Below, one piece after another: positions 1 through 64,000 of a stretch of 64,000 nucleotides of DNA. This DNA comes from Bradymonas sediminis. Its GTDB lineage: Bacteria; Myxococcota_A; Bradymonadia; Bradymonadales; Bradymonadaceae. The stretch spans positions 1,278,001-1,342,000 of the forward strand of contig NZ_CP030032.1 in assembly GCF_003258315.1 (NCBI RefSeq), given 5' to 3'. Numbering within the stretch: the first letter of the stretch is position 1; each line of letters opens with the position of its first letter. Both the position numbers and the translations under genes were made by a program. The notes under the pieces were generated by a model. The model searched no databases and had not been told where the DNA came from. It worked only from the letters and a program-made list of their open reading frames with translations.

Positions 1-729
1 GTGGGGCAGAACGTCGCCTTCGGTGTGGGCCGGGGAGCGCCCATCATCGACGAGCTATTGGAGCTCATCGGGCTCGCGCATCGGCGCGACGCAATGCCCG
101 GAGAACTCAGCGGTGGAGAACAGCAGCGGGTGGCGTTGGCGCGCGCGTTGGCCAGGGAGCCCGAAGTGCTCCTATTCGACGAGCCGTTTAGCAACCTCGA
201 CCCGGAGTTGCGAGCCGACCTGCGCCGCCAGACCTTCGAGCTGGTTCGCGACCGCGGGCTCACGACTTTATTGGTGACCCATTCGGCCGAAGAGGCGATG
301 GACGTGGCTGATCGCATCAGCGTGCTGCGCAGTGGGAAGCTTCTGCAGACCGGGATGGCGCGTACGCTGTATCAGCAGCCTTCGACGATCGAGGTCGCCA
401 GCGGGCTGGGGCCGGCCAACGTCCTAGAGGCTGAAGTGAGCGCCGGGGTTGTTCGCTGCGCGTTGGGCGAGGTGGAGTTGGGACGGGTTAGCGGCGACCC
501 TCGAGGCGAAGGGATATTGGTCATTCGGCCCGAAGATATCGTCGTGGCCCGGGGGAGCGGGGCGGTGCGTATCGTTCGGGAGCGGTTTCTTGGGGACCGG
601 GTTTTTCGCGAGATAGCGGTGGGCGGTCGCGTGTTGATGTCGTCGCGACCGGCGTGGGAGCCGGACGCGCAGGATCGTGCGATTCAAGTGCGCCGCGCGC
701 ATTGGATTCCGTTAAACCGAGGCGCCTGA
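1..729 (+). CDS. ABC transporter ATP-binding protein, 5'-truncated by the window edge
   Basis: The frame is open at base 1 and stops at TGA 727-729, so the first ~80-100 residues (Walker A, Q-loop) lie outside the window. What remains has the ABC signature LSGGEQQRVALARAL (about residues 36-50), Walker B VLLFDEP, the D-loop SNLD and the H-loop LVTHS. A C-terminal TOBE-like beta domain follows from about residue 135. The TOBE tail and the GQNVAFG lead-in are typical of importer ATPases of the FbpC/PotA/sulfate class, which energise uptake of iron, polyamines or oxyanions at the cytoplasmic membrane. The substrate cannot be read from this part. No permease or binding-protein gene follows, so partners, if adjacent, lie upstream. 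Confidence 0.93.
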   Translation: MGQNVAFGVGRGAPIIDELLELIGLAHRRDAMPGELSGGEQQRVALARALAREPEVLLFDEPFSNLDPELRADLRRQTFELVRDRGLTTLLVTHSAEEAMDVADRISVLRSGKLLQTGMARTLYQQPSTIEVASGLGPANVLEAEVSAGVVRCALGEVELGRVSGDPRGEGILVIRPEDIVVARGSGAVRIVRERFLGDRVFREIAVGGRVLMSSRPAWEPDAQDRAIQVRRAHWIPLNRGA

Positions 730-763
730 GCCACTCTGGATGCCGCATTTTTAGGGGTTGTCC

Positions 764-929
764 GGGTGCCACCCACGCCCTCCGTCTGGGTGCCACCCAC
801 GCTGACGAAGGGCCGGGTTGTCGGGGTGCCACCCACGCTGACGAAGGGCCGGGTTGTCGGGGTGCCACCCACGCCCTCCGTCGGGGTGCCACCCACGCTG
901 ACGAAGGGCCGTCCGTCTGGGTGCCACCC
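764..929 (+). repeat. REP-like palindrome array A (six copies)
   Basis: Six copies of the odd-centred palindrome GGGTGCCACCC start at 764, 788, 824, 860, 884 and 919. Spacing is 24, 36, 36, 24 and 35 nt. Two spacer types alternate: a short one (ACGCCCTCCGTC) and a long one (ACGCTGACGAAGGGCCGG then GTTGTCG). The same core recurs in either orientation at 2315, 2349, 3494, 3609, 3658, 3990 and 4025, always within 3 kb of the RAYT transposase gene at 1195-2151. Short palindromes clustered round a RAYT are the usual organisation of REP/BIME elements. Confidence 0.85.
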
Positions 930-1022
930 ACCCTAACAAAGGGTCATTTACGGGCACGAGAGCGTGTTTTGGCATCTTCGGCTGGTACGGAATCTGCCGC
1001 AGATTCGCCTTCTTATCGAGTC
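920..1022 (+). repeat. Long REP-linked unit, copy 1 (partner at 3495-3597)
   Basis: From the last palindrome of array A, about 100 nt align without large gaps to 3495-3597. Shared blocks include ACAAAGGG, ATTTA.GGGC, GAGAGCGTG, GGCATC and CCGCAG. It is a diverged longer member of the same family, lying just downstream (in transposase orientation) of the RAYT gene. No coding potential is seen in 730-1194 beyond these repeats. Confidence 0.6.
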
Positions 1023-1194
1023 CAGGCGCATCGGGTTTTCGCCGCGGGCAAAAGAGCCCGGATAGGTGTTCTAAGTGGAACAAGGTGAACGGCGCTTATT
1101 GGCGTTGGGCACACCGATTCCGTGGCCGCGACACGCGGGTGCGGGGATCGAATTGGCTGGAACGCAGCAACCCGGTAGGAGCACGTCTATAAGC

Positions 1195-2151
1195 TCAGGC
1201 GGGCCACTCGACTGCGACGAAAGGTGCAGGTCGCGGCGGTCCTCCCACGCAGGCCGTATAGCCCGGCGGGATGGTGCCTACAGGAAAGCTAGGTTTGGAC
1301 CTACCCTTGCGCCATCGGCCCATGGCGACCTTATAGGCGTCGGTGGTCGCCCATACCTGCTCCCGGTGCGCGTGACGAAGCTTTGGGCAGCCGCTGTGGC
1401 ATAGCGGGCGGATCGACTTCTTGGGAGCTTTGGGTCGATTGGACCAGTGTTTGCCCATGGCCTTGGCCGGGCCCGCACACCTGATGCGCCGCCTGGCGCG
1501 CTCCTTTTGAAGCTCGCGGGCACCGTCAGCGATATGCTCGCAGATCTTCGCCCGGGCCAAGACCGCGTCGAGGTCGTCGAACATCGGCGGCGTGGCCAGC
1601 TCGAGCCTGTAGGTTCGGTAGGCGTCTTTTATGCAGGCGCTGGCGTCTTTTCGTCGAAGCCGGCGTAGCTCCCGGCGGTCGAGCCACTCGCCGACCATCG
1701 GCTCCCCGGTCGTGTGGAAGTCCCAGGAACTCACCCCCGGCCAGTCCTCGATGTGGCGCACCAGGTGGTCGTTGCAGGGGTTGTTGAGCGTGTAACTAAG
1801 TCGGTCGAGGAATGCCTCGTCATCGAGGACCTGCTCGGACGAGTAGCGCCGCTCAAAGAAGTCACCCTCACGCCCGTGCAGCCGGTTGAGCTCCCGGGCG
1901 AGCGACGACTGGAAATCGCGCATAAACTCGGGCAGGTTCATAAACGGCGCCTGCACGAGCATATGGAAGTGGTTGCTCATGAACACGAACGCGAACAGAC
2001 GCACGTGGTGCATGGCCGCCGCCCGGGCCAGACACCCCAGGACGATGCGGTTGGCCTCCTTTGACGGCCGAAGAAAGAAGCGCTGCTGGAAGCAACGGTT
2101 GGTTACGAAGTGAATCGCCTCTGCCTGCTGAATGCGGATGCGTCGTCCCAT
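1195..2151 (-). CDS. REP-associated tyrosine transposase (RAYT, IS200-like Y1 HUH family)
   Basis: The 318-aa protein has the TnpA_REP fold signatures: an N-terminal strand EAIHFVTNRC (residues 11-20), the metal-binding HUH motif as NHFHMLVQ (H61, H63), and the helix DFFERRYSSEQV carrying the candidate catalytic tyrosine Y103. Residues 200-318 are a basic extension rich in R/K and P, longer than in minimal IS200 transposases. RAYTs are single-strand nucleases that act on REP hairpins and are usually domesticated, without their own terminal repeats. The flanks are loaded with GGTGCCACC palindromes (arrays at 764-929, 2315-2362, 3494-3672, 3985-4050), which are its likely substrates. ATG 2149-2151 has only a weak GAGA upstream. 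The gene is intact. Confidence 0.88.
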   Translation of the reverse strand: MGRRIRIQQAEAIHFVTNRCFQQRFFLRPSKEANRIVLGCLARAAAMHHVRLFAFVFMSNHFHMLVQAPFMNLPEFMRDFQSSLARELNRLHGREGDFFERRYSSEQVLDDEAFLDRLSYTLNNPCNDHLVRHIEDWPGVSSWDFHTTGEPMVGEWLDRRELRRLRRKDASACIKDAYRTYRLELATPPMFDDLDAVLARAKICEHIADGARELQKERARRRIRCAGPAKAMGKHWSNRPKAPKKSIRPLCHSGCPKLRHAHREQVWATTDAYKVAMGRWRKGRSKPSFPVGTIPPGYTACVGGPPRPAPFVAVEWPA

Positions 2152-2314
2152 AGTGGTTGTTCTCAGTCGCAGTCTCGTGATCGAAGATATCCCTCACTAT
2201 GGTTTTCGGCAGAACCCTCGAAATTGTTGCGTACTTTTTTTGAAAAGAGGCGATAGCGCGCACTCCCAGGGGCGTCGAGTTCCTGCTCTCAGCTGCATAA
2301 GGCGGGGTCGGTCG

Positions 2315-2362
2315 GGGTGGGTGGCACCTTGACATTTGGGGTTGGTCGGGGTGGGTTGCACC
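2315..2362 (-). repeat. REP-like array B (two copies, reverse orientation)
   Basis: GGGTGGGTGGCACC at 2315-2328 and the variant GGGTGGGTTGCACC at 2349-2362 are reverse-complement copies of the array A core, 34 nt apart. They sit upstream of the RAYT gene, so it is flanked by REPs in opposite orientation. The rest of 2152-2591 has no supported gene; 2363-2591 is relatively AT-rich and forms the leader of the next gene. Confidence 0.75.
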
Positions 2363-2591
2363 TTCACCTCAGCGTGAGTTGGGACGGTCGTTGAGTTTGG
2401 GTAGTTGGCCGGAGGGGTTTTTCATTCTCGTTTTGAATTCATTTCGCACCCACGCGTCGAACTCATATGCGTTTTTAAGCGGGAACGACGATTTTGGTGA
2501 ATGGAAATCGTCGTGTTTTGTTGGTATTGAACACGCATCATCAAATGGATTGTCTGGTTGGTTCATTATCCCCCCGAATGAGGAGAGAGAA

Positions 2592-3197
2592 ATGTTTGCA
2601 GGTTTTCAGAAGATGAGTCGTCTATTGGTCGCCGTCCTTGTGTTCTGTTTCGTTGGCGGGCTGGTCGGAGCAGAAGCGTCTGCCCAGGACAAGAGCCCGA
2701 CGGTCGTGATGAAGTTTGACGGCCAGTTGCCGACGAACAAAAAGATGTCGGCCAAGGACGCTGGCAAAATCTTGACCAAGCTCGCCGTCATCGAACACAG
2801 CGGTGAAAAGACGCAGAAGTTCGACACGTTCGTGGCCTTTTTCAAAGGCGGAAAGCTCACGAACTTCACCAAGAAAACTGTCAGCATCGGTGCAGACACC
2901 ACGCTCGCCGGCTCGAAGTGGTTTCCTGGCGACATGTTCTTTCCCGGCGACATGTTCTTTCCTGGCGATATGTTCTTTCCCGGCGATATGTTCTTTCCCG
3001 GCGACATGTTTTTGTCTGGCAGCGATTGGGTCAAGGGTGACGAAGAAACGTTGACGATGCTCGCCGCCAAAGCCGCGAAGTCGATGGGAGCAAAGAAGGG
3101 CGATGTTACTGTTTTGGCGGTCGCAGTGCCGGCCGATGCGAAGCTACGTGCGAAGACCAAGTACAAACCGTCCGCCATGCTGGTGCGCGGCAAGTAA
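2592..3197 (+). CDS. Secreted protein with five FPGDMF hexapeptide repeats
   Basis: 201 aa. The start is fixed by a strong purine-rich site (AGGAGAGAGA) just before ATG 2592. Residues 1-31 look like a signal peptide (hydrophobic VAVLVFCFVGGLVGA, then EASAQD), so the product is exported. Residues 111-140 are five perfect FPGDMF units encoded by an 18-bp tandem repeat; WF precedes and LSGSDW follows. The flanks are Lys-rich, with a lysine every few residues. I do not recognise the family. A Phe/Met/Asp repeat in an exported basic protein could serve metal binding or assembly, but that is speculation. The codon-level tandem repeat invites length variation between strains. The 500 bp downstream hold no supported gene. 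Confidence 0.75.
   Translation: MFAGFQKMSRLLVAVLVFCFVGGLVGAEASAQDKSPTVVMKFDGQLPTNKKMSAKDAGKILTKLAVIEHSGEKTQKFDTFVAFFKGGKLTNFTKKTVSIGADTTLAGSKWFPGDMFFPGDMFFPGDMFFPGDMFFPGDMFLSGSDWVKGDEETLTMLAAKAAKSMGAKKGDVTVLAVAVPADAKLRAKTKYKPSAMLVRGK
2922..3011 (+). repeat. 18-bp in-frame tandem repeat (5 units)
   Basis: Five consecutive units of TTTCCTGGCGACATGTTC or close variants (CCT/CCC, GAC/GAT), in frame with the coding sequence and encoding FPGDMF. The few differences are all synonymous, so the peptide is conserved while the DNA drifts. Confidence 0.95.
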
Positions 3198-3493
3198 CGG
3201 TCTTGCGCCTTCGACGACCTTGGGGCGCCGCTCGATCGTATTGAGGGTGGCAAACACTTAATTGCAGCCCGCAAATACACCGTTTCGAGCGGCATCCAAG
3301 GCGAGCGCCCAAACTGAGCGGGGCACGTCGTCGACTGGTACGGCAAGACAAGCCGCACCAGCGCCCCGGCTTACTATACCCCCACACGCACAATCTTGAG
3401 ATGTGAGCCGTCGACCACCGAGACATCCTCGGCGATGACGGCGCGCGTATGGTCACCCGCGATCGATTTGTTGTGTCAGGTCTCCGGATATCG

Positions 3494-3672
3494 GGGTGTC
3501 ACCCACCCCGACAAAGGGCTATTTATGGGCTTGAGAGCGTGATTCGGCATCGGTGACCGGGACGAGAAATACCGCAGCTTGGTCTTTTTTGTCGCGTCTG
3601 TCCGTCGAGGTGCCACCCACGCTGACGAAGGTCTGTCCGTCGTGGTGCGGTCGGTCGGGGTGGGTGGCACCC
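3494..3672. repeat. REP-like array C, mixed orientation, with long unit copy 2
   Basis: GGGTGTCACCC (3494-3504) opens a ~100-nt unit homologous to 920-1022. GGTGCCACCC (3609-3618) is a second direct copy with the GCTGACGAAGG spacer. GGGTGGGTGGCACCC (3658-3672) is an inverted copy. The array fills most of 3480-3690 between the FPGDMF gene and the small gene at 3698-3955. Confidence 0.75.
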
Positions 3673-3697
3673 TTACACTTGGCGCGGGGGCGTCGAG

Positions 3698-3955
3698 CTA
3701 GATCTCCGTGATATTGCTGAGCACTTGCATGCCCATGGTGGGGCGGTCGGCCCCAAAGAAGACGTCTGAGGCGTCGAAAAAGAAGGAGGGGCGGTCGGAG
3801 TTTTCTGCGCGCAATTGATAATTGATACGCACCCGAACATCGGCGTTCTGGACGGCCTTGAGCGCCTTTGTCCACGGGGTATCCGGGTCCCAGGGGCTCC
3901 CCTGAATGTGGGGCTGAGGTGCGCCACCGGGAGCTCTTTGGGCGCGCGCGCTCAT
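3698..3955 (-). CDS. Small hypothetical protein (85 aa)
   Basis: A real small gene is supported by a good ribosome-binding site: reading the minus strand, AGGAGG lies 11 nt before ATG 3953-3955. The N-terminus is Ala/Arg/Pro/Gln-rich and looks disordered. Residues 30-85 have globular character (KAVQNADVRVRINYQLRAEN, then a Phe/Asp-rich stretch ending in NITEI). There is no signal peptide or transmembrane segment, and I do not recognise the family. It lies downstream of, and on the same strand as, the cytochrome c gene, separated from it by REP array D, so co-transcription is possible. It could also be the surviving C-terminus of a larger gene. Confidence 0.5.
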   Translation of the reverse strand: MSARAQRAPGGAPQPHIQGSPWDPDTPWTKALKAVQNADVRVRINYQLRAENSDRPSFFFDASDVFFGADRPTMGMQVLSNITEI

Positions 3956-3984
3956 AGGCGCGGGTTCCTCCTCTTCCGGGGTTC

Positions 3985-4050
3985 GGTCGGGGTGGGTGGC
4001 ACCCTTACGCTTGGGGTTCGGTCGGGGTGGGTGGCACCCTTACGCTTGGT
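3985..4050 (-). repeat. REP-like array D (two tandem copies, period 35)
   Basis: Two head-to-tail copies of CGGTCGGGGTGGGTGGCACC followed by CTTACGCTTGG, with cores at 3990-4004 and 4025-4039. They lie directly 3' of the cytochrome c stop codon, where REP hairpins often act as transcript-end stabilisers or terminators. Confidence 0.8.
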
Positions 4051-4068
4051 TTTTTTGTGGGATTATTT

Positions 4069-4995
4069 TTATTTACCCGGCAACTCAATCTTCTGCGCCT
4101 TCATCGCCTCAAGATAGCTCCAGATGCTCGCCAGCTCAGCCTCGCTGAGGTGAGAGAACGCCGGCATCTGACTATAGCGAAATTGCTCCGGGTTCGAGAT
4201 ATAAGCGAGCACAAAGTCTCGGCTGCGGTACTCCGTGATATTCTGGGGGATATTCATCTCCGGGCCCACGCGCCCCCCGCTCAGGTTCACCGAGTGGCAA
4301 ACAATGCAATTCTGGCGAAACAGCGCATAGCCGCGCTGGGCGGGGTCGTCTTCCGGCAGGTCTGCGGGGCTCGCGTGGGCGTAGAGCGCCTCGTGCGAGC
4401 TGAGCGCGAACTCGGTGAGCTGCCAGGGGCGCGGGTGGGTCTGCTCATTTTGCTGGGAGTCCTTGACCCAGATCATATACAGCGGCGAGGGGTCTGCTTT
4501 TTTGGCCTCGATGGGCTCCCACCCCTTCGGCGGCTCGTCGGCAAAAGCCGCGTAGCCGCCTTCCTCAAACAGGCGCGCCCCGTGGGTGGGCACGGTATAG
4601 CCGTCGAGGGCGCCCAGCACGATGTCCTGGTCGGCGAGCGCCTCGGCGGTCTGTCCGAAGCCGTACGGAATGAGCTCGCGCAGCGAAAACGCCTGAAACG
4701 TCTTCTCTTTGTCGTAGAGCGGGTCGTGGACGGTGACCTCGTGGGTCGGCACATGCTCGATGAGCTCGGCCAGGCTGAAGCTTCGCGTCTGGCCGTCGGC
4801 GCCGGTGAATTTGACTGCGTGGCGTGAGCTTACCTCGTCTTTAGGGGGCTCGGCGGCGTCGGTCTTTGGGGCCAACGTGGGGGGCCCCGCGGCGTCGGGC
4901 TGCGGCGCCTCGGGCGCGCGCTCACAGGCGAAACTCGTGGCGGAAATCAGCAGGGCGAGCAGACGAATAAGGGGCGTGCAATTTTGTGTGATCAT
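4069..4995 (-). CDS. Exported c-type cytochrome with N-terminal extension
   Basis: 308 aa. The N-terminus is a signal peptide (LIRLLALLISATSFAC); Cys24 may be lipidated, although the lipobox is not canonical. An acidic Pro-rich linker (25-60) leads to a domain of about residues 60-215 (FSLAELIEHVPTHEVTVHDP ... HPRPWQLTEFAL). Its strand pattern vaguely recalls molybdopterin-oxidoreductase-type domains, but I cannot confirm that. Residues 220-305 form a class I cytochrome c: haem site CIVCH (C230, C233, H234) and a plausible distal Met in YSQMPAF. The protein probably carries electrons at the periplasmic face of the membrane. It stands alone between REP array D and the GGDEF gene, which is transcribed in the other direction. 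Confidence 0.85.
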   Translation of the reverse strand: MITQNCTPLIRLLALLISATSFACERAPEAPQPDAAGPPTLAPKTDAAEPPKDEVSSRHAVKFTGADGQTRSFSLAELIEHVPTHEVTVHDPLYDKEKTFQAFSLRELIPYGFGQTAEALADQDIVLGALDGYTVPTHGARLFEEGGYAAFADEPPKGWEPIEAKKADPSPLYMIWVKDSQQNEQTHPRPWQLTEFALSSHEALYAHASPADLPEDDPAQRGYALFRQNCIVCHSVNLSGGRVGPEMNIPQNITEYRSRDFVLAYISNPEQFRYSQMPAFSHLSEAELASIWSYLEAMKAQKIELPGK

Positions 4996-5246
4996 GGGGC
5001 AAAACGGTAAGTGAGAGTTGAAGGAGCGTGTTGGAAATGCGCGGTGATGCGTCGTACGTCGTGGTGTCTGTACTTAGCGCACGCGCGGCGTGTTGAGAAT
5101 ACGAATCGCTGTAGCCCGGCGTGTGCCTTCGGTCCAGCGCCCCAACGCGCCCGGACAGGGTTTGGGTCGCAGCCAGTGATTATGCTATTTAGAGCGCGTA
5201 GGCGCCGACACGTTTCCTAGTTCAACCGCACACACCGGAAGAGAAT

Positions 5247-7139
5247 ATGGCATTGGATGACGAGCCAACGATCGTGACGCGGGCGATGAGCGATGAGGTA
5301 TTCGAGGCACTGATCGAGCACCTTCCTGACGCCGTCGTCTTCGCGGACCTGGAGCGCCGGATGGAGTTCGTCAGCAAGGGGTTTGTCGAGATGTTTGGGT
5401 ACGAGCCCGAGGAGGTCATCGGTGAGAATACCCGCATGCTCTACGCCAATCCGTCGGACTTCAGCGCGCAGGGGAGCCAGCGATTTAACCCCAAGGCTGA
5501 CGTGGTCGCCGGGGCGTATATCGTCGAATATCGTCGAAAAGACGGGACGGTCTTCCTCGGTGAGACCCGCGGCGTGCCGGTGCGCGACGCCGATGGTCGC
5601 ACGCTCGGATATATGGGGATTGTCCGCGATGTCACCAAGATGGTGCGCGACGCCGAAGAGCTCCAGATCGTGCGCCACGAGTTGGCCGAGCGGCTGAATC
5701 GCTCTCAATTGCTCTTCGACCTGTCGACCCGCGAGTACCAGGGTGTCGAAGACCTTCTGGAATTTACGCTGGCGAGGGCCGCCAAGATCTTGGGAGAGCA
5801 GACGGCCATCTTTAGCCGCATCGCCGGGCAGCAATACGTCATCGAGGCGTTCGTCTCGCAGACCGGCCAGGCCGTCGAGCGCGGCACGGTATTTGAGCTC
5901 GGGAATACCTATTGCTCCATCATGCTCGACAGCGGCGGCGTCCTGCAGATTTCGCATATGGGCCAATCCGAGCACGCCGGGCACCCGTGCTACGAGAATT
6001 TCGCGCTCGAGTCCTATATCGGCGCGCCGGTCGAGATCGGCGGCAAAGTAGTCGGGACGCTCAATTTTACATCCAGCACGCCGCGCGTCGTCCGCCACCC
6101 GAAGGTCGATGAGGAGTTCGTCACCATGCTGGCAGGTTGGCTCGGGGTCTTCTTTGACCGCGCCCAAACCCAGCAGCGCCTCGCCCGGCAAAACCAGAAC
6201 CTCGACGCGATGGTCGAGCTGCAGGACCTGCTGCAGCGCGCCGAGCTCACCCAATTGGAGTCGGTGCGCGCGTTCGGCGAGTTCCTCTTTGAGCAGGTCG
6301 ATATCCTGGGCCTGGCGGTCGCGGTTTTCGACGGCGGGCGGCTGCGCGTGGTCGACGCGCAGGGCTCGCTCGACGCGCTGTCCGGCAACGAGCTGCCCGA
6401 GCAAATCGTCCCCGAGACGCCCGGCGAATTCGAGCGCCCGTCCCTGCAACGCTGGCAGACCTCGCGCAGCGCGATGCCAGGCGCCAGCATGACCCTTTGC
6501 GCCAACCTATCCTACGCCGGCCAGAGCGTCGGCGCGCTGGTGGTCGACGTCCGGGGCCAGGACGCCTTCGACCGCCGCGACCGCCCCATCACCGAGCTCA
6601 GCGCTGGCCTGCTCGCCGCCCGCCTGTCGGTCGTCCGACAATACGAGCGCGCCCAACACGAAGCGACCACCGACTCACTCACCGGCCTGTCGAACCGACG
6701 CGAGTCCATCCGGCGCATCGAGCACGCCCGGCGCAACGCCCCGGGCGCCCCGATCGAGCTGGCCATCCTCGACGTCGATGAATTCAAGAAGGTCAACGAC
6801 ACCCACGGCCACCTGGTCGGCGACGCGGTCCTTCGCACCCTCGCCGACACCCTGCAGGCCCACTTCCCCGAGGCCATCGCCACCGGCCGGCTCGGCGGCG
6901 AAGAGTTTATCGTCGCGTCCCACACACACGGAGAAGCGCGACTCGCCGACGCGCTGCGCGAGATGCTCCAGGCGTTCGGCGCGCACAAATTTAGCGCCGA
7001 CGGCGAGACCTTCTTGGTCACGTTCAGCGCCGGCGCGGCGCAGCTTGGGGAGAGTGAGGATATCTACGCGGCGATTGAGCGGGCGGATGCGGGGCTTTAT
7101 GAGGCGAAGCGGGGTGGGCGGGCGCGGGTGGTTGGGTAG
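5247..7139 (+). CDS. PAS-GAF-GGDEF diguanylate cyclase
   Basis: 630 aa. Domains in order: PAS (about 20-135, with VVFADLERRMEFVSKGFVEM), a linker helix, GAF (about 155-305), a second GAF-like or degenerate sensory region (320-440), and GGDEF (470-629). The active-site loop is GGEEF (G550-F554), with substrate-contact residues in DVDEFKKVNDTHGH, so c-di-GMP synthesis is expected. The RxxD inhibitory site usually found just before the loop is absent (FPEAIATGRL there), predicting no product inhibition. No membrane segment is seen, so it is a cytoplasmic sensor; GGAAG-type purines precede ATG 5247. Its last ~145 codons recur as a truncated copy at 24003-24430, and its last ~30 as a remnant at 8551-8640. 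Confidence 0.93.
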   Translation: MALDDEPTIVTRAMSDEVFEALIEHLPDAVVFADLERRMEFVSKGFVEMFGYEPEEVIGENTRMLYANPSDFSAQGSQRFNPKADVVAGAYIVEYRRKDGTVFLGETRGVPVRDADGRTLGYMGIVRDVTKMVRDAEELQIVRHELAERLNRSQLLFDLSTREYQGVEDLLEFTLARAAKILGEQTAIFSRIAGQQYVIEAFVSQTGQAVERGTVFELGNTYCSIMLDSGGVLQISHMGQSEHAGHPCYENFALESYIGAPVEIGGKVVGTLNFTSSTPRVVRHPKVDEEFVTMLAGWLGVFFDRAQTQQRLARQNQNLDAMVELQDLLQRAELTQLESVRAFGEFLFEQVDILGLAVAVFDGGRLRVVDAQGSLDALSGNELPEQIVPETPGEFERPSLQRWQTSRSAMPGASMTLCANLSYAGQSVGALVVDVRGQDAFDRRDRPITELSAGLLAARLSVVRQYERAQHEATTDSLTGLSNRRESIRRIEHARRNAPGAPIELAILDVDEFKKVNDTHGHLVGDAVLRTLADTLQAHFPEAIATGRLGGEEFIVASHTHGEARLADALREMLQAFGAHKFSADGETFLVTFSAGAAQLGESEDIYAAIERADAGLYEAKRGGRARVVG

Positions 7140-7254
7140 GCGGCCACTCATTTCGTTTTTATCCACTTCGCTACCCCTAAGTTGACGCCCCACACCCCTC
7201 CGAATTACTCTCACCGAGCATTCACACATCAGTTCTCAGCAGTAGTGCGCAAAA

Positions 7255-7336
7255 CCCGCCCATGCGGGCCCAGCGCTTTTGAGAGTGGGAAACGCGTAAC
7301 CTCGAATGGGCCGCGTGACGCGGCGAAATTACTGCG
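7255..7336 (+). promoter_or_regulatory. Conserved 5' leader with two hairpins upstream of the 283-aa gene
   Basis: Hairpin 1: CCCGC (7255-7259), loop CCAT, GCGGG. Hairpin 2: GCCGCG (7310-7315), loop TGA, CGCGGC (7319-7324), 24 nt before the start. Both recur upstream of copy 2, and in hairpin 1 only the loop differs (CCAT to CCAC). Retention of stems in a diverged duplicate suggests a functional leader or terminator/antiterminator, though recent duplication alone could explain it. Confidence 0.35.
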
Positions 7337-7348
7337 ATGGAGACGAGT

Positions 7349-8200
7349 ATGATGCACCCACGGTTGGGCGATAATCTGAATATGTATCGGTTTGGGATCG
7401 GGTCGATCCTCTTTGCGCTGGAGGAGGTCGAAGCCCTGGCGCAGTCGGCAGGCGAGGCCGAGCTGGAAGCGCGTTGTGCCCACGGGCGCGACAAAGCGCG
7501 GGCCGCGCGCCAGCTCCAATTCGATTGGGCGCGGCGCGACCGCAGTCGGCGTCTGGCGCGCCCCGAGGCGGTCGCGCGTGACCAGCAGGTCGACCGCACG
7601 CTGAGCCAGATCTACGGCAATATCAAGAATTTCGCGGGGATGGAGCGCGAGTCGCCGGTGCGCGAGACCGCGCGGCGCATGCAGGCCCAGCTCTTTCCGT
7701 TCGGGGTTTTCGAGATCACCAGCAAGACCTTCGAAGAGGAGCATAGCGCAGTCAAAGAGCTGCTGCGCCGGCTGCGCGCCGATTTCGCAGCCGAACTCGG
7801 CCAGCTCGCGCTCGAGCCGCTGGTCGACGACCTGGAGTGGCTTAACGCCCGATTCGGCGAGGAGCTCCAGACCGGCGAGCGGCTGAGCTGGGATGAGGTG
7901 CAGGCCGCGGTCAGCGAGGCCGAGGAAGCCTTCTACAAGGTGGTCTTCGATATATTTGGGCGCACGCTCGACGACCCCGCTCGCCGCGACGCGCTGCTCG
8001 CCCCGATCGCCGTGCAAAATGAGCGGATTGGGCAATATATGAAGCGTCGTGGGAGTGTGCCGAAGGTCGACCCGGATACCGGGGCGGTGGTCGAGGGCGA
8101 GGCGCTCGACGATGCCGACGCGCCGATTGAGGCTGATATCAATGCGCCCCACGACGAACAGGACCCCGTAACTCCCCAGCCGGCGCCGGTCGCCGAATAA
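7349..8200 (+). CDS. Helical protein of unknown function, copy 1 (283 aa)
   Basis: I chose ATG 7349 because GGAG lies 6-7 nt upstream; an in-frame ATG at 7337 has no ribosome-binding site. The protein is almost all helical, rich in Glu/Arg/Ala/Leu heptad-like stretches (about 20-240), with a short acidic Pro/Ala tail. It has no signal peptide, membrane segment or catalytic motif that I can see. A near-identical paralogue is at 24644-25495. Another mostly helical protein of similar size (51971-52750) may be a distant relative, but I could not align it convincingly. The family is not recognised; a structural or scaffold role is a guess. A strong terminator follows at 8214-8261. Confidence 0.8.
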   Translation: MMHPRLGDNLNMYRFGIGSILFALEEVEALAQSAGEAELEARCAHGRDKARAARQLQFDWARRDRSRRLARPEAVARDQQVDRTLSQIYGNIKNFAGMERESPVRETARRMQAQLFPFGVFEITSKTFEEEHSAVKELLRRLRADFAAELGQLALEPLVDDLEWLNARFGEELQTGERLSWDEVQAAVSEAEEAFYKVVFDIFGRTLDDPARRDALLAPIAVQNERIGQYMKRRGSVPKVDPDTGAVVEGEALDDADAPIEADINAPHDEQDPVTPQPAPVAE

Positions 8201-8213
8201 TCTCCTGCCTTGC

Positions 8214-8261
8214 GCGCGGCTCGGCCTCCTGTGTTTTGGGGGCCGAGCCGCGCTGTTTTAT
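8214..8261 (+). terminator. Rho-independent terminator after 283-aa gene copy 1
   Basis: Perfect 13-bp stem GCGCGGCTCGGCC (8214-8226) with GGCCGAGCCGCGC (8241-8253), then TGTTTTAT. The equivalent after copy 2 (25509-25557) has a mismatch. Confidence 0.85.
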
Positions 8262-8402
8262 GTCTGCGATAGGCCGCGCCGAGGGTTCGGGCGCGGTGCG
8301 GGTATTCATCGAATGTGTGAATTTGGGGTGAAGGGCCGTTGCAAGGGGTCTGGCAATGCCTGCAGTGGGGGTCGACCCTGATTGCAGGCATTGCTTTGAT
8401 GG
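8250..8402 (+). repeat. R2 repeat, copy a (38-nt palindrome family)
   Basis: Contains the R2 landmarks CGCTGTTTTAT, CTGCGATAG.CCGC and CCGAGGGTTC, then the palindrome at 8355-8392. In the best copies the palindrome is AATGCCTGCAGTGGGGGTC joined to GACCCCCATTGCAGGCATT: 19-bp arms with a single G.T pair. The right arm is slightly decayed here (CCCTGAT). The other copies are at 12085-12195, 25546-25800, 28050-28345 and 32978-33215. Confidence 0.8.
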
Positions 8403-8404
8403 GT

Positions 8405-8500
8405 GCGGCGGGGGTTGAGGGGCGTTGCGCGAGTTCGTTGAATGCGCGCGGCGGGGGTTGAGGGGCGTTGCGCGAGTTCGTTGAATGCGCGCGGTGGGGG
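8405..8500 (+). repeat. 43-bp tandem repeat (2.2 units)
   Basis: Two adjacent units starting at 8405 and 8448, containing GGGGTTGAGGGGCGTTGCGC then GAGTTCGTTGAATGCGC, plus a partial third from 8491. Non-coding; it lies between R2 copy a and the GGDEF remnant. Confidence 0.85.
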
Positions 8501-8550
8501 AAGGGGCGCGGGCGGCTCGCCCGCTTTTGGTGTAGGCCTGCTCCTCCCCA

Positions 8551-8640
8551 AGCTGGGCGAGAGCGAAGACATCTATGCGGCCGACGATCGGGCGGATGCG
8601 GGGCTTTATGATGCGAAGCGGAGTGGGAGTGCGCGGGGGG
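8551..8640 (+). pseudogene. Remnant of the GGDEF-protein 3' end
   Basis: About 30 codons (LGESEDIYAADDRADAGLY, then DAKRSG) match the last residues of the 630-aa GGDEF protein (LGESEDIYAAIERADAGLYE...). No start or upstream domain remains. A run of ten G (8635-8644) disrupts the end. This is the left-hand border of the AT-richer defence island, mirroring the larger GGDEF fragment at its right end. Confidence 0.85.
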
Positions 8641-8819
8641 GGGGCGTTGGATTGGGGTAGGGGTAGGGTTCGGGCGATTCAATTGGGTAGTGTGTCGGAA
8701 GGAATTTCGAGACTAGGGGGTGAGCTGATGGCGGCGACGCGTTGAGCACTAGCGGAGCAATATTGGCTATACACTCTTTGGCCAAGGGGGTGGGTTATAT
8801 GAGTCTTGTTATTGCTTGA

Positions 8820-9190
8820 TGTCATTTTTAGTGTGAAAAGATGTTCGGATGTTCCGGAGCGTATCAAGTTGCTATCGAGATAGTAGCAAGATTTGCTTGT
8901 CTTTCATGAGTAATCTACTCGTCCCGGGATATTTCGCATGCGGTAAAAATGTGCTAATATGGTTGAGCCGCCAGAATAGTCTGGTGGGATGTGCATACAA
9001 TGTGTTTGTCAAGTTCTTTATTAATTTGATAAGCGACATCAGGATGCTCCATATTGAGTATAACCAATACGTTAATCGGGCACTCTCTTTTTGAGGGTGG
9101 AGTGGGTTCGTTTTGTCGGGCCTGGCCGTGCGCCTAGAGAGTTATGGGATGTCGATAATCCCTCTCTGTGGCTTTGGTATGATTTGGGGG
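8820..9190 (+). ncRNA. Candidate structured non-coding RNA upstream of the reverse transcriptase
   Basis: About 500 bp of AT-rich DNA without a convincing gene precede the RT start. Visible hairpins: TTGCTA..TAGCAA (8869-8889); CCGCCAGA-ATAG-TCTGGTGG (8968-8987, one G.T); and a compound hairpin at 9135-9167, AGAGAG/TCTCT enclosing GGGAT/ATCCC, ending 27 nt before the RT ATG. Retrons and DRT2-type systems encode their template RNA directly upstream of the RT. Placement and structure fit that; the boundaries and the RNA itself are inferred. An 82-codon open frame at 8849-9094 has no ribosome-binding site and an unconvincing composition. Confidence 0.35.
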
Positions 9191-9194
9191 GGGA

Positions 9195-10490
9195 ATGATT
9201 GATTTGGGAAATTGGCAATATGAATCTCGGAGTTATTGTCATTTCGATATTTCTCCTTCAAAAAAGCGCGTTAAGGAAGTACTCGCCACGCCAAACGCAA
9301 TAACTCGACATTCATTTTGGCCATTTATCCATTTTATTTTGGAGGTTCCTCGTTACCGACCCGAAGAGGGCCGGATGGATATGAAGGAACGGCCAATTTG
9401 TTATGCAGCGCATCTCGATGCTGCGATATATTCGTTTTACAGCTTTCAACTTTCTCAGCGATATGAGTCTAGGATAGCGGAGTTTTCCGATTCAGTGTTG
9501 GCATATAGAAGTCTCGGTAAATCCAATATCCATTTCGCAAAAGATGCCTTCGACGACATTAGAAACAGGGGCGAGTGTGTTGCGTTGGCCTTCGATGTGA
9601 GTGGCTTCTTTGATAACTTGGATCACCGTTATCTTAAAGAAAGGTGGTGTGAGGTAATTGGCGGAATCGAACTGCCCGAACCTGAGTATAAGGTTTTTCG
9701 CAGTGTAACGCGCTATTCTCAAGTCAATCGTGATGAAGTGTACGAGCAGTTCGGGCTGAACTCGCAAACATCGCCAAAGAAACATCGCATTTGCACGTCA
9801 CAACAATTTCGAACTCGAGTTCGGGATAAGGGGCTGATTACCGTAAATGACCACGCCAATGGCATTCCTCAGGGCTCACCGATTAGTGCCACCTTATCGA
9901 ACGTCTATATGCTGGAGTTTGATCGAAAGATGCACCAGCTCGTTAATACGCTTGGTGGGTCATATCGCCGCTATTCGGATGACATCTTATGGATTGGTCG
10001 TGTTGATGATGCGGAAGAAGTCGAGAAGAGAATTCGAGAGCTCGCAATATCGGCTCATCTTGAGTTAAAGGAGGATAAAACTGACCGAGTACAGTTTGTT
10101 CGAGAGGGCGGACGTCTGATTGCTAAAAGTGATGAAGGGCACCGAGACCTCCAGTATCTTGGGTTCACTTTCGATGGCGAAAGAGCCCGTGTGCGATCGA
10201 GTTCTATCTCTCGCTTCTACCGCAAAATGAAGCAGGCTGTTCGCAGTAAGGCAAAGGCGGCCAAAGACTCCGGCGATTTCCGGCTTTTTAAGCGCTCACT
10301 ATATGAGAATTACTCTCATTTAGGGAAACGAAATTTCATTTCCTATGTGTATCGCGCCGCGGAGATTTTTGGGGATGAGAAAATAAAGGCCCAGGTGCGT
10401 AATCATTGGGACGCTTTACAGATAGAGATTGAGGCCGCGGAGAAGTGGTTGGAAAAAGAAGTCAAAAGAACAAATTTGAGTAATATTTGA
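9195..10490 (+). CDS. Defence-type reverse transcriptase (DRT2/UG2-like)
   Basis: 431 aa, with all RT blocks visible: RPICYAAHLDAAIYSFYSFQ (block 1), ALAFDVSGFFDNLDH with the first catalytic Asp (about 134), NGIPQGSPISATLSN (block 4), YSDD at 260-263 (second catalytic pair), LELKEDKT (block 6) and LQYLGFTFDGERARVRSSS (block 7). There is no maturase/X domain or HNH endonuclease, so it is not a group II intron protein. Overall it resembles the single-domain unknown-group RTs used in phage defence, most like DRT2 as I recall that family; the subgroup needs a profile search. A G8 run (9186-9193) forms the ribosome-binding region. The next gene, an ATPase, starts 35 nt after the stop. GC is clearly lower than in chromosomal neighbours, indicating transfer. 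Confidence 0.85.
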   Translation: MIDLGNWQYESRSYCHFDISPSKKRVKEVLATPNAITRHSFWPFIHFILEVPRYRPEEGRMDMKERPICYAAHLDAAIYSFYSFQLSQRYESRIAEFSDSVLAYRSLGKSNIHFAKDAFDDIRNRGECVALAFDVSGFFDNLDHRYLKERWCEVIGGIELPEPEYKVFRSVTRYSQVNRDEVYEQFGLNSQTSPKKHRICTSQQFRTRVRDKGLITVNDHANGIPQGSPISATLSNVYMLEFDRKMHQLVNTLGGSYRRYSDDILWIGRVDDAEEVEKRIRELAISAHLELKEDKTDRVQFVREGGRLIAKSDEGHRDLQYLGFTFDGERARVRSSSISRFYRKMKQAVRSKAKAAKDSGDFRLFKRSLYENYSHLGKRNFISYVYRAAEIFGDEKIKAQVRNHWDALQIEIEAAEKWLEKEVKRTNLSNI

Positions 10491-10525
10491 TAGTGGTAAG
10501 TTAAACAACTGAAAAGGGTGGCGAC

Positions 10526-12049
10526 GTGGTATTAACGCACGCGAATATTGGAGATGTAGTCGCTGAAGGTGATAAAGACCTTCATAGATACTTTGTAGAT
10601 ACCGCTCCGGCTTTCGATGCAGCCGTCGATCTCACTGATAAACGGTGCTTTTTGGTTGGTCGGACGGGATCCGGGAAAAGTGCGATAATTCGTGAAATCC
10701 AAAAGAGATACGGTAGTAATAGCCGTTATCTATGCGTGTCGATTCATCCAGAAAAGACATATCTCGACAATATTGTTCGTAGTACCGCCTTTAAGGAGGC
10801 ATCCGCAGACGGGAACTTATCCCAGATTATCTTCAAGTTGGTTTGGCACTATGCCATTATGACTCGGGTCTTGCTTGCGAAGTACGGGCCTGATGGTCCA
10901 AAGCGAGGTTGGCAACCAATTTTTGGCGATGATCTACGAGCATATAAATTTTTAAAGCGGGCCAATCAGCTTTCAGCTGAAGGTCGTACCTTCAGCGATA
11001 TCGTGGTCGAGTTTATTCGGGAGATCAAAGTCGGTGTAGGGAAGGTTTCGGCGAGTTTTGGGCTTACCGCGCCGAAAGACAGCTCTTTGCAGGAGATTCA
11101 GAAGCTTCTAAAAGAAACAGAGAGTTTTTTTGAGAAAGGGTTTTGGAATGTGTTGAAGGGACAGAAACTTTATTTGTTGTTCGATGATCTCGACCAAGGC
11201 TGGGACCCAGACAGCGATGCACAGCAGCAACTGGTTAGAGCACTTTTCAGTGTTGTTGCTGAGTATAATCACCGTGAGCGTGTAAAGCCGGTTATTGCCT
11301 TACGAGCTGATATTTTGGCAGGGTTAAAGTTACCACAGCGGGAAAAGTTCTTTGGATATATGCAATATGTTCGATGGACTACGCCACTACTGAGCGAAAT
11401 GCTCGCTCTTAGGATTGAAAATTACTACAATATTCCTGCTGACAAGGTACATAAGCATTTCTTTCGAGGAGACGTGTCTGGAACGCCACTTCTTGACTTT
11501 CTCGTCCAAAATACTCTTCGTCGCCCGCGAGATCTGCTTATGTATGCCCAAGCCGCAATACAAGAGGCGGTGGAACAGGGCGACGATTATGTGTTTGCCA
11601 GGCATATTAAAACTGCTCGCCACAGGTATTCCAAAGGACGCGTTTACGCGCTTCATGACGAGTGGGGATACCTCTATTCGAATTTAGAGACTTTTCTCAT
11701 GTGGCTTGCCGAAGAGGTCTCCACAGAGAAACTAAAAAAACCGTTGAATCCTCGGGAGTTGAGAGACGCATTGGGTGCCGTCAGAGATAGGACCATTTTG
11801 TCTGATGATGCGGGCGCTCCCCTTTGGGTAGTATCTTATTTCCCAGAGGGGTCCAAAGACCCCAAAGAGCTTGTTTCGATCTTGTATAAAGTAGGTGTTC
11901 TTGCAGTAAATGAAGATGGCCAAATATATACAGAGGACCTTGAGCCAGAATTGCCCAAGATTACTAGCAACACTGTCTTCGAGTTTCATCCGATGATTGT
12001 TCCCTTTATGGAGGAGTATCATGGCGGAGATGACACCATTTGGGATTGA
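10526..12049 (+). CDS. P-loop ATPase (Sll1717/KAP-like) paired with the RT
   Basis: 507 aa. The N-terminal NTPase has Walker A GRTGSGKS (45-52), Walker B LYLLFDDLDQGWD (about 215-227) and a sensor-like strand VIALRADIL, followed by an Arg-rich helical lid (LRRPRDLLMYAQAA). Residues 360-507 look like a helical/winged effector-sensor region (YLYSNLETFLMWLAEEVS ... ILYKVGVLAV). The pattern is that of the Sll1717-type P-loop ATPases, related to KAP/STAND proteins common in defence loci. It is soluble, with no membrane segment. It follows the RT on the same strand after 35 nt with the same low GC, so the two are probably one operon. The likely role is sensing or effector action triggered by RT product or phage; this is inference. 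I see no separate nuclease domain. Confidence 0.8.
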   Translation: MVLTHANIGDVVAEGDKDLHRYFVDTAPAFDAAVDLTDKRCFLVGRTGSGKSAIIREIQKRYGSNSRYLCVSIHPEKTYLDNIVRSTAFKEASADGNLSQIIFKLVWHYAIMTRVLLAKYGPDGPKRGWQPIFGDDLRAYKFLKRANQLSAEGRTFSDIVVEFIREIKVGVGKVSASFGLTAPKDSSLQEIQKLLKETESFFEKGFWNVLKGQKLYLLFDDLDQGWDPDSDAQQQLVRALFSVVAEYNHRERVKPVIALRADILAGLKLPQREKFFGYMQYVRWTTPLLSEMLALRIENYYNIPADKVHKHFFRGDVSGTPLLDFLVQNTLRRPRDLLMYAQAAIQEAVEQGDDYVFARHIKTARHRYSKGRVYALHDEWGYLYSNLETFLMWLAEEVSTEKLKKPLNPRELRDALGAVRDRTILSDDAGAPLWVVSYFPEGSKDPKELVSILYKVGVLAVNEDGQIYTEDLEPELPKITSNTVFEFHPMIVPFMEEYHGGDDTIWD

Positions 12050-12084
12050 GAGGTCCTCGGAGATTAATGGCAATAGTGGGGGGG

Positions 12085-12195
12085 AGAGGTTGCGCGGGCG
12101 TTCTGTGAATGCAGGTTTTTGGGGGCGGCTCTACGGGGCTTGGCAATGCCTGCAGTGAGGGGCGATATTTATTGTAGGCATTGTTGTAATGAAAG
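12085..12195 (+). repeat. R2 repeat, copy b (degenerate)
   Basis: A decayed copy of the R2 family: GGGCGTTCTGTGAATGCAGG, then the palindrome region 12145-12182 (AATGCCTGCAGTGAGGGGC ... TTGTAGGCATT). It separates the RT/ATPase operon from the restriction operon, so the RT/ATPase module lies between R2 copies a and b. Confidence 0.7.
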
Positions 12196-12543
12196 ATAGC
12201 GGGGCTTGTTTGGATTGTGTTTTGAGCCGCGGATATGCTCGGATTGTCTAAGTCTGTGTTCAAAGTCTAACGGGAATTCGGGTGCACAAGTTTGAGCGGT
12301 GAATGGATGTGTCAGTGGCCTGCGGGAAACTATAACTGAATATTCGGAGATGCCGTCAGCGAACGACTTTTGATGGAGTACCTACAAACTCGCTGGGTGG
12401 ACTTATTTCCCGCATACCGATCGCCATCCGATGATAATATGCCGAATTCCGCTTGAGCGCCTCCGCGCACGCGTGTTAACTTCACCCAGCAAAAGATAGC
12501 AGTGAGGGGCGAGCCCTAATTTTAATAAGTAGTGAGGTAGTAG
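12196..12543 (+). other. Intergenic leader of the type I R-M operon
   Basis: 348 bp with no supported gene. It ends with GTGAGGTAGTAG directly before the hsdM ATG (GAGG about 9 nt upstream). The promoter presumably lies here, but I cannot pick one -10/-35 pair with confidence. Confidence 0.5.
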
Positions 12544-14658
12544 ATGGAGCGAGACGAACTGAAGCGATTGGAAGACTCTCTTTGGGAGGCGGCCGACCGT
12601 TTACGCGCGAATAGTAAACTCAATGCCACCGAGTATTCGATGCCGGTCTTGGGGCTGATCTTTTTGCGTCACGCTACCAATCGTTTTGACCGGGTTCGCG
12701 AGCAGATTGAGGCGCGTTTGCCGCGTCGAGGTGGTAAAACTCGCCCGATTACGGCTGCGGACTTCGCCAGTGAAGGCTCCATCTTTTTGCCCGAGGAGGC
12801 GCGCTACGACACCATCGCGGGTCTCCCCGAAGACCAGGATATCGGAAAGGCGATCAAAGAGGCGATGGAGGCGGTCGAGGCACAGGTGCCCGAGCTGCTT
12901 CAGGGAGTGCTTCCTCGAGAATATCCTAAATTCGACCCGGACCTGCTGCGTAACCTGGTCCGCGTCTTCAATAGCGATGAGCTTCGCACGCCCACCAATG
13001 ACGATATCTTCGGGCGTATCTACGAATATTTTCTCAATAAATTCGCGATGTCGGGCGCGCAAGAGGGCGGAGAATTCTTCACGCCGCCGTCGCTCGTGCG
13101 AACCATCGTGAATTTTATTGAGCCCACACATGGGCTCATCCTCGACCCCGCGGTTGGCAGCGCAGGTATGTTTGTGCAGGCGGCGCACGCGGCCGAAGCG
13201 GCGGGGCGTAAGCCCTCGGATGTGCTAAGTTTTTTCGGGCAAGAGAAGTCCGAAACCAACACCCGTCTCGCGCTGATGAACCTCGCCGTTCACGGCCTCG
13301 AAGGGACCATCCAGCAGGGCAATAGCTTCTACGATCGCATCGACGATAAGGTTGGCCAATGCGATTTTGTCATGGCCAACCCGCCCTTTAACGTCGATAT
13401 GGTCGACCCGACCAAACTCAAGGATGACCCGCGCCTGCTCGCCAGCGTGAAAACGCTGGGTATCAGCAAAAAGACGAATACCGTCAGCAACGCGAATTAC
13501 CTCTGGATTCAATATTTTTATGGCTATCTCAAACCCCAGGGGCGCGCCGGTTTTGTCATGGCGCAGTCGGCGACCGATGCCGGCCATTGGGAAAAGAAGA
13601 TCCGCCAGCAGCTCGTTGAAACGGGCGATGTCGATATTATGGTGTCCATCGGCACCAACTTCTTTTATACCCGCTCGCTTCCCTGCTCGCTCTGGTTTTT
13701 CGATAAAGGGCGCGCCGCTGAGCGCAAGAATCAAACTCTGATGCTCGACGCGCGAAATATCTACCGCGTAATCAGCCGCAAGATTCGGGACTTCTCCGAC
13801 GAGCAGCTCGCCAACCTGACTGCTATTGTATGGCTCTATCGCGGCCAGACCGACCGCTATCTCGAGCTCATTCGAGATTACTTTGCCACAAGTCAAGACG
13901 CGGCAGCCCAACTCGGCGAGTCACTCGCTGCGCTTGATGCGCCTAATGATAAACTCAGCGCGCAATTAGATAATTTGCTGAAGAGCGCTCCCAAAGATGC
14001 CGAGGCGGAGGCGTTGACCGCACTGCAGGCCACCATCACCGAGCGCGGCGACGCCATCTCAAGCCTCTCAAAGACCCGCACTGCGCTTCTCGCCGACCTC
14101 AGCAAATGGTTCGAGCAACAGGGGATGAAAATCCCCGCCACGAACGCCGAACAAGTCGCTCGCCACGATAGCTTTCAGCCCTTTATCGAGCGTTTCGCGA
14201 CGCTGCGACGCCAGATCAATGAGGTCCATAAGCTAAGCAATCGCGCCTTTGATAGTGCGAAACGCGATCTTGGGGCCACGAAATGGGATGCCTGGGAAGG
14301 GCGCGAAATCAGCAAGCAGCAGGACGCCCTCGACGAGGCGCGCCATGCTGCCCTCGAGGCCATCAAGGCGAGCACCTATCCCTTCGCACAGGTCACCTGG
14401 CTTCAGACTCGTTTTCCGGACGGCGAGTACGCGGATGTGCTTGGTCTATGCAAGATGGTCAGCAACGAAGAGATCGCCGAGCAGGATTATAGCCTGACGC
14501 CCGGACGATATGTCGGCGTCGCACCTCCCGAACCCGAGGATGAGGAGGCCGTCGAAGAGCGACTTCGCGAGATTCATGTGGAGTTGGCGAGCTTGAATGA
14601 GGAGGCGGTGGCGCTGGCGGCGACGATTTCGATGAATTTTGAGGAGTTGGTAGGATGA
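12544..14658 (+). CDS. hsdM: Type I restriction-modification methyltransferase subunit HsdM
   Basis: 704 aa. An N-terminal helical HsdM_N domain (residues 5-150) is followed by an N6-adenine methyltransferase with SAM motif I DPAVGSAGMF (D201) and catalytic motif IV NPPF (279-282); EYFLNKFA and GGEFFTPPSLVR lie just before, as in type I M subunits. Residues 430-704 add a long Ala/Glu-rich predicted coiled coil, making it about 200 aa longer than classical HsdM; such extensions occur in M subunits of this subfamily. HsdM pairs with HsdS to methylate adenines in the recognition site. It overlaps hsdS by 4 nt (ATGA), indicating translational coupling. GC is close to the chromosome, unlike the RT module before it. 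Confidence 0.95.
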   Translation: MERDELKRLEDSLWEAADRLRANSKLNATEYSMPVLGLIFLRHATNRFDRVREQIEARLPRRGGKTRPITAADFASEGSIFLPEEARYDTIAGLPEDQDIGKAIKEAMEAVEAQVPELLQGVLPREYPKFDPDLLRNLVRVFNSDELRTPTNDDIFGRIYEYFLNKFAMSGAQEGGEFFTPPSLVRTIVNFIEPTHGLILDPAVGSAGMFVQAAHAAEAAGRKPSDVLSFFGQEKSETNTRLALMNLAVHGLEGTIQQGNSFYDRIDDKVGQCDFVMANPPFNVDMVDPTKLKDDPRLLASVKTLGISKKTNTVSNANYLWIQYFYGYLKPQGRAGFVMAQSATDAGHWEKKIRQQLVETGDVDIMVSIGTNFFYTRSLPCSLWFFDKGRAAERKNQTLMLDARNIYRVISRKIRDFSDEQLANLTAIVWLYRGQTDRYLELIRDYFATSQDAAAQLGESLAALDAPNDKLSAQLDNLLKSAPKDAEAEALTALQATITERGDAISSLSKTRTALLADLSKWFEQQGMKIPATNAEQVARHDSFQPFIERFATLRRQINEVHKLSNRAFDSAKRDLGATKWDAWEGREISKQQDALDEARHAALEAIKASTYPFAQVTWLQTRFPDGEYADVLGLCKMVSNEEIAEQDYSLTPGRYVGVAPPEPEDEEAVEERLREIHVELASLNEEAVALAATISMNFEELVG

Positions 14659-15794
14659 GCGCGAAGAATATTTATACAGTCGGTGATGTATGTAAAATTA
14701 CTTCAAGTAAACGAATTTATCGTGCCGATTATGTCGCCTCGGGGGTTCCATTTTTTCGTAGTAAAGAGATTATTGAGCAGTATCATGGTAATCAGGTTTC
14801 GAGCGAACTATATATTTCTGAAGCCAAATTTGAAGCGATAAGAAATAAATTCGGTGTTCCTTTGCCTGGCGACCTCCTTTTGACTTCTGTTGGAACTCTT
14901 GGTGTTCCTTATCTTGTAAAGTCCGGAGACCGTTTTTACTTTAAGGATGGGAATTTAACATGGTTTAGGTGTAAGGAGAACCTTCAGCCCAAATACCTTT
15001 ATTATTGGTTTGTTTCTCCACAAGGAAAAGCACAACAGAACAGAGCGCGGATTGGTTCATCACAAGCTGCATATACAATATCATTGCTGAAAAAAATGGA
15101 GATCTATTTACCTCCAATTCCCGTCCAACGCCGCATCGCCGACATCCTCTCCGCCTACGACGACCTCATCGAGAATAACAACCGGCGGATGGCCCTGCTC
15201 GAAGAGTCTATTCACCTGCTCTACCGCGAATGGTTCGTCTACCTGCGCTTCCCCGGCCACGAGCGGGTGAAGGTTGTGGATGGTGTGCCGGAGGGGTGGA
15301 GTCGTCAAACTCTTGGTGAGTTGGTGACACTTAATTATGGGAAAAGTCTGACAAAAAAGACTCGAATTCCCGGCAATGTTCCAGTTTATGGTTCTAGTGG
15401 GATAATTGGGTCGCATAATAAATCTCTTGTTGGTGCTCAGAGCGTTATTGTTGGACGAAAAGGCAATGTTGGCGCTGTTTATTGGTCGGAAACACCTTTC
15501 TTCCCTATTGATACAGTCTTTTATATTTCTCCTGAGGAATCGTCACTCTTTGTTTTTGCGATGTTAAAGGCGCAGACGTTCGTGAACAGTGATGTTGCAG
15601 TGCCTGGTCTCAACAGGAATTACGCCTACAGCAAAAAAATCTTAGTTCCGTCGGAATCGCTTTTGCACGAGTTTAATAAAATCGCCCGAATTATATGGGT
15701 GCAACGCGAGAGTTTACATTCCCAAAACCAAAAACTCCGCGAAGCCCGCGACCTCCTCCTCCCACGCCTCATGGACGGGAGGATTCCGGTATGA
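14655..15794 (+). CDS. hsdS: Type I restriction-modification specificity subunit HsdS
   Basis: 379 aa in the usual two half-sites. Target-recognition domain 1 is about residues 5-150; the central conserved helix follows (IPVQRRIADILSAYDDLIEN, about 155-175); TRD2 spans about 215-350 (TLGELVTLNYGKSLTK onward); the distal conserved helix (LHSQNQKLREARDLLLPRL) closes the protein. The TRD codons are strikingly AT-rich while the conserved helices are GC-rich like hsdM and hsdR, a mosaic expected if TRDs are swapped in from other genomes. The two different TRDs imply an asymmetric bipartite site, which cannot be read from sequence. It overlaps hsdM and hsdR by 4 nt each, giving stoichiometric expression. 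Confidence 0.95.
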   Translation: MSAKNIYTVGDVCKITSSKRIYRADYVASGVPFFRSKEIIEQYHGNQVSSELYISEAKFEAIRNKFGVPLPGDLLLTSVGTLGVPYLVKSGDRFYFKDGNLTWFRCKENLQPKYLYYWFVSPQGKAQQNRARIGSSQAAYTISLLKKMEIYLPPIPVQRRIADILSAYDDLIENNNRRMALLEESIHLLYREWFVYLRFPGHERVKVVDGVPEGWSRQTLGELVTLNYGKSLTKKTRIPGNVPVYGSSGIIGSHNKSLVGAQSVIVGRKGNVGAVYWSETPFFPIDTVFYISPEESSLFVFAMLKAQTFVNSDVAVPGLNRNYAYSKKILVPSESLLHEFNKIARIIWVQRESLHSQNQKLREARDLLLPRLMDGRIPV

Positions 15795-18700
15795 GCGCCG
15801 AATATTCCGAGGACCAGCTTGTGCAGCAGACCACCGCCGACTTCCTCGCCGAGGAGCTCGGCTGGCGAAGTCTTATGGCGTGGCATGAGGAAACTTTAGG
15901 TCCAAATGGAACACTCGGGCGCAAGAATGAGAACGAGGTTGTGCTCACTCGCGAGCTCGAAGCCGCGTTGCGCAGGCTCAATCCCGGACTGCCCGATGTG
16001 GCCTATGATGAGGCCATCAACAAGCTCACAGTGACCCGTGCGACGAAGTCTCTATTTCAAACCAACCGCGAGATGACGGCCCTTATCCGCGACCGCGTAC
16101 CGGTCGAATTTAAGGATGAGAATGGCGAGTCGCGCGCGGAGCGGCTGCGTGTTATTGATTTCGACCAGCCCGAGAATAACGACTTCCTCGCGGTTCGTGA
16201 GTTATGGGTCCAGGGGAAGTATTACCGACGACGTCCGGATCTCATCGGCTTCGTCAACGGGCTGCCGCTGCTCTTTATCGAACTCAAGGCTCATTATAAA
16301 GATGTGCAAGTCGCCCATGACGATAATTTTAGCGATTATCAGGATACGATTCCGCACCTCTTCCACCATAACGCGTTGGTGATGCTCTCCAACGGTGACG
16401 AGGCGCGGGTGGGCACCTTCTCAAGCCCCTACGACTTCTTCCACGAGTGGAAACGCCTCGACGAAGACGAGACCGGCGTCGTCGATTGGGAGACCATGCT
16501 GCGCGGCATCTGCGAGAAGCAACGCTTTCTCGATATCGTCGAGAATTTCATTCATTTCGACGAGAGCCCCAGCGGCGGACCCATCAAAGCATTGGCCGCC
16601 AACCACCAATACCTCGGCGTGAACCGCGCCTTCGAGGCCGTCCAGGAGCGCGATGTCCGCGCGGGCAAGCTGGGCGTCTTCTGGCATACCCAGGGCAGCG
16701 GCAAATCCTATTCGATGTACTGGCTCGCCCAAAAAGTGCATCGCAAGGTGGCGGGATCATTCACCTTTATCATCGTCACCGACCGCGACGAGCTCGACAC
16801 CCAGATCGTAAATACCTTCGTCGGCTGCGGCGCTGTCGCCGAGGCCAAAGCCCCCATCGTCCACGCCAGCAGCCGCGCCGACCTAAAGAAGCTGCTCGCC
16901 GAGGACCACCGCTATATCTTCACGCTTATCCATAAGTTTGATGTCAACGAAACCGAGCCCTGCACGCTGCGCGACAATGTCATTGTCATCGCCGACGAAG
17001 CTCACCGTACTCAGAACGGCAAATTGGCCGAGGCAATGCGCCTCGCGCTTCCGAACGCCGCCTTTATCGCGTTCACCGGCACGCCGCTGATGGAGGGCCC
17101 CGAGGACCAACTCACCCGCGATACCTTTGGTTATTATGTCTCGCGCTACGACTTCAAACGTGCGGTGGACGACGGCGCAACGGTCAAACTCTTTTACGAT
17201 AACCGTGGCGAAAAACTCCAACTAGTCAGCGCTGATATCAACGAGCGTATGGCCGAAGAGTTGGAGAAACACGACCTCGAACCCGACCAAATCCAACGAC
17301 TCGAACAAGACCTCGCCCGCGACTATCATATCCTCACCAGCGACGAGCGCCTGGAGCGCGTCGCGCGAGATCTGGTTGCCCACTACGCGAGCCGGTGGGA
17401 GACCGGCAACGCGATGCTTATCTGTTTGGATAAGATCACTTGCGTGCGGATGTATAACCTCATCGAGAAGTTCTGGCTGGAGGAAACCGAGCGTCAGGCG
17501 CGTCGTGTACAGCAATTACGCGAAGACCGAAGCGCGTTGCCCACAAAGCTCGCCAACGTCACCGAAGACGACCGCGCACGCCTGCTCGCCGTCGCGGACG
17601 GGCATATTGAGCGTGGTGAAGCGAAGCTTGTCTGGCTCCAAGAAACCGAGACCTGCGTGGTCTTTAGCGAGGACCAAAACGAGGTTAAACACTTTAAGAA
17701 ATGGGGCCTCGACATCCTTCCACATCGGCAGAAACTGAAGGAGCGTGACCTCTCTGCCGAGTATAAAAATCAAGCGCACCCGTTTCGCCTGGCTATTGTC
17801 TGTGCGATGTGGCTAACGGGATTCGACGTCCCCCAATTGTCGACGCTCTATATCGACAAGCCAATGAAGGGGCATAACCTCATGCAGGCCATCGCCCGCG
17901 CTAACCGCAAGGCGCCTGGCAAAAACAATGGTTTGATCGTCGACTATAATGGGATGCTTAAAAGTCTGCGCGCCGCCTTGGCGAAATACGGCGATGGACC
18001 TGGGCCGGGAGGCGGCGCAGGCGAGAGTGATACCGCGCCGACCGTCAATCTCGATGAGCTCGAACAAGAACTCCAGATCGCGGTCGTCGACTGTGAAGCA
18101 CATCTTCAGGACTGCGGTTTCGATATTCAAAAGCTCGCCGACGCCGTCGGTTTTGCTAAACTGGCGCTATTAAGCAAGACGAACGAAGACTCTGCGGTCA
18201 ACGCCGTCTGTCAGACCGACGAGACCCGTGCGCGCTTTGAGGTTCTAGCCCGCGAAGTCTTCAAAAAGCGTAAAGCCTTGGTCGCTGAGCCCCAGCGCAT
18301 CACTCCCTATCGCAAGCGCGCCAACGCCATCGAGGCCATTTATAAGAAGCTCGAAGACAATAAGGCGGCGGCCGATATTAGTGAGGTGATGATGGCGCTC
18401 CACGGCATCGTCGGTGAGTCCATCACCCACGCTGGCGCGACCCGAATGCCCGGCGCCAAATCCGGCAAGGTCTATGATATCAGCCATATCGACTTCGACC
18501 GGCTCAAGTCGGAGTTCTCCAAGAATTCGAATAAAAATACCGCCGTCCAGTCGCTCAAAGACGCCATCGACAAGCGTCTTCAGCGCATGATTGCGCAGAA
18601 CCCGCTGCGCACCGACTTCTACAAGCGCTATTCGGCCATCATCGCGGATTACAATCGCGAGACCGACCGCGTCACCATTGAAGAGACCTTCGAAGAACTC

Positions 18701-19699
18701 GTTAAGCTTGTCGGTGAGATGGGAAAAGAGGAGCAACGCGCCATGCGCGAAGACCTCGATGAGGAGAACCTCGCCGTCTTCGACGTGCTCATCAAACAAA
18801 AAGACGACCTCGACACCCGCACCCGAAATCGCGTCAAAGAGATCGCCCGCGACCTGCTCGACCTTATAAAATCAAAACTCGGCGAGCTCGACCATTGGAA
18901 GGAAAAGCGCCAGACCCAGGCCCAGGTCAAAAGCCTGATCTACGACTATCTCTATAGCGAGGAGACCGGTCTGCCGATCGACGCTTATACCGAAGAAGAC
19001 GTCCAATCACTCGCCGAAGTCGTCTATCTGCACGTCTATCGGCAATACGAAAGCGCCGACGAAAATGTCTATGCCTCCGTCGCAAACGGCGGCCTCGGGC
19101 TCGCCGAATCATCGGTCTCAACCGTAACCTCGACCCATACACAATCGTCGAGTATCATCGCATTCCCCAGCGGAACCTCGACCTCGACCACCGCTTCCAA
19201 TCGTCAGCTCAATATCCTCCCTCACGCTAGGGTTGATCCGTTCGTCAACGCAGTCCCACTCCTCGACCTAAAGGTCGCCGCCGGCGGTTTCTCAACCGAA
19301 CAAGCCGTTTACGCCGTTGATGATTTCGATTGGGTCACTCTCGACGGCCAAACCCAACCCGCCCCCGGGCTTTTCGTCGCCCAGGTTATCGGCGAGTCGA
19401 TGAACCGCCGTATCCCCAACGGCGCCTGGTGTCTCTGGCGCGCCAACCCCGGCGGCACCCGGCGGGGCAAAGTCGTTCTGGCGCAACTTCGTGACATCAC
19501 CGATCCGGAACATGGTGGTCGTTATACCGTGAAGGTTTATGAGTCGGAGAAGGTGGCGGATGAGGAGGGTGGCTGGCGACATACGGTCGTGCGGCTGAAG
19601 CCGCAGTCGGATGATGCGGGGTTTGAGGTGATGGTTTTTGAGGGTGGGGAGGCAGGTGAGTTGCGGGTGGTGGCGGAGTTGGTGGCGGTTTTGGGGTGA
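15791..19699 (+). CDS. hsdR: Type I restriction endonuclease HsdR with C-terminal LexA/S24-like autoprotease domain
   Basis: 1302 aa. ATG 15791 overlaps the hsdS stop. The N-terminal PD-(D/E)xK nuclease shows RRRPDLIGFVNGLPLLFIEL then KAH. The SF2 motor shows Walker A HTQGSGKS, DEAH-type IADEAH, AFTGTPL and motif VI QAIARANR, with a helical HsdM-contact region beyond about 800. After a Ser/Thr-rich linker (about 1100-1146) comes an unexpected domain (about 1147-1290) with peptidase S24/LexA signatures: putative cleavage site VAAGGFS (Ala1164-Gly1165), VIGESMNRRIPNGAW with nucleophile Ser1203, and YTVKVYES with general base Lys1248. Spacings (39 and 45) resemble LexA (Ala84-Gly85, Ser119, Lys156). 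HsdR cleaves unmodified DNA after translocation; the added domain could allow self-cleavage tied to DNA damage. That role is inference; the fusion is directly visible. Confidence 0.93.
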   Translation: MSAEYSEDQLVQQTTADFLAEELGWRSLMAWHEETLGPNGTLGRKNENEVVLTRELEAALRRLNPGLPDVAYDEAINKLTVTRATKSLFQTNREMTALIRDRVPVEFKDENGESRAERLRVIDFDQPENNDFLAVRELWVQGKYYRRRPDLIGFVNGLPLLFIELKAHYKDVQVAHDDNFSDYQDTIPHLFHHNALVMLSNGDEARVGTFSSPYDFFHEWKRLDEDETGVVDWETMLRGICEKQRFLDIVENFIHFDESPSGGPIKALAANHQYLGVNRAFEAVQERDVRAGKLGVFWHTQGSGKSYSMYWLAQKVHRKVAGSFTFIIVTDRDELDTQIVNTFVGCGAVAEAKAPIVHASSRADLKKLLAEDHRYIFTLIHKFDVNETEPCTLRDNVIVIADEAHRTQNGKLAEAMRLALPNAAFIAFTGTPLMEGPEDQLTRDTFGYYVSRYDFKRAVDDGATVKLFYDNRGEKLQLVSADINERMAEELEKHDLEPDQIQRLEQDLARDYHILTSDERLERVARDLVAHYASRWETGNAMLICLDKITCVRMYNLIEKFWLEETERQARRVQQLREDRSALPTKLANVTEDDRARLLAVADGHIERGEAKLVWLQETETCVVFSEDQNEVKHFKKWGLDILPHRQKLKERDLSAEYKNQAHPFRLAIVCAMWLTGFDVPQLSTLYIDKPMKGHNLMQAIARANRKAPGKNNGLIVDYNGMLKSLRAALAKYGDGPGPGGGAGESDTAPTVNLDELEQELQIAVVDCEAHLQDCGFDIQKLADAVGFAKLALLSKTNEDSAVNAVCQTDETRARFEVLAREVFKKRKALVAEPQRITPYRKRANAIEAIYKKLEDNKAAADISEVMMALHGIVGESITHAGATRMPGAKSGKVYDISHIDFDRLKSEFSKNSNKNTAVQSLKDAIDKRLQRMIAQNPLRTDFYKRYSAIIADYNRETDRVTIEETFEELVKLVGEMGKEEQRAMREDLDEENLAVFDVLIKQKDDLDTRTRNRVKEIARDLLDLIKSKLGELDHWKEKRQTQAQVKSLIYDYLYSEETGLPIDAYTEEDVQSLAEVVYLHVYRQYESADENVYASVANGGLGLAESSVSTVTSTHTQSSSIIAFPSGTSTSTTASNRQLNILPHARVDPFVNAVPLLDLKVAAGGFSTEQAVYAVDDFDWVTLDGQTQPAPGLFVAQVIGESMNRRIPNGAWCLWRANPGGTRRGKVVLAQLRDITDPEHGGRYTVKVYESEKVADEEGGWRHTVVRLKPQSDDAGFEVMVFEGGEAGELRVVAELVAVLG

Positions 19700-19831
19700 G
19701 TGGGCAATGTTTTGGGTAGAGACAAATGTAGTTGCTTCGACATAACCGCCGAAGTTTTGTGAGTATCGATTCGGTAATATGTGGTCAAATCCAAACGGCA
19801 GCGTTTAAGGCGCTGGGGTTGAGTTAATGAA

Positions 19832-20608
19832 ATGCTGAAGCGTGAGTTGCTTGATGATATGTACTGCCAGGGGGTCTCTTTTATCATTACTGATAAGGGC
19901 AAACTGGCTCGAACGATCGCGCTGATACTTGTTCAAGAATATACCGTGGCAAGGGATATTATAACCGGCAGTGTGTGCAAAAATAGCGTTGCAGAAATGC
20001 CCATCGATATGGATGAAATCGAAGACATTATTACCCGCCGACTGAAGCCACCGGACGTTTTCCACCGGGATGGTTTTCTCTTCCAACTGATAATGTGGTT
20101 GGCGGCACATCTTGATCTTGATGATGGTGACTTGGTTGCATTGCCACATACACAAGCTTCAGCAAAAGGTCAGGACTCGCTTATTATTCACCGCGCGGAT
20201 GAGGCTGTGATTGCGTTGTCAATTTGCGAAGACAAAGCGACTAAAAATCCACGGAGTGTTGTCCGAGACGATGTTTGGCCAGAAATTAAAGACTATGAGG
20301 CAGGGGGCAGGCGAGATGAACTTCGTTCGAGTATTATCGCTACTCTTGGGTCGAGCGGCATGAAACAGGAAGAAGCGATATCTCTCGTTCGCCGCATCTC
20401 GTGGGAAGGTCGTCGAAGGTATCGGGTGCGCATTACATTAGAAAAAGAACGTCGCAAAGGCCTCTTTAAGGGTTTTGACACACTTGTTCCCGGACTAGTT
20501 GATCGTAGACGCGGTGAGACGGTTCAAATCCCAGAACTGAGGGGGTGGATGACTGATTTCGCTAATAAAGTTGAAAACGAGCTCCGCGAATACGCCCAAG
20601 GGAAATGA
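19832..20608 (+). CDS. HamA-like (DUF1837-type) nuclease of a Hachiman-like system
   Basis: 258 aa. A predicted alpha/beta nuclease core carries the E-x-K signature in LSICEDKATKNPR (E133, K135), with an upstream acidic region (DLDDGDLVALPHT) and a following Asp/Glu helix (VRDDVWPEIKDYEAGGRRDE). The order and size match DUF1837/HamA proteins, the effector nucleases of Hachiman, which degrade DNA when released by their helicase. The next gene is a Ski2-like helicase starting one nucleotide after this stop, exactly the hamA-hamB arrangement. The start codon at 19832 lacks a strong ribosome-binding site, so the N-terminus is uncertain. GC is low, like the helicase and unlike hsdR. AbpA-like or another nuclease of a nuclease-helicase pair remains possible. 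Confidence 0.65.
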   Translation: MLKRELLDDMYCQGVSFIITDKGKLARTIALILVQEYTVARDIITGSVCKNSVAEMPIDMDEIEDIITRRLKPPDVFHRDGFLFQLIMWLAAHLDLDDGDLVALPHTQASAKGQDSLIIHRADEAVIALSICEDKATKNPRSVVRDDVWPEIKDYEAGGRRDELRSSIIATLGSSGMKQEEAISLVRRISWEGRRRYRVRITLEKERRKGLFKGFDTLVPGLVDRRRGETVQIPELRGWMTDFANKVENELREYAQGK

Positions 20609-20609
20609 T

Positions 20610-23600
20610 ATGTTCGATTCTGAGACAGTCCGACTTATCCAAGATGCCGAACCGTTGGAGGGGCTAGATATCGAAAAGCTTCCTCAACTTCTAACCGAGG
20701 CATATGCGAAAGTAGTTGCGGCTCGCTTAGGGGCTGTCGAATTGACTGATGAGCGCCGCGACGCAAAGTGGGCCGAGTCGCTGGAGACACTTCGTCGACT
20801 TGCCGATACCTATGAGGGATTCTCCATCTTTCTTCCTGAGGAGAATCCGCATCGTGAATCCTGTGCGTTTGTGGCCGGTGCTGCTCATCATACACTTAGT
20901 CAAGCTCGGCTGATTGAAGCTCGCGTTGCTGGGCTTGATACAAAAACACCATCACTATCGGCCAATGGTATCGGTTCAGAGGTCGCGGCATGTCTGTTAT
21001 TCCTTCTTGCTGGTCAACAGGCGGACGCTGCTGAAATTGCGAAACTCTTCAATCATCCAAAAAATGGTCGTTATGAGTCGCAAGTATTAAACTATCTTTC
21101 CGCACTCGCATCTGGCGATGGAGGGCAACTTCAATGGATTATAAACGAGAATTCAATCGGCGTTCATGACGATATTGTACCTGATTATCTACAAGGAGCT
21201 GCTGAAGCGTTGTGGGCGAAGATCGCACACAGTCTTCGTTTGATGTCATATATTGTGATGGGGATTGAGAACCGTGAAAGTCCGTTCGACGTGCTTGATT
21301 CTGTTCTTAAAACAATATCTGCCGCACAAAGAAAAGTCCCGATAGAAGACATTAGTCTTGTTGTTCGCCCGAGTTTGGCGGGTCCTTATCATTTCGCTAA
21401 ATTAGTTCGCGAAGTTTTCAATAATTTACTAAATACTGCAGTTATCCGTGTTCCGCCGCCTACCGGTGTTGAGTCGGGGGAGTGGAATAGGTTCCTTCGC
21501 TCTTTCGCATTACGGCGCCCGTTTATTTGGCGGAACCATGCGAACGCATTTTTCAACGGCTTTCTCGAACCTGGTTGTTCGTTTGTTCTGACTTTCCCGA
21601 CGGGCGCTGGCAAAACAACAGTGACCGAGCTTCGGATTGCAGCGGAGCTTATGCGAGGACGTAAGGTTGTATATCTTGCGCCGACGAGAGCCCTCGTTAA
21701 TCAAGTCTCGCAAGAACTTTCAGAGCGTCTCAAACCAATTGCAAAGTCGGTCGTTCGTGGAGGTTTTGGGGAGGATTTCGGAGAAATTACAACTGGCCGT
21801 GTGTTCGTTCAAACGCCTGAGCAATGTCTGGCCTATCTGTCCTTCGATGAGAATGTACATTCAGATTTGGGTTTGGTCGTTGTGGACGAAGCCCATCAAA
21901 TCTCGGGTGAATTGCCCGCGAACGATGGTTCGGAACGGCTACCCGGACGACGGTCGATGGATGCTATGTGGACGCTTCTTTTGCTTCAGCAGCGGTCGTC
22001 CGAGGCCGATATTATTCTGATCTCAGCCATGGTTAGTAACGGATCAAAATTGGCCGATTGGTTAGGCGATACTACTCAACGGCCCGCAAGCGTACTGGAA
22101 GCGCCTTGGAAACCTACGAGACAAGTACGTGGAGTGGTCGCTTATGAGGCTAACGATATTCAACGACTCAATAATATACTTAACGTCAGAAAACAGACCA
22201 CAGGAAAGAAAACACCAGGAAAGGCAGATAAGTCTGGGGTGGAGGCACAGCCGTTGGGGTTATTTTGTCATACACAAGTTTGGGATACGGCTAGTAGTTT
22301 TGCCAAATTCCCGCTCCTTCCAGAAACTGTGCCGCTAGCTGTAAATAGGCACTGGGGTGTTACTGCAAATAGAAATCAGGTTGCTGGGCGCTTGCTTGCT
22401 GCGATGGTGAATGCCGCCATGCGCCCGATCGTCTTTACCCAGCAAATTGGCTACACAAAAAATATTGCCAAAGTCGCTTGTTCGATACACCAGTCTGCGG
22501 GCATCCCAGAAATAGTCGTCACATCCAAAGAAAAATCGCTATTTAACGCCGCAGCACTCGAACTGGGAGGCGCTCAATTCGTCGAAGGCCTGGTTGAAGG
22601 GCGCATCGGAGTTCATCACGGACTGTTGTTGTGGCCGGAACGAATGGCAGTTGAGTCAGCGTTCCGGAGATCAGATGGCTTGGTTGCACTAGTCGCCACG
22701 CCAACAGTTGCACAAGGAATCAACCTCCCGGCTGAGGCAGTTGTGATTGCCGGTGATGATCGATGGACTGATGACATTGAGAGAGGTGGTATGCAGCCGA
22801 TGGCAGTGCATGAACTTCTGAACGCGGCTGGTCGCGCGGGGCGTGCAGGTCATTATGCACATGGCATTGTGATTAATTTGCCTGGAAAGGTCTTAACGAT
22901 CGAGGATAAAAATGCTGGATACGAGATCAATCATTTCAATCATGTCATGTCGTTATTTGGGTTGCCCGACCAATGTCTGGATGTGATTGATCCGATTACT
23001 CAAGTTATTGACCGAATCGAATCGGCTGGACTGGATTCCGACGTGAGCAACTATCTCGTTCGAAGGGCCGCTGGAATTCCTGAAGACCAACTCGTTCGTA
23101 TCTTTAATGCCGCACTGGGCAATGTAACAACGTCTGATCGAGAAGCCCGAGCCATCCATCAGGCAAGGCTTTTGCGAAAATTTGGTGCTGTTCTCGACGA
23201 CGAACAGGAGGACAAAAAAGAACAGAATTATGAACAATGGCGTGAGTTCGCGAGCGAGGTCGGTATTTCGCCAGTTATTTTAGCCGATATAGCTGCGGCA
23301 ATTCCATCCCAAGAGTCTGTCGCCACTTGGAGCTTTAAAAGCTTGCTAGACTTTGTACTGCGAAGAGTCGTGCATCACCTTTTTGCAATGGTGAATCCTG
23401 ATAGCTCTGGGCTTGAACGTATCATCCCTCAGGCACACACTGGTCACGGTTGGCGCAAGAAGTTTACCGAGAGCTATTCTGAGTGGGAGAGTCGGTGGCG
23501 CGCGATCATTCCGAGTGTATTAACCGCTTGGATGGCGGGCAATCCGATTGCAGACATCGGGAACTCACTTCATACTGCTCGCGGTGCGAATAAAAAGGTT

Positions 23601-23942
23601 AATGCTGTTCATCTCGGACGACGTTTTGCGTTACATTCAGCATCGAGCGTCGCCTATGGCGCTTCAGTTGTGATTCGCATATTCGAGAAGGTTCTTGGAG
23701 ATGGTATTCCCTTTGTCTTGAGATCACAGCTACAGTTAGTCTCAGGATGTGTCAGGGAAGGTTTCGACGACCCAGACAAACTATTGTTATTCTGGAGTTT
23801 GCGCCGTTATAACGGCTTGTATCCTCGAGTATTGGTTCACCGTGAGTTTGCAAGCATTCAGTCTAAACTTCCCAATTGGATTGACATGCCCGAGGTGGAG
23901 GAGCGCCGCAGCCATATCCAGAAGGTTTGGTCTGCTAAATGA
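20610..23942 (+). CDS. HamB-like Ski2-type DEAH-box helicase
   Basis: 1110 aa. ATG 20610 follows the hamA-like stop by one base and has AAGGGA upstream. A helical N-terminal region (1-300) precedes an SF2 helicase: motif I FPTGAGKTT (about 330-338), APTRALVNQ, motif II VVVDEAH (about 424), motif III LISAM, motif IV-V VATPTVAQGINLPAE and motif VI NAAGRAGRAGH. The Q/GRAGR and INLPAE forms are typical of Ski2/Hel308-like enzymes. The C-terminal 400 residues are helical. In Hachiman the HamB helicase senses damaged or free DNA and restrains the HamA nuclease. The assignment rests on architecture and gene order. The gene ends about 60 bp before the right-hand direct repeat. Confidence 0.75.
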   Translation: MFDSETVRLIQDAEPLEGLDIEKLPQLLTEAYAKVVAARLGAVELTDERRDAKWAESLETLRRLADTYEGFSIFLPEENPHRESCAFVAGAAHHTLSQARLIEARVAGLDTKTPSLSANGIGSEVAACLLFLLAGQQADAAEIAKLFNHPKNGRYESQVLNYLSALASGDGGQLQWIINENSIGVHDDIVPDYLQGAAEALWAKIAHSLRLMSYIVMGIENRESPFDVLDSVLKTISAAQRKVPIEDISLVVRPSLAGPYHFAKLVREVFNNLLNTAVIRVPPPTGVESGEWNRFLRSFALRRPFIWRNHANAFFNGFLEPGCSFVLTFPTGAGKTTVTELRIAAELMRGRKVVYLAPTRALVNQVSQELSERLKPIAKSVVRGGFGEDFGEITTGRVFVQTPEQCLAYLSFDENVHSDLGLVVVDEAHQISGELPANDGSERLPGRRSMDAMWTLLLLQQRSSEADIILISAMVSNGSKLADWLGDTTQRPASVLEAPWKPTRQVRGVVAYEANDIQRLNNILNVRKQTTGKKTPGKADKSGVEAQPLGLFCHTQVWDTASSFAKFPLLPETVPLAVNRHWGVTANRNQVAGRLLAAMVNAAMRPIVFTQQIGYTKNIAKVACSIHQSAGIPEIVVTSKEKSLFNAAALELGGAQFVEGLVEGRIGVHHGLLLWPERMAVESAFRRSDGLVALVATPTVAQGINLPAEAVVIAGDDRWTDDIERGGMQPMAVHELLNAAGRAGRAGHYAHGIVINLPGKVLTIEDKNAGYEINHFNHVMSLFGLPDQCLDVIDPITQVIDRIESAGLDSDVSNYLVRRAAGIPEDQLVRIFNAALGNVTTSDREARAIHQARLLRKFGAVLDDEQEDKKEQNYEQWREFASEVGISPVILADIAAAIPSQESVATWSFKSLLDFVLRRVVHHLFAMVNPDSSGLERIIPQAHTGHGWRKKFTESYSEWESRWRAIIPSVLTAWMAGNPIADIGNSLHTARGANKKVNAVHLGRRFALHSASSVAYGASVVIRIFEKVLGDGIPFVLRSQLQLVSGCVREGFDDPDKLLLFWSLRRYNGLYPRVLVHREFASIQSKLPNWIDMPEVEERRSHIQKVWSAK

Positions 23943-24002
23943 AGGATAAGAGAAATAGTGGCGTTGCTTCGAGCTAGCGGACACTCACTTTGGGCTGTAT
24001 CG

Positions 24003-24430
24003 GCCATTTCGAACATGCTCGGCGCGACGCTCCGGGCACCCTCATCGAGCTGGCCATCCTGGACGTCGACGAGTTCAAGAAGGTCAACGACACCCACGGC
24101 CACCTGGTCGGCGACCAGATCCTGCGCGCCCTCGCCGACGCCCTGCAGGCCGACTTCCCCGACGCCATCGCCACCGGCCGGCTCGGCGGCGAAGAGTTTA
24201 TCGTCGCCGCCCTCACGCGCGGCCACGCTCAGCTCGCCGGGGCGCTGCGCGAGATGCTCCAGGCGTTCGGCGCGCATCAATTCACCACCGACACGGCGAC
24301 CTTTTCGGTCACGTTCAGCGCCGGCGTGGCGCGGCTGGGCGAGAGCGAGGATGTCTACGCGGCCATCGAGCGGGCGGATGCGGGGCTTTATGAGGCGAAG
24401 CGCGGTGGGCGGGCGCGGGTGGTGGGGTAG
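24003..24430 (+). pseudogene. 5'-truncated GGDEF-domain gene (copy of the 6712-7139 segment)
   Basis: It encodes nearly all of a GGDEF domain (HARRDAPGTLIELAILDVDE ... GRLGGEEFIV ... ADAGLYEAKRGG) but lacks the PAS and GAF parts. It has no credible start: the sequence just before (23943-24002) is unrelated to the full gene. Numerous synonymous and some conservative changes separate it from the intact gene, so the duplication is not very recent, or the copy came from a relative. It could be expressed as a stand-alone cyclase domain from an alternative start, but I see no ribosome-binding site. Confidence 0.85.
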
Positions 24431-24643
24431 GCGGGGAAGGACGCATCTTGCTATTACCTTCTATTCCACCACCCAGTTGACGCCCCACACCCCTCCGAAT
24501 TACTCTCACCGAGCATTCACACATCAGTCCTCAGCAGTAGAGCGCAAAACCCGCCCACGCGGGCCCAACGCTCTTGAGAGTGGGAAACGCGTAACCTCGA
24601 ATGGGCCGCGTGACGCGGCAAAATTACTGCGATGGAGACGAGT

Positions 24644-25495
24644 ATGATGCACCCACGGTTGGGCGATAATTTGAATATGTATCGGTTTGGGATCGGGTCG
24701 ATCTTCTTTGCGCTGGAGGAGGTCGAGTCCCTGGCGCAGGCGGCGGGCGAGGCGGAGCTGGAAGCCCGTTGCGCCCACGGGCGCGATAAAGCGCGGGCCG
24801 CGCGCCAGCTCCAATTCGACTGGGCGCGGCGCGACCGCAGCCGGCGCCTGGCGCGCCCCGAGGCGGTCGAGCGCGACCAGCAGGTCGACCGCACGCTGAG
24901 CCAGATCTACGGCAATATCAAGAATTTCGCGGGGATGGAACGCGAGTCGCCAGTGCGCGAGACCGCGCGGCGCATGCAGGCCCAGCTCTTTCCGTTCGGG
25001 GTTTTCGAGATCACCAGCAAGACCTTCGAAGAGGAGCATAGCGCGGTCAAAGAGCTTCTGCGCCGGCTGCGCGCCGATTTTGCCGTCGAACTCGGCCAGC
25101 TCGCGCTCGAGCCGCTGGTCGACGACCTGGAGTGGCTTAACGCCCGATTCGGCGAGGAACTGCAGACCGGCGAGCGGCTGACTTGGGATGAGGTGCAGGC
25201 CGCGGTCAGCGAGGCCGAAGAGGCCTTCTATAAGGTGGTCTTCGATATCTTTGGGCGCACGCTCGATGACCCCGCCCGCCGCGACGCGCTGCTCGCTCCG
25301 ATCTCGGTGCAGAACGAGCGCATCGGTCAATATATGAAGCGTCGTGGGAGTGTGCCGAAGGTCGACCCGGGAACCGGGGCGGTGGTCGAGGGCGAGGTGA
25401 TCGACGAGGCGGACACGCCGATTGAAGCGGATATCAACGCGCCCCATGACACTCAGGACCACGTGACTCCCGAGCCGGCGCCGGTCGCCGAATAA
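24644..25495 (+). CDS. Helical protein of unknown function, copy 2 (283 aa)
   Basis: Same length and start context (GGAG before ATG 24644) as the gene at 7349-8200, with about 15 substitutions in 287 codons (for example ILFALEEVEALAQS to IFFALEEVESLAQA). Most changes fall in the acidic C-terminal tail, and the helical core is conserved. Both copies are intact, so purifying selection or recent duplication has kept them. The leader hairpins and the downstream terminator are duplicated too. Function unknown. Confidence 0.8.
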   Translation: MMHPRLGDNLNMYRFGIGSIFFALEEVESLAQAAGEAELEARCAHGRDKARAARQLQFDWARRDRSRRLARPEAVERDQQVDRTLSQIYGNIKNFAGMERESPVRETARRMQAQLFPFGVFEITSKTFEEEHSAVKELLRRLRADFAVELGQLALEPLVDDLEWLNARFGEELQTGERLTWDEVQAAVSEAEEAFYKVVFDIFGRTLDDPARRDALLAPISVQNERIGQYMKRRGSVPKVDPGTGAVVEGEVIDEADTPIEADINAPHDTQDHVTPEPAPVAE

Positions 25496-25508
25496 TCTCC
25501 TGCCTTGC

Positions 25509-25557
25509 GCGCGGCTCGGCCTGCTTTGTTTTGGGGGCCGTGCCGCGCTGTTTTATG
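25509..25557 (+). terminator. Terminator after 283-aa gene copy 2
   Basis: GCGCGGCTCGGCC pairs with GGCCGTGCCGCGC (one mismatch compared with the perfect stem after copy 1), then TGTTTTAT. Confidence 0.7.
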
Positions 25558-25800
25558 TCTGCGATAGGCCGCGTCGAGGGTTCAGATGCGCTGCGGGCGC
25601 TCTGCGAATGCAAGATGTGGGGGCGAAGGCCCGCTGCACGCGGCCTGAGAATGCCTGCAGTGGGGGGCGACCCCCATTGCAGGCATTGCTTTGATGGCTG
25701 CCGTAGGGGGCGACCCTCGTTGCAGGCGTTGCCGGATAGGGCGCAGTGAGGGTTGGGTGTGATGGCAGTTTTAAACCGTCTTAGGGGGCGCGGCTTTCCT
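25546..25800 (+). repeat. R2 repeat, copy c
   Basis: Landmarks CTGCGATAGGCCGC, CGAGGGTTCAGA and GGCCTGAGAATGCCTGC, the palindrome at 25650-25687, then GCTTTGATGGCTG, CGACCCTCGTTGCAGGCGTT, GCCGGATAGGGCGCAGTGAG and GGTTGGGTGTGATGGCAG. The last ~100 nt, up to the aldo/keto reductase stop, also match the stretch after copy d (28260-28390). The 365-bp gap between genes holds only this repeat. Confidence 0.85.
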
Positions 25801-25860
25801 ATAGAATCTTAGATTTAGGGTCGCGCGTGGCGTAAATGCACCGAACTGAGACGTCTCCGC

Positions 25861-26699
25861 CTAATCTCCCAACCCATCCACCACCTCAAAATCCTCCGCA
25901 CTCAACACCACCTCACCCGCCCCCATATTCTGCTCCAAATGCGCCGTGCTCGACGTTTCCGGGATTGGTAGCATCATTGGTGAGCGTTTGAGGAGCCAGG
26001 CCAGGGCGAGCTGGGTAGGCGTGGCGTCGTGGCGTTGGGCGATGTCGAGGAGGGGGGGGTGTCGGCGAGCGTGTCGATGCCCAGGGGAGCCCAGGGGATG
26101 AAGCCTATGGCGTTTTCGGTGCAATGGTCGATGACGGCTTCGTGGTCGCGGTGGAAGAGGTTGTATTTGTTTTGGACCGTGACGACGTCGACGATTTTTC
26201 GGGCGCGCTTTAACTCGTCGAGGTCGATGTTCGACACGCCGATGTAGCGGATTTTTCCGGCCTCTTGCATCTTTTTGAGGGCGCCCAGGGAGTCTTCCAG
26301 GGGCACGTCGTCGTCGATGGCGTGGAGCTGGTAGAGGTCGATGCGCTCGACCTCGAGGCGGCGAAGGGAGTTGTGCAGGGCGATTTCGAGGTGCTCGGGG
26401 CGCCCGTCTGTGCGCCAGTCGCCGGGGCCGGCGCGCACCAGGCCGCCCTTGGTGGCGATATGGATGTTTTTATAGGGCTTAAGCGCCTCACAGATGAGAT
26501 ATTCGCTGACTTCGGGTCCATACGCATCCGCCGTATCCAGAAGATCAACGCCCAGCTCAACCGCTCGCCGCAGCAGGTCCCTGGCGTCGCTTCGCTTTGG
26601 TGGCCAGCCCCAGATGCCGTCTCCGGTGATCCGCATGGCGCCAAATCCGAGGCGTTGGACGGGCATATCACCACCAATATTGAACGTGTCGTGTTTCAT
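25861..26699 (-). pseudogene. Aldo/keto reductase, frameshifted in a C8 run
   Basis: The first ~210 residues (from ATG 26697-26699) form the AKR barrel: RLGFGAMRITG, LLDTADAYGPE with catalytic Asp/Tyr, IATKGGL with Lys, and LYQLHAID with His. The frame is lost at a homopolymer (eight G on the plus strand, 26052-26059). The remaining ~65 residues (LLDIAQRHDATPTQLALAWL ... EDFEVVDGLGD) continue in another reading frame to TAG at 25861. A one-base change in the run would restore a protein of about 279 aa, the usual AKR length. This is a sequencing error, slipped-strand variation or a recent mutation. If functional, it is a NADPH-dependent carbonyl reductase of unknown substrate. Confidence 0.8.
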
Positions 26700-26883
26700 A
26701 AAGACCTCTTCGGGGCTGCTCTTTGGGCATGATGAGTTAAGGGGCGGAGCCTCCGGTAAAAGCTAGTGCGAGTGGGTGGGAGGTCAACCGAGACGGGGTT
26801 CGCATCGCTGGTATTCTAAACGCGCGAGTCGCCTCAAGGTGGCTAATAAATGCTCACCTTGAGGCGGGCTGCGAACCCACTCG

Positions 26884-27051
26884 CCAATCGTACTCACCAC
26901 CCCGCGCCTGAAAGGTCTCAAGGTCAAAGCTGACCTGCGAGAACGCTTTGTGAATACCCACCTCTAAAATCGGGCGGCTATAGGTGTGGGCGCCCATCGT
27001 ATTGTCGAAGAAGCGCCCGGCCCGCTCGCCCATCGCGTAGGAGCCGGTCAT
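26884..27051 (-). pseudogene. Truncated duplicate of the viperin 3' end
   Basis: 56 codons (MTGSYAMGERAGRFFDNTMG ... LETFQARGGEYDW) align gap-free with the last 56 codons of the viperin gene (28445-28612). The downstream flank (GGCTAATAAATGCTCACC, then TTGAGGCGGGCTGC) is also shared with 28388-28441. No start or radical-SAM core remains. Upstream of the break the DNA switches abruptly to repeat R1. Confidence 0.92.
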
Positions 27052-27070
27052 TCCTTCACCCCGGTCACAA

Positions 27071-27357
27071 CCCCCACCCAAGCCACCACCCCCGCCGAAG
27101 GCTTCGTCCGCCAACGCTGGCGCGATTGGCGCCCTGCGCCCACGGCTACCAGTTCGGTTCCGCCCCTGCGGGGCTTGCCGCGCGTGGGCCATGCCCGGGT
27201 GACGCGCGTTGGAGTACGATGTCGTGCGGCCGATTGGGCCCATAACAAGATATCTTCTCGAATCGGCGAACGCGTTGCGGACCACCAGCCCCAACGGGGC
27301 GCGACAGAATCGGTAGCCGGGGTCGTAGCGCTTTTTGCGTAGGCCTCGGCGGCGGTC
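27071..27357 (+). repeat. R1 repeat, copy a (~280 bp)
   Basis: Starts CCCCCACCCAAGCCACCACC and ends GCGTAGGCCTCGGCGGCGGT. It contains two GC hairpins (GCCCC-TGC-GGGGC and GCCCC-AAC-GGGGC), and between them TTGGAGTACGATGTCGTGCG and GATATCTTCTCGAATCGGCG. Copies: 27531-27833 and 32691-32962. Copies a and c are closest. Long open frames on both strands are by-products of high GC. Confidence 0.85.
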
Positions 27358-27530
27358 GATGACATGGCGGCGGTCGATGACTCGACGGCGGTCGATGACA
27401 TGGCGGCGGTCGATGACTCGACGGTCGATGACTCGACGGTCGATAATATGGCGGCGGTCGATGACACGACGGCGGTCGATGACGCGGCGGCGATGGATGA
27501 TACCACGTCGCTCGATGACACCACCCCCAC
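27340..27530 (+). repeat. 18-bp minisatellite (GCGGTCGATGAC core), block 1
   Basis: About ten tandem units of ATGGCGGCGGTCGATGAC and TCGACGGCGGTCGATGAC, some shortened to 15 bp, between R1 copies a and b. Units degenerate towards the right (GCGGCGATGGATGAT). There are no unique spacers, so it is not a CRISPR array. Confidence 0.9.
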
Positions 27531-27833
27531 CCAAGCCACCACCCCCACCCAAGCCACCACCCCCGCCGAAGGCTACGTCCGCCAACGCTGGCGCGATTGG
27601 CGCCCTGCGCCCAGGGCTACCAGTTCTGTCACGCCCCTGCGGGGCTTGCCGCGCGTGGATCGTGCATGGTCGACGAGCTTTGCGTGGCGCAATCGTGTGG
27701 CGCATACGACCCATCACCGAGCGCGTTCTCGAATCGGCGAACGCGTTGCGGACCACCAGCCCCAAAGGGGCGCGACAGAATCGATAGCCGGGGTCGTAGC
27801 GTTTTTTGCGTAGGCCTCGGCGGCGGTCGATGA
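27531..27833 (+). repeat. R1 repeat, copy b
   Basis: Same boundaries as copy a but diverged in the middle (GTGGATCGTGCATGGTCGAC replaces GTGGGCCATGCCCGG). Followed at once by minisatellite block 2. Confidence 0.85.
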
Positions 27834-27949
27834 TGTGACGGCGGTCGATGACGCGATGGCGGTCGATGATGCGATGGCGGTCGATGATGTGACGGCGGTC
27901 GATGACATGGCGGTGGTCGATGACATGGCGGTGGTCGATGACTCGGCGG
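27834..27949 (+). repeat. 18-bp minisatellite, block 2
   Basis: About six units of GTGACGGCGGTCGATGAC, GCGATGGCGGTCGATGAT and ATGGCGGTGGTCGATGAC. Same core as block 1. Confidence 0.88.
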
Positions 27950-28048
27950 CTCTCCGGTAGCTACGAAAACTGCTTCGTGCAGTGGATCCCCTCAAACGTA
28001 CATCCGTTCATCCACAACAATCACTGGTACTACGCCGCGTATCCGTGA
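27950..28048 (+). pseudogene. 3' tail of an unidentified gene
   Basis: An open stretch reads LSGSYENCFVQWIPSNVHPF, then IHNNHWYYAAYP and TGA 28046-28048. The composition is protein-like (Trp/Tyr/His-rich) and unlike the adjoining repeats. A shorter relative (LPGSYDDY) follows R1 copy c at 32958, so R1 seems linked to this gene end. The parent gene is not in the window, and I do not recognise it. Confidence 0.5.
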
Positions 28049-28049
28049 T

Positions 28050-28345
28050 TTGCGGCGCTGTTTCATACCTGCGATAGACCGCACCGAGGGTTCAGACGCG
28101 GCGCGGGCGCTCGGTGAACGCGGTCGCTAGGAGGGAAACCCCGGTACAAGGGGCCTGAGAATGCCTGCAGTGGGGGTCGACCCCCATTGCAGGCATTGCT
28201 TTGATGGGTGCGGCGGGGGTTGACCCTCGTTGCAGACGTTGCCGGATAGGGCGCAGTGAGGGTTGGGTGTGATGGCAGCTTGCCGACGCCTTAGAAGGGC
28301 GCGGCTTCCGTATAGGGACTCAGGTTTTGGGCCGCGCGCTGCGCC
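28050..28345 (+). repeat. R2 repeat, copy d
   Basis: Best-preserved copy with copy e: GCGCTGTTTCATACCTGCGA, GGCGCGGGCGCTCGGTGAAC, CTAGGAGGGAAACCCCGG, then the palindrome 28160-28197. It is followed at 28374-28392 by a short match to the end of the aldo/keto reductase gene (encoding MDGLGG and a stop on the minus strand), then directly by the viperin 3' flank. Confidence 0.88.
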
Positions 28346-28441
28346 AATGTGCTGAGACGTCTCCGCTCAGCCTCCCAGTCCATCCATAAGATGGCTAATG
28401 AATGCTCACCTTGAGGCGGGCTGCTAACCCGAATAACTCAC

Positions 28442-29374
28442 TCACCAATCGTACTCACCACCCCGCGCCTTAAAGGTCTCAAGGTCAAAGCTGACCTGCG
28501 AGAACGCCTCGCGAATACCCACCTCTAAAATCGGGCGGCTATAGGTGTGCGCGCCCATCGTATTGTCGAAGAAGCGCCCGGCCGGGTCGACCATCGCGTA
28601 GGAGCCGGTCATCGCCTCGTTCGACTCGGAGACGACGACAATGCCGGCGTCCGCCAGGCCTCGGTGACGCGCGACGAACGCATCGAACTCAGCGCGGGTG
28701 ATCTCCAATTCTTCGACATACCCGTCGTTTTGCCCGTCGATGGGCAGCACCTGGAAGAGCTTCCAGCGCTCGGGGGCCATCTGGGCGATGAGTTCGCTCA
28801 TGTCCTCGTCGACGTTGAGCCGATTTACGACGGTGTTCATCTTCAGCCGAATGCCGTGGTGTCGGGCGAGGTCGGCGGTGGCGCGGTACTTGGCTGCGCT
28901 CTGGGTCTTTCCCTTCTGGGCGCGGCCGATGGCCAGGTGTGTGCCGTCATCGGCGCTGTCGATGCTGATGACCAGCCAGTCGAGCTTGCCGCCGAAAGCG
29001 TCGAATGCGGCGGCGTCGAGCCTCGACCCGTTGCTCACCACCATCGTGGTCATGCCGGCGTCTTTGGCCGTCGCCACCAACTCCGCCAACCAGGGGACCA
29101 GCGTGGGCTCGCCGCCGGCGAAGGTGATCTTCTCGAAGCCGGCGGCCGCGATCTGGCGCACGACCTCGAGTTGCTGCGCTTTGGGCAGCATGCCGCGGCC
29201 CAGATATTCGGCGCTGTCCTCGAAGCGGGCGTAGCAGAATTTGCAGCTGTAGTTGCAGGCTTTGTTGAGGTGGTAGTTGATTGATGGGGGCATGGTGGTC
29301 GCTTTCGTGGATGCCTTCTCCAGTGGGGTGATTTGAGCGTCAGAGTTGATCGGTCCGCGTACGTTATTTTTCAT
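28442..29374 (-). CDS. Prokaryotic viperin (antiviral radical SAM enzyme)
   Basis: 310 aa. The radical-SAM cluster motif CX3CX2C lies in SINYHLNKACNYSCKFCY (C40, C44, C47), followed by FAGGEPTL, the SAM-binding GGEP. MNTVVNRLNVDEDM and WKLFQVLPIDGQN match viperin core motifs, and the tail FFDNTMGAHTYSRPILEVG, then FDLETFKARGGEYDW, corresponds to the conserved C-terminus of animal and bacterial viperins. Viperins convert CTP, GTP or UTP to 3'-deoxy-3',4'-didehydro nucleotides that terminate phage transcripts. ATG 29372-29374 has GAGATAGAG upstream; a start at MPPSINYH (29293) would drop a non-conserved 27-residue extension. No nucleotide kinase, a common partner, is adjacent. It is transcribed divergently from the sigma-like gene. 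Confidence 0.9.
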   Translation of the reverse strand: MKNNVRGPINSDAQITPLEKASTKATTMPPSINYHLNKACNYSCKFCYARFEDSAEYLGRGMLPKAQQLEVVRQIAAAGFEKITFAGGEPTLVPWLAELVATAKDAGMTTMVVSNGSRLDAAAFDAFGGKLDWLVISIDSADDGTHLAIGRAQKGKTQSAAKYRATADLARHHGIRLKMNTVVNRLNVDEDMSELIAQMAPERWKLFQVLPIDGQNDGYVEELEITRAEFDAFVARHRGLADAGIVVVSESNEAMTGSYAMVDPAGRFFDNTMGAHTYSRPILEVGIREAFSQVSFDLETFKARGGEYDW

Positions 29375-29645
29375 CTCTATCTCTCTGGTTGTGGGCGTGG
29401 GTGAATCCCTGCCCGTTCATAGAGTTCCACGGAGATGAAGGCGTTTTGTGACAAAGTTTTTTAAATAATTTTTTTGCCGGGGGTTTTTCATAGGCTTTTA
29501 GGCCGGTGGGGTGTCGGCGATTCACTGTCCCGTCTCTGCCAACCGCAAGTCGTTCGCCTACGACGGGTGTGTTTTTAGTTTGTTAACTCGGTTCAATCAT
29601 ATAAGCTAAGGGCCATTCGTATGTTTTTTAGGAGGGAGGACGGAT

Positions 29646-30656
29646 ATGACTGAACCCGAGATATTAGAGATAGGCGACGAACCGGTTGAGCCGGTCGAGT
29701 CGAGCCCGCTTTCGACCTTTGAGCGATTTCTCCTCTCCGCCACGATTTGGCCGACCGTACTCTTTATGGGGTGGTTTATCTGCGCGTTCTTTTGGGACGC
29801 GGATGAGTGGTTCGACTCGGTGGCGGGGGTCGCGGTGTTTATGGTCTGCATCTCTGCGGGGAAGCGCCTGCGGCGTTTTCTGGTACGTGGGAGGCTTCGC
29901 GCTGGAATTTTTATTGGAGCCTTCGGTGCCTGGCCCGGACTCACGATTGGGGTCGGTGCGGCCGTAGTGGCGCTTACGCTCGCCGTGGGGCTGTCGCTTG
30001 ATGACGATGCGCGTCGAGAAATCGGCGAGATTCTAGCGTCGGCGCAGATTGAGTCGGAAGAGGCTGGAGTTGCGGAGGGGGCTGAGTTTGCGCAGGTATC
30101 AGGGCAGTCTGGAGAGCTACCAGTTTGGCGACATTCGAGCGAACACGAGTTATTTACATCATGTGTTGAGGAGCTTCATCAGAGTCAAAATGCTCGCTCT
30201 ATGCGTAACGAAGCGGTTGATATTTTGAAGGTATCACTGGGATCAGAATTAGCTGAGGAGGCGGTGCAAGACGTGATAATTGCAGTGTGTATTGAAGCCA
30301 GCAAAGGCGAAATGCGTGAATTGCGTTCGTATTTTTTTAGATCGATCCGAAACGCGCGATCTGACCTGAGAAAGCATATGAGCCGCTGGGACTATTGCCA
30401 AATGGAGGAGAAATACTTGCCTCCAAGTACGCCAAATTTCGAAGCACGTGACACGCTACGTTTTGTCCAAAAAGATATGTGTCGTTTAGATAGTCGACAG
30501 GCATATATCATCCGAGAACGCGTCAATGGCGTTCGGTTCTCGACCATCGCGAAGGAACTGAATATTACGGGGGCCAATGCTCGCCAGATACACAAACGAA
30601 GTGTTGATGGGCTGCGAGAAAGGGTTAACGCACGCAACAAACGGTACCCGTATTGA
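29646..30656 (+). CDS. Membrane-anchored ECF-sigma-like protein
   Basis: 336 aa, with a strong ribosome-binding site (AGGAGGGAGGA). The N-terminal ~115 residues hold two or three transmembrane segments: FLLSATIWPTVLFMGWFICA (about 26-45), VAGVAVFMVCIS, and a Gly/Ala-rich one at about 85-115. Residues 165-240 look like sigma region 2 (ELFTSCVEELHQSQNARSMR ... AEEAVQDVIIAVCIEA ... LRSYFFRSIRNARSDLRKHM). Residues 275-325 are a sigma region 4-like helix-turn-helix (LDSRQAYIIRERVNGVRFST then IAKELNITGANARQIHKR). A sigma factor tethered by its own N-terminal membrane segments would need release or would act at the membrane; this is unusual, as anti-sigma factors normally supply the anchor. It precedes the DUF4145/SEC-C gene and diverges from viperin. 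Function inferred. Confidence 0.65.
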   Translation: MTEPEILEIGDEPVEPVESSPLSTFERFLLSATIWPTVLFMGWFICAFFWDADEWFDSVAGVAVFMVCISAGKRLRRFLVRGRLRAGIFIGAFGAWPGLTIGVGAAVVALTLAVGLSLDDDARREIGEILASAQIESEEAGVAEGAEFAQVSGQSGELPVWRHSSEHELFTSCVEELHQSQNARSMRNEAVDILKVSLGSELAEEAVQDVIIAVCIEASKGEMRELRSYFFRSIRNARSDLRKHMSRWDYCQMEEKYLPPSTPNFEARDTLRFVQKDMCRLDSRQAYIIRERVNGVRFSTIAKELNITGANARQIHKRSVDGLRERVNARNKRYPY

Positions 30657-30788
30657 AGCAATCTTAAAGTTTTTTAAAAAAACTATGTCACAAATCTCTC
30701 ACTCATCCGTGGAACTCATTGAAGGCAGCAGGATGGCTTGCCGCCCTGGCCAATTTGGCGTGAACCCACTGATGATAGAGGATATGTG

Positions 30789-32654
30789 ATGAGCAAAGCT
30801 AGTAAACAGCAGAAGACCCCGTCGCGCCCCCGCTCCGAGTGTGCGTGTTTTATCGAGTCCGTTCTTCCAGAACTCGGCGACTTATATCATGTGGCGGAGA
30901 CATCGCTGCACGAGATTCCGGCGCATACGCTGATATCGCTACGATCTTGCTGCATGCTATTTGCGCAGGAGTACCTTCGTCGACACAATCATTCGGTCGA
31001 TTATTCCGGTAATCTTAATGATATTCTCGAGAGCTATGAGTTTATCGAATCGTCGAGTGAGGATTTGCGAAAGAAGCTTCATGAGTTGCGACAGATTGCC
31101 AACCGCGCCGCACATCCGGAGCAACACAATGCCCCAACAGCCGATGAATTGGCACGCCATGCGACACGCTGGCTCAAAGTATTTTATCAAATTGTTATAA
31201 AATGCCTGGCAGATAACACGAAGGGCATTCCTGAGTTCAAGCTTCCCGATGCCGATAGTTCCAATCGTCTTTGCGGAGATGCGGTGCTTCGCGACGATGC
31301 GGAGGCGCAATATCGGCTCGGGCTTCGCGCCAAGATGTCGGCGGTTGCGCGCATCAAAAAGCGAAAAGACGAGGCTGGGGAAGGTGCGATGACAGAGGTT
31401 CCAGAAACAAGCGGTGAATACGAAGAAGCGTACTTTTGGTTCCAAAAAGCGGCACGCGACGGTCGTTCGCCCGCGGCGCTCTATCAGATGGCGCTCTTGA
31501 ACATCGATGGAATTATCGAGGGTGGGAGTCCCGAGCAGGGAATCGATTTTATGTACGAGGCTGCGCGATTGGGGGACGCAGCTTCGAGCGCAAGGTTGGG
31601 TTTATTTGCGTTGAATGAGTTAATTTTCGACTCCCAGGGAACGCGCGTCGGCGACTTTGAAGACCGCGAGCGGATGATCGATTGGCTGGAGTATGCGGCG
31701 AGCGACGGAAATCCCGAGGCATTGAATGGCCTGGTGGCGATCTATCAATCCGGGAGACTCGCTCCTAAAAACCTTAAACGCGCGCTCACGTATGCTCGGT
31801 CGGCGGCGGACGCAGGATTCCCCTTGGCGAAGTTCAATTTAGTGCTCCTATACCAGAGTGGGATCGGCGAGGAACGTAGCCCGGGAGAGGTCGTTTCGCT
31901 GCTTAAGGATGCCGCTGAAGGTGGTGTATTGCGCGCCTATGCGCACCTCTGTCACGTATATCGGAACGGGGACGGGGCTGAAGTCGATTTTGAAGTTGCG
32001 AAGAGCTACCTCGAAAAGGGGTGTCAACACGGAGACCCTCACGCCATGGTCATTGCGGTCAATGACTCGATTCATCGTCCGGCCGATGAGCGGGAGGCTT
32101 GCAGCGAACTAATGGGACTTCTGCAGGCGATTGATCACCTGGGGAATAGCCCAGACATTCGTGAATTCGCCCTGACATTGCTGCCGCACAGCGTCGGGCA
32201 CGCTCAACGACGCGTCGCAAATTTACTGGATGAAATGGTATCGCAGCAGCCTTTGAGCGGCGCTGTTGATGAGAATGAATTTCAAGTTTTGATTTGGCTA
32301 TTGGCCAGCGCTGCAGCAGAGCCTCGCCAGGGGGATGAGTTAGACACACAAGGAATGGCTGTGAGTCGCTCCACTGACATTCGCCCTGTTATCGATGCGT
32401 CGCGCGATATCTTCCATACTGATGTATCGCCCTACGAGTTTCGTCAGGCGTGCAAAGCCCTAAAGCCGCTCGTGCCGCAATTCAGCAAATGGGAGGCGCT
32501 CGAGCGTAAAAAGGAGGCGCAGAGAACGGCTGGGAAGATGCAAGCCAAGTTTACGCGACGACTGCGACGAACCAGCGTAAAGGTTGGACGCAACGACTCC
32601 TGCCCGTGTGCCAGCGGGAGGAAATATAAGCGGTGCTGTGGGGTGCCGAGCTAG
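30789..32654 (+). CDS. DUF4145 - Sel1 repeat - SEC-C motif protein
   Basis: 621 aa from ATG 30789 (GAGG 10 nt upstream). The N-terminal DUF4145-like helical domain (about 15-135) includes ALISLRSCC-type helices and LHELRQIANRAAHP. Residues 200-440 contain Sel1/TPR-like repeats (EEAYFWFQKAARDGRSPAAL, GIDFMYEAARLGDAASSARL, ALTYARSAADAGFPLAKFNL). The C-terminus is a zinc-binding SEC-C motif, GRNDSCPCASGRKYKRCC (about 599-617). DUF4145 is frequent in restriction and other defence loci, and SEC-C often mediates nucleic-acid or ribosome-related contacts, so a scaffold role is plausible. It lies 130 bp after the sigma-like gene on the same strand, probably co-expressed. No enzymatic motif is visible. 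Confidence 0.75.
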   Translation: MSKASKQQKTPSRPRSECACFIESVLPELGDLYHVAETSLHEIPAHTLISLRSCCMLFAQEYLRRHNHSVDYSGNLNDILESYEFIESSSEDLRKKLHELRQIANRAAHPEQHNAPTADELARHATRWLKVFYQIVIKCLADNTKGIPEFKLPDADSSNRLCGDAVLRDDAEAQYRLGLRAKMSAVARIKKRKDEAGEGAMTEVPETSGEYEEAYFWFQKAARDGRSPAALYQMALLNIDGIIEGGSPEQGIDFMYEAARLGDAASSARLGLFALNELIFDSQGTRVGDFEDRERMIDWLEYAASDGNPEALNGLVAIYQSGRLAPKNLKRALTYARSAADAGFPLAKFNLVLLYQSGIGEERSPGEVVSLLKDAAEGGVLRAYAHLCHVYRNGDGAEVDFEVAKSYLEKGCQHGDPHAMVIAVNDSIHRPADEREACSELMGLLQAIDHLGNSPDIREFALTLLPHSVGHAQRRVANLLDEMVSQQPLSGAVDENEFQVLIWLLASAAAEPRQGDELDTQGMAVSRSTDIRPVIDASRDIFHTDVSPYEFRQACKALKPLVPQFSKWEALERKKEAQRTAGKMQAKFTRRLRRTSVKVGRNDSCPCASGRKYKRCCGVPS

Positions 32655-32690
32655 GTCCTTGCGTTCAGCACCTCGATGCGGTCGAGTGAG

Positions 32691-32962
32691 AACCCCCGCC
32701 GAAGGCTACGTCCGCCAACGCTGGCGCGATTGGCGCCCCCTGCCCACGGCTACCAGTTCTGTCCCGCCCCTGCGGGGCTTGCCGCGCGTGGGCCATGCCC
32801 GGGTGACGCGCGTTGGAGTACGATGTCGTGCGGCCGATTGGGCCCATAGCAAGATATCTTCTCGAATCGGCGAACGCGTTGCGGATCACCAGCCCCATAG
32901 GGGCGCGACAGAATCGGTAGCCGGGGTCGTAGCGTTTTTTGCGTAGGCCTCGGCGGCGGTCT
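32691..32962 (+). repeat. R1 repeat, copy c
   Basis: Very close to copy a, including TGGAGTACGATGTCGTGCGG and GATATCTTCTCGAATCGGCG, but without minisatellite units. It ends CGGCGGTCTCCCCGGCAGCT, passing into a fragment related to the gene tail at 27950 and then into R2 copy e. Confidence 0.88.
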
Positions 32963-32977
32963 CCCCGGCAGCTACGA

Positions 32978-33215
32978 TGACTACCGCGCTGTTTTATACC
33001 TGCGATAGACCGCGCCGAGGGTTCAGACGCGGCGCGGGCGTTCGGGGAACGCGGTTGCTAGGAGGGAAGCCCCGGTGCAAGGGGCCTGAGAATGCCTGCA
33101 GTGGGGGTCGACCCCCATTGCAGGCATTGCTTTGATGGCTGTCGTAGGGGTCGACCCTCGTTGCAGGCGTTGCCGGATAGGGCGCAGCGAGGGTTGGGTG
33201 TGATGGCAGCCTGGC
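32978..33215 (+). repeat. R2 repeat, copy e
   Basis: Palindrome 33091-33128 is in its best form (arms of 19 nt, SalI-like GTCGAC centre, one G.T pair), with the same left and right flanks as copy d. Together with R1 copy c it fills the 765-bp gap between the SEC-C gene and the channel-like gene. Confidence 0.9.
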
Positions 33216-33419
33216 GCGGCCTCAGAAGGGCGCGGTTTGGGTATCGACGCTCGGGTTTTTTGCTGCGCTTTGTCGAGGCGGATGCGCGCGTAGCTTTCAC
33301 GGCAGTAGGGCGCCCGGCGGTGCTTCGTTCACAGAGTGACGCGCGGGCTTCTGGGGTTTCTATTAAGGCTGCGCGCGAGACGCCTTCAAGAGACATCTTT
33401 TGCTCACCAGGAGACGGCG

Positions 33420-34430
33420 ATGGCCACGCTATTGGCGATAGCATCGGTAGTTTTCGGAGGCGTTGTGGTGATTATCGCGATCGGTGACGTGATGCGGAGC
33501 ACGCTGTCGACCAGCGGGGATGGCGTTATATCGCGGTATGTGGCCAGCAAGGTGTGGCGCGTCGCCCTGAAGGGGCACCGCCGTTTCCATTCTCATCGCC
33601 TGCTCGACGCGGCCGGACCGGTGATAGTGGTGACGATCGTGCTGGTGTGGGTCGCGCTTCTTTGGTTCGGCTGGCTCCTGATCTTTGCGGGCACGCCTCA
33701 AGCCGTAGTTCACTCAGCGACGCAGGAGCCAGCCGGTCTTATTGATCGGGCGTACTTCGTCGGCTTCACGCTCTTTACCCTGGGGGTGGGAGACTTCGCG
33801 GGTGGCAACCCCTGGTGGCGTATGCTCACCACAATCGCGTCGATTAACGGCCTATCGGCCATTACGCTCGCGCTCGCCTACTTGCTTCCAGTCGTCGAGG
33901 CGGCCACCGCCAAGCGCCAGCTCGCGCAGCTCATTAACGTCATGGGAGACAGCGTCGCGGAGGTCATCGCGAACGGTTGGAATGGTAAGGATTGGGCGGG
34001 TTTCGAAAATCAGCTCCAAACCATCACGCCGCTATTGCTCCTGCATGGCGAGCGCCATCTGGCCTACCCGGTGCTCCACTATTATCACGCGGTTGAACCG
34101 TCGGCGGCGCTCGGCCCCAACCTGCTTGTTCTTGACGACGCGATAACCATTTTGTTGGAGTGCCTGCCTGAGGGTGACCAGCCCTCCGCCTCGGCTCTAC
34201 GCGCGACGCGACATGCGATCGACATTTGCCTCAAGCGTGTGACCCGCCAGTTTGTCGACCAGGCCGATGAGCCACCCCCTCTGCCCGACCTGAGCGCGCT
34301 GGAGGGCGTGAGCCTGCCTACGATTGACCCGAAGAGTATTGAGGAGAGCCTGGGCAAGCATAGCGACCGTCGAAGGTGGCTGCGGGGGCATCTGCGCGGG
34401 GACGGTTGGACCACGAGCGCCCCGCGCTGA
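33420..34430 (+). CDS. Two-TM potassium-channel-like membrane protein
   Basis: 336 aa from ATG 33420 (AGGAG 7 nt upstream). A first hydrophobic segment (about 1-22) is followed by transmembrane helices at about 60-85 and 135-160. Between the latter two lies a pore-loop-like segment with TLFTLGVGDF (about 118-127), resembling the K+ filter T-V-G-Y-G-D but with Leu and Val in place of Val and Tyr. The C-terminal 180 residues are cytoplasmic and helical (LLLHGERHLAYPVLHYYHAV). The family resembles two-TM ion-channel proteins of unknown selectivity. The altered filter may mean a non-selective or non-K+ channel. R2 copy e lies directly upstream. Confidence 0.7.
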   Translation: MATLLAIASVVFGGVVVIIAIGDVMRSTLSTSGDGVISRYVASKVWRVALKGHRRFHSHRLLDAAGPVIVVTIVLVWVALLWFGWLLIFAGTPQAVVHSATQEPAGLIDRAYFVGFTLFTLGVGDFAGGNPWWRMLTTIASINGLSAITLALAYLLPVVEAATAKRQLAQLINVMGDSVAEVIANGWNGKDWAGFENQLQTITPLLLLHGERHLAYPVLHYYHAVEPSAALGPNLLVLDDAITILLECLPEGDQPSASALRATRHAIDICLKRVTRQFVDQADEPPPLPDLSALEGVSLPTIDPKSIEESLGKHSDRRRWLRGHLRGDGWTTSAPR

Positions 34431-34443
34431 TGCTGCGTTGAGG

Positions 34444-35046
34444 TTATTCGGTGACGCGCGTCAGCGTGACCGGGACGTTGAGCTCGATATTTCGCTTGGC
34501 GGTGACGCTGCCTTCGAGGGTGTTCTCGTCGACCCGGGTTGCCTTGAGGGTGAGCATCTCGTCGCGGTCGGTGGTGGGGTTCCACATGACGGTCAGGGTC
34601 TCGCCGTCGAAGCTGGCGGTTTCGAGGTGGCCGGTTTCGCCGTCGTAGAGCTCGTAGATGGCGAATCCCATCGTGAAGTCGCCGGAGATTTCGGGGTCGC
34701 CCTCGTCCTGGAAGGTGTCGAAGTAGACGGCTGGCTCGTCCTGCTCGCCGGCGCTCGCCCGCCAGGAGCCGTTCATGAAGCCGGCCGGGATGACGACGCC
34801 TTCTTCGTCGCCGCTGCCGTGGCCTGGGTCTTCGTCGAGGGGGACTTCGCCGGTCGGGTCGGCGTTCTCGTCGCCGCGCTCCTCGTTGGCGTTATCCGAC
34901 TGCTCGCCATTGGTCCCGGAGAGCTTTGATTCGTCGCAGCCCACGCTGCCCAGCAGCATCAGGCCGGCGAGGGCGGCGACGATGAGTCGCAGGGTGGAGC
35001 GGTTCATGCTTCGGTATTTAAATTCAGCGTTCATTGCGTTCACCAT
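34444..35046 (-). CDS. Lipoprotein, beta-rich, unknown function
   Basis: 200 aa with signal peptide and lipobox LGSVGC. An acidic linker (about 40-80: GEQSDNANEERGDENADP...) leads to a beta-rich domain (about 90-200) with lipocalin-like alternation (GSWRASAGEQDEPAVYFDTF, DEMLTLKATRVDENTLEGSV). An in-frame ATG at 35007 would give a more standard signal peptide, but AAGG lies upstream of 35046. It follows the amidase gene by 45 bp on the same strand, so it may share its transcript and act at the same envelope site. Confidence 0.75.
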   Translation of the reverse strand: MVNAMNAEFKYRSMNRSTLRLIVAALAGLMLLGSVGCDESKLSGTNGEQSDNANEERGDENADPTGEVPLDEDPGHGSGDEEGVVIPAGFMNGSWRASAGEQDEPAVYFDTFQDEGDPEISGDFTMGFAIYELYDGETGHLETASFDGETLTVMWNPTTDRDEMLTLKATRVDENTLEGSVTAKRNIELNVPVTLTRVTE

Positions 35047-35091
35047 TGGTTTGACCTTTTGATTTGCGGGTTACGGTCGCCATCGAATTGC

Positions 35092-38000
35092 TCAGTTCAC
35101 CGGCACATAAACGCTGGCGCAGGTGGCGTCGGCGCGCACCCTGCCGCAATAGTCGGAGCAGGCGTAGCCGTCGCCCATGGCGACCTCGATATGCCCGTAT
35201 TGCGAGTGTGCGCCGCGACAGCCGGGCGCCCAGGCGATGACCGCGCCGCGCGGGGCCTGGCCCACCGGCATATGCACCTTTTTGAGGCCCATGGTGTCGC
35301 GCAGCACGCTCGCCGAGGCTCGGTCGGCGGCGCGTTTGAAGCCGGCTGCCGAGATCTGCACGCTGTAGGCGCTCATGCCGACGCTCGCGGCGAGGCGGTT
35401 GATGTCGGCGCGGGTGGCGAGTCCGGCGCGGATCATTGCGGCTTTGACGAAGGCCCAGCAACTTCCGGTGCTCCAGCCGCCGCGCCCGCCGCTGCAACGC
35501 GGGCCGCCCGAGCCGTTGCCGATATTTGAGCAGGTCCCGCCTTCGCGCCCCAGGGCGCTGGCCATGGCCGAGTCGGTGCTGCCGCCGGCGCTCTTCACGG
35601 TGACGGTGATACGGTCGACCGCGATGATGTCACCCGCGGCGTTATACGCGCGGGCTTCGAGGCGGCGGGCGCCCGGGTATTGAATATTGGCGGTATGCGG
35701 GAAGGTCGAGGTGCGCTGGCTTCGCCCGAGGGACCAGTCGTCGGCCAGATATTCGACCTCGACGACGTCGTCGGAGGCGCGCACCGCAAATTGGAGCGAA
35801 TGCCCCTGGGTGCTGCCATTGGTCGGTTTTGTGAATTTGACGAAGGCCTGGTCTTTGACCCGGATGCTGACGCGGTCGACGGCGACCACATCACCGGCGG
35901 CGTTATAGCCGCGCGCTTCGATAGCGCGCACGCCGGTATAGTCGAAGCTGTAGTTCAGCGGGAAGGACGAGGCGCTGTTGGTTGAATTGCCCAGCGACCA
36001 GTCGTCGGCCAGGTATTCGACCTTGACGATATCGCGAGATGCGCGCGCCTTGAAGTTGACGTCGCGGTCGTTCTCGCTGCCGTCGAGGGGATTGATGATA
36101 GAGAGGGTAGCGCCGCGCCCCACGGTGATGTTGAGCTTGTCGACGGCGACCATCTTCCCGGCGGCGTTAAAGCCGCGCGCCTCGATGGCGCGCACCCCGG
36201 TGTATTGGAATGCGTAGCTATGCGCGAAGTCAGGCCCCTGCGGGGTGCTTCCCAGCGACCAGTCGTCGGCCAGGTATTCCACGCGGGTGATATCCGCCGA
36301 GGCGGAGGCTGTGAACGCGACGTGAGCGCGGTGTCGACTGTTGGCGCTCGGGGCGGTGATGCGCAGGGTGGAGCCGTTGGCCACCGAGATGGTGATCTTG
36401 TCAGTGGCGACGAGCTCGCCGCGGGCGTTGTAGCCGCGCGCCTGAATCTGGCGCACCCCGGCGTATTGGATATCGTAGTTGAAGTCGAAGCCTGGGCCCT
36501 GGGTGGAGCTGCCCATCTTCCAGCCGTCGGCCAGATAGTCGACGCGGGTGATGTCGCTCGACGCGCTCACCGCGAAGTCGACGCTGTGGCCGGTGCTGGC
36601 GGCGTCCAGGGGTTTGGTGATTTGGAGCGAGGACTTCTTGACCGTCAGGGTGGTGTTTCCGCTGACGGATTGACCAAGGATAATCCAGTTGATTTTGTCG
36701 GCCGAGATGGCGATCTCGGCGGCACCGCTGGGGGCGCAGTCGCTCATGCCGGAGTGATAGTTGGACTGGACGACGCGGACGCGGTCTCCCGGCTTGAGGG
36801 CGGTGCCCAGGGTCGCGATGAGGGCGCCGCCGGCCTGCACACCGGCGACCGTGCTGGAGCGGCTCGCGCAGCTATTATTGTCGGGGCGTCCCTTAGCGGC
36901 GTTCGGGTTTGTGACCGTGCCGGTCGTGCTGGTGGATTGCGCGAAATAATTGGCGTTGCCGTCGGCGCTCTGGCCGAAGATGCTGTCGACCTCGAAGCCC
37001 TCGATGGTGTCGTTATATCCTCGGGGGTTGTCGCTGACGTGGCGCACGCGGATATGCTTGAACTCGGCGGGGCCGCCGCCCGGGGCCGACTCCTCGCAGG
37101 AGCCGCCACCGCCGGTGGCGCGCGCATAATCGCGGATGACGCCAAGCTTATTATATAGATTCTGCCCCGGACATGCGGTGGAGCCCTGGTCGCGGTGCCC
37201 CTTCACCTTCGCGTCGGTCACGGTGATATTATATTTGTCGGCGAGGTAGCGGATCAGCTTGCCCGCGGCCCGAAGGGATGCGTCGCTCGGCTGGATGGCG
37301 CGGATTCCCAGGGCCGAAGGCGGCTGGAACTGCCCCAGGAAGCTGATGCCAATATTGCCGCTGTTGGCGTTGGCGACGTGCGCGCCCATGCGGTCAACCG
37401 GGTTGCCGGCGTAGATGCGCCCCTGCTGGTCGATCATATAGTGGTAGCCGACATCCGACCAACCATTGTCGTTCATATGAATATTCTGAACGTGGCGCGC
37501 GGCGGCCTTGCCGTCGCGCGGGTTATTGGCGGTGACGGTGTGGTGGATGGAGAAGCGGTTCGGGGTGTGACGCGGGCGGTTTCCGCGCGGCGCGCGGGCG
37601 CCCCACTGAGAGCGGGTGATGATCGTCGGGCGGCCGACGTCGCCGTCATCACAGGATTGGCCGGGGTCCGAAGGGGTAGATACGCCGCCGCCGTGGCCCA
37701 GATCCGGGTCAGTGTCCGCCTGAACACAGGAGCCGGAGAGCTTGGTGACGCGGATATCATCGCCATAAAAAGCGCGAAGAATGCGTTCGGCTTTCCAGCC
37801 CGCTCGGGCAAGACAGGCCGAGCCGTTCTGGCTCATAGCGCCGCGGTTTGCGGGGTTCCCGACCCAGCCGAGCGTGCTCCCCTGGACCCGAGCGCCCACG
37901 CGTCCCGTATTATAGGTGACGTATTTCTGGGTCCCCGCGTTGTCGCGGGCGCGGCAGGTGTTGGGGTTAATATTGGTGGAGCCAGCGACGTAAAATGGCA

Positions 38001-38448
38001 TGATCATCTTCCCCTTGTGGGTCAGGATCATGCCGGAGGTTTCTCGGACGGCCTGGCGCGCGGCAGCGGTGGCCGGGCGCCCGCAATTATAGGCCTGGTC
38101 GCGCACTGTCGGCGAGAGCGGGCGGCCCTCGACTTCGGTGACGTATTTGGCGTAGCCGCGGGCCGCAATGGCCTGGGCTTTGAGCGTCTCCATGGGCGCG
38201 CCGCTGTGCTCGCAGGTCACGACCTGCGCCAGGTATTCTTCCTCGACATTTAGCGTGCCATAGCCGTCGACGCGCACCGAGCAAAAGTCGGTCAATGCCG
38301 CGCGGCGCGTCTCGAACTCGGGACCGTAGTCCCCTTCGAGCGCAACCTCGTCGGCCGGCATATCGTCATCGGTCATGCCACACCCGATGAGGGTGATCGC
38401 GGCGAAGAGAAACACGAGGCGTTTAATATACATGAGATTCCGAGCCAT
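35092..38448 (-). CDS. Multi-domain peptidoglycan hydrolase lipoprotein (SpoIID + amidase + Ig-like repeats + CHAP-like)
   Basis: 1118 aa from ATG 38446-38448 (GGAG about 10 nt upstream). Signal peptide with lipobox TLIGC. Domains in order: SpoIID-like (about 45-245: GYGTLNVEEEYLAQVVTCEH, ETLKAQAIAARGYAKYV); N-acetylmuramoyl-L-alanine amidase of the PGRP/Amidase_2 type (about 280-455: TRSQWGARAPRGN, zinc His in SIHHTVT, GHRDQGSTACPG); a linker beta domain (470-600); four Ig-like repeats with the signature VEYLADDWSLG (about 605-965); and a C-terminal CHAP/NlpC-like cysteine-peptidase domain (GSCWAFVKAAMIRAG ... YGHIEVAMGDG). The set implies binding and cutting of glycan-peptide bonds, in self-remodelling or on prey walls. 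Nearest neighbours are lipoproteins. Confidence 0.88.
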   Translation of the reverse strand: MARNLMYIKRLVFLFAAITLIGCGMTDDDMPADEVALEGDYGPEFETRRAALTDFCSVRVDGYGTLNVEEEYLAQVVTCEHSGAPMETLKAQAIAARGYAKYVTEVEGRPLSPTVRDQAYNCGRPATAAARQAVRETSGMILTHKGKMIMPFYVAGSTNINPNTCRARDNAGTQKYVTYNTGRVGARVQGSTLGWVGNPANRGAMSQNGSACLARAGWKAERILRAFYGDDIRVTKLSGSCVQADTDPDLGHGGGVSTPSDPGQSCDDGDVGRPTIITRSQWGARAPRGNRPRHTPNRFSIHHTVTANNPRDGKAAARHVQNIHMNDNGWSDVGYHYMIDQQGRIYAGNPVDRMGAHVANANSGNIGISFLGQFQPPSALGIRAIQPSDASLRAAGKLIRYLADKYNITVTDAKVKGHRDQGSTACPGQNLYNKLGVIRDYARATGGGGSCEESAPGGGPAEFKHIRVRHVSDNPRGYNDTIEGFEVDSIFGQSADGNANYFAQSTSTTGTVTNPNAAKGRPDNNSCASRSSTVAGVQAGGALIATLGTALKPGDRVRVVQSNYHSGMSDCAPSGAAEIAISADKINWIILGQSVSGNTTLTVKKSSLQITKPLDAASTGHSVDFAVSASSDITRVDYLADGWKMGSSTQGPGFDFNYDIQYAGVRQIQARGYNARGELVATDKITISVANGSTLRITAPSANSRHRAHVAFTASASADITRVEYLADDWSLGSTPQGPDFAHSYAFQYTGVRAIEARGFNAAGKMVAVDKLNITVGRGATLSIINPLDGSENDRDVNFKARASRDIVKVEYLADDWSLGNSTNSASSFPLNYSFDYTGVRAIEARGYNAAGDVVAVDRVSIRVKDQAFVKFTKPTNGSTQGHSLQFAVRASDDVVEVEYLADDWSLGRSQRTSTFPHTANIQYPGARRLEARAYNAAGDIIAVDRITVTVKSAGGSTDSAMASALGREGGTCSNIGNGSGGPRCSGGRGGWSTGSCWAFVKAAMIRAGLATRADINRLAASVGMSAYSVQISAAGFKRAADRASASVLRDTMGLKKVHMPVGQAPRGAVIAWAPGCRGAHSQYGHIEVAMGDGYACSDYCGRVRADATCASVYVPVN

Positions 38449-38794
38449 TATGAGTTGCTCCAGAAGGGCGGTTTCATGGCGTTTTGGAGCAAGAATGGTG
38501 CCAGTGGGCATCTTTTCGCCTGGTCGGAGTTCGAAAAGCGCTAAAGAGAGGCGTTCTGCGGGGGGATTGTGCGCCTCACGCGTTGGCGCTGCGTTGGAGG
38601 GAGGCGACGGGGAGGTGCGACATGATGTCATGCATTGTGGTCAGCTGGGGGGAGGTGTCCCCTGCTTGGGTACATTGTCCTACATAGCCGTAGGGCTTCA
38701 TTTGGAATCGTAAAGATTTTAGAGCCGCGGTGCCTTGGGGGCGAGCAAATAAAATCACCGCCCCGCGCGTTCTAGCTCCAACCCAGGAGCCACC
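38449..38794. other. Divergent intergenic region
   Basis: 346 bp between the amidase gene (leftward) and the 261-aa gene (rightward), with no supported gene. It should contain both promoters. AGGAG at 38782-38786 is the ribosome-binding site of the right-hand gene. No clear operator is visible. Confidence 0.5.
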
Positions 38795-39580
38795 ATGCCG
38801 CAACCTACGCAATCAAATCGACTCGAATACGCCCTCGCCGAGGCGCGCCGCGAAGGCGCGCGGGCGGAGCGTTTACGCGGGCGGCGTCGGCTGCTCATCA
38901 CCGGGCTTAGCTGCGTGGCGCTACTATTCGCGGTGCTTATTTCGGGCTGGGTGCTGGTGGGGCAGGCGAAGAACGCGGCGCCCGGGGTGATCTCGCAGAT
39001 GGCTGCGGAGCGGCGCTCGGCGGTCGAGCTGCGTCTGGGGCAGCGGGTCGATGAGGCGGGGGTGTTGGTCGGGGAACTCTTCGGGTTTGTGGAGCTTGTG
39101 TGGAAGGAGAATGAGTCGATGCTGCGGATTCAGGCGAGCGTGGGGAGCGCGCGGGCGCAACTCGGTCAGCTCGATGCGGAGGTGCGGGCGGCGGTGTCTG
39201 CGCCGATGACCCAGATGCTCCCGCTGCTGGAGAACGGGCCGACGCGCGCGCGGCGGTTGGCCGAGGAATTGGTAGAGGTGGTGCGCGAGATTCGCCGCCT
39301 GGTGCCGACCGTATTTCATGCGCTCGGCGAGGCGCAGCGCTCGTTTCGGGAGAGCCCAGAGGGGGTGTCGATAGGGGCGATGATCGTCTCGATGGACGTG
39401 CTCTTTGAGCCCTTCGTTGGGCCGAACCCGATGCTCACCGCGCGCTGGGTTGAGTTAAAGGGGGCGTTGCGCGCCTGGGTCGCCCGCGTGGACGCCGACT
39501 TTGCGTTTGCCAGTGCGCAGATGGACGGCGACGCGCTCAGCGATGAGTTTCTGTCACGGCTGGCGAGACGACTTTTCTAA
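38795..39580 (+). CDS. Single-pass membrane protein with cytoplasmic Arg-rich head and periplasmic helices
   Basis: 261 aa. A 30-residue basic N-terminus (EARREGARAERLRGRRR) precedes one transmembrane helix (LLITGLSCVALLFAVLISGW, about 33-52). The rest is helical, with Glu/Arg/Leu heptads (about 65-260) suggesting a coiled coil outside the membrane. No family recognised. The last ~20 codons (QMDGDALSDEFLSRLARRLF) recur as a remnant at 40284-40349. A perfect terminator follows at 39607. Confidence 0.75.
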   Translation: MPQPTQSNRLEYALAEARREGARAERLRGRRRLLITGLSCVALLFAVLISGWVLVGQAKNAAPGVISQMAAERRSAVELRLGQRVDEAGVLVGELFGFVELVWKENESMLRIQASVGSARAQLGQLDAEVRAAVSAPMTQMLPLLENGPTRARRLAEELVEVVREIRRLVPTVFHALGEAQRSFRESPEGVSIGAMIVSMDVLFEPFVGPNPMLTARWVELKGALRAWVARVDADFAFASAQMDGDALSDEFLSRLARRLF

Positions 39581-39606
39581 GATGTGATAGGTAGATGACA
39601 CCCGCG

Positions 39607-39640
39607 CCAAGGCTCATTCAGCGAGCCTTGGCATTATTTT
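39607..39640 (+). terminator. Rho-independent terminator
   Basis: CCAAGGCTC and GAGCCTTGG form a perfect 9-bp stem with loop ATTCAGC, followed by CATTATTTT. It ends the 38795-39580 transcript. Confidence 0.85.
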
Positions 39641-39650
39641 GGAGACGCTG

Positions 39651-40223
39651 ATGACGTGTGGATTTTGTTTGCGATCGTGTGGCTGGCAGCTATTTCTATC
39701 TTTGGCCGTCCTGCTGCTCTCGGGCTGCGGCGTGGGCTCCGGTCAATTGATGAATGAACAGGTGGAGCTACACGAAATATCGGCCGAGGCACAGGTCATC
39801 GTAGTGAGCTCCGAGGACGGGACCATGCGGCGGGTCGCGCTGGATGGCTCCGAGGGCGTAGGGGCCGAGGCTGGCGGCGAGATGTCACCCGAAGAGGGCG
39901 ACTTGGCAGCAACACGCGCGCGCCGGCCGAAGGAATGCGGCAACGGGCCCAAGAGCGGCGGCAAGCTCATGCTTGAGTATAATCAGGGTAATGCACGCTT
40001 GAGCCTGGCGCGGGCTAGCGGTCAGGTCATCGAGTTAGTCCGGGTCGCCGGACATGCGGGAGGCTCGAATCTTCTCGAGCCGCCTATCCAACCGTATTTC
40101 TTCTCGGACACCTGCGACTTGGTTGTCTTAGGCTTTGAGGGGAAAATCTGGGTGCTTGAGGTGGCTAGCCAGCGCATTAGCCCATTGGCGTCGGGTGTGG
40201 ATGCGTTCGCGCTCTCGCGGTGA
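39651..40223 (+). CDS. Lipoprotein of unknown function
   Basis: 190 aa from ATG 39651, with GGAG 6-9 nt upstream. Signal peptide with lipobox LLSGC. A variable acidic segment (about 60-95) separates two beta-rich stretches (EISAEAQVIVVSSEDGTMRR; VIELVRVAGHAGG ... DLVVLGFEGKIWVLEV). The second looks like part of a beta-propeller blade. It sits between the full 261-aa gene and the duplicated tail of that gene, so it may have arrived with the insertion that duplicated the tail. Function unknown. Confidence 0.7.
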   Translation: MTCGFCLRSCGWQLFLSLAVLLLSGCGVGSGQLMNEQVELHEISAEAQVIVVSSEDGTMRRVALDGSEGVGAEAGGEMSPEEGDLAATRARRPKECGNGPKSGGKLMLEYNQGNARLSLARASGQVIELVRVAGHAGGSNLLEPPIQPYFFSDTCDLVVLGFEGKIWVLEVASQRISPLASGVDAFALSR

Positions 40224-40283
40224 TTTTCGCCCAAGGCTGACTGCCCCATTCATATCCCGCATTACGCCGGATCATCCGCTAGT

Positions 40284-40349
40284 TCACAGATGGACGGCGA
40301 CGCGCTCAGCGACGAGTATTGGGAGCGGTTGGTGGAACGACTATTTTGA
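40284..40349 (+). pseudogene. Duplicated 3' tail of the 261-aa membrane-protein gene
   Basis: 22 codons ending at TGA 40347-40349 (QMDGDALSDEYWERLVERLF) match the end of the gene at 38795-39580; the first 26 nt (CAGATGGACGGCGACGCGCT then CAGCGA) are identical. No start or upstream homology is present. Confidence 0.88.
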
Positions 40350-40369
40350 GGGAGTATCTTCCCAGCCAA

Positions 40370-41074
40370 TCAATCGTAGCAGTTGAAAATAATATCGCCC
40401 ACCCGTTCGGTTTCGAAGTGTTTTACCATCCTGCGCTCGAAGACGTTGAGTCGGCTCATGTCGGCCGATGCGACCGGCATGGTAAGCACGTCGAGGGGGA
40501 CGATGATCCAATCACTAACCTGCCTGAATGCCTCTTTGAGCTCGGGGGGCTCGATAAAGGGCTTAGAGGAGAATGGTTCGAATCCCTGTTCGCCCTCCTT
40601 CAGGCCCATGGGCATCTGGCAAAAGGCTAAAAAGGGATAGGAGTCATTGGCCAAGATGACGTATTTGCGGTTGGGCTGAATCGAAGAGAAATAGCAAACC
40701 CAGAAGTTGCAATACAGTTGCTGTTCGACCATGCGGACGCGGGCGTTCATCATACGCCCGGCTGTGTGGCATAAGGTCTTGAAAATAACATACGACACCG
40801 TCGGGAATCGCCATGGGGTAGGGTATTCGTCGATGCAATATCCGGTGACGCCGGGAAGTAAATAATTCATATTCTGTCGGTCGCGTGGATGGTCTATTAG
40901 GAGTACGACACTTTTTAGGTCTGACTGCGACGGATGAAGGAGCTGTTTGGTGACGACGTGCGCACGGTCAACGAGCGCCTGGGCAATGTTTATACGTCGG
41001 ATGAGAAAGACGAAAATGCCACTATCTGGAGCTTCTGGATAGTTCGAATCGAGGATAAACGCTCCGTTTCTCAC
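40370..41074 (-). CDS. Hypothetical protein (234 aa)
   Basis: I chose GTG 41072-41074 because AGAGGG lies about 8 nt upstream; TTG 41077 is the alternative. It is a soluble globular protein with many aromatic and Cys residues (VVLLIDHPRDRQNMNYLLPG; QQLYCNFWVCYFSSI; NRKYVILANDSYPFLAFC) and no signal peptide or membrane helix. GC is lower than in its neighbours, suggesting horizontal origin. Family not recognised; the pattern is reminiscent of immunity or SMI1-adjacent proteins, but I cannot support a call. It ends 20 bp from the duplicated tail remnant. Confidence 0.65.
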   Translation of the reverse strand: MRNGAFILDSNYPEAPDSGIFVFLIRRINIAQALVDRAHVVTKQLLHPSQSDLKSVVLLIDHPRDRQNMNYLLPGVTGYCIDEYPTPWRFPTVSYVIFKTLCHTAGRMMNARVRMVEQQLYCNFWVCYFSSIQPNRKYVILANDSYPFLAFCQMPMGLKEGEQGFEPFSSKPFIEPPELKEAFRQVSDWIIVPLDVLTMPVASADMSRLNVFERRMVKHFETERVGDIIFNCYD

Positions 41075-41362
41075 CAAATCGCCCTCTAGAACCTCATCGT
41101 GGTTCCCTGCCTCGACAAGCGCGTCAACAGCACCGCAGAGTGGATGCGCGCAACGTAATTACCGCCCAGGGCGTGCCGAAATCACTGCCGATTGACACAC
41201 TGCCCACCAGTCGCGCACAATCCCGAGTCCACTGCCCATTCGCAATTCAAGCCGCACCATTTGGGGAGAACGCCACGACGCCGTCGATGGTGTGCTAGCG
41301 CGCGGACTCGTCGCGCGCGTCGGATGGCCGGTATTGCCGACAGACCACGCACGGAGAGGACG

Positions 41363-42796
41363 ATGTTATTTACCATATCGACGACCCATCAGCCGGCCAC
41401 GGACCTGGGCTATTTGCTCTATAAGCACCCCGAGCGGGCGCAAACCTTTGATATCTCGTCGGGCAAGGCCCATGTGTTTTATCCGGAGGCGTCGGCTCAG
41501 AAATGTACGGCGGCGATGGTGTTGGAGATGGACACGGTGAAGCTTGTGCGTGGCAGTCAGCATGCGCGTCGGGAGAGCTGGACGCTCGGGCAATATGTGA
41601 ACGATCGGCCCTATGTAGCGTCGTCCTTTTTGAGCGTCGCGTTTCGCGAGGTCTTCGGCAGCGCGATGGGTGGCAATTGCAAGGAGCGTCCCGGATTGGC
41701 CGAAACGCCGATTCCATTGGAGGTACATCTGTCGGCGGTGCCGTGCCCGGGCGATGGCTCGCTTATCGCGCAGCTCTTTGAGCCGCTCGGGTACGCGGTG
41801 GAGGCGACGCGACTGGCGCTCGACCCGGCTTTTCCTGAGTGGGGTGAGTCCGCATATTTCGCAGTGACGCTGACCGGCGAGCAGTGCGTCGCGGATATGC
41901 TATCCCATATCTATGTGCTCGCCCCGGTGCTCGACGGGGACAAGCATTATTGGGTTGGTGAGGACGAGGTGGAGAAGTTGCTGCGCCACGGGGAGGGCTG
42001 GCTAGAGGGGCACCCGCGCCTTGAGTATATCACGCGGCGCTATCTGAAATATCAACGAGGTCTAGCGGCCGACGCGCTTGAGGAACTCGCAGGGGATGAT
42101 GAGGATGACGAAGGCGTGGAGGACGATATTCGCGCCGATGCTCACGCGCCCGCGGCGGAGACGCCCGAGAAGAAGGTCGCGCTCAATACGCTGCGTCTGC
42201 AGGCGGTCGAGGATGTGCTGGTGAAGAGCGGCGCGCGCACGGTGTTGGACCTGGGCTGCGGGGAAGGGAAGTTGCTGAAGCGGCTTCGGGCGCGCCCGCA
42301 ATTTGAGAAGATCATGGGCGTCGACGTGGCGCACCGCGAGCTCGAGCGGGCGGCGCGAAAGCTTAAGCTGGCGGAGTGGCCGGACTTCCAGGACGAACGC
42401 GTTGTCCTGAGGCAGAGCTCGCTCTTGTACCGCGACCGAAGGCTTGAGGGTTTTGACGCCGCGGTGCTGGTCGAGGTGATCGAGCATATGGACCTGCCCA
42501 AACTCGCCACGCTGGAGGGGACTGTTTTTGAGCACGCGAGGCCCTCGATGGTCGTCGTTACGACGCCCAATCGCGAATTTAACGCGCAGTACGAGAACCT
42601 GAACGCCGGCCATATGCGCCACCAGGACCATCGCTTTGAGTGGTCGCGCGAGGAGTTCGCTGCCTGGGCCGATGGTGTGGCCCAGCGAAACGGCTACCGG
42701 GTAGCCTATCGCGGCATCGGAGAGAAGGTTGAAGGGGTCGGCACCCCGACGCAAATGGCGGTATTTAAGGTGGCTGAGGAGGACGCAAATGAATGA
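41363..42796 (+). CDS. hen1: 3'-terminal RNA ribose 2'-O-methyltransferase Hen1
   Basis: 477 aa from ATG 41363 (GGAGAGG upstream). The N-terminal ~235 residues are the bacterial Hen1 ligase-activating domain (TISTTHQPATDLGYLLYKHP ... ITRRYLKYQRG). An acidic linker (240-275) leads to the methyltransferase: SAM site VLDLGCGEGKLLKRL, the metal-binding Hen1 motif VEVIEHMD...VFEHARP, and TTPNREFNAQYE. With Pnkp it repairs RNAs cut by ribotoxins; Hen1 methylates the 2'-OH at the break so that the sealed RNA resists re-cutting. It overlaps pnkp by 8 nt, the usual operon order. Confidence 0.95.
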   Translation: MLFTISTTHQPATDLGYLLYKHPERAQTFDISSGKAHVFYPEASAQKCTAAMVLEMDTVKLVRGSQHARRESWTLGQYVNDRPYVASSFLSVAFREVFGSAMGGNCKERPGLAETPIPLEVHLSAVPCPGDGSLIAQLFEPLGYAVEATRLALDPAFPEWGESAYFAVTLTGEQCVADMLSHIYVLAPVLDGDKHYWVGEDEVEKLLRHGEGWLEGHPRLEYITRRYLKYQRGLAADALEELAGDDEDDEGVEDDIRADAHAPAAETPEKKVALNTLRLQAVEDVLVKSGARTVLDLGCGEGKLLKRLRARPQFEKIMGVDVAHRELERAARKLKLAEWPDFQDERVVLRQSSLLYRDRRLEGFDAAVLVEVIEHMDLPKLATLEGTVFEHARPSMVVVTTPNREFNAQYENLNAGHMRHQDHRFEWSREEFAAWADGVAQRNGYRVAYRGIGEKVEGVGTPTQMAVFKVAEEDANE

Positions 42797-45389
42797 GCAA
42801 GTGTTGCATATCCCGGATAAGTCGTTGGTTGTTCTGATTGGGACCTCGGGCGCGGGGAAGTCGACTTTTGCGGCGACGCATTTTGCGCCGTCTCAGGTGC
42901 TCTCCTCGGACCGATGTCGCGGGATGGTGTCGGACGATGAGGGAGATCAGAGCGCGACTCAAGACGCCTTCGCGGTGCTGAACTTCATCGTGGAGAAGCG
43001 GCTCAAGCGCGGGTTGGTCACGGTGATTGACGCGACCAATGTGCAGCCGCGGGCGCGCCGTCCGCTGGTGGCGCTTGCGCGCAAATATCACGTGCTTCCG
43101 GTGGCGATTGTGCTCGATATCCCAGAGCGCATTTGTAGGGATCGAAACGACGGGCGATCGAACCGAAACTTCGGCGGCCACGTGATAAGCAATCAGCGCC
43201 GCGACATGATGCGCTCGCTAAAGAAGCTGCAGCGCGAGGGTTTTCGTGTCGTTCACACGCTCTCGTCTCCCGAAGAGGTCGCGGCGGTTCGCATCGAGCA
43301 GCGCCCCTTGTGGAGCGACTATCGCCACGAGACCGGCCCCTTCGACATCATCGGCGACGTCCACGGCTGCTGCGACGAGCTTGAACTCCTGCTCGACAAG
43401 CTCGGCTATGACTCCAGCGAAGTGCCGGGCGAAACGGCGTCGCAATACCGAAAGCTGTGGCGGCATCCCGAGGGGAGAAAGGCGCTGTTTGTAGGTGACC
43501 TTGTCGACCGCGGTCCGCGCTCGCTCGATGCCTTTGACCTGATGCGCAATATGGTCGAGCACGGCACGGGGTTGTGCGTGCCGGGGAATCACGAGTTCAA
43601 ACTGGAGAAGAAGCTTCGCGGAAAGCGGGTGAAGTTGCGCCACGGCCTTGAGCTGACCGTGGCCGAGCTAGAGGCTTTGCCTGACGATGTCCGCGAGCGC
43701 TACGAGCGCGGGATGGCCGAGTTCATCCGCGGCCTGGTCAGCCATATGGTGCTCGACGACGGCGCGCTGGTGGTGGCTCATGCCGGGCTCAAAGAGGAGA
43801 TGCACGGGCGCGCCTCCGGCAAGGTCAAGAGCTTCGCGCTCTTCGGCGACACGACCGGCGAGGTCGACGAACTGGGGTTGCCAATTCGCCTGGATTGGGC
43901 GGCGGACTATAAGGGCGAAGCGACCGTAGTCTACGGCCACACGCCTGTGCCGCGCGCGGAGTGGCTGAACCGAACGATTAATATCGACACGGGCTGTGTG
44001 TTCGGCGGCAAGCTCACCGCGCTGCGCTACCCGGAGCGTGAGCTTGTCGCGGTCGAAGCGCTTGAGCTCTACGCTGAGCCGATGCGTCCTCTGGAAGAAA
44101 ACGCCCGCGGGGGCGGGCTGTCGGCGCAGCATGAGAGCGAGCATTTACTCGACCTGGAAGACGTCTCGGGCAAGCTCTTTATCAGCACGACGCTTGCTTC
44201 GGGCATGACCATTCGCGAGGGGCATAGCGCGGCGGCGCTCGAGACCATCAGTCGCTTTGCCGTGCATCCCCAGTGGCTTATTCACCTGCCGCCGACCATG
44301 TCGCCCACGCATACGAGCGAGCGCGCGGGCTATTTGGAGTCGCCCGAGGAGGCGTTCGCCTACTACCTCGACAGCGGCGTGAACAAGGTCGTGTGCGAAG
44401 AGAAGCATATGGGCTCGCGGGCGATCGTTGTGGTGTGTCGCGACGAGCAGGCTGTGCGCGAGCGATTCGGGTTGGTCGACGACGGCATCGGCACGGTGTA
44501 CACCCGCACGGGACGTCCGTTTTTTAAAGACACGGCGCAGGAGCGCGGCCTGCTTGAGCGCGTGCACGCGACGCTCACGCGCACCGGGTTTTGGGTGGCG
44601 TTTGACACCGATTGGGTTTGTCTGGACACCGAGCTAATGCCCTGGTCGGTCAAGGCGCAGGCGTTGTTGGAGCAGCAATATGCGCCGGTTGGGGCGGCGG
44701 GCGCGGCGTCATTGCAGGCGGCGACCGAGGCGATGCAGAAGGCGGGCGCGCGCGGCGTCGACCTGGGCGGGCTCGTGGAGCGGACGCGCCGGCGCGCCGC
44801 GATGGTCGACGGCTACCGCGACGCCTACCGCCAATATTGCTGGCAGGTCCAAAGCCTCGACGACCTCAAATTCGCGCCGTTTCATGTGCTCGCGACCGAG
44901 GGGAAGACCTATTTCGATAAGACGCACGTCTGGCATATGGAAACGATCGCCAAATACCTCGATACGGCCAACGCCCCCTCGATGCATCCCACGCGCTATC
45001 GTGTGGTTGACCTCGGCGACGCGGCCCAGGTCCGTGACGCCATCGCGTGGTGGGACACCATGACCGGTGCCGGCGGCGAGGGCATGGTCGTGAAGCCGCT
45101 TGAGTATTTGAGCAGGGATGAGCGTGGGCGGATGGTGCAGCCGGCGCTCAAATGTCGGGGGCGCGAATACCTGCGTATTATCTACGGGCCCGAATACACC
45201 ACGCCGGCCTACCTCGAGCGCCTGCGAAAGCGCAGCGTCAAGAAGAAGCGCTCGTTAGCGTTCCGCGAGTTTGCGTTGGGTCACGAAGCCCTAGAGAGGT
45301 TCGTGCAGCGTGAGCCGTTGCGACGTGTTCACGAATGCGTTTTCGGGGTGCTTGCGCTAGAGAGTGAGGCGGTGGACCCGCGCTTGTAG
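42789..45389 (+). CDS. pnkp: Polynucleotide kinase-phosphatase-ligase Pnkp
   Basis: 866 aa in three modules. A 5'-kinase with P-loop GTSGAGKST (18-26) and lid RNDGRSNRNF. A calcineurin-type 2',3'-phosphatase from about 185 (DIIGDVHGCCDEL, GDLVDRGPR, GNHEF, YGHTPVPR). An adenylyltransferase/ligase domain (about 480-866) with nucleotidyl Lys539 in EEKHMGSRAIVVV and EGMVVKPLEY. This is the full-length bacterial Pnkp that heals and seals cleaved RNA together with Hen1. ATG 42789 lies inside the hen1 end. An in-frame codon further upstream would only add a tail read through hen1. Confidence 0.96.
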   Translation: MNEQVLHIPDKSLVVLIGTSGAGKSTFAATHFAPSQVLSSDRCRGMVSDDEGDQSATQDAFAVLNFIVEKRLKRGLVTVIDATNVQPRARRPLVALARKYHVLPVAIVLDIPERICRDRNDGRSNRNFGGHVISNQRRDMMRSLKKLQREGFRVVHTLSSPEEVAAVRIEQRPLWSDYRHETGPFDIIGDVHGCCDELELLLDKLGYDSSEVPGETASQYRKLWRHPEGRKALFVGDLVDRGPRSLDAFDLMRNMVEHGTGLCVPGNHEFKLEKKLRGKRVKLRHGLELTVAELEALPDDVRERYERGMAEFIRGLVSHMVLDDGALVVAHAGLKEEMHGRASGKVKSFALFGDTTGEVDELGLPIRLDWAADYKGEATVVYGHTPVPRAEWLNRTINIDTGCVFGGKLTALRYPERELVAVEALELYAEPMRPLEENARGGGLSAQHESEHLLDLEDVSGKLFISTTLASGMTIREGHSAAALETISRFAVHPQWLIHLPPTMSPTHTSERAGYLESPEEAFAYYLDSGVNKVVCEEKHMGSRAIVVVCRDEQAVRERFGLVDDGIGTVYTRTGRPFFKDTAQERGLLERVHATLTRTGFWVAFDTDWVCLDTELMPWSVKAQALLEQQYAPVGAAGAASLQAATEAMQKAGARGVDLGGLVERTRRRAAMVDGYRDAYRQYCWQVQSLDDLKFAPFHVLATEGKTYFDKTHVWHMETIAKYLDTANAPSMHPTRYRVVDLGDAAQVRDAIAWWDTMTGAGGEGMVVKPLEYLSRDERGRMVQPALKCRGREYLRIIYGPEYTTPAYLERLRKRSVKKKRSLAFREFALGHEALERFVQREPLRRVHECVFGVLALESEAVDPRL

Positions 45390-45415
45390 ACATAAATGAC
45401 AGAGGCGAAAACGAT

Positions 45416-46375
45416 TTGAAGTACATCCCGCCACAAAGCCCCATCGCCGACCCTCGCTGGACCCTGCTCGCCCAGGGTCTGGCGCGGGTCGCGTTCGGGC
45501 TTCCTCGACGCACCAAGTTGGTCCTAGAGGGTGAAGAAAACCTCCCGAGTACGCCGGCGCTCTTTGCGCCGAATCACTCCCACAAATTCGACTTCTTGCC
45601 GCTTCGCTACTTGCTGCTCAAGCGCAAGATGCACCTGGTGACCTGGATCAAAGCGCGGGAGTTTAAGGACCCGCGCATGGCGAAGGTGTTGTGGACGATG
45701 GGCAATATCCCGCTGAGCTCGCGCGGGTTTTTGATCTCGGCGGACTTCGAGAGTCTTGTCGGGCGGCGCCCCACGGAGGAGGAGTATCGACGCCTTCGCG
45801 CGTGCGTGGACGAGGGCCATTCGCTGCCGAGGGGCGAAGTTTATGAGCGGATGCTGACGACGCCCCGGGAGATGCTCGGGGTGTCATTTGATCCCGGGGT
45901 GATGACATATCGTCAGGCGCAGCGGGGGCTGTATTATCGGGTGATGCAGGGCACGCTCAAGCTGGCCCGTGAGTGTATGGGTGAGGGGCACCATATGCAC
46001 TTCTATCCGCAGGGGGCGGTCTCGAGCCGCCTGACGCCCGGCAAGGTTGGGGTGATCGAGGCGGCGTTGGCCCTGGATTTGCCGATCATTCCGGTGGGTA
46101 TCAGCGGGTGCCGCGAGACCTTCGTGGGGCAGGGAGCGCTGACGCGCAAGGGAGTGATTCGCGTTGAAATCGGCGCGCCCATCCACGTCGATAGGGCGCA
46201 ATATGGTGCGGGGTTTCGGCCGTTTCATCCCGATGATGAGGACGGGTTTCGCGAGCTTTTGCAGGCAGATGCCGACCGTGTGATGGCGCGCATCAATGAC
46301 CTCGTCGACCCGGCGTATCGCTTCTCAGAAGAGGCCGAATATGACGGGAAAAGGGGCATCGCTCGCTTCTATTGA
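45416..46375 (+). CDS. PlsC-family acyltransferase
   Basis: 319 aa. It probably starts at TTG 45416, with AGAGG about 9 nt upstream; no ATG is near. The HX4D motif is NHSHKFD, and the second acyltransferase block is HFYPQGAVSS, a variant of FPEG-T/S, followed by PIIPVGISGC. A long insert (about 110-170) separates the blocks. No transmembrane helix stands out, so it is a peripheral enzyme transferring acyl groups to a glycerol- or sugar-type lipid acceptor. It directly abuts the DegT-family gene and lies 26 bp after pnkp, but its function links it to the genes after it. Confidence 0.8.
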   Translation: MKYIPPQSPIADPRWTLLAQGLARVAFGLPRRTKLVLEGEENLPSTPALFAPNHSHKFDFLPLRYLLLKRKMHLVTWIKAREFKDPRMAKVLWTMGNIPLSSRGFLISADFESLVGRRPTEEEYRRLRACVDEGHSLPRGEVYERMLTTPREMLGVSFDPGVMTYRQAQRGLYYRVMQGTLKLARECMGEGHHMHFYPQGAVSSRLTPGKVGVIEAALALDLPIIPVGISGCRETFVGQGALTRKGVIRVEIGAPIHVDRAQYGAGFRPFHPDDEDGFRELLQADADRVMARINDLVDPAYRFSEEAEYDGKRGIARFY

Positions 46376-47674
46376 TTGGTGGTATCGGCGAGTGCCGACG
46401 TTGAGTTTGAGTTAGATATGTATGTGCGTAAGCGGTTCGATATTGAGTGGACGTCGCTCTTTGCGGCGATGAGTTATCTCGGGCGGCCGGGGCGACGGGC
46501 GCATGATGAGCGCAGAGTCGAAGAGGCGTTTGCTACCGAAGGGCCGGCGCTCGCCTGCTTGTCGGTCCGAAGTGGTTTTGACCTGCTTTTGTCGAGCGTT
46601 GATTGGGCGGTGGGCAGTGAGGTGATTATGACCGCCATCTCCATCCCGGCGATGGGGCAAATCGTGGAGCATCACGGGTTTGCGCCGGTCGCGGTCGATG
46701 TAGACACGCGCCTCGTGCGACCGCGCCTGGCCGATATAGAGGCGGCGATTGGCCCGCGAACCCGCGCCATTGTGGTGGCGCATCTATTCGGAACCTGGGT
46801 CTCGCTCGACGAGATTCGCGCGCTCGCCAGGCGCCACGACCTTCTGCTGATCGAGGATTGCGCGCAATCCTATGAGGGGCGACCGCGCGCGACGAAGTCG
46901 CTGGCGGATGTCTCAATGTATAGCTTCGGGAGCATTAAAACCGCGACCGCGCTCGGCGGGGCAGTGATGGTCGTAAAAGACCCGGTGTTGCTCCAAAAGA
47001 TGAGGCTCGGACATGCCGAATATCCCGTCATGTCGACGCGCGAGTTTGGCGCAAAGGTGTCCAAATATATGGCGCTATGCGGCTTGTCCTTGCCCGTGCC
47101 TTATGGGGCTTTTGTGCAGTTGCTGGAAGCCTCGGGCAAAGAACATGACCTCCTGATTCGAAATATGGTCAAGGGGTTTTCGGGGCCGAGCTTCTTCCAA
47201 TCTATTCGTCAGCGCCCCTGCGCCGCGCAGCTTCGCCTGCTCGCCCGGCGCCTCGAAACCTACGACCCACGGCGCGTCCTCGCGCGCCAGGCTCGCGGGC
47301 ATCAACTGGCTGACTTGCTCTCGCCCGAGCTGCTCTTCTACGGCTGTGGCACCCGCGCGCATAGTTATTGGCTCTTCGCGCTGGTGGTCGCTAATCCCGA
47401 TGAGCTTATCAATGCCCTTCGCGCGGCCGGGTTTGACGCTACCTCAGGCAGTTCAACACTCGCTGTGGTCGCGACGAGGCGCCCCGACGCGATGCGGGTT
47501 TCCGAGGCTTGCTATGGGATGGAACATGTCGTGTATCTGCCGCTTTATCCGCAGATGCCGGCGCGAGGGCTGGAGCAGATGGCGGGTGTCATTAATGAGG
47601 TTGGGCAAGCGGGGCTCGTGCCCGGCGGGGCGTGCCAATCGAATGATTGCGTTTCCGCATCGGTGCATACTTAA
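46376..47674 (+). CDS. DegT/DnrJ/EryC1-type PLP aminotransferase
   Basis: 432 aa. SVRSGFDLLLSSVDWAVGSE (cofactor-phosphate region), DLLLIEDCAQSYEGR with the PLP-binding Asp, and the Schiff-base lysine in FGSIKTATALGG (K188) are typical of sugar aminotransferases. The start is uncertain: TTG 46376 directly follows the previous stop, GTG 46379 and ATG 46418 also fit, and none has a good ribosome-binding site, so translational coupling is likely. Together with the acyltransferase before it and the small gene after it (TAATG overlap), it forms a probable cell-envelope glycolipid or polyketide-lipid operon. Substrate unknown. Confidence 0.85.
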   Translation: MVVSASADVEFELDMYVRKRFDIEWTSLFAAMSYLGRPGRRAHDERRVEEAFATEGPALACLSVRSGFDLLLSSVDWAVGSEVIMTAISIPAMGQIVEHHGFAPVAVDVDTRLVRPRLADIEAAIGPRTRAIVVAHLFGTWVSLDEIRALARRHDLLLIEDCAQSYEGRPRATKSLADVSMYSFGSIKTATALGGAVMVVKDPVLLQKMRLGHAEYPVMSTREFGAKVSKYMALCGLSLPVPYGAFVQLLEASGKEHDLLIRNMVKGFSGPSFFQSIRQRPCAAQLRLLARRLETYDPRRVLARQARGHQLADLLSPELLFYGCGTRAHSYWLFALVVANPDELINALRAAGFDATSGSSTLAVVATRRPDAMRVSEACYGMEHVVYLPLYPQMPARGLEQMAGVINEVGQAGLVPGGACQSNDCVSASVHT

Positions 47675-48018
47675 TGGCGGCTCAAACGGACGAATCGATG
47701 GACCCAACCCTCGCCGAATATACCCACCCCACTCGGCATCGCTCGCGGGTGCATCGCCTTAAAGTAATAGGGGTTACGGCTCGTCGGTTGCTGGCAGATA
47801 TGCTCGACCCGAGGAGCATTTGCCACCCGTTGGCCAAAGATTCCGGGTGGTCGACGGTCGCAGAGTCGCGCAGTCGGGTGTGGACCAATGATGCGGTCGG
47901 AGAATGGCGTCTGGAGGCGGGGAAGGTCGAGAATCTTCGGGTGGCGGTCGGTGATGTTGAGGCGTTTCGCGGTGCGCTTCGTCGTGAATTTGCCCGACCA
48001 TCGGTCCGTGTGAGTTAG
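47674..48018 (+). CDS. Small hypothetical protein coupled to the aminotransferase
   Basis: 114 aa. Its ATG overlaps the previous stop (TAATG, 47672-47676), showing translational coupling. It is basic, with no signal peptide (VHRLKVIGVTARRLLADMLD; WSTVAESRSRVWTNDAVGEW). Family not recognised. Its place at the end of the operon suggests an accessory role in the same pathway. It also resembles the terminal module of larger envelope enzymes, but this cannot be supported further. Confidence 0.65.
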   Translation: MAAQTDESMDPTLAEYTHPTRHRSRVHRLKVIGVTARRLLADMLDPRSICHPLAKDSGWSTVAESRSRVWTNDAVGEWRLEAGKVENLRVAVGDVEAFRGALRREFARPSVRVS

Positions 48019-48099
48019 AGGGTTGAAGATGTTTTTGTGATTGCCGGGGGCGACACGCAGCGGTTCGTGGCGCTGGGCTTGCAGGCTCGCGCGGGCAGC

Positions 48100-48129
48100 T
48101 TGACCTTATCCGCCTGGCGTCACTATCCT
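48100..48129 (+). promoter_or_regulatory. Candidate sigma-70 promoter for the SUKH gene
   Basis: TTGACC (48100-48105) and TATCCT (48124-48129) with an 18-nt spacer, about 130 nt upstream of ATG 48258. Confidence 0.4.
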
Positions 48130-48257
48130 GCACGTCTGGTAGAACCATTGGGTGAGTACAGCCGAGTTGCCCAAAGGACGACAGGTTCACGTCCTGAGCT
48201 TTGGGCCGCAGTCCGACATGATGGGGTGCGTACTTCAATTAACCTTAAGGAATAATT

Positions 48258-49631
48258 ATGAAATTAGTCGAACAATTGAAATCGGTGCTGGATGGGTTGA
48301 GAGCGGATCCTCGCATCGAGGTGCTGGAGCATCCCAATGCTCCATTTCCCATTTCCACCAAAAGGATTGAGCGGCTGGAAGACGAGATTGGCGGTCCGCT
48401 CCCCGAAGCGCTTAAGGCGTTTTATCTAGAAGTGGGAAGGTTTAACGTGCAGTGGCGGAGCTGGGCCGAACCGGATATCTGGGGGGGGGTGGAGCTGGGC
48501 ACATCATTTATCAAAGGTCGGATCTGGGTGGCCCATGACCTCTATTATTATCCCAAGAAGGGGTATTTTGCGGTCTCCGTCAATGCGGCCAAGCCGGGGT
48601 CGACCTCGACGCGAAAGACCACGCGCAAGCTGACGGAGTCGTTTGAAGAGGCCTACGAGATCATGCTGCGCGCGCGTGGTGCTCAGGGGTGGGCGCAAGC
48701 CTACCTGGGGTTGTGGACCGGCACCGGGGAAGAGGCGAAGCGGTATTCTCCCCGTGAAGGTCTGTTTCAGGCCGCAGTTCCGGCGCTATTCGATGATTTC
48801 GAGCTCGATAACTTTGGGAAAGCGGCGAGCATCCCAGCGGTCACGGACCTGCCCTCATTGGATGGGCAGCGCTACGATTTATCGGGAGATAACGCGGGCC
48901 TTAGCTTTGCGTCGCGGCTCAAACGCCAGATGAAAATTGTGTCACAATCCCAGAGGTTTCGGTTCTTTGATGTGCACTTCAACCCACCGGTGACCCAGGA
49001 GGAGATCGACCAGGTCCACGAGACGATGGGGTTTGAGCTCTCTGAGGCCTTTTTGAACTATTTTCGCTCCTGCAATGGCTTTAAGTTCTCGGCCGTGGCC
49101 GGGCGAGCGGGTGCTGATAAGGATGAGGAGGAGCTGTGCGCGCTATGGACCAACTATTATGAGAAGGGCGGTGCGCACGCCAGCGTAAATATCCCGACCT
49201 TGGCCGAGATATTCACGCCCAAGGCGATGCCGCCGATGGATGGGCGAGAGTGGACGCGCTTTTTCGCCTATCTCGACGACCCGCTGCCTGACGGGCATGC
49301 CGGAAAGACTCAGAATATGTTGGCCGTGGATCTTAACCTGGGCACGAGCGATCCTATCCTGCGCATGGCCACCGATTACGGCGCGGAGCCCGAGAATAAT
49401 GCTCCGGTTGAGGCCTGTACTTATTTCGAATGGTTAACCAAGCAGTTCGGGGAGTACAATGAACTAAAACATCTCTTCAAGCAGTATAGCCATTCGGTAA
49501 GTGGGCCGATTCATAAGTCAACGCCCGAGGAGCTCGACCAGTTCTGTAGTACGGGGGACCACTTGTCGTCTGCGTTCACTCTTTCCTCGATCTATTGGAA
49601 TGATGGGCGGATCGAAGTCCCGGAACCCTAA
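48258..49631 (+). CDS. Double SUKH (SMI1/KNR4-like) domain protein
   Basis: 457 aa with AAGGA before ATG 48258. Two SUKH-like domains: residues 30-180 (ISTKRIERLEDEIGGPLPEA then LKAFYLEVGRFN) and about 235-420 (TQEEIDQVHETMGFELSEAF then LNYFRSCNGFKF). The pattern of a short helix, an acidic patch, LP.AL..FY...G, and W/F-rich strands is typical. SUKH proteins are the commonest immunity proteins of polymorphic toxin systems, but no toxin gene is recognisable next to it. It could be an orphan immunity gene or a regulatory SUKH protein. Confidence 0.8.
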   Translation: MKLVEQLKSVLDGLRADPRIEVLEHPNAPFPISTKRIERLEDEIGGPLPEALKAFYLEVGRFNVQWRSWAEPDIWGGVELGTSFIKGRIWVAHDLYYYPKKGYFAVSVNAAKPGSTSTRKTTRKLTESFEEAYEIMLRARGAQGWAQAYLGLWTGTGEEAKRYSPREGLFQAAVPALFDDFELDNFGKAASIPAVTDLPSLDGQRYDLSGDNAGLSFASRLKRQMKIVSQSQRFRFFDVHFNPPVTQEEIDQVHETMGFELSEAFLNYFRSCNGFKFSAVAGRAGADKDEEELCALWTNYYEKGGAHASVNIPTLAEIFTPKAMPPMDGREWTRFFAYLDDPLPDGHAGKTQNMLAVDLNLGTSDPILRMATDYGAEPENNAPVEACTYFEWLTKQFGEYNELKHLFKQYSHSVSGPIHKSTPEELDQFCSTGDHLSSAFTLSSIYWNDGRIEVPEP

Positions 49632-49636
49632 TTTTT

Positions 49637-49783
49637 ATGAGCAAGGCGCGCTGGCCCTCGTTTTCTTCATCGGCCGGCGCGCCCGACTCGTCGAACGCTG
49701 TGGTTGAGGCTTCCGCGGTCGGGCGTGAATCAATAAGCCTGTCAGAGAATGCCATCCGTCGCATTCATCATTCATCAAAGTGA
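49637..49783 (+). CDS. Possible small ORF (48 aa)
   Basis: ATG 49637 to TGA 49783 reads MSKARWPSFSSSAGAPDSSN and ends SENAIRRIHHSSK. It has no ribosome-binding site, and its composition is low-complexity Ser/Ala. It is the only candidate in the gap between the SUKH and FGGY genes. Confidence 0.2.
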   Translation: MSKARWPSFSSSAGAPDSSNAVVEASAVGRESISLSENAIRRIHHSSK

Positions 49784-49900
49784 GGTGCGGGGAAAAGGTG
49801 GTTTTGCCATTAGTCGTGGCATTGTCGAATACCTCCGAAAAGCCTAAGTTAGATGGCCTAAGCCAATTGCAAATTAGGTCTGATGACAGAGGTTTTTACC

Positions 49901-51478
49901 ATGTCGAAACCCAACTATATCCTTGCGATTGATCTGGGCACCTCCGGCCCGAAGGTCGCGCTGGTAAGCGACGCCGGGGAGGTGCTGGGGTGCGAGTTCG
50001 AGGGGACGCGTCTGATGCTGTCGCCGGGCGGCGAGGCGGAGCAGGACCCGGTTGAGTGGTGGGATAAGGTGTGTGTCGCGTCGAGGCGTCTGCTCGACCG
50101 GGGCCTGGTCGCCGATGAGCGCATTATCGCGGTGGCGGTGACGGCGCAGTGGTCAGGGACCGTCGCGGTGGACGCGCGTGGGGAGGCCATCGGCAATGCG
50201 ATTATTTGGATGGACTCGCGGGGTGCGCGGCATGTGGCGAAGTTATTCGACGGTTTGCTCAAGGTCGAGGGCTACGATGTCTTTAAGGTATTGCCCTGGA
50301 TCTACCAGACCGGGGGGATGCCGGGGCTGTCGGGGAAGGACCCGATCGCGCATATTCTCTTCTTAAAAAACGAGCGCGCCGAGGTATACGCCAAGACCCA
50401 TAAGTTTCTGGAGCCTAAGGACTATCTCAACCTGAAGCTCAGCGGCAAGTTCGCGTCGGCCCAGGACACAATGGCCTTGCATTGGCTGACCAATAACCGC
50501 GACCTCTCCAACGTGCGCTATCATCCGGGGCTACTTCGACGCAGCGGCATCGACCCGGCGAAGCTCCCCGATATCCACAAGTCGACCGACGTTCTGGGGA
50601 CTATCCTGCCTGAAGCGGCTCGCGCGCTGGGCGTCGGCGCGCATTGCAAGGTGGTGATGGGGACGCCGGATGTGCACTCGGCGGCGATCGGCTCGGGCGC
50701 GGTGCAGGACTACGCCGCGCATCTCTATATCGGCACATCTTCATGGCTCACCTGTCATATGCCGGTGAAAAAGACGTCGGCCAAATATAATATGGCGACG
50801 CTGCCGTCGGCGATTCCCGGGCGCTATATTATCGGCAATGAGCAGGAGACCGCCGGGTATTGCTTGACCTATTTACGGGATCATCTGGTGTATCCCGAAG
50901 ACGCGCTGGGCACCGGCGCGGCGCCGGCCGACGCCTACGAGCGACTATGCGCGTTGGCTGCCACGGTCGCCCCAGGTAGCTCGAAGCTGATCTTTACGCC
51001 CTGGCTATTTGGGGAGCGCACGCCGGTGGAGGACCATACAATTCGGGGAGGATTCTTTAATATGAGCTTGCACACGACGCGCGCCGAGATGGTGCGCGCA
51101 GTCTTTGAGGGCGTCGCCTATAACTCCCGCTGGTTGATGGAGGCGGTCGAGAAGTTCACCGGTCGTCCCATCGACGCGCTCAATATGATCGGTGGCGGCG
51201 CGCGCAGCGACCTGTGGTGTCAGATGCACGCCGACGTGCTCAATTGCGAGGTCCGCCAGGTTAAGGACGCCATTGAGGCGAATGTGCGCGGCGTGGCTCT
51301 GCTGGCGTGTGTGTCGCTCGGGCTCTACGCCTTCGAGGATATTCCCGACAAGGTTGATGTGCAGAATACCTTCAAGCCGCGCCCCGCGGTGCACAAGGTT
51401 TACGACGAACTCTACCAAGAGTTCCGAAATATCTATCGCGCTCATAAGTCGATACATAAACGCCTCAACAGCGATTGA
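49901..51478 (+). CDS. FGGY-family carbohydrate kinase (xylulokinase-like)
   Basis: 525 aa from ATG 49901 (AGAGG 9 nt upstream; an ATG at 49883 lacks one). The N-terminal phosphate-1 loop is AIDLGTSGPKVALVS, the substrate region GEAEQDPVEWWDKV and TAQWSGTVAVD, and the C-terminal ATP-binding motif NMIGGGARSDLWCQMHADVL. Length and motifs match FGGY kinases, which phosphorylate pentoses, pentuloses or related polyols in the cytosol. No sugar transporter or isomerase is adjacent, so the substrate is open. Confidence 0.85.
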   Translation: MSKPNYILAIDLGTSGPKVALVSDAGEVLGCEFEGTRLMLSPGGEAEQDPVEWWDKVCVASRRLLDRGLVADERIIAVAVTAQWSGTVAVDARGEAIGNAIIWMDSRGARHVAKLFDGLLKVEGYDVFKVLPWIYQTGGMPGLSGKDPIAHILFLKNERAEVYAKTHKFLEPKDYLNLKLSGKFASAQDTMALHWLTNNRDLSNVRYHPGLLRRSGIDPAKLPDIHKSTDVLGTILPEAARALGVGAHCKVVMGTPDVHSAAIGSGAVQDYAAHLYIGTSSWLTCHMPVKKTSAKYNMATLPSAIPGRYIIGNEQETAGYCLTYLRDHLVYPEDALGTGAAPADAYERLCALAATVAPGSSKLIFTPWLFGERTPVEDHTIRGGFFNMSLHTTRAEMVRAVFEGVAYNSRWLMEAVEKFTGRPIDALNMIGGGARSDLWCQMHADVLNCEVRQVKDAIEANVRGVALLACVSLGLYAFEDIPDKVDVQNTFKPRPAVHKVYDELYQEFRNIYRAHKSIHKRLNSD

Positions 51479-51499
51479 GCGTGAGTGAGTTTCTATGCT

Positions 51500-51598
51500 T
51501 TAGCTCATCAAACTCTCCTTCGGTGCCATTACCACATCCAGTTTGCCATCGAAGCTGCGGTCGGTCATACGCTCCGCAAAGGCTAGCGCGTCACAGTC
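51500..51598 (-). pseudogene. Possible 3' fragment of an unidentified gene
   Basis: On the minus strand a short frame reads CDALAFAERMTDRSFDGKLD, then VVMAPKESLMS and a stop at 51500-51502. Protein-like, but closed by a stop two codons upstream. The rest of the 490-bp gap (51479-51970) has no supported gene apart from the hairpin at 51904. Confidence 0.3.
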
Positions 51599-51903
51599 TC
51601 AAGGGACGGACGCTTTATCTGATCACGTCGTAGCGGTCGCGAAAGGCAACTCGGAGTGGCGAGTTCGTGTCCTGGGACAGGAGGAGCGCGTTGAGGTGGC
51701 GGCGAGTGAGACATGTGGGCACACTCGATGAGTGTGCGGACGAGGTGAGTAGGCGTCGGGGGGCTCGGTGGCTGCTAGTGTAGGCGCGCGAGTGAGACTT
51801 CTTGACCCACTTTTTTGCATGTCAGGTGGAGGGAGTGAGTCTTCTTGTCACATATTTCGCCACTGGCTTGGCAGTGCGTCGGGCGGGGGGAGATAACAGT
51901 GGA

Positions 51904-51940
51904 ACGCGTGCGCCCCCTGAAGGCTAGGGGGCGCACGCGT
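51904..51940. terminator. Very stable 15-bp hairpin downstream of the 259-aa gene
   Basis: ACGCGTGCGCCCCCT (51904-51918) and AGGGGGCGCACGCGT (51926-51940) pair perfectly round a 7-nt loop, 30 bp past the stop of the leftward gene. There is no U-run on either side, so it may be a processing or stabilising structure rather than an intrinsic terminator. Confidence 0.6.
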
Positions 51941-51970
51941 GAACTGGGTTTACTTATCAGGGGAAGGTGC

Positions 51971-52750
51971 TCAAACGGGGACGAGACTATCGATGTGAAC
52001 CTCGGACTCGATAAGGGCTGCCTCGGGTTCTTGGCTGACGGATGTTCTAGCGCGCCGGCGAGCGGCGTAGGCCGGGTCGCGTCGTTTGATGAAATGGCGT
52101 GCGTCGTCCTCGCGTTGCATACGCGTCAACAATGATTCGAGCAGCCGAATATGAGCGCTCTGAGCACGGTCAAACGCAGCGCGTGATTGGCCAAGTGCCC
52201 GGGTGGCGATCAAATCCTGATGTGCTTCGCGGTGGAAGTTTGAGATAGACTCGATCGCGGGCCGGAAGGCTGCCTCCAACTGCGGAAGGTGTCCGAGCAC
52301 TTTGAGTTCATCTTCGGCTTGATAGGCGCTAAGGATGCCCTCAAGCGCTTCGACTTGCTTGTCGAGCCCAAGCCGAGCGATGTCGGACGAATTGGATTGA
52401 TAGTAGCGGTCGAAAAGGCGCTGGCGCCGGTTGGCCTCACCGGGGTTGAGCGGCTGACCCGGCGGAGGATTTAACAGCGCGTCATGGGTACGGCCGCGGT
52501 AATAGCGGTAATGTTCCAGCGCGTCGGTGATGAGTTGTTGAGTGCGGGCGCGCTCGGTGTCGGTCTGGCTCAACTCCAGGGTATTGTGGGCGACCTTCTT
52601 AACGAGGTCGGCTCGGGCTTCGGCGAGTTCATCGCGCGAGGCGCTCAGCGCGGACAGGTAGGTGGCGTCATCGGTGAGCACAGATGGGTCTGCGAGCGCG
52701 TGGATATCGTGGCGCGATTCAAGTAATCGGATATTGTCCTCTTCGGTCAT
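51971..52750 (-). CDS. Helical protein of unknown function (259 aa)
   Basis: A strong ribosome-binding site (TAGGAGAAAGAGT) directly precedes the ATG at 52750. The protein is all-helical with long amphipathic stretches (ASRDELAEARADLVKKVAHN; TERARTQQLITDALEHYRYY; KQVEALEGILSAYQAEDELK) and an Arg-rich patch near 230. It has no signal peptide or membrane segment. Size and style recall the duplicated 283-aa proteins at 7349 and 24644, but I could not align them, so this is only a hint. A well-formed promoter lies upstream. Confidence 0.75.
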   Translation of the reverse strand: MTEEDNIRLLESRHDIHALADPSVLTDDATYLSALSASRDELAEARADLVKKVAHNTLELSQTDTERARTQQLITDALEHYRYYRGRTHDALLNPPPGQPLNPGEANRRQRLFDRYYQSNSSDIARLGLDKQVEALEGILSAYQAEDELKVLGHLPQLEAAFRPAIESISNFHREAHQDLIATRALGQSRAAFDRAQSAHIRLLESLLTRMQREDDARHFIKRRDPAYAARRRARTSVSQEPEAALIESEVHIDSLVPV

Positions 52751-53081
52751 ACTCTTTCTCCTATAAGAAAGGTGTAGATGGACCGTGAGTACTCCTTAAT
52801 ACGCTCCCGGCGAGTTGTTTACAGATCGGTGATACCATCATAGCGCGAAGCGCAGATTTGTAAATTGTGTTTTTCCCTCGCGAACCGTTTTCTGCGCGAG
52901 GCCTCGATCGGACAAACAACTTCCCAAAGTGAAGAAAAGTCCAAAGCCCGTTGAGCCTGGCCGCGGGTATTCGGTGGGTATGCGTCATAGAATTGAGCGC
53001 AGCGTGCGTTGTGTCTCGTGGGTGAAACGCTTAGATTAGGTGCCTACCCAGATCGAAAATTCCTCTGTCGGAGACAAGGCG
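52751..53081. other. Divergent intergenic region
   Basis: 331 bp between the 259-aa gene (leftward) and the PLP lyase (rightward). Contains the minus-strand promoter at 52837-52864 and the GGAGACAAGGCG ribosome-binding region of the lyase. No gene seen. Confidence 0.5.
52837..52864 (-). promoter_or_regulatory. Candidate sigma-70 promoter for the 259-aa gene
   Basis: Reading the minus strand: TTTACA, a 16-nt spacer, TATGAT. Each hexamer is 5/6 to consensus, and the -10 lies 87 nt from the start codon. Confidence 0.5.
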
Positions 53082-54623
53082 ATGAACCTCGACGCGCTGC
53101 AAGAGTATCGAAAAAAGTACCCCGGACTTTTTAATCTGCTCGAGAAGACCCTCGATAGATATCCTCGACTGGACGCCGTGCTCAAGACCCCTGGGGTGGT
53201 GAAAGCCGAGATCGACGCGCAGCGAAAGCAGGTGCTTGAGGTCATCGGTGCCGAGATGAAGCCGTATCGCGAGCAATACGAGACATTTCGAGAGCTTCCG
53301 GCCAAAGGACGCTCGCGAGAGGATGTGCTGGCAGAGCTTGAAGAGATGCGTGCTCAGGAGAGCGGTTCGTGGAAGGAAGGCTTTGTCTCCGGGGCGGTGT
53401 ATCATGGCGACAAGACCCATATCGACTATCTTAATGAGGCATATAATCTGCACTCCCAGTCGAACCCACTGCATACGGATTTGTGGCCGAGCGTGAGTAA
53501 GTTTGAGTCCGAGATCATTTCGATGACCGCGCGTATGTTGTCTGAGGGCGCGCCCGAATCGGTGCGTGAAAATCTCTGCGGGGCGGTGTCATCGGGGGGG
53601 ACCGAGAGCATTATGTTGGCGATGATGACCTATCGAGATATGGCCGAGGCCGAGCGCGGCATCACTTCGCCCGAGATGGTCGCGCCGGTGACCGCGCACG
53701 CGGCCTTCGACAAGGCCGCGCATTATTTTAAGATCAAATTGCGAAAGATACCGGTGGACGCAGATTATCGGGCCGACCTGCGCGCGATGAAGAAGGCGAT
53801 CAATAAGAATACAGTCGTTGTGGTGGGCTCGGCGCCAGCGTTTCCCCACGGCATCGTCGACCCGATCGAGGAGATGTCGAATTACGCGCTCAAGCGCGGC
53901 ATTCCGTTTCATACCGACGCTTGCCTCGGCGGCTTTGTGCTGCCGTTTGCCCGCAAATTGGGCTATCCGGTGCCAGCCTTCGACTTTAACCTGCCGGGCG
54001 TGACCTCCATCTCGGTCGACACGCATAAATATGGCTACGCGGCCAAGGGCACCTCGGTCATCCTGTATCGAAATCCCGAGATTCGACATTATCAGTTCTT
54101 TACCGTCACCAACTGGCCCGGCGGCATGTATTTTTCGCCCACCTTCGCCGGCTCGCGCCCGGGCGGGCTCTCGGCCGCCGGATGGGCCTCGTTGGTGCAC
54201 ACCGGTGAGGAGGGGTATTTGGAGGCGGCACGCGAGATCCTGGCGGTCGCGGATTATATGAAGGTAGAGATCGCGAAGATCCCCGAGTTGCGCATCCTGG
54301 GCGACCCGCTCTTCGTCATCGCCTTTGCCTCCGACACCCTCGATATCTACCGCGTCATGGAGCGCATGACAGAGAAGGGCTACTCCCTCAATGGCCTGCA
54401 CCGGCCGGCCTGCGTTCATATCGCCATCACGCTTCGCCACACGAAGGAGGGTGTCAAAGAGCGCTTTATTGAGGACCTTAAGTCGGCGGTCGCCGACGTG
54501 AAGGCGAACCCCTCTGAGACCGGTAGCACCGCGCCGATCTACGGGCTGGCCGCCAGCATCCCGGTCCGCAGCGTGGTGGGGGACCTCCTGAAGACCTATA
54601 TGGATGCGTATTATAAATTGTGA
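53082..54623 (+). CDS. PLP-dependent lyase of the sphingosine-1-phosphate lyase / group II decarboxylase family
   Basis: 513 aa from ATG 53082 (AAGG and GGAG upstream; GTG 53040 is possible). Conserved blocks: [39 protein letters not shown] (cofactor phosphate), [32 protein letters not shown] with the PLP Asp, and the Schiff-base lysine in [13 protein letters not shown] (K316). These match bacterial S1P lyase homologues more closely than glutamate or tyrosine decarboxylases. The reaction would split a phosphorylated long-chain base into an aldehyde and phosphoethanolamine. Bacteria with sphingolipids could use it in turnover, or it could act on host or prey lipids. Monocistronic, closed by a strong terminator. 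Confidence 0.88.
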
Positions 54624-54670
54624 GTGGGGCAGGGCGTTTCTAATGCTCGCGTTGTCTTCATCGAAGCAAT

Positions 54671-54707
54671 AAAAATGCGCGCACCCGGTAACGGGCGCGC
54701 GCATTTT
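54671..54707. terminator. Bidirectional rho-independent terminator
   Basis: AAAATGCGCGC and GCGCGCATTTT flank an inner CCC/GGG stem with loop GGTAAC. A-run on the left and T-run on the right serve the converging lyase (+) and beta-helix (-) genes. Confidence 0.9.
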
Positions 54708-54742
54708 CATTGCTCACTCAGGGAATCGCGTCCCACATAAAC

Positions 54743-57700
54743 TCAGCGGCGACGAAGGCGCGCGCCGCCGAGACCCAGCAGGAGCATCACGAAGTAGACG
54801 GTGCTCCCGGGGGCCGGGTAGCCCGAGGTTGACGCGCAGCCGCATCCGTCGTCGGCCGGAGTGGCGTTCGGGTCGTTGGGGCCGGTTTCACCGGTGTCGG
54901 CGCCCGCGTCAGAGTCGCCTTCTTCGCCGATGTCGGTTCCGATATCTGAGCCGATATCTGACCCGATGCCCACGTCAGCGTCATCACCCACATCGCCATA
55001 CCCGACGTCTTCGCCATAGCCAACGTCCTCGCCAGACTCCACGGTGCAGGCGCTGCTGCAACCGTCGCCGTCGTCGGTGTTTCCGTCGTCGCACTCTTCG
55101 ACGCCGACCTCGACATGGCCGTCGCCGCAGGCGGCGAGTTGGCAGGTGTTTAGGCAGGCGTCGGTGTTCGAGCCGTTGCCGTCGTCGCATTCCTCGACGC
55201 CTTCTTGGACGATGCCGTCGCCACAAGAGGCCAGTCGGCAGGTTGAGAGACAGGCGTCGTTATCGTTGTCATTGCCATCATCGCAGGCCTCGCCGGGTTG
55301 CTGGAAGCCGTCGCCGCAGCTCGAGCGTACGCAGGTGTTCAGGCAGCTGTCGACATTGCTCAGGTTGCCGTCGTCGCATTCCTCGCCGGGCTGGACGACG
55401 CCGTCGCCGCAGGTGGCCAGGGCACATTGGTTGGTGCAGCCGTCGTCGTCGATGGAGTTTCCGTCGTCGCATGCCTCGCCGCCGTTGACCACGCCGTCGC
55501 CGCAGCGCGCGCCGGGGCCGGAGCAGTCGCTCGCGCAATAGCCGTAGGCGCCGTTATTTGCGCCGTCATCGCAGGTCTCGGTGCCGTTGATGACGCCGTC
55601 GCCGCAGGTGTTGGTCGGGCCGCTGCAGGTCGCGTTGCAGTTGCCGGGGCTGGCGTTTTGAGCGCCGTCGTCGCAGGTCTCGTTGCCGTTGATGACGCCG
55701 TCGCCGCAATGCGGGGCAAGACCGGTGCAGGAGGCGTTACATTGCCCGTAATTGCCGTTCTGAGCGCCGTCATCGCAGGTCTCGGTGCCGTTGATGACAC
55801 CGTCGCCGCAATAGGGCGTGGAGCCGGTGCAGGTCGCGTTGCAGAAGCCGTTCGTTCCGTTGTTTGCGCCGTCATCGCAGGCCTCGGTGCCGTTAATGAC
55901 GTCGTCGCCGCAGCGCGGTCCGAGGCCGGAACAATCGGCCAGGCAATGGCCATAGGTGCCGTTATTTGCGCCGTCGTCGCAGGCTTCTCCTGCGCCAATG
56001 GTGCCGTCGCCGCATACGCTGTCCGCGCCGTACTCAAAGGCGCCGATATCGTATTCAGCTCCGTTGAGCCCGTCGCCGTTGAAGGGGCGACTGTTGCCGA
56101 CGAAATCATAGGCCGGGGCGTTGGCGGAGTCGCCGGTGTCGACGCACGGGCTGGTGGCGGTCAGGCTCAGGTCGGAGGGGGCGTTGGCGTAGAGCGGGTT
56201 GGCCGAGATATTGCCGGCCCCCAGGGTGGAGTGGCGGATGTCGCCGCTGCCGTTCCCCCATACATTCGAAAAGCCGACGTTGAGCTTGCCATAATAGCTG
56301 ACGTTTCGCGTAACGCCGTAGCCTCCATTCTGGGTCACCAGGGAGTTATATACGTCGATCCCGGTATTTGTGGTTGAGGAGCAACTTAAATAGATGCCGT
56401 TGGAGCCGTTGCTGTGGACCGTCGAGCTATAGATGGTGGTCGTATTATTCTGCGAGCCAAGACACGTCGCGTACACGCCATAAGATGTGTTGTCTTGAAG
56501 CACCGCGTTGACGATCGAGGCTCGCGCAGTTGGGCCGACGCGCACGCCGTGGCGATTGCCGTGGGCGTGAATGGAGTCGAGGGTCGCCTCACCCTTTTCG
56601 ACCATGACGCCAGCATTGGTGGCGTTGGTGAACTCGGAGGAGCGGACGCTCACACCCGCGGAGGTTTGGGTGGTGAGGCCGTAGCTGGTGTCCCGGATAA
56701 GCGCGTGGTTGATGTCGGCGGTCGCGGCTTCTTTGACGATGATGCCGTGCCAATACCCAGAAGAGCTGCCAATGCCCTTAAAGAGCACCGGGTTTGCGGC
56801 GGTGCCGTTGACCTGCAGGGCGCCGTAGACCCGAATCTCCGATTTGCTGACGATGTCGCCGCTTTGCATGATGTCGCTGCCCTCAAATTCGAGGGTGGCG
56901 CCCGCCTCGACCGTCAGCGTCTTGCCCTGGGCAACCGTGAGGTCTCCGGCGATGCGGTGCGGACTCGCCGCCGCGCTCAGCGTGGTGTCTTGCCAGAGGG
57001 TTCCGTAGAGCCCGGGGGTTGGCGTGTTGGTATAGGGCAGCGCACCGATATCGTCGCCGGTGCTGCTGGCAAAGCGCGCCGGTGAGTTTGAGGTCAGAGT
57101 CGGGTCGGAATCGGAGACGAAGAGGGGGTTGGCCGAGAATGAGCGGGCGTCCGTGGTCGTATGACGGAAGTCGCCGCTGCCATTGCCCCATGAGTTGACG
57201 TATTCCGCGTCCAGGTTGCCGTAGTAGCTCACGTTGCGTGTGATGCCGTAGCCGCCGTTCTTTGCCAGGACCGAGTTGGCGACGGCGATACCGCGGCTGG
57301 TGGTCGCCGAGCACGAGAGATACACGCCGTTGGAGCCATTCTTCCAGATCGTTGAATGATCGACGATGACCGTTTGGCTATAGCCTCCCTGGCAGGTTGC
57401 GTAGACGCCGTAAGAGGTGTTGTCGGTGATGCGGGCATATTCAAGGCGTCCAGCGGAGGTGGGTGAGTACCGCGCGCCGTATCGGTTGTCATGCAGATAG
57501 GCGTGCGAAATGCTCGGTTCACCGCTCGCCACATAGATGCCGGCGTTTGTATTGTTGCGCGCTTCCACGTTGCTGATGGTCGCTGAGGCGCCCGTGGCGG
57601 ACGTCTCGATGCCGTTGTTCGCGTATTCGATGATGGCATGATCGATGGTCGCGGTCGCGGTAGACTCGAGCACGATGCCATACCAGGCGCCTTTGGATGA

Positions 57701-58042
57701 GGTGCCGTTGCTTGTGAACTTTACGGGTTGGGCGGCGCTGCCGTTGACGTCGACCGTGCCTTTGATGATCAGCTCGACACGGTTGGTGTCGCTGCCGGAG
57801 CTGAGGTTGTCGGAGGTCGCAAAGCGAACCTCGACGCCGGGCTCAATGGTAAGGGTCGCGCCGCTTTGGATCGTCGCGTCGCCCTGAACGATGTAGGGAC
57901 TCCCCGCAAGGGTCCACGCCGCGTTGCCAAGGTTGCCCCCGGGGATCGTCGTCTGGGCCGAGGCGCTCGACGCGCAAAAGAGGCCGGTTGCCAGCACCAT
58001 AAGGGCTGGCCAGACAGTGTGTTTTCTATAGGTGATGCGCAT
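54743..58042 (-). CDS. Secreted double beta-helix protein with DUF4215 Cys-rich repeats and MYXO-CTERM-like anchor
   Basis: 1099 aa, with GGAG upstream. Signal peptide 1-29. Two related right-handed beta-helix halves (about 30-350 and 350-690) share landmarks such as [21 protein letters not shown] or [11 protein letters not shown], and [14 protein letters not shown]. Then come about ten Cys-rich repeats of the form [15 protein letters not shown] (about 690-1000), an Asp/Gly linker ([14 protein letters not shown]...), and a tail with CGCAST, a hydrophobic segment and RRR. That tail is the tripartite layout of myxobacterial C-terminal sorting signals. A surface-displayed adhesin, carbohydrate-binding protein or pectate-lyase-fold enzyme is likely; no catalytic residues can be assigned. 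Confidence 0.88.
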
Positions 58043-58283
58043 TAAAAGACTCCAGTTTTTATTTGTTTATGGCTTGCCGTCGAGAGAATGACGGAATGAT
58101 CTGTGCGAGTCAATCAGGCGAAGAACCTGAGAGATATTCTTGACTTCACTTCCCTTAATTGCCATGTTTTTTGCTTGCGGGAGTTGCGTTGACTCCTGTG
58201 TCGTATTCCTCGCTGTATCGTCCCGCCGGAACTCCGTTGCATATTGGTCGGGACACCGCGTACCCAACCGTCGAGTCGTCGTT

Positions 58284-59462
58284 GTGCTCCTTATAAAGCT
58301 GATTTCTCGCGCCTTATTTGTCCTCTTATTCTCGGCAATGATGCTGCCCGGGTGCGCGCTCGTCGATGCGCTCTCAGGGAATAGTAGCGGTGCTGATGAA
58401 GACGTTATTTCGGAGACAGACGCTACGTCAGAAGACGTCAGTTCGGTGGACGTCAGTTCCGGGGACGTGGATGAGCCAGACAGCGGCTGGGGTGGGTGCG
58501 CGGAAGACTTCTATGTGGTCGCGGACGAGGCGGAGCCGGCGGGGGCACGATGCGCGCCATGTCCCGACGGCACCGTGAATAAGGACCCCTATGCAAGCGA
58601 ATGTGTCGTGCCGCTCAAGAGCGTGTCGGCGGGGCGCGACCGTGGGTGCGGAATCCTGCGGATGACCGAGGCGCATTATTGTTGGGGGAATGTGAGCGAT
58701 CCAACGCCACTCTCTTTCGACGATTCGAGGAAATTTCATTCCATCGATATCGGCGAGTTTGGCATCTGCGGCATTCGAGAAGCGACCCGGAGGGTTATAT
58801 GTGAGCCGAACTCCTTAGAGAATGTACCGCTCGAAGTGATCGGGGTGCGTGTAGAGTCGGTCTCGGTTGGCTTCAACCATGCGTGTGCCATCCGAGAAGA
58901 GGATTCACGTGTCATTTGCTGGGGCAATAATGACTACGGTCAGCGCGACGAGATCCCCACGGAGACGAGGTTTAAGTCGATTTCAGCCGGCGACTCCCAC
59001 ACCTGTGGGATCGATGAGGAGGGTTATGTTCATTGTTGGGGCGACCTTCTCGGGGGCGAGTATAGCGGCGAGCCAACGGGCAATCGGTATGAGATCCCGC
59101 CATCGGACAAATTTCGCGCGGTTTCTGTTGGGTTCTCTTATGCCTGCGGCATTTTAGAGGCGGATGCCAAAGTCAAATGTTGGGGCGTTCCTCAAGGGGG
59201 CTCCAATATGTCGCCGCCGGAGATTGCTGCCACCTCCCTATCGGTAGGGCGGTATCATGCATGCGCCACACCTACAGCGGACGACCAGGGAGTCGTCTGT
59301 TGGGGGGATGGGGGCGACGATCTCGTGTTGAACTCTCCAGCGGGCGGTGAATTTAGGTCTGTGTCGGTAGGTTTTAATTTGGCCTGTGCGATTCGGGAGT
59401 TCGACAACAAGGTGAGCTGTTGGGGCTCGGATTATGCGGGGCAAGTACGCGACGCGCCCTAG
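58284..59462 (+). CDS. RCC1-like beta-propeller lipoprotein
   Basis: About 392 aa. The start is set by the signal peptide: GTG 58284 gives LLIKLISRALFVLLFSAMML then PGC, a lipobox; the frame is open further upstream to ATG 58140. An acidic Ser/Asp/Glu linker (about 35-70) and a short CPDGTVNKDPYASECV segment precede six or seven RCC1-type blades of the form SVSVGFNHACAIREEDSRVI then CWG. Bacterial RCC1 lipoproteins are common in deltaproteobacteria; most are uncharacterised surface propellers. Divergent from the beta-helix gene, convergent with the next lipoprotein gene. Confidence 0.82.
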   Translation: MLLIKLISRALFVLLFSAMMLPGCALVDALSGNSSGADEDVISETDATSEDVSSVDVSSGDVDEPDSGWGGCAEDFYVVADEAEPAGARCAPCPDGTVNKDPYASECVVPLKSVSAGRDRGCGILRMTEAHYCWGNVSDPTPLSFDDSRKFHSIDIGEFGICGIREATRRVICEPNSLENVPLEVIGVRVESVSVGFNHACAIREEDSRVICWGNNDYGQRDEIPTETRFKSISAGDSHTCGIDEEGYVHCWGDLLGGEYSGEPTGNRYEIPPSDKFRAVSVGFSYACGILEADAKVKCWGVPQGGSNMSPPEIAATSLSVGRYHACATPTADDQGVVCWGDGGDDLVLNSPAGGEFRSVSVGFNLACAIREFDNKVSCWGSDYAGQVRDAP

Positions 59463-59525
59463 CGCTAGTTGCGTGAGAGAGCGCCGCTGGCCCAAACTCT
59501 CAGGCGCCCGGAGCGTGCCCATAAC

Positions 59526-60602
59526 TTAGTCGACGCGGTAAAACGATGTCTTAAGTGTTCCGTGGACGGGCTCTTCGGCGACGAATTCCCAACCCTCCCG
59601 CTCAAGCGATACTTCAAAGACACAGTCATCGAGCCGCTTCTCAGCGGCGACCTCGAAGAGGCCGAGGGGGCTCATTGCGCGTGGGGTAAAGGCATATGAG
59701 TCCGCATCCAGGGGGCGAACGACACACCCGTCGGTGCTCGCCGTGACCTGAGCTGCGGTTGTGGTATTGCACATCGGCTGGCCATCTTCGCCTACCGGGA
59801 CGACTCTGAGGTGATGGGTCGAGCCGACCGGTGCCTGGAGTTCGAAGTCGATGATTGCGTTCGTTTGGAGGTGCATCAGTGCGAGGCTCTCGACCCTTGG
59901 CGGAGCTTCGAAGTCTATCGTCAGCGCAGGCGCCGCGGCGGCGGTCGCGAGTTCGCCGGTTAGTAGGGCTTCGCCGGGCTCATCCAGGCCTGAGAATATC
60001 GAGAGAAAGCCGTTGACGTGCAGCAGCTCTAGAGCCGGCGAGGAGGTGAGCGGAGGGTAGCCCGTACCGAATATGCGTCCGTCGTAGTTCGCGTTGCTGG
60101 GCAGTGGTTCGTGGCGAAACGCGTGTAGCACAACCGCTGGGTGGCCAGCCCAATAAGGCCCATCGGTGGGGCAACCCTGGCGAAGCTCCATGGTGTTGGG
60201 CGCCTGGACCACCAATGGCAGCGTGTCCTCAACCATCGCGTTGTCGCGTTGCACCTTCACGTGGATATTTGCTTCGCCCGGTTTGCTCGCGCTCACCCGG
60301 ATGACGCCTGGCCCGAGCACTTGCGCGGACGCGATATCGCCGTCAACGCTCGCCGAAGAGACCTCGAGCGCAGCGCGGGATTTGGGCGATCTGATTTGGA
60401 CATCAAAGCTTGTGGCGGGAGCCATTCGCAGGTGCACCGGTTTTTTCCACTGCAAAAGCTCGGTGTAAGGCGATCGGTCGAGTTCGCCGGTCGCGCTGCC
60501 ACTAAAGAATAAGTCGCCGTTGGCGGAATTGCCATCTTTGCAGCCCGCCAGAGACGCGGCGAGTACTAGTCCGAGGGCGATTGGGCGTAGATGGAGTTGC
60601 AT
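59526..60602 (-). CDS. Lipoprotein of unknown function (358 aa)
   Basis: Signal peptide and lipobox SLAGC at the N-terminus. The body is beta-rich with Ig-like strands (VIRVSASKPGEANIHVKVQR; TIDFEAPPRVESLALMHLQT; STHHLRVVPVGEDGQPMC). Two Cys pairs suggest disulfides. Family not recognised. It lies after the terminator of the 716-aa gene, so it has its own promoter in 60603-60710. Confidence 0.75.
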   Translation of the reverse strand: MQLHLRPIALGLVLAASLAGCKDGNSANGDLFFSGSATGELDRSPYTELLQWKKPVHLRMAPATSFDVQIRSPKSRAALEVSSASVDGDIASAQVLGPGVIRVSASKPGEANIHVKVQRDNAMVEDTLPLVVQAPNTMELRQGCPTDGPYWAGHPAVVLHAFRHEPLPSNANYDGRIFGTGYPPLTSSPALELLHVNGFLSIFSGLDEPGEALLTGELATAAAAPALTIDFEAPPRVESLALMHLQTNAIIDFELQAPVGSTHHLRVVPVGEDGQPMCNTTTAAQVTASTDGCVVRPLDADSYAFTPRAMSPLGLFEVAAEKRLDDCVFEVSLEREGWEFVAEEPVHGTLKTSFYRVD

Positions 60603-60710
60603 GCCTACTTCCTAAAGGTGAGCGCACGGTATGCAGGATGTCGCCGGTAGTGGGGCGTGTGATGCGTGGCGAGATAATCGTTGGAAATGGCGAATAATTC
60701 AATTGGCAAA

Positions 60711-60745
60711 AAGAAACGCCCCGCCGAGATGGCGGGGCGTTTCTT
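60711..60745. terminator. Bidirectional rho-independent terminator
   Basis: AAGAAACGCCCCGCC, loop GAGAT, GGCGGGGCGTTTCTT: a perfect 15-bp inverted repeat with A and T runs. It ends the leftward 716-aa gene. Confidence 0.92.
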
Positions 60746-60834
60746 CTCTCATGGTTCTTCATTCTACAGGCCTGACGCCTGCTCTCGCGGTGGAGCGTCG
60801 GGGCCCGAAAGCCCCGCGCAGTCCACCTGGTGGA

Positions 60835-62985
60835 TCAAAGCCCGCAGGCGGTAATCGCAGCGGCGGCACCGTCACCGGTGACATCGGCCGCAGCGATATT
60901 GAGCCCGCCACAGCTGCTCAGCGTTGAGCGGCCATTGAGGAAGAGCTCGGTGCCCGCGCTATTCTGAAGCGTGACATCCTGCAGGGCGATGGTGGTGTCG
61001 CGGTTCCACTGGCCGAGGCCCAGGTTCGCCGGGTCGATATCGGCAAATTTATCGGAGCTACCGCCACCGTCAATAACAACGTGGGTGAGCTTGTTGCCGG
61101 CAGCGATCGTGCCGCCAAATCGGATGCCTCGCCAGAAACCGGAGGTCGAGTCGTTGCCTTCGAAGGTGATCTTGGCATCCGCCTCACCGATTGCCGTCAT
61201 CGCGGCGCCGGCGACCACTTCGAGGCCTTTGTTTTCGTGGAATTTGAAGGTCGCGCCGGGGTCAATGGTCAGGACCGTTCCTTCACCTTTGACCTCGATA
61301 TCGTCCTTGGAGACGTAGGGAACGCCGACATTCGGCCAGGTCGCGCTTTGCTCGAGCTTACCGCCAATGATCATGACGATATCCTGATCATTTCCAGAGT
61401 AGTCGGTGGTGTCATCGAGTCCGCCGACCGCTTTGGCGTCAAGCTGTGCGGCGCCGCTGGCGTTGCCGGTGATGGTATTGCCAGCGAAGGCGGTGAAGGT
61501 GGAGCGAGCGTCGGCGAAGAGGCCCCACTTGCCGCTATTTTGCAGGGTCGTGTTGGTGACCGACAGCTTCGTGGTGCCGTTCCACAGTCCCAGCATCAGG
61601 TTGGCGGGCTGGACGTCCGAGAAGTTATCTTCGCTGCCACCGCCATCGATCACGACATGGTCGAGCTTATTAGCCCCGAGGTTGGTCCCCGAAAAACGCA
61701 CGCCTCGCCAGTATCCCGGCGTCGCGTCTTTGCCTTCGAAGCGAATCTTGGCCTCGGGGGTGCCGACCGCGGTGAGGCTGGTCCCGCCGCTTACCGTCAG
61801 GCCAGTGTTCTCGGAGAATTGCAGCGTCGCTCCCGCCATGATTTTAAGGGCGGTGGAGTCGCCGGAGACCGTGAGGGTCTTCTCGGCGAGGTACGGCACG
61901 TTGATGCCCGGCCAGGTCGCGCTCTGGGACACCTTGTCGTCAGAAATCTGGACGATGTCTTTGGTGTTGCCGGAGTAGTCGGTCTCGGCGTCCAGGTCGC
62001 CGATTACGCTCGCACTGAGAACCGCGGCCCCTTTGGCATTCCCGGTGATAGTGTTTTCGCTGAACTCCGAGAATTTGGAGCGATCATTAGCATACACACC
62101 CCAGTTGGCGCTGTTGCGCAGGGTTGTGTGGCTCATCGAGACTTTGGTGTCTTGGTTCCAAACGCCAAGCATGAGGTTGGCTGGCTGTACACCGCTGAAG
62201 GTCGAGTCGGCCCCGCCGCCGTCAATGGTGACGTAGGCGAGTTTGTTGTCGATGCTGTTGCTCGCGGCGAAGCGAATCCCGATCCAATAGCCTGGGGCAT
62301 CATTCTGCCCGGCGAATAGGATGCCTTTGTTGGACTCGCCAACCGCCGTGAGTTTGCCGCCATCGACTTCCATGCCGGTGCCTTCGGCGAACAGGACGAT
62401 GGAGCCGGGCTTGACCGTCAGGTGGCCACCTTGGCGAATATCGATGGTCTCAGTGGCCTTATAGCAGCCATCTAGGGACACTTCGGTTTCGATCGGGGTC
62501 TCGATGACCTCGTAGGTTGTACAGTCGTTGGGCTCCGGGGTGTTATTGCCCGGCGTGTTGTTATCGGGGGTGTTATTGTCCGGCGTATTGTTGCTCTGGC
62601 CGCCACCGCCGTAACTGCATGCGTTGGTGGCTACCCATTCGCCGCCCTGGCATCGCTCGGGTTGCAGGCCTTTGTCGTCTTCGCCACAGACCGCTGCGCG
62701 GGTGGCGCCGTCCTCACAATTCTCGAGGGTGCCCCATCGGTCGTCTTCGTGACGGGTGCCGTCGGAGTTGGCGCAGAAGCTGGTCGAATACCAGCTGCCG
62801 TCGACGCAGGTTTGGGGCTGGGAGCCGCTTTTGTCGTTCCCGCAGGTGAATGAGCGCTGCTCGCCGTGCACGCAGGACTTCGCTCCGCCATCATCATCGC
62901 CGCAACCGCTTGCGACCACGGCCCCGCCAAGGATCAATAGGTTAAGCGCCCAGAGCTTATAATTTAGCGATAATTTGGATTTCAT
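60835..62985 (-). CDS. Lipoprotein with three tandem beta-helix modules
   Basis: 716 aa, AAGGG 9 nt upstream. Lipobox ASGC. A Cys-rich region (about 35-125, with CVHGEQRSFTC and CEDGATRAAVC) and a PDNNTPDNNTPGNNTP linker (about 130-150) precede three homologous modules of about 175 residues. Each shows L.V..G..L.F.E..G, then APGYWIGIRF / TPGYWRGVRF / TSGFWRGIRF, then VTIDGGG / VVIDGGG, and PANLMLG.WN. These are right-handed parallel beta-helices with internal triplication. It is probably a surface-exposed structural or carbohydrate-binding protein. The family is widespread in Bradymonadales and myxobacteria by my recollection. Confidence 0.85.
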   Translation of the reverse strand: MKSKLSLNYKLWALNLLILGGAVVASGCGDDDGGAKSCVHGEQRSFTCGNDKSGSQPQTCVDGSWYSTSFCANSDGTRHEDDRWGTLENCEDGATRAAVCGEDDKGLQPERCQGGEWVATNACSYGGGGQSNNTPDNNTPDNNTPGNNTPEPNDCTTYEVIETPIETEVSLDGCYKATETIDIRQGGHLTVKPGSIVLFAEGTGMEVDGGKLTAVGESNKGILFAGQNDAPGYWIGIRFAASNSIDNKLAYVTIDGGGADSTFSGVQPANLMLGVWNQDTKVSMSHTTLRNSANWGVYANDRSKFSEFSENTITGNAKGAAVLSASVIGDLDAETDYSGNTKDIVQISDDKVSQSATWPGINVPYLAEKTLTVSGDSTALKIMAGATLQFSENTGLTVSGGTSLTAVGTPEAKIRFEGKDATPGYWRGVRFSGTNLGANKLDHVVIDGGGSEDNFSDVQPANLMLGLWNGTTKLSVTNTTLQNSGKWGLFADARSTFTAFAGNTITGNASGAAQLDAKAVGGLDDTTDYSGNDQDIVMIIGGKLEQSATWPNVGVPYVSKDDIEVKGEGTVLTIDPGATFKFHENKGLEVVAGAAMTAIGEADAKITFEGNDSTSGFWRGIRFGGTIAAGNKLTHVVIDGGGSSDKFADIDPANLGLGQWNRDTTIALQDVTLQNSAGTELFLNGRSTLSSCGGLNIAAADVTGDGAAAAITACGL

Positions 62986-63269
62986 TGCAGTGTGCCCTTC
63001 GTTCGATGTTATTTAAATTGGCTGTCACTTCTTAATACGTCACCTTGGCCGTTAATCATTATGATGTGGTCGGGTGAAATCGCGTGCAATGCAGTGGCTG
63101 ATATTGCAGGCAATCTTCGGGTTTTGAGGTGCTGCCTTCCACCTAAAGTTGTTGGCCTTGATTGACTGAGACGTATGCGGCCACAGATAATTCAAAAGGC
63201 CACACAAATCAATCGCGGACTGCGTTTGGGGCGCGACGCGCGGCGCAGGTGCCGCGTCGAATCGGCGAC

Positions 63270-64000
63270 TTAATGCGTCATGGGTGTGGGTTTTTGCAGG
63301 CGCTGGCGCTGGTCGATATAGGCGACGGCGGTGGCGGCCAGGGTGATGATCAGGGCGACGACGAGTCCGGCGATAAAGGCCTGGGACCAGTCATTGGTGG
63401 CGTGATAGCTGGCGAAGGCGGTGGCGGTCAAAATCGAGATGCCGACGGTGGCGCCGATGCGTTGGCCGGTCTGCATGATGCCGCCGGAGCTGCCGGCGTA
63501 GCGAACCGGGACTTCGTCGAGGGTGAGGGTCTGGTTGGGGCTGACGACAAAGCCCTGGCCGATGCCCAGGACGCCGAGGCTTCCCCACAGGAACCATTCG
63601 CTGGCGAGCCCTTGAGAGCGCAGCCAGACGACCAGGATGCTCAAGGCGATGCCGAGGGCTGCGAGATACATGCCGCCCAGGACGACGGCGCGTCCGCGGG
63701 TGTTGACGACCTTTCCGCCCCACAGCGCGGCCAAGCTCGACAGGATGGAGCCGGGGATGCCGACCGAGCCCGAGGCAAACGCGGTGTGTCCCAGGCCGCT
63801 TTGTAGGTAGAGCGCGACGAGCACCCAGATGCCGGTGTTGCTGGCAAAGAACAGTGAGATCATCAGGGTGCCGTTGGAGAAGCTTTTGACCTTGAAGATT
63901 GCAAGGTCGACCATCGGCTGCAGGCCAAGGCGTTTGCGGCGCTTCTCCCACCATACCCACACGGCGAAGAGCCCTAAGCCCAGCGGCAATGAGAGCCATA
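63270..64000 (-). CDS. DHA2-type MFS drug exporter, 5'-truncated by the window edge
   Basis: The C-terminal half of a 14-TM major-facilitator exporter; the frame runs off the window at 64000. Visible: the loop QPMVDLAIFKVKSFSNGTLM after a hydrophobic segment, VKSFSNGTLMISLFFASNTG, GIPGSILSSLAALWGGKVVN (the motif-A-like repeat in the second half), GIGQGFVVSPNQTLTLDEVP and SSGGIMQTGQRIGATVGISI. This is the EmrB/QacA family, proton-driven multidrug export at the inner membrane. The 284 bp between its stop and the 716-aa gene hold no gene. No regulator is visible. Confidence 0.92.
   Translation of the reverse strand, partial: WLSLPLGLGLFAVWVWWEKRRKRLGLQPMVDLAIFKVKSFSNGTLMISLFFASNTGIWVLVALYLQSGLGHTAFASGSVGIPGSILSSLAALWGGKVVNTRGRAVVLGGMYLAALGIALSILVVWLRSQGLASEWFLWGSLGVLGIGQGFVVSPNQTLTLDEVPVRYAGSSGGIMQTGQRIGATVGISILTATAFASYHATNDWSQAFIAGLVVALIITLAATAVAYIDQRQRLQKPTPMTH

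Follow-up and report, generated by a model that had tools for sequence, protein, structure and literature searches.

A probable short-template DRT2 template RNA with a predicted 24-residue Neo repeat in Bradymonas sediminis

Does the leader in front of a reverse transcriptase (RT) gene of Bradymonas sediminis encode the RNA that this enzyme copies, and what would the copies encode? The question was raised for positions 8690-9190 of a stretch of 64,000 nt (hereafter the window) by an earlier note, which described the leader as AT-rich, structured and free of credible genes, and as a possible template RNA of DRT2 or retron type. In the K. pneumoniae DRT2 system, the RT is directly preceded by a 280-nt RNA, in which a 5' handle comes first, then a template of 120 nt, and then a 3' scaffold comprising a tower, a buttress and a pseudoknot (PMC12039810, PMC11100668). 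This template is copied over and over by the RT, which seems to jump from one ACA motif to another. Adjoining repeats bring together a -35 box and a -10 box, 17 bp apart, and after these come a ribosome site, a start and the stop-less frame neo (PMC12039810, PMC11100668). In 42 of 42 close orthologues the template length was divisible by three; most had 117 nt, and lengths of 111 and 129 nt occurred as well (PMC12039810). In more divergent DRT2 clades models of the RNAs could be built, but annotating Neo proved more difficult (PMC11100668).

The RT gene (9195-10490, plus strand) encodes a protein of 431 aa with a YSDD active site. It scored 519.4 bits against the NCBIfam Drt2 model NF041746, for which the cut-off is 390, and was recovered by the PADLOC Drt2 model at E 2e-156 (519.8 bits). 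Two model libraries, independent of each other, identify it as a genuine Drt2. It also aligned end to end with the RT of known structure from K. pneumoniae DRT2 (PDB 9c0i), at E 3.6e-97 over residues 9-409. Given the family assignment and this match, a template RNA is expected directly before the RT. A second Drt2 match was not found in the 5.05-Mb genome that carries it. The closest RTs found were proteins of two Calothrix plasmids (L041 and L042) at 45% identity, and a tree of 27 Drt2 RTs placed the B. sediminis enzyme alone on a long branch, without a well-supported sister. RT homologues above 46% identity were found neither in the class (57 genomes) nor in the phylum (379), nor in samples around a Pandoraea, a Rhodobiaceae and a Bacteroidota genome, nor among the plasmids, phages, viral contigs and genome contigs searched. 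The window used as a query gave no match in E. coli genomes either. A run of eight G at 9186-9193 abuts the RT start codon; it could be a ribosome site and slippage-prone.

The leader has a GC content of 46%, compared to 59% for the window and approximately 65% for the DNA just upstream, and in this sense it is AT-rich. The RT and ATPase genes that follow are as AT-rich as the leader (44-49% GC), so the low GC marks the whole cassette and not the leader alone. The view that the stretch holds no credible gene was borne out, as its sole plus-strand ORF of at least 60 aa (8849-9094, 81 aa) had no NCBIfam match. All three hairpins that had been listed, at 8869-8889, 8968-8987 and 9135-9167, are present. 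The latter two folded better than all 200 shuffles (z -3.8 and -3.1, respectively), whilst the first, with z -1.4, was matched by 17 of 200 shuffles and is not above chance; it also sits upstream of the RNA described below and of its likely promoter.

Comparison of upstream sequences placed a DRT2-type ncRNA at 8962-9180 on the plus strand, approximately 220 nt long with approximate, inferred ends. It lies before the RT as proposed, within a narrower interval than 8690-9190, and shows the order handle, template, tower seen in relatives ahead of a Drt2 RT. None of 200 shuffles folded as well as 8955-9180 (z -3.5). A promoter was predicted at 8932-8960 on the same strand, with a -35 box TTTCGC (8932-8937), a 17-nt spacer and an extended -10 box TG-C-TAATAT (8955-8960); it was missed by the consensus scan and is therefore graded weak. 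A terminator of the ncRNA was looked for and none was found. The 5' handle (8968-8987) has 8 bp, a loop ATAG and the arms CCGCCAGA and TCTGGTGG, and occupies the place of the handles in the DRT2 loci L064, L056, L041 and L042. It is joined to the template by a 7-nt link, GATGTGC (8988-8994), which reads GTGATGT in L064. Further downstream, a predicted hairpin at 9081-9099 takes the place of the DRT2 buttress, and a tower-like hairpin (9132-9172, z -3.1) ends 22 bases ahead of the RT start. A candidate pseudoknot was noted between AUCGG (9075-9079) and UCGAU (9152-9156) in the tower loop. All 5 bp are possible, but the pairing scored no better than swapped partners, and the candidate is thus considered unproven.

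The template was searched for in the 450 nt before the RT. The scan took direct repeats spaced by a multiple of 3 between 54 and 190 nt, a circularly open frame, and a sigma-70 promoter arising only when two reverse-complement units join. Exactly one answer was returned: the direct repeat ATAC (AUAC in RNA) at 8995-8998 and 9067-9070, with a lag of 72 nt and the junction promoter TTGACA-16-TATACT. The predicted template is therefore 8995-9066 (plus strand), beginning 7 nt past the handle as in relatives. On the minus strand, the -35 box TTGACA lies at 9007-9012 and the -10 box TATACT at 9057-9062, coming to 16 nt from each other once units are joined. The Shine-Dalgarno motif GGAG of the predicted neo was found at 9047-9050 and its start ATG at 9037-9039, 7 nt after the motif. 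The unit of 72 nt is divisible by 3 and stop-free over the junction, with two frames open. The same scan on enterobacterial-type DRT2 loci returned 111, 117 and 120 nt, mostly with ACA repeats, in agreement with PMC12039810. ACA itself is not repeated at the template ends in the window. Template ends at ACA were tried and rejected: the sole ACA pair between handle and tower is 39 nt apart and leaves the promoter boxes unjoined.

How often such a combination arises by chance was evaluated with a strict scan (repeat of at least 4 nt, promoter of at least 11 of 12). Together with the open frame this level was reached in 8 of 1000 and 30 of 4000 shuffles and in 0 of 556 stretches elsewhere in the window; the thresholds were picked with the window's own values in view, and these first figures are therefore optimistic. 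Adding a Shine-Dalgarno and an ATG or GTG in the open frame after the -10 box, a feature described in the literature, reduced the count to 0 of 4000 shuffles, and all features together were present in 0 of 1754 stretches of other genomic DNA. Reading joined cDNA repeats for a stop-free segment had been suggested as a check; one segment was stop-free, and it also gained the junction promoter and the ribosome site.

The neo frame runs across the repeat junctions without a stop and gives the 24-aa unit MSLIKLIKNLTNTLYWLYSIWSIL, which is hydrophobic (GRAVY 0.82) and basic. Of the two open frames, only this one has GGAG seven bases before ATG. The second, MEHPDVAYQINKELDKHIVLVILN, was rejected as the Neo frame, as it has no Shine-Dalgarno and start and is unlike other Neo repeats; it could also be expressed. 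The MSLIKLIKNLTNTLYWLYSIWSIL repeat aligned round the whole circle with the 39-residue Neo repeats predicted from enterobacterial-type DRT2, as IKNLTNTLYWLYSIWSILMSLIKL (window) against IDNLLETLYNVISLMETIMSIVHL, with a single 15-residue gap. Fifteen codons are 45 nt, exactly the shortfall of 72 against 117. The summed Neo score over five related sequences, which are close relatives and worth about one comparison, was reached by 1 of 3000 shuffles, all being stop-free units in which promoter boxes, Shine-Dalgarno, start and jump repeat were fixed. No significant match was obtained with the Neo repeats of L056, L044, L032, L061, L062 and Calothrix; for the two Calothrix repeats the shuffle test gave p 0.17 and 0.98. 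We consider it likely that the locus represents a compact-repeat DRT2 lineage, whose 24-aa Neo is the enterobacterial-type Neo minus one 15-residue block.

The leader thus appears to be a DRT2 template RNA, a short-template variant with a repeat unit of 72 nt, and the cassette is very probably a DRT2 abortive-infection system with the template 8995-9066, an AUAC jump and a Neo of 24-aa repeats. The proposal that the leader encodes the RT template RNA is supported by the Drt2 identity and by the stop-free unit with its junction promoter. Transcription, RT binding, template jumping, phage triggering and toxicity are taken here by analogy with the K. pneumoniae system. The RNA of approximately 220 nt would bind the RT via its 5' handle and 3' tower. 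The RT would copy the 72-nt template until the nascent cDNA ends in GTAT, from the first AUAC; this end would melt off and re-pair with the second AUAC just 3' of the template, whereupon copying would restart. Such jumping would produce tandem 72-nt cDNA repeats, which when double-stranded would carry the sigma-70 promoter TTGACA-16-TATACT at each junction, followed by GGAG-7-ATG and the endless frame. The cell would then make (MSLIKLIKNLTNTLYWLYSIWSIL)n, a hydrophobic basic Neo protein expected to arrest the infected cell.

Compared to K. pneumoniae DRT2, the locus has the same RT family and RT length without extra domains, an RNA directly upstream, the order handle, template, tower, TTGACA and TATAAT-like boxes joined at the repeat junction, a Shine-Dalgarno with ATG, and a stop-free unit whose length is a multiple of 3. 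It differs in template length (72 against 120 nt), jump repeat (AUAC against ACA), promoter spacer (16 against 17) and Neo unit (24 against 40 aa). The template falls outside the range of 111-129 nt published for the 42 close orthologues, a range which is a property of that set and not a definition of the family (PMC12039810). The scaffold sequence differs too. A covariance model of the full 3' scaffold, built from 12 relatives, recognised its own members and found neither the window nor Calothrix. A tower-only model was made from 13 sequences, with the window outside the training set, and its helix covaried well (covariation score 0.53 against 0.22 in shuffles). Within 8690-9200 its best match was 9132-9178 at E 0.02; over 64 kb the window tower ranked ninth (E 2.6), a weak match.

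Short templates were also seen in relatives. The two Calothrix loci share with the window the order of elements, a short template and a basic frame. Both units are 75 nt, and between the two loci the templates are 59% identical, the handles 86% and the towers 92%; this variable template with kept handle and tower is the published conservation pattern. Unlike in the window, the jump repeats there are TTACTTAT and ATTCA, the tower is longer and approximately 190 nt from the RT, and the junction promoters score 9-10 of 12, so that both loci fail the strict scan. A viral-contig locus from IMG/VR, L062, has an RT at 41% identity, the order handle, template, tower and a short stop-free unit of 87 nt with GGAG-5-GTG; its jump repeat is GT only, and its template ends were inferred by eye. 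Among the short-template loci only the window passes the strict scan. Short templates are probably present in at least two distant lineages. On two other viral contigs, L070 and L071, candidate Drt2 templates of 150 and 147 nt with perfect junction promoters were observed, which exceed the published length range.

Several other explanations were weighed. The leader could be a DRT2 template RNA with other ends and another length, in which case the 72-nt unit and the 24-aa Neo would be wrong. The ends were indeed set by a 4-nt repeat, the scaffold is weakly homologous to those of well-studied members, and the published pipeline struggled to annotate Neo in divergent clades (PMC11100668). Against this stand the single match of the scan, the complete set of features that none of the shuffles or control stretches reproduced, a peptide that fits enterobacterial-type Neo apart from one in-frame gap, and Calothrix relatives in the same short length class, and we regard other ends as unlikely. 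It is less probable still, and in our judgement very unlikely, that the RNA belongs to the class 2 UG ncRNAs and that its cDNA functions as DNA, as it does in DRT9 or DRT10, with frame and promoter as by-products. Related RT families do make non-coding repetitive cDNA (PMC12483538, PMC12632851), but the RT scored 519 bits with Drt2 against 84 with UG17 (the DRT10 RT group) and 82 with Drt9, and the junction promoter, Shine-Dalgarno, start and Neo likeness would all have to be coincidence. An ordinary 5' leader with chance hairpins and coincidental template features would be an extremely improbable outcome: AT-rich DNA readily yields hairpins and promoter-like hexamers, and the hairpin 8869-8889 is not above chance, but the other two hairpins, the fold of 8955-9180 and the chance tests of template features and Neo argue otherwise, and tested members of this RT family need such an RNA. 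Of the two RNA types put forward in the earlier note, DRT2 was supported and the retron was not; a structured RNA upstream of an RT would also suit a retron msr-msd RNA, but the best retron RT model gave 49.6 bits against 519.8 for Drt2 and Rfam had no match anywhere in the 64-kb window at gathering scores, leaving this reading a negligible chance.

The short-template DRT2 reading stands on four things observed here: the family of the RT, the sequence features, how rarely these arise by chance, and the likeness of the peptide to predicted enterobacterial-type Neo. A genome as it is read contains no Neo gene, and published annotation of such genes has been difficult beyond the close relatives of K. 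pneumoniae DRT2; here one can be made out in a distant lineage. If the reading is true, the Neo unit would be modular, with functional units of approximately 60% of the usual size, and Calothrix (75 nt) and L062 (87 nt) would share the short class. The window would then hold a natural minimal Neo, its 24-aa unit against units of 39 or 40 aa pointing to a dispensable part of the repeat. As the jump repeats differ (ACA, AUAC, TTACTTAT), base identity at the template ends, and not ACA, is predicted to guide rolling-circle reverse transcription.

The RT is followed after 35 nt by a gene for a Sll1717-family P-loop ATPase (10526-12049, 205 bits), possibly co-transcribed with it. It was considered as a DRT2 partner and rejected: it adjoins no other fetched Drt2 locus and was thus treated as a neighbour outside the system. 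The ATPase also gave a sub-threshold match to the anti-phage family model DS41_1. The cassette of RT and ATPase belongs to a defence island that also comprises a Hachiman-like DEAD-box helicase (20571-23942, HamB models), a prokaryotic viperin (28442-29374) and a type I restriction system; in a separate ORF at 26854-27765, the match to viperin models is confined to their 60 C-terminal residues. On either side of the cassette stands a copy of a 69-nt hairpin repeat, at 8333-8401 and at 12123-12191, which may mark insertion points. The REP-like repeat was also found between defence cassettes at about 25628-25696, 28141-28206 and 33072-33137, so that 5 of its about 8 places in the genome fall in the window. 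Finally, inspection by eye showed that the 3' end of the upstream GGDEF-like gene (about 7045-7135; the gene ends at 7139) recurs in degraded form at about 8540-8640, ahead of the DRT2 cassette.
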